From Chloroflexota bacterium (GTDB taxonomy: Bacteria; Chloroflexota; Limnocylindria; Limnocylindrales; CSP1-4), in NCBI GenBank assembly GCA_025358515.1, contig JANYJG010000090.1:1-32155 (forward strand): a stretch of DNA of 32,155 bases, in the 5' to 3' direction. The translations under genes and the position numbers were made by a program. The notes under the pieces were generated by a model, which was given only the letters and a program-made list of their open reading frames with translations, had not been told where the DNA came from and made no database searches. The first letter of the stretch is position 1; the number at the start of each line of letters is the position of its first letter. Shown here piece by piece: positions 1 to 32,155 of this stretch.

Positions 1-56
1 CCCGCCGCGCCCGCCGCGCCCGCCGCGGCGCCACCGGCCGCCCCGCCGAGCCGCGT

Positions 57-1619
57 CTACTCCAGATAGTCCTTCAGCTTGCGGGAGCGGGACGGGTGGC
101 GGAGCTTGCGCAGAGCCTTCGCCTCGATCTGGCGGATCCGCTCGCGGGTAACGTTGAATTCCTTGCCGATCTCTTCCAGAGTGCGGGCCCGGCCGTCCTC
201 CAAGCCAAAGCGGAGCTGCAATACCCGCCGTTCCCGGCCCGTCAACGAATCCAGCACCGCCTCCACCTGCTCCTTGAGCAGCTGATGGGTGGCTGCTTCG
301 GCCGGAGCCAGCGCGCCGCGGTCCTCGATGAAGTCGCCCAACCGTGAGTCTTGCTCCTCACCCATTGGCTTGTCCAGCGAGACCGGCTCCTGGCTGACCT
401 TCATGATCTCGCGGACCTTTTCCGGGGTGACCACCGCCTCCTGACCGCGCGACATCGCCTCAGCGATTTCCTCCACTACCGGCTCACGGCCAAGCTCCTG
501 GAGCAGCGTCCGGGAGACCTTGATGAATCGGTTGATCGTCTCGACCATGTGGACTGGGATACGGATCGTGCGGGCCTGGTCGGCAATGGCGCGGGTAATG
601 GCCTGCCGGATCCACCACGTCGCGTAGGTGGAGAACTTGAAGCCTCGTTCGTAGTCGAATTTCTCAACCGCGCGAATCAGGCCGATGTTGCCTTCCTGGA
701 TCAGGTCCAGGAACGACATCCCGCGACCGTTGTACTTGCGACCGATCGAGACGACCAGGCGTAGGTTTGCCGAGGTGAGATGCTCACGCGCGTCCTGTCC
801 CGTGCGAATCAACACTCCCCGCCGGTTGCGCAGCCGCACCTGGCCGGGAACGGACGGATCCCAGCCCATCTCGCGCAGGAGGTCGGCGTCGTGGCCGGCC
901 TCGATCCAAACGCGCAACCGTTCCCACGCCACGACGCGCGACCACTCGTACAGGGCTCGCAGGCCGGTGTTATCGCGGGCGTCCAGGTCGCCGTTGTGCA
1001 CGGCCATGAACGCGAAATCGACCAGACCGAGCAGACCCTCGACATCGGGCGCCTCCGCATAGGTCGCCAGCACAAGCTTCGCTTCGCTCAACAGCCTTCT
1101 GGTTTGCTCGCCGCCAGCCTCCTGGAGGGCACGGGCCGCGTGGATATCCGGCGGAGATGGCAAGTCGCCGATGGCCAGCGCCGCCCGAAGCATCCGCTCG
1201 GATTCCAACGCGTATGGCAGGCGGTGCTCGGGACTCCGCAGCCGCGTCTTGCCCTCCGTGCCGTTCCTGGTCCACTCGAACAGTGACAGGACCGCCTTCC
1301 AGGGTTCTTCCGCGACCTGTTCGCCAAGCTCGATGGCTTTCGCCAGGACCACCTCTTCCTCGGCTTTCAGCAGCGCCACACGACCGATTTCGTGGAGATA
1401 CATCCGGACCGGATCGTCGATTCCGACGATGTCGATCGAGATTGCCTCGAGCTCCTCGGCAGTCGGCTCATCGAGAGTCCTGGCATCGAGCCGTTCTGGC
1501 TCGGCCGGCGCGCCATCATCGGCGGAGTGCGTCAGTTCGGCGTCAAGTTCGAGCGTGCCGTCGATGGGGGTGCGAACTGAATCGATTGTCGGCTCCTTTC
1601 GACGGCTATCGCTGGGCAA
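57..1619 (-). CDS. rpoD: RNA polymerase primary sigma factor (sigma-70 family, RpoD/SigA-like)
   Basis: ORF contains region 2 ([73 protein letters not shown]) and region 4 ([41 protein letters not shown]). Confidence 0.96.
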
Positions 1620-1747
1620 CGTCGGATCTAGCGCGCAGGCTAGGGAGATTACCCGGCCATTCTGTCATGGTAGGGTCCGAGGCCCGCTTAAGAGGCGAAC
1701 GCGGCGGAAAGGCCGCACACGGCTGGATCGGCCGCCCGCGAGTCCGC

Positions 1748-2425
1748 CTAGGCGAGTGACCCGACGTCTTCGCCGAGCAGGATTCGGTGCAGTTCGCTCT
1801 CGCACTCGGTTCGGCCGATGCCGATGACCTTATCCCCTTCCTGGAATTCGGTGTCGCTCCGAACTGACATGGCCCTGTCGGCCCGGATGATCGCGAAGAC
1901 CGAACAGCCGTCCGGGAGTTCCAGGCTGCCGGCCGCTCGTCCGATCGCGGGCGAGTCGCGGCGAAGCTGGGCTTCCACGAGTTCCAGCTCGCCACCGCCC
2001 AAGACGGCCAGGTGGAGCAGTTCGTGAACGGGGATGTCCGCCTCAATCGAGCCCAGGATCATGCGCGTCGGCGAAACAATCTCGTCCACGCCCAGGTGTT
2101 TGAAGAGGCTCTCGTTCTTGGGGTTGTTGACCCGGGCGATGGTCCGCGGAACGTCGAAGTGGTGCTTGGCCATCTGGCAGATCACGAGGTTGTCCTCATC
2201 GTCGCCGGTCACCGCGGCAACGATGTCGGCGCGGTTGGCGCCGGCCTGACCCAGGTACTTGCCTTCGCAGCCGTCGTGCGGAATGACGACCGAGCCGATC
2301 TCCTCGGTGATCTGGGCGGACCTGGCACGGTCACGCTCCATCAATGCCACCTCGTGGCCGGACTGGATGAGCTCGCGCGCCAGGAAGTACCCAACCTTGC
2401 CGCCGCCCACGACGATTACAAACAC
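1748..2425 (-). CDS. TrkA-family (RCK_N + RCK_C) potassium transport regulatory protein
   Basis: Rossmann start MFVIVVGGGKVGYFLARELIQSGHEV; C-terminal TrkA-C-like region. Confidence 0.88.
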   Translation of the reverse strand: MFVIVVGGGKVGYFLARELIQSGHEVALMERDRARSAQITEEIGSVVIPHDGCEGKYLGQAGANRADIVAAVTGDDEDNLVICQMAKHHFDVPRTIARVNNPKNESLFKHLGVDEIVSPTRMILGSIEADIPVHELLHLAVLGGGELELVEAQLRRDSPAIGRAAGSLELPDGCSVFAIIRADRAMSVRSDTEFQEGDKVIGIGRTECESELHRILLGEDVGSLA

Positions 2426-2434
2426 ATGAACCTC

Positions 2435-3013
2435 CTACCCACGCTCAGTTGGCCCACGCCGAAAGCCGAGTCGATGGGCTCGGACTGTGTCAGATACGGT
2501 TGGCGCGACGACGGCCTTGTCAGTCGCTACCTTCTCCCGCTCCTCGCCCGCCGTTGGGTGCGGATGGTTTTGGGCCGGCTTGGTCGGGATGTCGATGCCG
2601 GGGCCAGTTCGCATCGGAAGGTTCAGGTAATCGGCCACCGCATCGACCATAAGGTTGGTCCGGCATAACGTGGCGATGCCGAGTTCCGCGTAGGCGGCGC
2701 CCCTGACCGGGTCGTTGATCTTGGCGATCACCTGAGGCACGGAGAACGACTCCGCGGCCACCTGCGCGGCCATGACGTTGCGGTTATCGCCCTCGGTGAG
2801 GGACAGGAAGATGTCCGCTCCCTCGGCTCCAGCGCGGCGCAAGACTTCCTCGTCGGTGCCGTCGCCGCGGATCGCCAGGCCTTTGAAGGTCTCCGGCAGG
2901 CGGTCGAAGGCGGCAGTCCGAACGTCCAGGATGATTACCTCGTGGCCCTCCGCGTCGAGGTTCTCGGCCAACGTCGATCCCACGCGACCGCATCCCACGA
3001 TCACGATCTTCAT
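2435..3013 (-). CDS. TrkA-N (RCK_N) domain protein, second paralogue
   Basis: MKIVIVGCGRVGSTLAENLDAEGHEVIILD...; lacks an obvious TrkA-C domain; 4-nt overlap with the upstream gene. Confidence 0.87.
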   Translation of the reverse strand: MKIVIVGCGRVGSTLAENLDAEGHEVIILDVRTAAFDRLPETFKGLAIRGDGTDEEVLRRAGAEGADIFLSLTEGDNRNVMAAQVAAESFSVPQVIAKINDPVRGAAYAELGIATLCRTNLMVDAVADYLNLPMRTGPGIDIPTKPAQNHPHPTAGEEREKVATDKAVVAPTVSDTVRAHRLGFRRGPTERG

Positions 3014-3564
3014 TTCGACTCCTCGCCAATCGGCTCACGCACCACCCACACGGCGCAGGCGGCGTTCTTCAATGCGTACGGGACGGCGCGTCCGATCGCA
3101 AAATCACCGCCGAAGCGGGTGCGATAGGGCAGGCCCATGATCAGCATGTCTGCGTCTCGGGCGGCGGTCTCATCGACGATTGCCGCGCCAACGTCGCGTG
3201 CTTGCACGAGCACAGACTCGATCTTGTAGTGGAGCAGCTCCGCAACGCCCTCGGCCGCATCCAGGACGCGCTGGGCTTCCTCGGAGCGCTCGGCCACGTC
3301 GGCGTCCAGCGGCTGCGTCCAGTTGAGCTCAACGACGTGGACTGCTATCAGCGCGGCATGACCCGGTCGGCCCAGCTCGCAGGCCAGGCGGACGATCATC
3401 GCGTCGACGAGACCACCGCTCAACGCGAGCACCGCACGTCGGAAGACGGGCGCTATCGCCTCGGGCACCGGACCTCCGTTCTCGTCCACACCAAGGGTCG
3501 CGGCTTGGACCGCGAACGCGAGCCCGTGCGGCTCTTGGGGGCAGGCTTCCCGGAACGATACCAC
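3010..3564 (-). CDS. universal stress protein (UspA)-like protein
   Basis: RRAVLALSGGLVDAMIVRLACELGRPGHAALIAVHVVE ... DADMLIMGLPYRTRFGGDFAIGRAVPYALKNAACAVWVVRE, USP-like fold pattern. Confidence 0.7.
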   Translation of the reverse strand: MVSFREACPQEPHGLAFAVQAATLGVDENGGPVPEAIAPVFRRAVLALSGGLVDAMIVRLACELGRPGHAALIAVHVVELNWTQPLDADVAERSEEAQRVLDAAEGVAELLHYKIESVLVQARDVGAAIVDETAARDADMLIMGLPYRTRFGGDFAIGRAVPYALKNAACAVWVVREPIGEESK

Positions 3565-3603
3565 CGACCGCCCGAAACGAACGGGCCGCAGTCAGCGCGA
3601 GGC

Positions 3604-5694
3604 TTATGTGAGCGGCGGTCGGCTGGTGTCCGCCGGTACGAGCGTGCCGGCCGGCTGTTCCAATCCAGCGGCGAGGGCGCTGGCCTCGTCCCGGCGGTAC
3701 GGGACGTTGATCACCACCGTGTGGGGCCGGCCCAGAAGCGTCGCGCGCAACTGCTTGGCGGCCTGGTTGTAGAGCAAGCGCTCCCACCAGCTGCGGGCCA
3801 CATATTCGGGGATGAGGACGAACGTGATCGGCTCCTCCTTTTCGGACGGCCAGGCCCGATCGAGCACGTCTAAATAGGCCACGAACGGCGCGATGAGAGC
3901 GCGATATGGGGACTCGACCAGTACCAGCGGCACATCTGGCACGGATTGCGCCCACAACGTTCGGACGGCATCGCTGTGTTCCGGGTTGTCCGAGACGTAC
4001 ACGGCGCGAATATCCACGGTGATCGAGCGGGCCACGTTGAGCGCCTGCACGACTGCCCGATTCACTCCGGAGATCGGGATGACGACGCGGTTGTGGCGAT
4101 GCGGTTGCGGGACGGCAGCCCCAGGCCGCATCTCCAGCTGCCGTGACGCCGATGCGTACTGATGGCTGACGAACATCATCATCGCGATCAAGAGCGGAAT
4201 GAAGAGCAGCACCATCCACGCGCCGTCGGTGAACTTCTCCGTGGCGACAACGAAGAAAACGACGCCGGTAAGGATCGCGCCGAAACCGTTCACGAGGCTC
4301 CGCCACGCCCAACCTGAACTCCGTTCCTTACGCCAATGGATAACCATGCCGGTCTGGGACAGCGTGAAGCAGATGAACACGCCGACCGAGTAGAGCGGAA
4401 TGAGGGCGTGGGTGTCGGCCTTGAACAGGGCCAGCATTGCGACCGCCACACCCGATAGAACGACGATCCCCCAGGAGAACGCCAGGCGGTCTCCGCGGAA
4501 GGCGAATTGGCGCGGCATGTAGCCGTCCTGAGCCAGGATCGCGGACAGACGCGGGAATGCATTGAAGCTCGTGTTGCAGGCCAGGAACAGGATCATCGCG
4601 GCACTGATCTGGAGCAGCAGGAAGAGAATCGTGCCGATCGTGCTGCTGCCGTAGACCGCCTGCCCGACCTGGCCGAGGACTGTCGCACCCTTGTCGTCCG
4701 TGGCCATGACGCCGTAGTTCATGCCCACGAAGGTCAGCCCGATGAAGATCACACCCAGAAGGAGGGCCATGGTGATCAGGGTGTTGGCCGCGTTCTTCGA
4801 TTCGGGCGGCTTAAATGAGGGCACACCATTGGCGATCGCCTCGATGCCGGTCAGCGCGACCGATCCGCCGGCAAAGGCCTTGAGAAGCAGGAACACCGTG
4901 AGCACCTGAGTTTCCGGCTGGATAAAGTGGGCGGGCTGAGCCAAATGATGGGCACTGCCCGTGGCCACATTCACCAAGCCCACGACAATGGTCAGCAGGG
5001 CCATGCCGACGAACAGGTAAGTCGGTAGGGCGAAGATGTTGCCCGACTCACGGATGCCCCGCAGGTTCGCGGCCGTCACCCCGACGATAATCAATGCTCC
5101 CAGCGCGACCTTGAACGGCTCGATCGACGGGAAGGCTGTGGCCAGGTTGGCCAGGGCGGAAGCGCTCGAGACGGCCACGGTCATCACGTAGTCGACCATG
5201 AGCGCCGCCGCCGCAATCAGGCCGAATCTCGCCCCCAGGTTTTCGCGGGCTACGACGTAGGCCCCGCCACCGGAGGGATACGCGCGACAGACCTGGCGAT
5301 AGCTGAAGGCCACGATGGTCAGCATCAGGGCGATTGCCGCTGCCACCAGGATCGACCACGTGAGCGCCAGCATGCCTGCCAGGATCAGAACTTTGAGGAT
5401 TTCATCCGTTGCGTATGCGGACGACGAAATTGCGTCGGAGCTGAAGATCGGCAGGGCCAACTTCTTGGAAAGCCGCTCATCGATCTCCTGGGAGCTGGCC
5501 AGTGGCTTGCCGAAGACGAAGCTTCGAATGCGGGCGAGCCGCTTTCCGAGCGCGGTTGTGGGTGCGCTCGCGGCCGCCTTGGCGACCATGACCCCCGCCC
5601 CGGCGTAACGAAAGTACGCCGAATGGGGCCGGTCCACCACCACTCGTCGGTCGCCCAGCTTGCGGCCCTTCAAGGGCGGTCGGGGAGCGGTCAT
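3604..5694 (-). CDS. APC-superfamily permease with C-terminal cytosolic domain, KimA (YdaO)-like
   Basis: LPIFSSDAISSSAYATDEIL signature, about 12 hydrophobic segments, soluble C-terminal domain; adjacent TrkA/RCK genes. Confidence 0.85.
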   Translation of the reverse strand: MTAPRPPLKGRKLGDRRVVVDRPHSAYFRYAGAGVMVAKAAASAPTTALGKRLARIRSFVFGKPLASSQEIDERLSKKLALPIFSSDAISSSAYATDEILKVLILAGMLALTWSILVAAAIALMLTIVAFSYRQVCRAYPSGGGAYVVARENLGARFGLIAAAALMVDYVMTVAVSSASALANLATAFPSIEPFKVALGALIIVGVTAANLRGIRESGNIFALPTYLFVGMALLTIVVGLVNVATGSAHHLAQPAHFIQPETQVLTVFLLLKAFAGGSVALTGIEAIANGVPSFKPPESKNAANTLITMALLLGVIFIGLTFVGMNYGVMATDDKGATVLGQVGQAVYGSSTIGTILFLLLQISAAMILFLACNTSFNAFPRLSAILAQDGYMPRQFAFRGDRLAFSWGIVVLSGVAVAMLALFKADTHALIPLYSVGVFICFTLSQTGMVIHWRKERSSGWAWRSLVNGFGAILTGVVFFVVATEKFTDGAWMVLLFIPLLIAMMMFVSHQYASASRQLEMRPGAAVPQPHRHNRVVIPISGVNRAVVQALNVARSITVDIRAVYVSDNPEHSDAVRTLWAQSVPDVPLVLVESPYRALIAPFVAYLDVLDRAWPSEKEEPITFVLIPEYVARSWWERLLYNQAAKQLRATLLGRPHTVVINVPYRRDEASALAAGLEQPAGTLVPADTSRPPLT

Positions 5695-5825
5695 CGAGCG
5701 GTGAGTCCTCTCTGAGCGATGACGGGAGTGGGCAGGGTTCGAGTCGGCTTTGAGTCGACACTCTTTCGGCCCCCCGCAACCGGCCTAGGCTAGCATGACC
5801 CCTTGTGTTCGGTCCCGTCGGTCGC

Positions 5826-6569
5826 TCACGAGCCGCGGGCCAACCGTCGAATCAATTCGGTCGGCAGTCCGGCGGCGGCCATGGCTGCCTGGGTCGCCAC
5901 GAGGTCGTAGGCCACGCGATGCCAGCTGGCTACGCCTGCCTCCGTGTCGATCATGAGAAACGAGGCGTTGGGGTTGCCGTCGCGAGGCTGGCCGACGCTG
6001 CCCGGGTTTAGGATCGCCCGCCGGTCACCCAGTTGCATCCGGCCCTCCGGCTCCACGACCCGCATCCGCATGCTGTCGCCTCCGGCGCGTCTCGTCCGGA
6101 AGGCCAGGGGCCGATGGGAGTGCCCAATCAGACAGAACGCGGTTCCAAAAGCCGCCAGATTCTCCGCGGCCACGTAAGGCGAGTCGATGTACTCCCAAAT
6201 GGGATCGCGCGGGCTGCCGTGGACCAGGGTGAAGGCGCCGGCGGGCGTCTCCCTGACGATAACCCTTGGCAATGCCGCAAGGTACTCGCGCGTCTTGTCC
6301 GAGATACGGGTGCGCGACCATTCGGCGGCGGCCCGGCCCTCGGGGTTGAACCGGTCAATGGACTCTCCCCCGGCAACGGCGTCGTCGTGGTTGCCCTGGA
6401 CGCCGATCGCACCGACTGCTCGAAGCCTGGCCACGGTCCTTTCCGGGTCGGGACCGTACCCGACCACGTCCCCGAGATGCCAAATCGCGTCCACTGAGCC
6501 GATTGAAGCCAAGACCGCGTCCAGGGCGGCCAGGTTCGAATGAATGTCCGACAGGACTGCGATCAGCAT
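5826..6569 (-). CDS. metallophosphoesterase (YfcE/calcineurin-like)
   Basis: MLIAVLSDIHSNLAALDAVL...WHLGDVVGYGPDP...GNHD...LVHGSPRD...GHSHRP...NPGSVGQPRD motifs. Confidence 0.93.
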   Translation of the reverse strand: MLIAVLSDIHSNLAALDAVLASIGSVDAIWHLGDVVGYGPDPERTVARLRAVGAIGVQGNHDDAVAGGESIDRFNPEGRAAAEWSRTRISDKTREYLAALPRVIVRETPAGAFTLVHGSPRDPIWEYIDSPYVAAENLAAFGTAFCLIGHSHRPLAFRTRRAGGDSMRMRVVEPEGRMQLGDRRAILNPGSVGQPRDGNPNASFLMIDTEAGVASWHRVAYDLVATQAAMAAAGLPTELIRRLARGS

Positions 6570-7610
6570 CTAGAGATGCAGGCGCCGGCGCACGGCAGGG
6601 TTTCGCGGGTACTCAGGATGGGTCGGGCCGGTCTTCTCGATTACGGCCAGGGCGTGGTTCTCAAGGCCGGCAACCGTCACGCCCTCGCAATCCACCAATC
6701 GCGCCCCCAGGCGGTGCAGAGGCAAGCGGACTGCGTCCAATTCCTCCTCGATCGGCCAGCTTTTCCAGGCCACGAGGAGTCCCCCGACGCGCAACAGCGG
6801 CAAGCTCAGCTCGGCCAGTTCCGACAGGTCGGCAACGCCGCGGACCAGGACTGCCTGCCATCTGGCGCGGTGGCGATTGTCCCTGGCCAGGGACTCCATT
6901 CGGATCGCTGCCACGCCGACCCGATCCGTCAGACCCATGGCCTGCGTGACGGTTTCCAGGAAGCGGGCCTTCTTACCGACCGACTCGACCAGCAGTACTC
7001 GAGCCGCCGGAAGGGCAACGGCCAGAGGCAGACCGGGAAAGCCGCCACCACTGCCGTAGTCGATGAACTCCGTGATTCCCGCGTACCGCAGCAGGGGTAG
7101 GGCCGTGAGGCTGTCCACTACGTGCTCCAGCGCGATTCTCTCGGGGTCGCGGATGGCGGTCAGGTTAATGGCGTCGTTCCACGCCAACAGCAGGCGGACG
7201 TGGTCGTCGATGGCGGTGAGCTGGGCGGCCGATAGCCCCTCGGACACGCCGGCCCCTGGTTCCACGCCGGCCCCTGGTTCCGCGCCGGCCCCTGGTTCCG
7301 CGGCCAGCCCAAGCTCTCGCAGTCCGGCGCGAAGCGCCTTGTGGTAGGCATCGGGGAGTGGTGGAAGGTCCTGAGCGCGCGTCGGGAGCGGTTCGCGTGC
7401 CGGACGCGGACCCGAATCTGGGCTCACGTAGATCCCGGCCGCGCCGCTCCCGGCGTCGACTCTGCTCGCACTCGGCGTCCCCAGGTCTTCCCGTGACGGC
7501 TCGGTCCTCGGCTGGGTTTCCCCAGACCCCTCGCCGCCGCGGTTACCCATTGTTGGGTCGCAACAGTAGTGCGGATGACGGACGGTAAGGCCGGGGCCTG
7601 CCGGAGTCAA
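6570..7610 (-). CDS. rsmG: 16S rRNA (guanine(527)-N(7))-methyltransferase RsmG/GidB; the first ~110 residues of the ORF are low complexity, so the true start may be downstream
   Basis: LLAWNDAINLTAIRDPERIALEHVVDSLTALP...FIDYGSGGGFPGLPLAVALP...VLLVESVGKKARFLETV... Confidence 0.92.
   Translation of the reverse strand: MTPAGPGLTVRHPHYCCDPTMGNRGGEGSGETQPRTEPSREDLGTPSASRVDAGSGAAGIYVSPDSGPRPAREPLPTRAQDLPPLPDAYHKALRAGLRELGLAAEPGAGAEPGAGVEPGAGVSEGLSAAQLTAIDDHVRLLLAWNDAINLTAIRDPERIALEHVVDSLTALPLLRYAGITEFIDYGSGGGFPGLPLAVALPAARVLLVESVGKKARFLETVTQAMGLTDRVGVAAIRMESLARDNRHRARWQAVLVRGVADLSELAELSLPLLRVGGLLVAWKSWPIEEELDAVRLPLHRLGARLVDCEGVTVAGLENHALAVIEKTGPTHPEYPRNPAVRRRLHL
7248..7310. repeat. 18-bp tandem repeat, about 3 copies of (N)CGCCGGCCCCTGGTTC(C)
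   Basis: acgccggcccctggttcc / acgccggcccctggttcc / gcgccggcccctggttcc read directly; encodes PGAGAEPGAGVEPGAGV in the rsmG ORF N-terminus. Confidence 0.85.
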
Positions 7611-7615
7611 CGCCC

Positions 7616-7734
7616 TTATCCACCAGTTCTGAAAAACGATCCACGATCGTGGATAACTCCCTACGAAGCGCGATGTATTGCCACGAGGCGGTTTGTCCGA
7701 AAGGGTGCAACGTCAGGGCCGGGGATTATGCACA
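7616..7734. promoter_or_regulatory. cluster of DnaA-box-like 9-mers (possible oriC or DnaA-titration site)
   Basis: TTATCCACC (7616-7624), TTATCCACG on minus (7648-7656) inside the perfect palindrome ATCCACGATCGTGGAT (7639-7654), TTATGCACA (7726-7734); each differs from TTATCCACA at one position. Confidence 0.4.
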
Positions 7735-8165
7735 GGCTTGCCGAGGGTTCGGCGCACGACATCGAGCACTTCCTCGATATAGCGGTCTGGGTCGCCCTGC
7801 TTGGCGGCCGTTCGAATGCACCCCTGGATGTGATCCTCCAGGATCAGGAGGGCCACTGAATCAACGGCGGCGCGCAGCGCGGCGGTCTGCTGGAGGATGT
7901 CGACGCAGTACTCGCGTCGCTCGATCATGCGCTCGATGCCTCTCACCTGGCCGGCGATGCGACGAAGCCGACGGATGACAACGGCTTGATCCCGCGAGTA
8001 AGAATGGCGGAATGTGGGGTCGATGTCCGAGCCGTCGGCGGTGGCCTCCGAGGCGCCCGCCGGCGACCCGAGCAGGGTTGGGGGCTGGGCAACCGCGACT
8101 CGCGGTTCCGGCCTGGGTCCGGGGCGCGGGCCCCTCATAGGTTCGACCTCTTCCTGTGCCGCCAC
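7713..8165 (-). CDS. csoR: CsoR/RcnR-type metal-sensing transcriptional repressor; start uncertain (low-complexity N-terminus)
   Basis: VIRRLRRIAGQVRGIERMIERREYCVDILQQTAALRAAVDSVALLILEDHIQGCIR: Cys ... HxxxC CsoR metal site. Confidence 0.9.
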   Translation of the reverse strand: MAAQEEVEPMRGPRPGPRPEPRVAVAQPPTLLGSPAGASEATADGSDIDPTFRHSYSRDQAVVIRRLRRIAGQVRGIERMIERREYCVDILQQTAALRAAVDSVALLILEDHIQGCIRTAAKQGDPDRYIEEVLDVVRRTLGKPVHNPRP

Positions 8166-8223
8166 TGCCGGTCGCCTCTTCTACAACGGAACCCGAGCGC
8201 GGAGCCCGAGACTTAGTCAAATC

Positions 8224-8240
8224 ATACCCCCCGGGAGTAT
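8224..8240. promoter_or_regulatory. CsoR operator-like GC-centred palindrome in the csoR promoter
   Basis: ATACCCCCCGGGAGTAT; minus strand reads CTCCCGGGGGGTATGATTTG with TATGAT as a possible -10 overlapping the palindrome edge. Confidence 0.65.
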
Positions 8241-8244
8241 TTCG

Positions 8245-8288
8245 GACAGCGCGCCCGACAGCGCGCCGACAGCGCGCCGGACAGCGCT
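8245..8288. repeat. short tandem repeat, units of GACAGCGCGCC(C/G), about 4 copies, last truncated
   Basis: gacagcgcgccc gacagcgcgcc gacagcgcgccg gacagcgc read directly. Confidence 0.85.
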
Positions 8289-8438
8289 TCCGGCGACCGT
8301 GATCCATTTACGTCGCTTGTGGGCGGACCCGCCCGCGCCAAGCGGCTAGAATCGATGGGTGGATCAGCGAGAGCGATCGGGCCCGGTATTGCTACATCTC
8401 GGCCGCACGAGTTGCGGGCGGCGGCACCGCGTGGTCGC

Positions 8439-9053
8439 ATGAGCAACCTCGACACTGCGCTGGCGCTTCGCGGGGAGCCTGCCTTCGCCCACGCCAGCGA
8501 GGCCGAGTTCGCTCGCATTCTCGACTTTTACCAGGTCGCATGGCATTACGAGCCGGAGGCCTTTCCGATCCTTTGGGATCTGGACGGCAATGTTCTCGAG
8601 AGCTTCGCTCCAGACTTTTACCTGCCCGACCTGGAGCTTTTCGTCGAGATGACCACTCTCCAGCAGCACCTTGTTCGCAAAAAGAATCGCAAAGTGCGCC
8701 GACTGCGTGAGCTCTATCCGGCGTTGCGCATCAAGCTCTTCTACGCCCGCGACTTCCGCGCCCTGATGCTCAAATACGGTCGTGCCGCGCTCGTCGCCGA
8801 GCTTAGCGGGGCGCCCGGACAGGTGATGCCTCGCCCCGAGCAGCAACCTGCGACCAGGGACTTGGACGTGGCGGCGGGCCCCGATCGAGCGGCGGTTGGA
8901 CTAAACCCTGGCATTCGCGCCGATTCCGCCAGAGACCTGAATCCAGCGCCCGAACGCCGCTCACGCGCGGCTCGACGGCGAGCCGGACGCAAGGCAGCCG
9001 CGGCGCGCGCGTCCTCTTCACACGTTCCTGCACAAAGAGGCATTGAGGTATAG
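8439..9053 (+). CDS. hypothetical protein with Vsr/PD-(D/E)XK-like core (degenerate) upstream of hpt
   Basis: MSNLDTALALRG...FAPDFYLPDLELFVEMTTLQQHLVRKKNRKVRRLRELYPALRIKLFYARDF; start set at ATG 8439, ORF opens at 8319. Confidence 0.6.
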   Translation: MSNLDTALALRGEPAFAHASEAEFARILDFYQVAWHYEPEAFPILWDLDGNVLESFAPDFYLPDLELFVEMTTLQQHLVRKKNRKVRRLRELYPALRIKLFYARDFRALMLKYGRAALVAELSGAPGQVMPRPEQQPATRDLDVAAGPDRAAVGLNPGIRADSARDLNPAPERRSRAARRRAGRKAAAARASSSHVPAQRGIEV

Positions 9054-9614
9054 ATGAAGCACTCCCAGGACCTCCTCGACGACGTTCAAGAGGTGCTTCT
9101 GACCGAGGAGCAGATCGCGGCCAAGGTTGCCGAACTCGGCCAGCGCATCAGTGCCGACTATGCCGGGCGGGAACTCACGCTCGTTAGCGTCCTGAAGGGC
9201 TCGTTGCCGTTCATGGCCGACTTGATGCGGCGCATCACTCTGCCGCTGCGGATCGACCTCATGGAAGTCTCGAGCTATGGCGGAACGTCAACCGAGTCGT
9301 CCGGCCTGGTCCGGATCCTCAAGGACCTGAGCGCGCCGATCGAAGGCCGGGACGTCCTCCTGGTCGAAGACATCATCGACACAGGCCTGACCCTGAACTA
9401 TCTGCTGCGGTATCTGCGCGGCAAGAACCCTCACTCGATCACCGTCTGCGCCCTGCTCGACAAACCGGCCCGCCGCCTTGTGGAGATCCCGATCGGCTAT
9501 GTCGGGTTCGAGATCCCGGACGCGTTCGTGATCGGCTATGGTCTTGACTACGGTGAGGTGTACCGAAACCTTCGCTTCGTGGGCGTCTTGCGCCCCGAGG
9601 CGTACGAGTCCTAG
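9054..9614 (+). CDS. hpt: hypoxanthine phosphoribosyltransferase
   Basis: LTLVSVLKGSLPFMADLMRRI...VSSYGGTSTESSG...DVLLVEDIIDTGLTLNYLLRYL...YVGFEIPDAFVIGYGLDYGEVYRNLRFVGVL. Confidence 0.97.
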   Translation: MKHSQDLLDDVQEVLLTEEQIAAKVAELGQRISADYAGRELTLVSVLKGSLPFMADLMRRITLPLRIDLMEVSSYGGTSTESSGLVRILKDLSAPIEGRDVLLVEDIIDTGLTLNYLLRYLRGKNPHSITVCALLDKPARRLVEIPIGYVGFEIPDAFVIGYGLDYGEVYRNLRFVGVLRPEAYES

Positions 9615-9625
9615 GAGGGCCGCAG

Positions 9626-10051
9626 ATGGATCGCAGCGCGACCAGCCGGGGCCGGTGGTTGGTGGCTATCGGCGCAATCATCATCGTTGGCGCCCTTTTC
9701 CTACAGTGGTGGCAAATCGGCGGTGGCGTGGGTGAGTTGACCCGCAGGAGCGACATCGGCATCTCCGACTGGCACGTCTACCCGATGTTCCTGGCAGCCA
9801 TTGCATCGCTGCTGCTGATCACGCTGCCATATGCTTCTGAGCGACCGGTCGCGATCGACCACCCACTTGCCTATCTGGGGCTCTTGATCGTGGTTCTCGT
9901 CAGCTATGCGATGGATGTCGTCAGCCTCGCTCAGGCCCAGAAAATCCCGATCCCGCCGTTGCTTGGGCCCGGGTTCTGGATCGCGGCAGTCGGCATCGGG
10001 GCCCTGGCTCGGGGAGTGTTCGAGGTCTTCGAGGACCGCCGCCGCATATAG
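9626..10051 (+). CDS. hypothetical membrane protein (about 4 TM segments)
   Basis: Hydrophobic stretches WLVAIGAIIIVGALFLQWW, MFLAAIASLLLITLPYA, AYLGLLIVVLVSYAMDVV, PGFWIAAVGIGALARGVF. Confidence 0.7.
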   Translation: MDRSATSRGRWLVAIGAIIIVGALFLQWWQIGGGVGELTRRSDIGISDWHVYPMFLAAIASLLLITLPYASERPVAIDHPLAYLGLLIVVLVSYAMDVVSLAQAQKIPIPPLLGPGFWIAAVGIGALARGVFEVFEDRRRI

Positions 10052-10288
10052 CTGCGTTCCGCCGGCCGCGCTTTCGGAATGTCCGAGCGTTGCGTCTGTG
10101 GGGATGGCGTATAGTAGGTGTCGGCGAGCCGAACGCAAGAGCGCGGCCGCCAATCGACCTGGCGTGGCTGTCGAGCGGTAATGCCGCTCGCCACCCCGAG
10201 AGCGCCGGCACCTCAGCAAGCGAACGTCGGCCCTTCCGGCTGTCGCGGCGGTGCAATCGCCCTCTCGTTTTGAGGTTCGTTCGTCCGA

Positions 10289-10750
10289 GTGGAGTACCTG
10301 GCTAGACAGGCCCGTATAACCGATGTTGATCGGCTTTACGCGCTATGCGCGCAAATGGGGGCTTTGACTGGTTCGGGCGCCACGCTCGACAGGATCAACC
10401 TGCTACGTCAACTCGTGGATATGCCGAATGCGAGCGTCTTAGTCGCCGAAGCAGGTCGTCAAATTACCGGCGGCGCGGTCCTTGCCCTGCGGCCCTCCAT
10501 TCGAGTCGGCGGTTTCGTCGGCGTAGTGGATGTGCTGGTCACGGGTCCGGGGCACGACGTCAACAAGGTCGCCGACGTGTTGATCGACGAGGTCCTCCTA
10601 TCGGCCCGACGAAAGGGCTGCGTCTCAGTCGAGGTCACGGTTCCAGCCGATGCCACGCTATCTGCGTGTTTGAGGCGCCACGGCTTCGCACCGGCGGAGG
10701 CCAATACATACCGAGTGGAAGTCGCGGTCAGGGCCCCGGCTACCCGCTAA
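10289..10750 (+). CDS. GNAT-like N-acetyltransferase, GTG start
   Basis: RQARITDVDRLYALCAQMG ... VGVVDVLVTGPGHDVNKVADVLIDEVLLSARRKGCVSVEVTVPADATLSACLRRHGFAPAE. Confidence 0.75.
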   Translation: MEYLARQARITDVDRLYALCAQMGALTGSGATLDRINLLRQLVDMPNASVLVAEAGRQITGGAVLALRPSIRVGGFVGVVDVLVTGPGHDVNKVADVLIDEVLLSARRKGCVSVEVTVPADATLSACLRRHGFAPAEANTYRVEVAVRAPATR

Positions 10751-10819
10751 ACAATCAATCGCAGCCGAGCAGCCAGAGAGCGCCGGCACTGCGGGTAAAT
10801 CCCATCAAGGAGTCATTTC

Positions 10820-12841
10820 GTGAGCAAGAACGTCGCCGTCTTTGTGGACGTGGCGAACATTTTCTATGCGGCGAAGGCGGCTGGCGCGGATATCGATTAC
10901 GTGACGTTGCTAAAGGCCGCCGTGGCCGGACGCGATTTCGTCCGCGCCTATGCCTACACCGGGCTGGATCCCGAAAACGAGAACCAGCGCAATTTCCATT
11001 CATTCCTGGCACGCCACGGCTACAAGGTCGTGAGCAAGGACATTCGCAAGTACGGCGACGGCAAGGTCAAGGCCAACCTGGACATCGAGCTCGTCGTCGA
11101 CATGATGAAGACGGCCCGAAACCTGGACGTGGCGATCGTCGTTAGTGGCGACGGCGACTTTGCGCCCGCGATTCGCGCGGTCCAGGAGATGGGCGTTCGG
11201 GTCGAGGTCATCAGCTTCCGAGGCAATACCAGCTCGGATCTGATCGAAGCCGCCGACGTGTTCTACGACATCACCCAGATCGCCAAGGTTGACCACGACT
11301 CGTCGCGTTCCGGCCGCCGCGTCGCCGGCGACGATGAGGACCTCTCCATGACCGAGGTCCCGGACAAGCAGACCGAAGGTCGCGGCGGACGCCGTGGCCG
11401 CGGTGGTCGCAGCGGACGTCCCGTAGAGCCGGTCGAGGCATTGGTTGCCGCTCCGGTGAGAGATGGCCGCTCAGGCCGCGGTGGCGGTCGAGGGCTGGTC
11501 GGCAGGACGGCGCCGCGAGTCGCTGACGTCGCTCCCGTCGCCGCTTCCCTCGCTCCCACTGCGGGTACGGGTCGCCTCGTGGCGCTGCCCGGCGAGAAGC
11601 TTTCTCGGGCCGCCTCCAGAGCCGCCGGCGAGACCGGCGTGGATATGCTCGACGAAGAGCAGCTCACTGAAATCGAGGTCTTCGAGGAGAACCTCGCCAC
11701 CGACGGTCTTGATGGCGATGTTCCTGCCGGAGAAGGCGCCGAAGGTGCCGATGATGCCGATGGATCGGCCGACTCCACCGGGCGACGGCGCCGCCGCCGC
11801 GGAGGACGCGGGCGCGGCCACGGCCGCTCTACGGAAGCGGTCGGCGAGGCCGGAGCCGCCGGCGAGGCCGGCGAGGCCGGCAACGGTGCCGAATCGGGTG
11901 CCGAATCGGGTTCCGCTGGCTCGGACGAATTCGAGGAGGCCGAACCGGTTGCGGCTCCCGTAGCTCCCCGGCACAACCAGTTCGGCTCGGTCTGGGACTC
12001 CCAGATCGGCATGGTCGGTCGTCCCGAACGACTCACACCCTCAACGGCCGACGAAGACGATTATGCCGAGCCGGAGATCCCCGAGTACCTCCTGGCTGAG
12101 CGCCGCCGCAGTAGCCGCGGTCAAGGCGGCGGTCAGGCTGGTGGCCGGGGCGGTATGCGTGGCGGCGGCGCCCGGAGCGCCTACTCAGCTGCTGTGGATC
12201 GGGAGCGCTACGGTCGTGGCGCCACTTCATCCAACCGATACCCGGAACCGGCCCCTCGCCAGCCCATCGTGTCCCAGCCGCCGCGTCGACGTGACGATCG
12301 GCCGGTTCGGCAGGCTCCGCCCCCGCAGCAGCAGCGCGGTTTTCCGCGCGGCGTAAATAGCGGTCGGGATTCGTCGGAGCCGTGGAGCGAGGTTCCGCCG
12401 GAGCTCGAAGAACTTCTGCGAGCCCAGCTGTCGACCAAGTTGAGCCGATCCAGCGCACCGTCTGCGCCTGCATCGCGACGCGAACGTGTCATTGCTCCCG
12501 CCGCACAAGCCGACGCCGCTCCTGTCGTACAGGCTGCTGAGGCTTCTGTCGCCACGAAGCCGTTGCCTCGACGAGCCCCCCGCCGCAAGCCCGAGTCCGC
12601 CGACGCGACCGTCAAGGTTGAGTCTCCGGCCGCGCCGCAGACCGCGGCGGCGCCCGCTAGCGACGTGGCCTCAAAGCCGGCCCCGCGGAGCCGCCGCAAG
12701 GCAGCCCCGACGCAGGCTCTAGTGGCAGCTCAGGCGGAAACGCCGGCCGCAGCCGCTGAAGCTCCGGCCGCTCCCAAGCGCCGAGCCCCCGCTCGTCGCA
12801 AGGTAGCCGCTCCTGCCGACGGGGACGCGTCCGCCGAGTAA
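10820..12841 (+). CDS. NYN domain (LabA/DUF88-type PIN-like) protein with ~500-aa low-complexity R/G- and A/P-rich tail
   Basis: MSKNVAVFVDVANIFYAAKAAG...KANLDIELVVDMMKTARNLDVAIVVSGDGDFAPAIRAVQEMGVRVEVISF; then GRRGRGGRSGR, GRRRRRRGGRGRGHGR and long Ala/Pro/Arg tail. Confidence 0.88.
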   Translation: MSKNVAVFVDVANIFYAAKAAGADIDYVTLLKAAVAGRDFVRAYAYTGLDPENENQRNFHSFLARHGYKVVSKDIRKYGDGKVKANLDIELVVDMMKTARNLDVAIVVSGDGDFAPAIRAVQEMGVRVEVISFRGNTSSDLIEAADVFYDITQIAKVDHDSSRSGRRVAGDDEDLSMTEVPDKQTEGRGGRRGRGGRSGRPVEPVEALVAAPVRDGRSGRGGGRGLVGRTAPRVADVAPVAASLAPTAGTGRLVALPGEKLSRAASRAAGETGVDMLDEEQLTEIEVFEENLATDGLDGDVPAGEGAEGADDADGSADSTGRRRRRRGGRGRGHGRSTEAVGEAGAAGEAGEAGNGAESGAESGSAGSDEFEEAEPVAAPVAPRHNQFGSVWDSQIGMVGRPERLTPSTADEDDYAEPEIPEYLLAERRRSSRGQGGGQAGGRGGMRGGGARSAYSAAVDRERYGRGATSSNRYPEPAPRQPIVSQPPRRRDDRPVRQAPPPQQQRGFPRGVNSGRDSSEPWSEVPPELEELLRAQLSTKLSRSSAPSAPASRRERVIAPAAQADAAPVVQAAEASVATKPLPRRAPRRKPESADATVKVESPAAPQTAAAPASDVASKPAPRSRRKAAPTQALVAAQAETPAAAAEAPAAPKRRAPARRKVAAPADGDASAE

Positions 12842-12895
12842 GTCGGTCGCGTCAGGCGCCGTCAGCCCGGATTCGGGCTCACTGGGGCACCACCC

Positions 12896-14158
12896 ATGGA
12901 ACACGCATTCACTCGAGGACAGCCGAGAGCGCTGGCCGAGGTCCACTCGATGGTCCTCGGTCCGGCTCCCCATGCGGTCCTCCTGGTCGGGCCGGGGTCC
13001 AGCGGCAAGACGACGCTTGCCCTCGATCTGGCCGCGGGTCTCCTCTGCAATGATCCCGATCCTGCCGCGAGGCCGTGCCGGGTGTGTCGCGGCTGTCACC
13101 AGGTGGCGTCGGGGAATCACCCGGACTTGCACCGCTTGGCGCCCGTCGGAGCCGGCAGGCAGATCCCCATCGGCGATGCCCACGGGCGGCCCGATCCAGG
13201 CACCGTTCGACACTTGATCGGCGAGCTGTCCTTGCTGCCCGTCGAGGGCGGCGCGCGGGTGGCCGTCGTCGAGGAAGCTCATCGCCTCAACGAAAGCGCT
13301 CAGAATGCGCTGCTCAAGATGCTCGAGGAGCCCCCGGCCGGAGTCACGATCGTGCTCTGCGCCGACGATGAGGAGTGTCTGCTACCGACGGTTCGGTCGC
13401 GCTGCTCGAGAATCCGATTGGGGCCTGCGGCCGGTCACGAGATCGAACGCTGGCTGGCCGAACTCGGGGCCGCAGATCCGCCGCAGGCAGCCAGGTTGGC
13501 CAGGCTGTCCGGCGGTCGCCCTGGGCTGGCTCTTGCGTACGCCCGGTCGCTTCAGGCCGAACGGCTGCGGGGCGAAATTGCGCGCGGGCTGCTGGACCTG
13601 CTGACGGCGGGTCGGCGCGACCGCTTGGCCGCCATCCGGGGACTGATGAAATCGGCCGCCGCACTCGACGGCGCCTTGGATGAGGGACGCGGCAAGGGCC
13701 TGGCGGAGGCCGCGCCCGAGACGCCGCGGCGCCGCAAAGGGCGTGCCACTGCCGACCTCGCCGCAGCCGAAGGACCGTCCAGAACCGAGCCCGACGCTGA
13801 AGCCGGGGCCGTACTAGAGGCTCCCACTGCCAAGATATCGGCTTCCGACAGGCGCGCCGCGGCCGCGACCCTCATCGAGATATGGGCTTCCGTCGCTCGA
13901 GACCTGTGTGTGGCCGGATTGGGAGACGCGCGCCACCTGCGAGAGATGGAGCTGCTGGACGAGCTTCCCCCTGCCGCAGCGGTCCTGGACCGGGCCGAGC
14001 TCACCGACTTCATCGATCGACTGGGAACGATCGGCGCCCAGATCGATGAAAACGTCAACCCGGAGCTGGGACTTGACGTGCTCTCGATCTCATGGCCTCG
14101 GCCGATGGTTTCGGCCGTCCAAGCCAGGCGTTCGCCCGCGTTCGACGCGCGCCGGTGA
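12896..14158 (+). CDS. holB: DNA polymerase III subunit delta' (HolB-like AAA+ clamp-loader subunit)
   Basis: AVLLVGPGSSGKTTLALDLAAGLLC...CRVCRGCHQVASGNHPDLHRLAP...VAVVEEAHRLNESAQNALLKMLEEPPAGVTIVLCADDEECLLPTVRSRCSRIRLGP. Confidence 0.9.
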   Translation: MEHAFTRGQPRALAEVHSMVLGPAPHAVLLVGPGSSGKTTLALDLAAGLLCNDPDPAARPCRVCRGCHQVASGNHPDLHRLAPVGAGRQIPIGDAHGRPDPGTVRHLIGELSLLPVEGGARVAVVEEAHRLNESAQNALLKMLEEPPAGVTIVLCADDEECLLPTVRSRCSRIRLGPAAGHEIERWLAELGAADPPQAARLARLSGGRPGLALAYARSLQAERLRGEIARGLLDLLTAGRRDRLAAIRGLMKSAAALDGALDEGRGKGLAEAAPETPRRRKGRATADLAAAEGPSRTEPDAEAGAVLEAPTAKISASDRRAAAATLIEIWASVARDLCVAGLGDARHLREMELLDELPPAAAVLDRAELTDFIDRLGTIGAQIDENVNPELGLDVLSISWPRPMVSAVQARRSPAFDARR

Positions 14159-14475
14159 TGGTCGCACGGGCTCGCCCCAACGACCTGGCTCGCCTCGAGG
14201 TGAGAATTCGAGGCCGCGTCCACGGTGTTGGGTTTCGCTATTTCGTGGTCACCCGCGCTTCCGAACTGGGCCTTACTGGCTGGGTCTCGAACGAGCAGGA
14301 CGGCAGCGTGCGGTGCGTGGCCGAGGGGCCGCGGGCGGATTTGGTGGAACTGCTGGAGTTGCTCCACGAAGGGCCCGCCCCGTCAATCGTGGAGCACGTG
14401 GACGAGGACTGGCTGCCGTACACGGGCGCCTGGGGCAGCTTCGGTATCAGGTCGTCGGGCCACCGCGGCGACTGA
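14158..14475 (+). CDS. acyP: acylphosphatase
   Basis: LEVRIRGRVHGVGFRYFVVTRASELGLTGWVSNEQDGSVRCVAEGPRADLVELLELLHEGP; ATG 14158 overlaps the upstream TGA by 1 nt. Confidence 0.93.
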   Translation: MVARARPNDLARLEVRIRGRVHGVGFRYFVVTRASELGLTGWVSNEQDGSVRCVAEGPRADLVELLELLHEGPAPSIVEHVDEDWLPYTGAWGSFGIRSSGHRGD

Positions 14476-14533
14476 ATCGACAGGCCGGCAGTCACCGCCG
14501 ACCGACTGATCGACCGACCGCTAACCTATCGGT

Positions 14534-14962
14534 GTGACCGAACCATCCGCTCCCGATTCAGCCCGCGCCGTCGCCGAACGTGCCGCAGCCGCATACCAGA
14601 CCCTGGCGGACCTGGCCGAGACCGTCGAGGACGAGTGGCAGTACGTCACCGACCTGGTCGATGCATACATGCCGTCCCTTGGGGCGCTCGCCGGCGCAGA
14701 GCCGATGCGGGTGCTCTCCGCGCCAGCAGTCAACGCAGTGGTCGAGGCCATCGCCGAGATCGCGCTGATCACGGACCCGCACAAGGCCATCGATTGGCTG
14801 TCGACGTTCCCACACGTCGTGGCTCTGGCCATGGGCGGCGTGGTCGACTCGCCGGCCGAGGTCGCACCGGGCAACGACGACGAGTCCCCCGGGGACAACG
14901 ACGACTCCCCCGGGGACAACGACGACTCCCCCTTCCGGGCGTTGCTGGAGCGTGGACGATGA
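14534..14962 (+). CDS. hypothetical protein with acidic repeat tail
   Basis: ORF with C-terminal GNDDESPGDNDDSPGDNDDSPF; ATGA overlap with the next gene. Confidence 0.6.
   Translation: MTEPSAPDSARAVAERAAAAYQTLADLAETVEDEWQYVTDLVDAYMPSLGALAGAEPMRVLSAPAVNAVVEAIAEIALITDPHKAIDWLSTFPHVVALAMGGVVDSPAEVAPGNDDESPGDNDDSPGDNDDSPFRALLERGR
14870..14932. repeat. 21-bp in-frame tandem repeat GGGGACAACGACGACTCCCCC (2 exact + 1 degenerate copy)
   Basis: 14891-14911 and 14912-14932 identical; 14870-14890 diverged copy. Confidence 0.9.
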
Positions 14963-15633
14963 GATTCCAGGACGCGGCCCGCGACGCGCGAGCGGTGGTG
15001 TACGCGGGCATCCAGGCGGACCCACTCGTGGCGCGGATGGCCTCGCTGCTGGCCGAGGCTACGACCGCAGAACGTTGGCTGGCTCGCGCGGTGATGAACG
15101 GGGAGCGGACCGACGCCCAGACCTGGCGCAGCATCTTCCCGACGCTTTTCGACGGCTTGGTGGATCCGGGCTTAGCGGACCATGCCGGGCTCATCTTGGT
15201 CGCGTCGCTGGAGGTTGCGAATCGCGGCGAGCAGGTTCGCAGCCAGTTCCGTGGCGCGATCGTGGAGGAGCTGACCGCCAGACTGCTGGCAACTCGCGTG
15301 GCGCCGGCGACGGTGAAGCGGGAGCGGCGCGTTCTATTCGACGGGATCCGGGCGGAGATCCACCCATACGACGTAACCGTGGAGGCGGACGCGCGGCCGG
15401 AGGTCTACGACTGCAAATGGGGCGCCCGCGGCATCAACGCCGACGTGCTAAACCAACTCGACGACGCTCGGGTTCACGCCGCTGACGAGGACATCTCCCT
15501 GCACGTGGCCCTCGTCATCTTCGACGCCCGCCGCTCATGCGAGATCCGGCTGGATCGCGCCACGGCCAATCGCGAAGGAACGGCCCTGGTCGCGATCGAG
15601 GGGCTGAACTCGCTTGGGAAGGCCGGGCGATGA
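14959..15633 (+). CDS. hypothetical protein with PD-(D/E)XK nuclease-like core
   Basis: ATG 14959 in ATGA overlap; core YDVTVEADARPEVYDCKWGARGINADVLNQLDDAR matches D-x(n)-(D/E)xK plus following N/Q helix. Confidence 0.6.
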   Translation: MRFQDAARDARAVVYAGIQADPLVARMASLLAEATTAERWLARAVMNGERTDAQTWRSIFPTLFDGLVDPGLADHAGLILVASLEVANRGEQVRSQFRGAIVEELTARLLATRVAPATVKRERRVLFDGIRAEIHPYDVTVEADARPEVYDCKWGARGINADVLNQLDDARVHAADEDISLHVALVIFDARRSCEIRLDRATANREGTALVAIEGLNSLGKAGR

Positions 15634-16454
15634 CCGAAGGCGCCGGCCCCGAAGCCCCGCAGCCGCAGGCCGCCCAGCTCGCCGCCAAGCTCGCCGGCGA
15701 GGAGCTGTTTCGAATTGTGAGGCCTTACCAGGTCCGCTTTGAAGAATCGACCCCCGACGAGACGATGCGGACCTCGATCCACCTGGCCTGGGTCGCCGAC
15801 ATCGCCTGGCAGCACTCCACATTGCTGGGCTTTGGGCGCGACTGGTACACCGAGCGGGGCTGTATCTGGCTCGTTCGGGCCGTTCGTCTGGAGATACTCA
15901 GACCCATCCATACCTACGCCCGCGTGCTCGTCAGCACCCGTGTGGCCGGGTTCCGGCGTGTCTCGTCCCGGCGCGAAAGCGAGGTCCGCGACGAATCCGG
16001 CGAGATCCTGGCCCGCGTGGAGATCGACTGGGTCATGACCAACGGGCGCGGCCTGCCGACGCGAATTCCCCGGGAGATGGCCGCCTTCGTGCCGGGCACG
16101 GGTCGCGCCTTCGAGATGCACATGCTTGCGCTCCCGAAACCGCCGGCGGAGGCGACGAAACATCAGTTCCGCGTTCGCCGCCGCGACCTGGATCCGCTCG
16201 ACCACGTCAACAACAGCGTCTACATCGACTATTTCGAGCAGGCTCTCGAAGATGCCGGCCAGGCCGGCTTGATTGCCTTACTGCCCCGGACGTACACCGT
16301 GGAGTACGTCGGCGTTGCAGCCCACGGCGAGCGAATCACGGGCCACGTCTGGCCGCACGAAGGCGGTTGGGCCTACCTTCTGACACGGGATGACGGCAGC
16401 CCCGTCCTGCGGGCGACCCTGAAGGTTGCATCGCCCGCTTCTCCGACCCGCTAG
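15630..16454 (+). CDS. acyl-CoA/acyl-ACP thioesterase-like double hotdog protein
   Basis: ATGA overlap with upstream stop; YQVRFEESTPDETMRTSIHLAWVADIAWQHS and second hotdog FRVRRRDLDPLDHVNNSVYIDYFEQALEDAG. Confidence 0.82.
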   Translation: MTEGAGPEAPQPQAAQLAAKLAGEELFRIVRPYQVRFEESTPDETMRTSIHLAWVADIAWQHSTLLGFGRDWYTERGCIWLVRAVRLEILRPIHTYARVLVSTRVAGFRRVSSRRESEVRDESGEILARVEIDWVMTNGRGLPTRIPREMAAFVPGTGRAFEMHMLALPKPPAEATKHQFRVRRRDLDPLDHVNNSVYIDYFEQALEDAGQAGLIALLPRTYTVEYVGVAAHGERITGHVWPHEGGWAYLLTRDDGSPVLRATLKVASPASPTR

Positions 16455-16462
16455 GGCTCGGC

Positions 16463-16870
16463 TTAGGCCGTTGTGCCGCCGTCGTGCTTGGCTTCGTCCT
16501 CGGGAGCCGAGGTGGCCTCCGGGGAGCTGGCAGGGGCGTTAGCGCGTGCGTTCTCGGCGGACTTTCGCAGATCCGCGGCAAGGTCCTTGCTGCGGGCCGC
16601 CAGCCGCTCGCCGACGTGCTCGGTCACGGTTGCGGCCTTGTGGGCCACCGGGCCCGCATTCGCGGCGGCGACGGCCGCGAGCTCAGCGGCCTTGGCCCCA
16701 ACATCGCGCAGAACCGGCCCGGCCTGCCGACCCGCCTGATCGATCATGTCCTGGAGTTGCGCCAGCCACCTCTCGCCCAATTCTCGGGCGCGCGTGGTCT
16801 GGTCGCGGCGCGGGTTCTGCCCGCTCGCTCCTTGCTCTCCACCTTGACCGGTCTGATTTTCAGGTTCCAT
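16463..16870 (-). CDS. hypothetical Ala-rich helical protein
   Basis: Complete ORF, long amphipathic helix-like sequence, no family recognised. Confidence 0.5.
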   Translation of the reverse strand: MEPENQTGQGGEQGASGQNPRRDQTTRARELGERWLAQLQDMIDQAGRQAGPVLRDVGAKAAELAAVAAANAGPVAHKAATVTEHVGERLAARSKDLAADLRKSAENARANAPASSPEATSAPEDEAKHDGGTTA

Positions 16871-16988
16871 CTCAACACCTCGATGTTGGCGAGGATTTTG
16901 CCCCTCGACTCGTAGCTCGACAATCCTACGCCGCCGCGCCCAGAACCGGGAATCCGGTATGACCCGCGTGGCGCCACTCGGCCCGAAG

Positions 16989-18254
16989 TTAGCCCGCCAG
17001 CACTCCTGAAAGCCACGATCCGGTCCGTCCGGCGCTATCCGTCAGCGTGACCCGGAACCGATAACAGAAGAGGTTCGTGAGGCCGATCGTGAACGGCGAT
17101 CCGGCCGCGGTGCTGCCACCCGAGACCCACATGGCGCCGGCGCAGCTACCCTCTACGGGGGCCGCGGCATATTCCGCCGTTACTTTGCGCTTCACAACAG
17201 TGGTTCCCGGAGCGGGCGTCTCGGTCCAAGTGGCAGCCGCAGACGCGGCCGTCGTCACCGTTAGCGAGCCGGTCGCCGGCGACGTGAAGGTGACCGCCGG
17301 TGCCAGCGGGTTCGACAGGACTGTGCCGGACTCGTACCTGGTCGTACTTGCGTTCGAACCGGTGAGCGTCAGGACGAAGCGGTAGCAGAAGCCTGGCTTT
17401 AGGCCGGTGGTCGCTTGAGGCGACGCTCCGTTTGAATGCCAAGCCTGCGCCGTCGCGACCCAACGCTCCACATCGCAGCTGCCGTTGATCGGCGCAGCCA
17501 TGGTCAGGCTCAGGTTCCGGGCGGTGACGGTCACGCCGGCGGCAGCCTCCTCTACCCAGCTGGCGGTCAGCGAGGCTCCGCCGGTCGTTTGTCCCGCGAA
17601 TCCGGGCGAGGTGAATGTGGCGCTCGGCTTCAGCGGCAGATTCCAGACCTGTATGCCAGGGTCGTAGTAGAGGTTCAGGATCTCATCTGCGAGCAGGCCG
17701 TCCAACGCGCAGCGACGCACGCTGTGCTGGAACAAGTGGCTGCCGTCACGGTCCGACGCGCACGGCACATCGTTCCCGCTCCGGTAGCCAGTGCTGAAGA
17801 TGGCGCCGCTTCGGGTGATCGACTCGTTCCATGTGGCATCGACGGCGGCGATAAGGCTGGCGGCCGTCGTTCGCCCCTCCGGCCTGTAGACCTGATCGCT
17901 GGTGTTATCCAGGACGTCATAGCACGACTTGCCAGAGGTGCCACCGCGCCAGTTGAGGGTGCGGTACCAGGCATATTCCTTGACCGTTATGGCGCCGACC
18001 TTGAGGGATTCGAGTGGCCAACTCGCGGGCCATTCGGAGGCCATTACGGTCTTCACGTACGCTTTGAAGTCGACGGTCTGGACTGTTCCGGCGCCTGGCC
18101 CGGCCGTTCGGTAGACCCGAATTGTCGTGGGCGGAATACGCGTACTCTGCCAGCCGGTACACGCAGTCGCTGCGCGAGCGGCGGGTGGCGCGGTGATCGC
18201 GGGAAGCCAGACCAGCGTGGTGAGCACCAGGATGGCGGCGATTAGACGTCGCAT
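16989..18254 (-). CDS. secreted SpoIID/LytB-domain protein with C-terminal repeated beta-rich domains
   Basis: Signal peptide MRRLIAAILVLTTLVWLPAITAPPAARA; VDFKAYVKTVMASEWPASWPLESLKVGAITVKEYAWY; two related modules each with NLFCYRFRVTLT / GFCYRFVLTLTGS. Confidence 0.8.
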   Translation of the reverse strand: MRRLIAAILVLTTLVWLPAITAPPAARAATACTGWQSTRIPPTTIRVYRTAGPGAGTVQTVDFKAYVKTVMASEWPASWPLESLKVGAITVKEYAWYRTLNWRGGTSGKSCYDVLDNTSDQVYRPEGRTTAASLIAAVDATWNESITRSGAIFSTGYRSGNDVPCASDRDGSHLFQHSVRRCALDGLLADEILNLYYDPGIQVWNLPLKPSATFTSPGFAGQTTGGASLTASWVEEAAAGVTVTARNLSLTMAAPINGSCDVERWVATAQAWHSNGASPQATTGLKPGFCYRFVLTLTGSNASTTRYESGTVLSNPLAPAVTFTSPATGSLTVTTAASAAATWTETPAPGTTVVKRKVTAEYAAAPVEGSCAGAMWVSGGSTAAGSPFTIGLTNLFCYRFRVTLTDSAGRTGSWLSGVLAG

Positions 18255-18330
18255 TGCGGGCAGGCTACTCGGCATCGATGGCACGAGTCAAGCCCGTCCG
18301 ACCGACCAAGCCATTCGCACCGGTCGCCCG

Positions 18331-18729
18331 TCAGCCCTGCTCCTCGTCCTTCCAGACGGCCGCCCGCAACTGCAGGTCGGTTTCTCCGGCTGGCCCGACA
18401 GGGTCCAAGATGCCTGCCGCCAAGGCCTCGAGAGCCTCGTCGGAGGGCGGCCCGACGGGCTTGGCGATGTCGTCTTCTGCGCTCATAACGGCCCCGCCCG
18501 CGTTTTCGATCTCCGCGGCGAGCTGCATCTTCCTCATCTCGAGGCGGACTGCGTCGCTGGGCGGCTCGATGGCGCCACGATCCGAGCCGGCCGACGCGGA
18601 GAGGTTGGGTTCCGGTACCGGAGCGCCCTCCCAGCCCTCCAGCTTGGCGCCGCACCGGGGACAGGCGGTCATGCCCGCCGACAGAGGGGAGGAACACCAT
18701 GAACAGATCTGGGTCGAACTCTCAGTCAT
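18331..18729 (-). CDS. zinc-ribbon hypothetical protein
   Basis: MTESSTQICSWCSSPLSAGMTACPRCGAKLEGWEG: CxxC...CxxC. Confidence 0.7.
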   Translation of the reverse strand: MTESSTQICSWCSSPLSAGMTACPRCGAKLEGWEGAPVPEPNLSASAGSDRGAIEPPSDAVRLEMRKMQLAAEIENAGGAVMSAEDDIAKPVGPPSDEALEALAAGILDPVGPAGETDLQLRAAVWKDEEQG

Positions 18730-18811
18730 GACGCGCACCGTACCGGGTCGGGCCGTATTCGGCCATTGGACCTTCTGGCCATTGTCGACCATGACCGAGG
18801 GCATTTCGCGT

Positions 18812-20848
18812 TCAGGTAGCGGCCGTGGTGTTCTGCTCGATGACTGCGAGGATCTCAGGGCCGTACTTCTCCAGCTTGGCCGGGCCCATGCCGCGAACCC
18901 GGCGGAGCGCGGGCAACGTGCGGGGCCGCGCGTCGGCGATGTCCGTCAGCGTCGAATCGTGGGCGACGACGTAGGCCGGTACCGCGTCATCCCGGGCACG
19001 ATCGCGGCGCCAGGTTCGGAGCGCCTCGAGGAGAGCGTCATCGGTCGGGGCAGCTGTGGCGAGGGGCGCTCCGGGCAGAACTCGGACCCGGGTCGTTGAG
19101 GCGTGGCCGGCCGGAGAGCGGCCCGCCGAAGGGCGTCGGGCAGTTCCGCTCGGTCCGAACGATGCCAGGAATCGGGACGGGCGCCGCGACGACGACGACA
19201 ATGCCAGGAAGCGGCGGGCTCGCGTGATTCCTACGTACAGTAAGCGCCGCTCCTCCGCGATCTCCTCCTCTTCCTTGGCCTGGCGGATGGGGAGCAGCCC
19301 CTCGTCCAGGCCCGGCAGGTAGACCGCGTCCCATTCCAGGCCTTTGGCCCGGTGGTACGTCAGCAGGTTGACTCCCTCGGCAGAGGCGGCACCTTCCGCC
19401 TGGTCGCGGCGGTCCAGTTCGGCGAGTACGTCGTCGATTGTTGGGCTGGCGTCCGCCGCAGCCGTGGGGCCGGCCGCCGTCCGCCGCCCGGCCGCCTTGT
19501 CCTCGACGATGCTCAGGAGCAACTCCAACGACGCCGCTCGCTCGCGTCCCTCCATGCCGGCATCCGCGGCGACATCGTCCAGCCCGAGCTTCTCGACGAA
19601 TAGCCGCTCGATCGCGGTCTCGAGCTCGCTCCCGGTTTCGGTCGGGCGCACTCGGCGCAGCAGCGTGAGCGCCTCGCGAACTTCGCGCCGTCCAAAGAAC
19701 CTCTGCCCGCGAACGGTGAAGGCGATCCCGGCCCGGGTCAGGGCATCCTCTATCGGCGGGATTTGGGCGTTGATCCGGAGGAGCACGGCCGTCTGAGACG
19801 GGGCGACGCCGGCTGCGGCAACGGCTCGAATCCAGGCCAGAATCCCGTTTGTCTCGGCCTCGGTGTCCGCGAATCGCCCGATAGACGGCGGCGGCCCGGC
19901 CGGCGCGGTGGCGACGAGGGGGCCTCGCGGACCTCCGGCCGTCAGCCGATTCGCCAACTCCAGAATCTGCGGGCTGGAGCGGTAGTTCTCGGTCAGCGTC
20001 ACGACGCGTCCCCCGGTGTGCCGCTGTGCGAAGCCCAGCAGGAATTCGGGTGTGGCGCCGGTAAATGTGTAGATCGTCTGGTCCGGGTCCCCCACCACGG
20101 CCAGATCGGCCGACTCGCCGAGCCAGAGTTCGAGCAGCCGTTCGGACAGGGCATTGGTGTCCTGGTATTCATCGACGCTGAACCAGCGCTTGCGCGAGCG
20201 GACCAGCGCGGCCGCCTCGGCGTCGCCCTCCAGCAACTCCACCGTTTCGGTGAGCATGTCTTCGAAGTCGAGCACGCCCGCCCGGGTCTTGGCTTGCTCG
20301 TAGTCTCGGTAGGCCCGGGCGAAGACGTCGGCCGGCAGAGGCGCCCGATCGCCGCCGTCTCGAACCCAGCGGTCGGGCCGGATGCGGCGAACCTTGGCCC
20401 ATTCGATGGCGTCGGCCACATCCTTGGCGGGCGTGTAACGGTAGCCGCCCGGCAGTCGCCCGATCAGCGGCACCAGCAGCCGCATCTTCGAATCGAGAAT
20501 TGCCGGCAGGTCCGCGCCGTCGTGCCGGCTCGGCCAGAAGTGACGCAGCTGGGCCAGCGCCGCAGCGTGGAAGGTGCGGGCCATGACGCCCGAGTGGCCC
20601 AGGCTGCGCATTCGCCCGACCATCTCGCCGGCGGCCTTGTCGGTGAAGGTCACGAGCAGGATCTGGTCTGCCGGCACCGCGCCGGTCTCGATCGCGTATG
20701 CGGTGCGCCGGCTAATGACCCGCGTCTTGCCCGAACCCGCGCCGGCCAGGATGGCGAGCGGCCCGGAAGTCGCGGTCGCAGCCTCGCGTTGCGATGGGTT
20801 GAGGTCATCGAGCAGGCGGTCGGCGGGAGTCACGTGCAAGAGTGTCAC
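18812..20848 (-). CDS. UvrD/PcrA-family superfamily 1 DNA helicase with C-terminal HRDC domain
   Basis: LNPSQREAATATSGPLAILAGAGSGKTRVISRR, SVDEYQDTN, VVGDPDQTIYTFTGA, LTYHRAKGLEWDAVYLPGLDEGLLP; C-terminal LLEALRTWRRDRARDDAVPAYVVAHDSTL...MGPAKLEKYGPEILAVI. Confidence 0.95.
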   Translation of the reverse strand: MTLLHVTPADRLLDDLNPSQREAATATSGPLAILAGAGSGKTRVISRRTAYAIETGAVPADQILLVTFTDKAAGEMVGRMRSLGHSGVMARTFHAAALAQLRHFWPSRHDGADLPAILDSKMRLLVPLIGRLPGGYRYTPAKDVADAIEWAKVRRIRPDRWVRDGGDRAPLPADVFARAYRDYEQAKTRAGVLDFEDMLTETVELLEGDAEAAALVRSRKRWFSVDEYQDTNALSERLLELWLGESADLAVVGDPDQTIYTFTGATPEFLLGFAQRHTGGRVVTLTENYRSSPQILELANRLTAGGPRGPLVATAPAGPPPSIGRFADTEAETNGILAWIRAVAAAGVAPSQTAVLLRINAQIPPIEDALTRAGIAFTVRGQRFFGRREVREALTLLRRVRPTETGSELETAIERLFVEKLGLDDVAADAGMEGRERAASLELLLSIVEDKAAGRRTAAGPTAAADASPTIDDVLAELDRRDQAEGAASAEGVNLLTYHRAKGLEWDAVYLPGLDEGLLPIRQAKEEEEIAEERRLLYVGITRARRFLALSSSSRRPSRFLASFGPSGTARRPSAGRSPAGHASTTRVRVLPGAPLATAAPTDDALLEALRTWRRDRARDDAVPAYVVAHDSTLTDIADARPRTLPALRRVRGMGPAKLEKYGPEILAVIEQNTTAAT

Positions 20849-20972
20849 GTGGGGGAGTGTATTGAATCCGGCTTAAGCCCCGGTTTGCGCATCGGGCGCG
20901 CTCACGGCGCGATTGCGGCGTCGTGACTACGCGATCAGGCCGTTTGCTGGGTAGGCCCGCCTGGCTCGAGCC

Positions 20973-21350
20973 TCAATGCTCAGCTTCGTCGGCCGCGTCG
21001 GCTTCAGCCTTGGTCTTGTGGACCGTGCCCGGCTTGTGCTCAGGCGGGGCGTAGATCGTGTAGAGCCGAAGATCGACCTTGCCGGTGTTGAAGAAGTTGT
21101 GGCGTGTCCCGGCAGGGACGTGAACCAGTCGGTCGACGCCGACGCCGCTCTTCTCGCCGTCCAGGATGGCCTGACCTTCGCCCTCGACGAAGACGAGCGT
21201 CTGATCCACGTCATCGTGGACTTCCTCGCCGATTTCACCGGCCGGCGGAATGCTCATAACTACGACCTGACTGTGAGGCCCTGTCGCCAGGACCTTGCGG
21301 AAATACGAGTTTGCCTTCGCCAGTTTGACGATGTCCTCATTGAACGGCAT
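20973..21350 (-). CDS. cupin-domain protein
   Basis: HSQVVVMSIPPAGEIGEEVHDDVDQTLVFVEGEGQAILDGEKSGVGVDRLVHVPAGTRHNFFNTG. Confidence 0.88.
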   Translation of the reverse strand: MPFNEDIVKLAKANSYFRKVLATGPHSQVVVMSIPPAGEIGEEVHDDVDQTLVFVEGEGQAILDGEKSGVGVDRLVHVPAGTRHNFFNTGKVDLRLYTIYAPPEHKPGTVHKTKAEADAADEAEH

Positions 21351-21489
21351 GTCTCACCTATCGTGTGGGGGGAGTCCGCCAGCCCGATACCAGCTTGCGC
21401 TAGATAACAGCTTAGCCGGCAGACGGAGAAGAGTCTGCCAGCACCAGCTCGGTCGGTCCGGGCGTCGCGTTCCGAGTGCCGGTCCGGTT

Positions 21490-21518
21490 TTGGTCCTCAG
21501 CACCGCTCGCGATAGGAT
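21490..21518 (+). promoter_or_regulatory. candidate sigma-70 promoter TTGGTC-N17-TAGGAT
   Basis: Hexamers with 17-bp spacing about 50 bp upstream of ATG 21568. Confidence 0.35.
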
Positions 21519-21567
21519 GAAGGAGAGGTCGCCCACCGTTGGGCATCGGGCCTACCGGAGGAAGCAT

Positions 21568-21999
21568 ATGCCGAAAGGGTTCGAGGCGATCAAGACCGTG
21601 ACGATCGACGCTCCCAAGGCTAAGGTCTGGGACGCGCTGACAAATCCCCAGAAGGTCAAGCAGTACATGCACGGGACGAACATGTCCACGGACTGGAAGG
21701 CGGGTGGTCCGATCACCTGGAAGGGCGAATGGAAGGGTCAGTCGTACGTCGACAAAGGCATCGTTCCTGAGGTCGAGCCGCAGAGGCTCCTGAAGAACAC
21801 GCACTGGAGCCCGATGGGCGGCAGTGAGGACAAGCCTGAGAACTACCACACTGTCACGTATGAACTGTCCGAGGAGGGCGGCAAGACCACCCTGACGCTC
21901 ACCCAGGACAACAATGCTACCCGGGAAGAAGCCGACAAGATGGCCGAGGACAACTGGGGACCGATGCTGCAGGTCCTCAAGGAAACGGCCGAGAGGTAG
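21568..21999 (+). CDS. SRPBCC/AHSA1-like protein
   Basis: KTVTIDAPKAKVWDALTNPQKVKQYMHGTNMSTDWKAGGPITWKGEWKGQSYVDKGIV... Confidence 0.88.
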   Translation: MPKGFEAIKTVTIDAPKAKVWDALTNPQKVKQYMHGTNMSTDWKAGGPITWKGEWKGQSYVDKGIVPEVEPQRLLKNTHWSPMGGSEDKPENYHTVTYELSEEGGKTTLTLTQDNNATREEADKMAEDNWGPMLQVLKETAER

Positions 22000-22059
22000 C
22001 CCGGCGGAACGGTCGGTCTGCGGCGCCTAGGCGGCCCGGCCACCCGGGTGCGACGCGCC

Positions 22060-23382
22060 TCAGGTCACGGACGCCTCATCGGACTGCCGCTCCCACCGGC
22101 CGATGCTGGCAAAGACGCCCGGCAAATAGCGGCGGCGATGGACGAGCAGGCCCAGTGCGACGACGATGTAGATGACCGAGAAGACGACCCGCACATCGGT
22201 CGTGGGGAACGGGAACTGGACGATGAACAGCCCGAAGATTGCCGCAGCCTCCCATAGTCCGAAGCGACGGTCGGCCAGGACAGCGAAGGCGAGGAGGGCC
22301 TGGGCGCTGGTAAGTAGGAACTCCTCCGTCTGGCGATTGTCCAGCGGCAGCGCCGCTCCCCCTCCGCCGCCGAGCGAGTAGGCCACCCACAGGCTGCCAA
22401 CGAGCAGCGTCCACTGATTCACCTTGGCGGAAAGCAGCATGCCGAGACCCTCGTCGGCGTTGAGACGCCAGGCGAAGATCGTCGCCACGATCAGCTCGGG
22501 CGCCTCGGACGAGAGCGGCGCCAGCCACTGGACGAGCAGGAACTGGTCGATGTGGAGCGATTCGCCGGTGGCCACGAGACCATCGGCGAACGGCTTTGCG
22601 GCGGCGACGACGATGGCCGCTGCGGCGAGGAACAGGCCCGCAACCAGCAGGCGGCGTCGGCGGCGAGGGAGCAGCGCGATGTCGGCAGCCAGGCCGATCA
22701 GTTCGGGCTCGCCGCGCCCTTCCCGGGTGACACGCCAGAGGTAGGCACCGAACAGCGCCAGCAGGATGACGGAGTCGTACCAGGCGATCGAGTGGGTCAG
22801 CGGGATGAGGAACGCATAGGCGCTGGCGATCGCCAGGAACGCCAGCTCGACGCGGTTGCGGGCCGGCAGGACAACCGCAGGCTCGCGGTGCCCGGGTATG
22901 AGCTTCGGACGCGGCTCGACCGCGCTCAGACGCGGCTCGACCGTGCCCGGCTCGACCGCGCTCGGCTCGACCGCGCTCGGACGCTGCTCGACCGTGCCAC
23001 GCCACCGGTGGCGTCGCACCGCCCAGAACCCGACGAACGCGACGACAGGCCAGCCGATCCCGATGAGGAGCCTGTTCGAGCCCGTCATATTCGCCGAGGC
23101 GAACTGCACATAGCTCGGGTCGCTCCCCCCGGTATAAGCGAAGTACAGGTCCACGGCGTACTCAGGCAGGACGGCAATAAGCGCGAGGATGGCGATCGCG
23201 AGGCTGCCGGAGATATCGACCTGGGCCGCTTCGGCCGCCCAGGACAGGAGGACCGCCGCAGCGACGACGCCGGCGCCGAATACCAGGACGGTGAGCTCCG
23301 GCGACAGCGTGGTCCCGCTAAGCCGCAGCACCATCGCGGGAAGGGCGACGCTCGCCGTGAGTCCAAGCCTGCGCCACATCAT
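22060..23382 (-). CDS. CaCA-superfamily cation (Ca2+/Na+/Mn2+) exchanger
   Basis: Two inverted alpha-repeat-like segments (PEYAVDLYFAY...ANMTGSNRLLIGIGWP and SEAPELIVATIFAWRLNADEGLGMLLSAKVNQWTLLVGSLW); start set at ATG 23382 with GGAGG SD 5 nt upstream (ORF track starts at GTG 23388). Confidence 0.85.
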   Translation of the reverse strand: MMWRRLGLTASVALPAMVLRLSGTTLSPELTVLVFGAGVVAAAVLLSWAAEAAQVDISGSLAIAILALIAVLPEYAVDLYFAYTGGSDPSYVQFASANMTGSNRLLIGIGWPVVAFVGFWAVRRHRWRGTVEQRPSAVEPSAVEPGTVEPRLSAVEPRPKLIPGHREPAVVLPARNRVELAFLAIASAYAFLIPLTHSIAWYDSVILLALFGAYLWRVTREGRGEPELIGLAADIALLPRRRRRLLVAGLFLAAAAIVVAAAKPFADGLVATGESLHIDQFLLVQWLAPLSSEAPELIVATIFAWRLNADEGLGMLLSAKVNQWTLLVGSLWVAYSLGGGGGAALPLDNRQTEEFLLTSAQALLAFAVLADRRFGLWEAAAIFGLFIVQFPFPTTDVRVVFSVIYIVVALGLLVHRRRYLPGVFASIGRWERQSDEASVT

Positions 23383-23409
23383 CGACACCTCCGCTCGCCC
23401 GAGGTGTCG
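23383..23409 (-). promoter_or_regulatory. SD-sequestering hairpin of exchanger mRNA (riboswitch expression platform)
   Basis: Minus strand CGACACCTC-GGGCGAGCG-GAGGTGTCG, 9 perfect bp, contains most of GGAGG directly before the start codon. Confidence 0.75.
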
Positions 23410-23444
23410 CCTGCGCGCGGCAAGACCTCGACCAAGTGTTACCT

Positions 23445-23550
23445 GGTCGAAGGTCTCGTCCGTCTCACGTCGAGGTGGGGGACCGGGCCGAAGCCGGTAT
23501 GTCGATCTCCCCTGGCCGCCGGGGTGACGGCCGGACTACTCCCCTTCGGG
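23445..23550 (-). ncRNA. yybP-ykoY-type (Mn2+) riboswitch aptamer
   Basis: Minus strand CGAAGGGGAGTAG ... TCGACATACCGGCTTCGGCCCGGT ... GACGAGACCTTCG: P1 CGAAGG/CCTTCG, L1 GGGGAGTAG, L3 GACATAC, 3' GACCTT all match the known motif. Confidence 0.85.
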
Positions 23551-23557
23551 GGCCAGT

Positions 23558-23878
23558 CTAGAGCGGCAGCAGGTAGAGCGCCATCTGCATGGGAGTCCGG
23601 GCCACGAGGCTGTGTTTCACCTCGGGCGCCATGCGTAGCCAGGTTCCCGGCCGGGCGGGATAGGCGTCGCCGCCGACAGTCAGCTCGCCCTCGCCTTCGA
23701 GGATGTGGATAATCGCCGGTCGCGCCGACGTGTGCTCCGAAAGCTGCTCGCCCACGGCGAAGGCGAAGAGCAGGAACTCGACGCCGCCCTCGTCAGAGAG
23801 CGTCTGACTGAGGATGCCTCGAGCCGGGATGGGAGCCTCTGTGGCCAGGTCGGCGAAGAAGGTGTAGGGGGTGGTCAT
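23558..23878 (-). CDS. small cupin-domain protein
   Basis: FAVGEQLSEHTSARPAIIHILEGEGELTVGGDAYPARPGTWLRMAPEVKHSLVARTPMQMALYLL. Confidence 0.88.
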   Translation of the reverse strand: MTTPYTFFADLATEAPIPARGILSQTLSDEGGVEFLLFAFAVGEQLSEHTSARPAIIHILEGEGELTVGGDAYPARPGTWLRMAPEVKHSLVARTPMQMALYLLPL

Positions 23879-24022
23879 GACTCAACCAGGTGGGGGTTAC
23901 AGGTTGAGACTACCTGCCACGGCTGAATTGCGCCCGCAGGCCGGACCGGGCCGCGGAACATTACCTCAGGCGAGTGCCGGCCCTGTCAACAGTCTCGCCC
24001 GTGGACAAGCGCTGACCCGACT

Positions 24023-24280
24023 CTAGGGTCGACCGGCAGGCTTCCGCAAGAATTCCCGCAGCCCGATGACCAAACCGCCCACGACGAGCACGACACCCAC
24101 GAACGCCCACATCGACTGGCCGCTCATGGCACTCCCGGCGACCGCGCCCGTGCCCTGGCCGATCCAGATCACACCCACAAGTAGCAGGACGGCAGCAACA
24201 GCAAGTCTTGACCTGCGCATGACAGGTACCTCCGTGATCGATTGCGACCGCACCTGGGTCACCCTGTCGATCTCGTTCAT
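24023..24280 (-). CDS. small hypothetical membrane protein (2 TM); start uncertain
   Basis: LAVAAVLLLVGVIWIGQGTGAVAG and MWAFVGVVLVVGGLVIGL. Confidence 0.5.
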   Translation of the reverse strand: MNEIDRVTQVRSQSITEVPVMRRSRLAVAAVLLLVGVIWIGQGTGAVAGSAMSGQSMWAFVGVVLVVGGLVIGLREFLRKPAGRP

Positions 24281-24418
24281 CAGGATAACTTCTCAGGTCC
24301 GATAGACCGAGCCTCGCTTCCCGTCTGTTGCACCGGCTGTTGCAGCGAAACCTTTTTGTGGGAGACTGCGAGAAGCATTCGATCGCCTCACCGCCCTCGA
24401 GTTGGAAGATCCCCGTTC

Positions 24419-26041
24419 GTGAAGCCAATCGACGCTCGCGCAGATACAGCTCAGGAGCCCACCGTCCTGCGTTCGGCGGTCGCCGGAGCCGTAGCCGGAG
24501 CCGTGGGCATCGCCGCCAGTGAGCTGGTGGCCGGAATCGTTCCGGGAGCCCCGTCGCTTGTCGTCGCGGTCGGGAGCTTCATCATCGCGAAGCAGCCGCC
24601 GGGCGCGAAGGACTTGGTCGCCTCGACGTTCGGCACCAACGACAAGCTCGCCTTGAACATTGCGGTAGTCGTGGTGGCCCTCCTCGTGGCCACGGCCGCC
24701 GGCCTCTTGGGCCGCCGCAGCTTTGGCAACGCGTCGCGACTCTTCGCCGCGTTCGGCCTCGTGGCTTTTGTTGCGGCGGCTCTGCAGCCCCTGAATTCAC
24801 CCGTGCTTGCCGCTGTGAACGCCGTGGTCGCTACGGCGGCGAGCCTTGCGGCGCTCCGGATTCTCCTTGCCGACGCCGGGTTCCTGGAGCCTGTGCGCCT
24901 CGGCTGGATCGGGCTGGGTGAGGACGGTCCAGTGGCTCCATGGCCCGAGACGCCGACCGACCCGCTGCCGTACCAGAGCCGCCGGCGCTTCCTGATTCGA
25001 GCATCGGGTTTCCTTGTCGGCGCCCTGGCCATGGGGACCCTGGGCCGACTGCTCATATCCCGAGGCCACCCTTCGGGCATCCCCGTCTCGGCAAGCCTGC
25101 CCGCGCCGGCGGCATCGGTGTCGCCCCTGGCCGCCGAAGAGTCGTTGACCGCTCCCGGGATCACTCCGATCGTGATCCCCAATGACCGCTTTTACCAGAT
25201 CGACACGGAACTGCTTGTGCCGCAGGTGGACGCCTCTACATGGCAGCTCCGCGTGACAGGCATGGTTGACCACCCCTTGACGTTCACCTACGCCGAGTTG
25301 CTTGCGCTGCCACTCTTCGAGCAATACGTGACTCTGGCGTGCGTGAGCAACACCGTCGGCGGCGGCTTAGTTGGCAACACGCTGTGGACCGGCGCCCATC
25401 TTAAGCAGGTTCTGGCCCAGGCGGGCGTGAAGTCGGGGGCCACCCAGATCGTCGGGCGCTCGGTCGACGGGTTCACGGTCGGCTTTCCCACAGCCTGGGC
25501 CCTGGATCCCGCCAGGGACCCGATGATCGCGGTAGGCATGAACCGTCTGCCGTTGCCCACGGAGCACGGGTACCCCGCACGACTCATCGTGCCCGGCCTC
25601 TACGGCTACGTGTCGGCCACCAAGTGGCTGTCCGAGATCGAGTTGACTACCCGCGAGGCTTTCGACGCGTACTGGGTTGCCTTGGGCTGGGCGAAGGATG
25701 GCCCGATCCTGACGGAGTCTCGCATCGATCATCCCTCGAACAGCGCCCACCTGGCTGCCGGACCGGTCGACATCGACGGGCTCGCCTGGGCACCGGACCG
25801 AGGCGTCGGGAAAGTCGAGGTCCGCATAGATAACGGGCCGTGGCAGACTGCCCTGCTCAGCCGCGCTATCTCCAAGGCGACGTGGGTGCAGTGGATGTTG
25901 CGCTGGGAGGCGACGCCGGGCACGCATACCATCGAGGTTCGCGCGACGGATGGGACGGGCAACGTGCAGACGGCGACACGGGGCGGTCCCTTACCGGCGG
26001 GGGCCACGGGATACGATCAGGTGAGCGTCTCGGTGACCTGA
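24419..26041 (+). CDS. sulfite oxidase-like molybdopterin-dependent oxidoreductase with N-terminal membrane domain
   Basis: GTG 24419 (VKPIDARADTAQ...); FYQIDTELLVPQVDASTWQLRVTGMVDHPLTFTYAELLALPLFEQYVTLACVSNTVGGGLVGNTLWTGAHLKQVL... Confidence 0.9.
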   Translation: MKPIDARADTAQEPTVLRSAVAGAVAGAVGIAASELVAGIVPGAPSLVVAVGSFIIAKQPPGAKDLVASTFGTNDKLALNIAVVVVALLVATAAGLLGRRSFGNASRLFAAFGLVAFVAAALQPLNSPVLAAVNAVVATAASLAALRILLADAGFLEPVRLGWIGLGEDGPVAPWPETPTDPLPYQSRRRFLIRASGFLVGALAMGTLGRLLISRGHPSGIPVSASLPAPAASVSPLAAEESLTAPGITPIVIPNDRFYQIDTELLVPQVDASTWQLRVTGMVDHPLTFTYAELLALPLFEQYVTLACVSNTVGGGLVGNTLWTGAHLKQVLAQAGVKSGATQIVGRSVDGFTVGFPTAWALDPARDPMIAVGMNRLPLPTEHGYPARLIVPGLYGYVSATKWLSEIELTTREAFDAYWVALGWAKDGPILTESRIDHPSNSAHLAAGPVDIDGLAWAPDRGVGKVEVRIDNGPWQTALLSRAISKATWVQWMLRWEATPGTHTIEVRATDGTGNVQTATRGGPLPAGATGYDQVSVSVT

Positions 26042-26078
26042 GGTGCAAAGAGCGCAGCCGCGGACGGCTGCCAGAGAG

Positions 26079-26154
26079 TGGTGCGCCCGACAAGATTCGA
26101 ACTTGCGACCTTCGGCTTCGGAGGCCGACGCTCTATCCGCTGAGCTACAGGCGC
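26079..26154 (-). tRNA. tRNA-Arg (anticodon CCG), CCA encoded
   Basis: GCGCCTG TA GCTCAGCGGATAGAGC G TCGGC CTCCGAA GCCGA AGGTC GCAAG TTCGAAT CTTGT CGGGCGC A CCA; cloverleaf pairs by hand. Confidence 0.95.
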
Positions 26155-26242
26155 GCGACGCCGCGGGCTGGATCGGTTCGATCGACCGCGGGACGCAAGG
26201 ATAGCAGCGGATGCGGCCACAGGCGGTGGCGCATCTCGTTGG

Positions 26243-26284
26243 TCTGTGAATCTGTCAGTGCCAACTGTTCAGTGACTTTGTCAG
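26243..26284. repeat. IS-end-like repeat, copy 1
   Basis: TCTGTGAATCTGTCAGTGCCAACTGTTCAGTGACTTTGTCAG; internal TGA-NN-YTGTCAG direct subrepeats; similar to copy at 32035-32075. Confidence 0.65.
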
Positions 26285-26293
26285 TCTCCAGCT

Positions 26294-26611
26294 ATGGAGA
26301 CCATCACGATGTCCGTCACCGAACAGCGGAGAGCATTGGTTATGACCCGAGTCGTTGGGAGCGATCTCTCGCCTGGTGATGCCGCTGAACGTCGACACAC
26401 AGGCGGTGGCGCCCAGACCGAACGGCGGCCCCACTGCTCCGGAACAGCCACAACCGTCGTTGGCGGCTTTCGGCTTCCGACCCAGAATCCGAAGCGGCTC
26501 CCGAAGGAGCCGCTTCGTTGCTGTCCCGGTGAAGGGTCGACCCGCCGAAGCGGACCGTCTTCTGCCACGCTACAAAGGCATCTATCACGTCGGCTGCACC
26601 GACTACCCTAA
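26294..26611 (+). pseudogene. decayed transposase N-terminal fragment (IS family not assigned)
   Basis: METITMSVTEQRRALVMTRVVGSDLSPGDAAERR resembles a transposase N-terminal HTH start; similarity lost after ~35 codons; lies 10 bp after the IS-end-like repeat. Confidence 0.45.
26491..26516. terminator. 11-bp perfect hairpin GAAGCGGCTCC-CGAA-GGAGCCGCTTC (terminator-like, no strong U tract)
   Basis: Inverted repeat read directly. Confidence 0.45.
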
Positions 26612-26864
26612 CCCGACCTACCCATGACCTTGCAACTGGGGCAGCAGGCTGACTGGCAGCTTCTAAAGTCTACAGCCCTTTCTGCCTTAGTTACAGGGGT
26701 TTTGGCGGGCTGCTGGGTTAAAATCCCGCAACCTTGTGGGCGATTCGGCCGGGTATCGTTGCGAGGGTCGCAACACTGAGGAAAACATCCGACTTAGCCT
26801 CGATTTTTGGGGCTCGGCCGGTGGCTTGGTCCGCCGACTCGTCCAGCTGCCTTGGCCGCCCGAA

Positions 26865-27356
26865 TCAGTCGGCGATCTTGACCGAGATCATTGCTACCGG
26901 TTCGACCGGGCGGTCGCTGCTGTCGCGTTTGACCTTGGCGATGGCATCGACCACGTCCATGCCGCTGGTGACGTGCCCGAACAGGGTGTACTTCTTGGGC
27001 AGCTTGCCGCCTGAGAGATCCTCGATGCAGATGAAGAACTGGCTGCCATTCGTGTTCGAGCCGGCGTTGGCCATGGCCACCGCGCCTCGGATGTAGTCGC
27101 CTTCGAACGGCTCGTCGGCGAATTTGTAGCCCGGCCCACCAGTGCCCAGGCGCCCCTTGTCGAGCTTGTCTACGTGGCCGTACTCACCGTCACCGCCCTG
27201 GACGACAAAGCCCGGCACGATCCGGTGGAAAACCACGCCGTCGTAGTAGCCCTTGCCGGCCAGTTCGATGAAGTTGGCGGCGGCCTTGGGAGCGCCTGCG
27301 GTGTGAACTTCGAATTCGATGACGCCCTTATCGGTCTCGATTGTCGCTGTGGTCAT
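26865..27356 (-). CDS. cyclophilin-type peptidyl-prolyl cis-trans isomerase (cytosolic)
   Basis: MTTATIETDKGVIEFEVHTAGAPKAAANFIELAGKGYYDGVVFHRIVPGFVVQGGD...GAVAMANAGSNTNGSQFFI. Confidence 0.95.
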   Translation of the reverse strand: MTTATIETDKGVIEFEVHTAGAPKAAANFIELAGKGYYDGVVFHRIVPGFVVQGGDGEYGHVDKLDKGRLGTGGPGYKFADEPFEGDYIRGAVAMANAGSNTNGSQFFICIEDLSGGKLPKKYTLFGHVTSGMDVVDAIAKVKRDSSDRPVEPVAMISVKIAD

Positions 27357-27366
27357 CGCTGTCTCC

Positions 27367-28101
27367 TCAGGGGGTGACGACGTTGGTGCTGGTGATGACA
27401 GCAGGCTCGAGAGCCATGGTGCCGCTATCCCCGCCGGTTGGGATGAGGCCGATGCGATCCACCACGTCCATCCCGCTCGTAACAGTGCCGAAGATCGAGT
27501 ACGTCTTCGGGTACGTCGAGAAAGTCTTCTCATTGAGAATGATGAAGAACTGGGAGCTGCCGGTGTCCGCCGCGCCTTTGTTGGCCATGGCGAGGGTGCC
27601 GCGTTTGTAAGTGCTCTTGACGGCGTCGTCTTTGGTCGACCAGGTGGGTCCGCCCGTGCCCATGAGGCTGGGCGTCAGGTTGGGCAGACGACCATAGGTG
27701 CCATCTCCGCTCTGGATGACGGCGCCGGTGATGATGCGGTGAAAGAGGACATTGTTGTAGTAGCCACAGCGCGCCAAAGCGACGAAGGCGCCGGCGGCGT
27801 TCGCGCCGAGAGAGCCGTCGACCTTGATAACGATGTTGCCGAAGTTGGTGGTCATGGTGACCGTGGCCGTGCCCGACAACGGGGCTGGGGCGGCCGTCGG
27901 GCAGGTGTCGTTTGGCGACGGCGACATGGTGGGTCCGAGGGTATAGGGCGGTGCGGTCGGGGCCCAGGTGGGCGCACCCGGTGTTGGGGCGGACGAGGAA
28001 ACTGGAGAGGCGCCCGATGTCCCGCACCCGACGACGAGCAGGGCGACGCAGCCCAATGCCGCAAGACGGCGAGCTGACGACGGCAGCGAAGCGAGGATCA
28101 T
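27367..28101 (-). CDS. lipoprotein cyclophilin-type peptidyl-prolyl cis-trans isomerase
   Basis: Lipobox LLVVGC; GYYNNVLFHRIITGAVIQSGDGTYG...GTLAMANKGAADTGSSQFFII; ATG 28101 overlaps upstream TGA. Confidence 0.92.
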   Translation of the reverse strand: MILASLPSSARRLAALGCVALLVVGCGTSGASPVSSSAPTPGAPTWAPTAPPYTLGPTMSPSPNDTCPTAAPAPLSGTATVTMTTNFGNIVIKVDGSLGANAAGAFVALARCGYYNNVLFHRIITGAVIQSGDGTYGRLPNLTPSLMGTGGPTWSTKDDAVKSTYKRGTLAMANKGAADTGSSQFFIILNEKTFSTYPKTYSIFGTVTSGMDVVDRIGLIPTGGDSGTMALEPAVITSTNVVTP

Positions 28102-28799
28102 GCGGCGGCCTCCAAGGCTTTGGCGAAGTCTACGGCTCCGGATAGGAGCGGTTCTCCGAGGATGATGCCTGCGATTCCTGAGTCCCGCAGGCCTTTTATG
28201 GCTTCCAGATCGACAGATCCGCCCGCAACGAACATTTCGGCGCGGACCGTCCGCGCCAATTCGGCGAGGAACGACAGGTCCGGACGCACGCCTCCGTGAG
28301 CCAGAACGAACCGACGGACCCCGAGGTCCACCAGTTCGCCGGTAAGCTCCACCAGGCTCGGCGGCGTGGGTCGGTGCCAAGGATACGCGGCCACGCGCTC
28401 CTGGCGCGGGTCAAGTCCGACAGCAAGCCAGCCTTCGGCCACCGCCAGACATTCGCGCAGCAATTCCGGACGATCGGCGATAGACATGGATAGAACGACG
28501 CGCGTCGCCCCGGCGGCGAAGGCGAGCCTGATGTTGTCCGCTCCCTCCATGCCCCCGGCGATCTGAAGCGGCACGGCGACTCGTCCCGCCGTGCGCCCTA
28601 TCGCCTCGAGATTGGCCGGCTTTCCGGCGCGTGCTCCGTCCAAGTCCACGAGATGAATCAGAGTTGCGCCCTGAGCCACGAACTGCTCCGCGATCCGTTC
28701 CGGGCGGTCCGTTGGCGCGCCGACGCCGGCGGCGACGCCCGGCCAGAAAACCACGCGTGAGCGGCCGTTCAGGATGTCGATGGACGGTACGACCAGCAC
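28098..28799 (-). CDS. HisA/HisF-like TIM-barrel protein (divergent)
   Basis: MLVVPSIDILNGRSRVVF...LVDLDGARAGKPANLEAI...VPLQIAGGMEGADNIRLAFAAGATRVVLSM...MFVAGGSVDLEAIKGLRDSGIAGIILGEPLLSG. Confidence 0.85.
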   Translation of the reverse strand: MLVVPSIDILNGRSRVVFWPGVAAGVGAPTDRPERIAEQFVAQGATLIHLVDLDGARAGKPANLEAIGRTAGRVAVPLQIAGGMEGADNIRLAFAAGATRVVLSMSIADRPELLRECLAVAEGWLAVGLDPRQERVAAYPWHRPTPPSLVELTGELVDLGVRRFVLAHGGVRPDLSFLAELARTVRAEMFVAGGSVDLEAIKGLRDSGIAGIILGEPLLSGAVDFAKALEAAA

Positions 28800-28807
28800 G
28801 GTGACCC

Positions 28808-30487
28808 TTAGTTGCCCTTCGCCGCTTCGGCCGCCAGCAGCCGGCGATGGAAGCTGATCGGCAGCGAGCCGTTTCGCATGAGGGTGTCGTGGAAGTCCTT
28901 CAGGCTGAAGCGATCGCCAAGGCGGCGCTGCTCATCGGCCCGGAGCTGGAGCAGCAGTACCTTGCCCAGGAGGTAGCTGAGCTGGTAAGTCGGCGTGTAG
29001 GTGTAGCGGAAGACCTCGGCCTGGGCGTTGGCGTGCTCGAAACCGGTGTGCTCAATAAGGAAGGCGGTGGCCTCGTCCACGGTTACCTCGCCGCGGTGCA
29101 TGCGCACGTCCAGGATGATCCGGCAAGCTCGCCAGATCGCGTCGGTATGCATCGCCAGCAGGAACTCGGGCCCGGCGTCGAAGCCTTGCTCGCGCATCAT
29201 TTGCTCGCTGTACATGCCCCAGCCTTCGACGAACTCGGGCGCGTCGACCAGCAGGCGAACGAGCGACGGGTGGCGCGTCGCCGCGGATAGCTGGAGATGA
29301 TGGCCCGGGTACGCTTCGTGGACGCTGGTGTTGCTGATCGAAGCGTAGTTGTGCTCGCGCATCGCGTTTGGATCGTCTCCGACGGACGGAGTGACGATGT
29401 ATATGCCGGCCGGGTGCTTGTCGAACTTGGGCGGCTCAAAGTACGCGGCGAAGGGGATGACCGTGCGCAGGTATTCCGGGGTGGCAATCACCGAGATCTG
29501 CTCGCCCGGAGGCATGGTCACGATGTCGTGCTCGATGATGTGGGCCCGCGCCCGGTTCATCGCGTCCTTGTAGGCCTCGAGCGCGACCTCGAACGTAGCC
29601 GGGTGGTTCGACTTGACTCGGTCGACCACGGTTGCCTCGTCCACGCCGGGATCGATCCGGCGGGCGTCCTCCACGCGAGCGGCCTTGTTGAGGGCCAGTT
29701 GCTCGTGGCCGATCTCCAGGATCTGCGCGGCGTCAAGCCCGTCGAAGGCTCGCAGACCAACGAGGCGATCGTAATTCTCCGAGCCCAGGGCCCAGGGCTC
29801 GACGGTCTTGCCCATGCCGGCCTTGAGGGTTTCGATGTAGGCGGTAATCGATGCCGTGGCAGTCTCCACTGCCTTGCCCAACCGAGTCTGTGCGCGACCG
29901 TCCAGGACTCCGAGACCGGCGGCTTTGATTTCGTTCAACAGGAACGGCATCTGCTCGCCCGATTCGATCTCGAGCTTCTGCCACAGCTCGACCTGGGGCG
30001 CGGTGGCGCGGCTGCGATGCTGCTCCAGCGCGGCCGGGATGGCCTCCATGCGCGACGTAAGCGACGCGAGCCGGTCCGCCAGGGGGGCGTAATCGCGCGC
30101 GAAAATGCTGAACAGAGCGTCCCCGACCTGGTCCATGGCCGTGGACCGGCGCTCCCAGACTCGATGCACCTCAGTGTCAAAGAGGACGCGGCGGACGTTG
30201 TGGAGAGCCAGCTCGCGTTCCATGCGGACGCTCTCGGACAGCCCGGCGGGATCCAGTGCCTGAAGCTCCTGCTCCTCGCGGTGCCAGTCCGCGATCTCCT
30301 GCTCGACGGCATCTCGCGTGGCGTCGTCCAGCCGGTCATCGGCGTCGTGGATGCCGATATAGGTGGCGAGAATCGGGTGCTGCTCGACGAGGCTGCGGAA
30401 GTGGCTCTCGACAATTCCCCAGAACTGGTCGTCGAGGGGGCCGGCGGGGGCTTTGGAGACGGGTCGCGGGAGGAGGAACTCTGCCAT
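28808..30487 (-). CDS. DUF885 family protein (putative metallopeptidase-like)
   Basis: SNTSVHEAYPGHHLQLSAATRHPSLVRLLVDAPEFVEGWGMYSEQMMREQG: HEAYPGHH and EGWGMYSE motifs. Confidence 0.92.
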   Translation of the reverse strand: MAEFLLPRPVSKAPAGPLDDQFWGIVESHFRSLVEQHPILATYIGIHDADDRLDDATRDAVEQEIADWHREEQELQALDPAGLSESVRMERELALHNVRRVLFDTEVHRVWERRSTAMDQVGDALFSIFARDYAPLADRLASLTSRMEAIPAALEQHRSRATAPQVELWQKLEIESGEQMPFLLNEIKAAGLGVLDGRAQTRLGKAVETATASITAYIETLKAGMGKTVEPWALGSENYDRLVGLRAFDGLDAAQILEIGHEQLALNKAARVEDARRIDPGVDEATVVDRVKSNHPATFEVALEAYKDAMNRARAHIIEHDIVTMPPGEQISVIATPEYLRTVIPFAAYFEPPKFDKHPAGIYIVTPSVGDDPNAMREHNYASISNTSVHEAYPGHHLQLSAATRHPSLVRLLVDAPEFVEGWGMYSEQMMREQGFDAGPEFLLAMHTDAIWRACRIILDVRMHRGEVTVDEATAFLIEHTGFEHANAQAEVFRYTYTPTYQLSYLLGKVLLLQLRADEQRRLGDRFSLKDFHDTLMRNGSLPISFHRRLLAAEAAKGN

Positions 30488-31612
30488 CTATCGCTCCTGG
30501 TGTGTGGTTGCAGGGTCGGCGGCAGCCGATGCCGGTGTTTCGCGGAGTGCGGCCGAGCAGGCCGAAAGGACGGTCTCAATGTCTTGTGCGGTGACGCCGT
30601 AGTGGGTCACGGCTCTCACCGTGCCATGGGGATAATCCACCATCAGGATGCCGCGGGAGCTGAGGGCGTCGAGGAATGCGGCTCGGTCGCGTCGAACCTT
30701 GAAGATCACGAAGTTCGTGACTGCGCGACTCGGGTCCAGCCGGCCGGGCGTGGGCTGCAGCAGGCCACCGGGGGACTCGATGCCGTCCATCTCGGCCAAT
30801 CCCTCGGCCAGTCGGCGGGCGTTGGCGTGATCCTCTGCCAGCCGCTTGACGGTGCCGTTCGGGCCGTCACTGAGCGCCACAAGGCCGGCCGCGGCCAGCA
30901 CGCCGACCTGGCGCATTCCGCCGCCGACGAGCTTGCGACCGCGCCGCGCTTTGGCGATGTACTCGCGCGAGCCGACGAGGACCGAGCCGATGGGGCAGGC
31001 GAGGCCCTTCGAGAGGCAGAACGTGACCGAGTCCGCCGGCGCCGCCAGCTCTGCCGGTGCGACCCCGAGGGCCACGACGGCATTGAAGAAGCGTGCGCCG
31101 TCGATGTGGAGTGGGACGCCGCGCTCGTGGGCTATGGCGGCGATGGTGCGGGTGTACTGGACCGAAAGCGGGCGGGCCATGACGGCGGCGTAAGTGTTCT
31201 CCAGGATCACGAGCCCGGTGATCGGTTCGTGCACGTCCGTTGGATCGCGGAACGCCTCACGAAGCTGCTCGAGGTCCCAGGTGCCGTCCGGGTTCTCGCG
31301 CATCTGGCGGACGGACGTGCCCACGATCACGGCATGGCCGGCCTGCTCGTAGGTGACGACGTGGGTGCTGGCCCCGGCGATGCTCTCCTGGCCGCGCGCC
31401 AGATGGGCCAGCTGGGCCACGAGGTTGCCCATGGTGCCGCTGGCCAGGAAGACGGCCGCCTCCTTGCCGAGCAGTTGCGCCGCGCGTTCCTCCAAGGCGT
31501 TGACCGTGGGGTCATCGCCGAATACGTCGTCCCCCAGCTCGGCGTGATGCATGGCCTCGCGCATGGCCGGCGTCGGGTGGGTAACGGTGTCGCTGCGAAG
31601 GTCGACTGTCAT
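30488..31612 (-). CDS. ltaE: low-specificity L-threonine aldolase
   Basis: MTVDLRSDTVTHPTPAMREAMHHAELGDDVFGDDPTVNALEERAAQLLGKEAAVFLASGTMGN...PLHIDGARFFNA...SVTFCLSKGLACPIGSVLVGS. Confidence 0.94.
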   Translation of the reverse strand: MTVDLRSDTVTHPTPAMREAMHHAELGDDVFGDDPTVNALEERAAQLLGKEAAVFLASGTMGNLVAQLAHLARGQESIAGASTHVVTYEQAGHAVIVGTSVRQMRENPDGTWDLEQLREAFRDPTDVHEPITGLVILENTYAAVMARPLSVQYTRTIAAIAHERGVPLHIDGARFFNAVVALGVAPAELAAPADSVTFCLSKGLACPIGSVLVGSREYIAKARRGRKLVGGGMRQVGVLAAAGLVALSDGPNGTVKRLAEDHANARRLAEGLAEMDGIESPGGLLQPTPGRLDPSRAVTNFVIFKVRRDRAAFLDALSSRGILMVDYPHGTVRAVTHYGVTAQDIETVLSACSAALRETPASAAADPATTHQER

Positions 31613-31650
31613 GGCGTCGAGTATATGACCGCTGCCTTCACGCGCCGTTG

Positions 31651-31701
31651 GCGGCGGCGCGGGTGAGGGCGAGCGGGCGGCGGCGCGGGTGAGGGCGAGC
31701 G
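31651..31701. repeat. 26-bp-period direct repeat GCGGCGGCGCGGGTGAGGGCGAGCG x2
   Basis: 31651-31675 and 31677-31701 identical. Confidence 0.85.
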
Positions 31702-32034
31702 GCGCGGGCGGCGCCCGACTTCTTGCTGATTGCGCGTGAGGTGAGCGTTACTGAGGAGTCTCACGACGACCAGCACGACGCAGGCCGATCGGGCGCGAGA
31801 ATCGAGCATTTGCACCGCGTAATCGGGCCAGATCCGCCCGATGTGAGCCTTTGCGACGGTGCGGGAGCCGGCTGCGCACCCGTTTCGTGGGCGGGCCTTT
31901 CTTTGCGCTCACCTGGCAAGCGTTAGCCAAAATTCGGCGGCTTTGCTGGCGGCAGCAGGCCAGGCCAGGCTCCGGGCAGCATTCGTTGTTCGAGGCTTCC
32001 ACCGGACGACGGGCACACGCAGGGCTGTCGACGT

Positions 32035-32075
32035 TCAGTGACCCTGTCAGTTCAACTGCTCAGTGAATCTGTCAG
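32035..32075. repeat. IS-end-like repeat, copy 2
   Basis: TCAGTGACCCTGTCAGTTCAACTGCTCAGTGAATCTGTCAG; same orientation as copy 1. Confidence 0.65.
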
Positions 32076-32155
32076 GGCCCGAGCCTTGTCGCGGCGGGCA
32101 GCCGTCATTCTCTTCCATGGATGCTCAACCGGTGGGACGTAGGGGACATAGGCAG

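Follow-up and report, generated by a model that had tools for sequence, protein, structure and literature searches.

A predicted yybP-ykoY (Mn2+) riboswitch with a plausible co-transcriptional switch upstream of a CaCA exchanger gene in Chloroflexota

The leader at positions 23548-23383 on the minus strand of the window (the whole stretch of 32,155 nucleotides that was analyzed, from a Chloroflexota bacterium) combines, as judged from sequence and homology, the aptamer of a yybP-ykoY (Mn2+) riboswitch with a translational expression platform downstream of it. This class identity, which had been proposed in the initial annotation, is supported since an independent covariance model, R1, bridges the leader to E. 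coli alx and mntP as well as to loci detected by the Rfam model RF00080, since the L1/L3 core is intact and since the genes found under this aptamer point in the same direction. We regard the complete explanation, in which a Mn2+ aptamer homologue would act as a kinetic ON translational switch of a Mn2+-exporting exchanger, as highly probable. The observations behind it are the homology and structure of the aptamer, the gene context, the conservation of three mutually exclusive pairings and the order of pairing in model folding. The combination of yybP-ykoY identity and a CaCA target is not new in kind because B. pertussis already provides a proven Mn exporter of the CaCA superfamily that is controlled by a yybP-ykoY riboswitch.

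The leader comprises about 170 nt between a cupin gene (stop codon 23558-23560) and the gene of a CaCA-superfamily exchanger, whose presence downstream the initial annotation had predicted correctly (Table 1). A sequence check recovered all riboswitch motifs at their proposed place on the minus strand. In folding, the leader surpassed all 200 dinucleotide shuffles (z = -4.3). Since this value is joined by the match of the independent covariance model, which is the sole one in the genome, the structure of the leader is not due to chance. A motif TA[GC]ACT was found at the position equivalent to the predicted -10-like element in six of the seven Chloroflexota relatives having this leader. Because TAGACT lies just before P1 and recurs in these relatives, transcription probably starts about 6-7 nt downstream of it, at the 5' edge of P1. 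A GTG within the Shine-Dalgarno (SD) hairpin was rejected as start codon of the exchanger, as the start conserved in the relatives is the ATG at 23379. In exchanger promoters of Actinomycetota (L098, L131, L081, L078, L108) we observed an imperfect palindrome like TTCGTCAGTTGCGCAATTGACGAA, located 25-50 nt before P1, with 22 of 24 matching positions in L098 and 24 of 26 in L081; it is perhaps a transcription-factor operator.

Table 1. Features of the leader and its neighbouring genes (positions of the window)
Feature	Position	Strand	Basis
Cupin gene, same strand, 5' of the leader; neighbour outside the switch	23558..23878	-	PF07883
-10-like promoter element TAGACT (predicted)	23555..23560	-	Recurrence in relatives; overlaps cupin stop codon
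yybP-ykoY-type (Mn2+ riboswitch) aptamer, P1 to P1' (predicted)	23448..23548	-	R1 58.9 bits, E 8.3e-12; core identical in relatives
P1.1 5' strand CGAAGG, partner CCTTCG (23448-23453)	23543..23548	-	Sequence; helix 96.7% paired in A2
L1 5' side GGAGTAG	23536..23542	-	Invariant in A1 and A2
P2 hairpin GGCCGTC...GGCGGCC	23514..23532	-	Sequence and fold
P3 arm: P3.1 GGGGAGATCG/CGGTCCCC, one-sided 7-nt L3, P3.2 GGC-TTCG-GCC	23477..23512	-	Covarying helices 3 and 4 of A2; window fold
L3 ACATACC, third base the putative Mn-contacting adenosine (by X. oryzae match)	23496..23502	-	CA invariant in 24/24 A2 rows
P4 hairpin CTCGACGTGAG	23464..23474	-	Sequence; 4-bp CCTC/GAGG in relatives
P1.1 3' strand CCTTCG, switching strand	23448..23453	-	Sequence
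Anti-P1 strand ACTTGGTCGAGGTCTTGC; takes P1' (pairing a) or anti-SD strand (pairing c)	23420..23437	-	Sequence and folding
Anti-P1 TGGTCGAGGTC	23434-23424	-	
Anti-SD strand GCGACACCTCG; partner SD (pairing b) or anti-P1 (pairing c)	23400..23410	-	Folding and pair counts
Pairing (c), CGAGGTCTTGC with GCGACACCTCG	23430-23420 with 23410-23400	-	10/11 positions
SD hairpin strands, CGACACCTC with GAGGTGTCG	23409-23401 with 23391-23383	-	
Shine-Dalgarno GGAGG, buried in GAGGTGTCG/CGACACCTC	23388..23392	-	Unpaired with mean probability 0.20; 8 nt upstream of ATG
CaCA-superfamily exchanger (Na_Ca_ex x2)	22060..23379	-	PF01699 E 1.3e-26; ATG start kept in relatives

A genome scan with the exchanger yielded 80 orthologues in Chloroflexota, Actinomycetota and others. 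The leaders of 24 orthologous exchangers, all from outside Chloroflexota, were aligned (A2) and served as the only source of R1, so that the window was absent from the training set. Two-sided changes were found in 14 of the 25 pairs of A2, which represents covariation across phyla. The covariation score was 0.433, compared with 0.191 +/- 0.014 for shuffles and at most 0.163 for slid controls, the latter comparison somewhat favouring the A2 structure as it was derived from the same alignment. Besides its match to the window, R1 matched E. coli alx (42.4 bits), mntP (33.1 bits) and most of the loci detected by RF00080 in the phylum. Among the 80 orthologue loci, 37 carried the leader (24 of these had been in the training set), each directly upstream of the exchanger, and no match occurred elsewhere in the 547 kb. 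R1 found no second riboswitch in the genome of the window, the assembly of which is incomplete. In another genome (G151), two riboswitch-exchanger copies were observed on contigs C49 and C64 (L021, L036).

The architecture of the aptamer was recovered by RNAalifold, which without prior structure gave P1.1, L1, P1.2, P3.1, L3, P3.2 and P4, with L3 as a one-sided loop of seven bases in the A2 consensus; the P1/L1 sequence GGGGAGUAG...GAGACC and the junction are present, with GAGACC just 5' of the P1 3' strand. L1 holds a conserved adenosine that corresponds to A10 of L. lactis and X. oryzae; in the structure of the X. oryzae aptamer, A10 makes the cross-helix A-minor contact (PMC6754395). In the same structure L3 reads ACA48UACU and N7 of A48 contacts Mn2+ (PMC6754395). 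L3 of the window and of its relatives, where it is mostly ACACACC, matches this loop and retains the invariant adenosine, and the CA invariant among the non-Chloroflexota leaders is also kept in all Chloroflexota relatives. At the level of sequence the L1/L3 metal core, including the putative Mn-contacting adenosine, is therefore intact. Many leaders of Actinomycetota (L078, L092, L095, L118, L120 and similar ones) have no P2 hairpin; since P2 is replaced by a short linker such as CAAG, their junction is three-armed. Moreover, a contig labelled Deltaproteobacteria (L103:2818-2919) carries a P3 arm near-identical to the Chloroflexota one, which points to horizontal transfer or to an error in binning.

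The initial annotation had named the lack of a significant RF00080 match as evidence against the class, and literally no match was found in the window, neither at the gathering score nor when 351 bases were searched permissively. Across its own genome, judged by score and E-value, the only match was a chance one of 11.5 bits on another contig. RF00080 also failed on the homologous leaders of the relatives, and at the gathering score, which is an operational criterion of the database rather than a property of the RNA, none of 20 R1-positive orthologous leaders passed. One orthologous leader (L120) was found by RF00080 with E 1.5e-5. In 18 genomes of the phylum RF00080 gave matches with E<=0.01, of which a single genome passed the gathering score. 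We explain the miss by limited sensitivity of the Rfam model.

Genes under R1 matches in the same class and phylum encode GDT1/UPF0016, TerC, P-type ATPase and CaCA proteins, and this context of the aptamer fits manganese. Bacterial UPF0016 genes are almost always under a yybP-ykoY riboswitch (PMC7380456). For the CaCA protein BP3410 of B. pertussis, which is also under a yybP-ykoY riboswitch, export of Mn has been shown (PMC8546581). In the exchanger of the window PF01699 matches in two stretches that correspond to two alpha-repeat domains, and both halves align with 4KPP. Of the solved chains, 4KPP_A comes closest (E 3e-83), and PMC4031050 describes it as a proton/calcium exchanger. The protein most likely exports Mn2+, possibly together with Ca2+; we infer export of Mn from the riboswitch and from BP3410, and we predict that this branch of exchangers exports Mn2+ where it bears the leader. 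In the linker that joins the two halves, at 22900-23000 of the window, the gene carries a repeat that stays in frame (GCGGTCGAGCCG-like; SAVEPSAVEPGTVEPRLSAVEP). Other genes were also observed behind the aptamer: in L030 (G007:C99) and L024 (G076:C184) it stands before small Zn_ribbon_TFIIB proteins (PF13453), and in L030 a truncated exchanger-like N-terminus of 54 aa lies between aptamer and Zn_ribbon_TFIIB gene, which suggests a decayed duplicate.

In the expression platform three mutually exclusive pairings had been proposed, namely P1' with the anti-P1 strand (a), the anti-SD strand with the SD (b) and the anti-P1 strand with the anti-SD strand (c), and all three are conserved between the window and its six near relatives. 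Across these sequences (b) comprised 8-9 of 9 pairs and (c) 9-10 of 11. Pairing (c) exists as described, but it had been drawn too short as CGAGGT with ACCTCG. In most of the leaders examined, with the exception of L118, a strand further downstream captured P1'. The free full-length leader formed (a) and (b), in agreement with the claim that the SD is buried in a hairpin. When P1 was forced at full length (b) persisted, the unpaired probability of the SD was 0.20 in both states, and the state combining P1 with (c) lay about 5-9 kcal/mol above the SD-hairpin state. Opening of the SD at equilibrium was rejected, as forced P1 leaves the SD closed in the window and the six near relatives. An intrinsic terminator as main output was rejected as well because no U-tract follows the anti-P1 hairpin in the leader.

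When the transcript stopped immediately 5' of the SD and P1 was forced, (c) had a probability of 0.97-0.99 in all seven sequences; without P1, it reached 0.94 in L059 and was 0.00 in the other six. Hence, of the proposed path from P1 over (c) to an exposed SD, the formation of (c) held in transcripts that lack the SD, whereas at full length the SD stays closed. In flank-shuffled controls the mean of (c) was still 0.53-0.77, and to some extent this pairing results from the other two. Since the SD hairpin is favoured at full length even with P1 forced, exposure of the SD would need kinetic control, and in our reading the leader is plausibly a co-transcriptional (kinetic) ON switch. According to this model, in which ligand, ON polarity, kinetic control and transported substrate are all predicted, transcription would start at the P1 edge and at high Mn2+ the L1-L3 docked aptamer would keep P1 closed. 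The anti-P1 strand would then be free to seize the emerging anti-SD strand before the SD is synthesised, leaving the SD open for translation of the exchanger. At low Mn2+ the anti-P1 strand would strip P1' and leave the anti-SD strand free, which would close on the SD and turn translation off.

A Mn2+ aptamer with OFF polarity, or with an output based on Rho or on RNA stability and the SD hairpin as a mere by-product, would account for the persistence of this hairpin at full length with P1 formed, and control of E. coli mntP is reported to depend on both Rho and a riboswitch (PMC11647493). Such an output is nevertheless unlikely, as the result for the SD-less transcripts was clean in six of seven sequences, the anti-P1 hairpin has no following U-tract, and in L062, which has a different platform, forcing P1 opened the SD from 0.00 to 0.60 even at equilibrium. 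The ligand itself may be questioned as well. With a proton/calcium exchanger as nearest solved relative, the substrate of the exchanger could be Ca2+, and a variant of the yybP-ykoY fold sensing Ca2+ or another divalent ion would match it; according to a review, yybP variants that differ in their specificity for divalent ions are to be expected (PMC7266159). We consider this very improbable, as none of the 24 leaders has lost the L1/L3 core or the adenosine that would contact Mn, and as GDT1 and TerC, the classic Mn set, are among the genes that follow this aptamer in the class.

It would be similarly surprising if the GC-rich, partly P2-less leaders formed a distinct, Rfam-invisible yybP-ykoY subclass with a ligand tuned to the exchanger (Ca2+ or a Mn/Ca ratio) and a kinetic-only three-way translational switch. 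That the leader contains no ligand-binding aptamer and is an ordinary structured leader or a set of chance hairpins would agree with the missing RF00080 match in the window, but is hardly conceivable in view of the E-value of the R1 match, the cross-phylum covariation and the matches to E. coli alx and mntP. We retain the Mn2+-responsive translational ON switch as the preferred reading.

Similar to the RF00080 aptamers of E. coli mntP/alx, L. lactis yoaB and X. oryzae, the leader has P1.1, a sarcin-ricin-like L1, the junction, P4 and a one-sided L3 of 7 nt that includes the metal-contacting A, and it is located upstream of a predicted cation exporter; the translational output predicted here is also the one reported for E. 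coli mntP. It differs from them in its short and GC-rich arms, in a window score below the RF00080 threshold, in the P2 hairpin missing from many Actinomycetota relatives and in its target, a 4KPP-like CaCA exchanger. BP3410 is likewise a CaCA-superfamily gene under a yybP-ykoY riboswitch with export of Mn shown for its product. However, its closest solved relative is the M. jannaschii antiporter (PMC8546581), whereas the protein of the window matches 4KPP, and its control was described as stopping of RNA polymerase in the leader (PMC8546581) instead of the translational sequestration predicted here. In Chloroflexota, YrbG-type exchangers (L042, L047-L049) have the same aptamer type, detected by RF00080, before Na_Ca_ex genes, but they belong to another CaCA branch and possess other leaders.

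The standard model has a sizeable blind spot: the orthologous leaders of Chloroflexota and Actinomycetota, with Mycobacterium, Amycolatopsis and Saccharopolyspora among the genera represented, structurally have a clear Mn2+-riboswitch look, yet none of 20 reached the Rfam threshold. With three exclusive helices that are sufficiently short and clean, the switch lends itself to direct mutational tests. In these bacteria, a widespread branch of exchangers with a solved relative named as a proton/calcium exchanger is predicted to export manganese. The leader also suggests that manganese export by this family of pumps may extend to many bacteria of soil and water.
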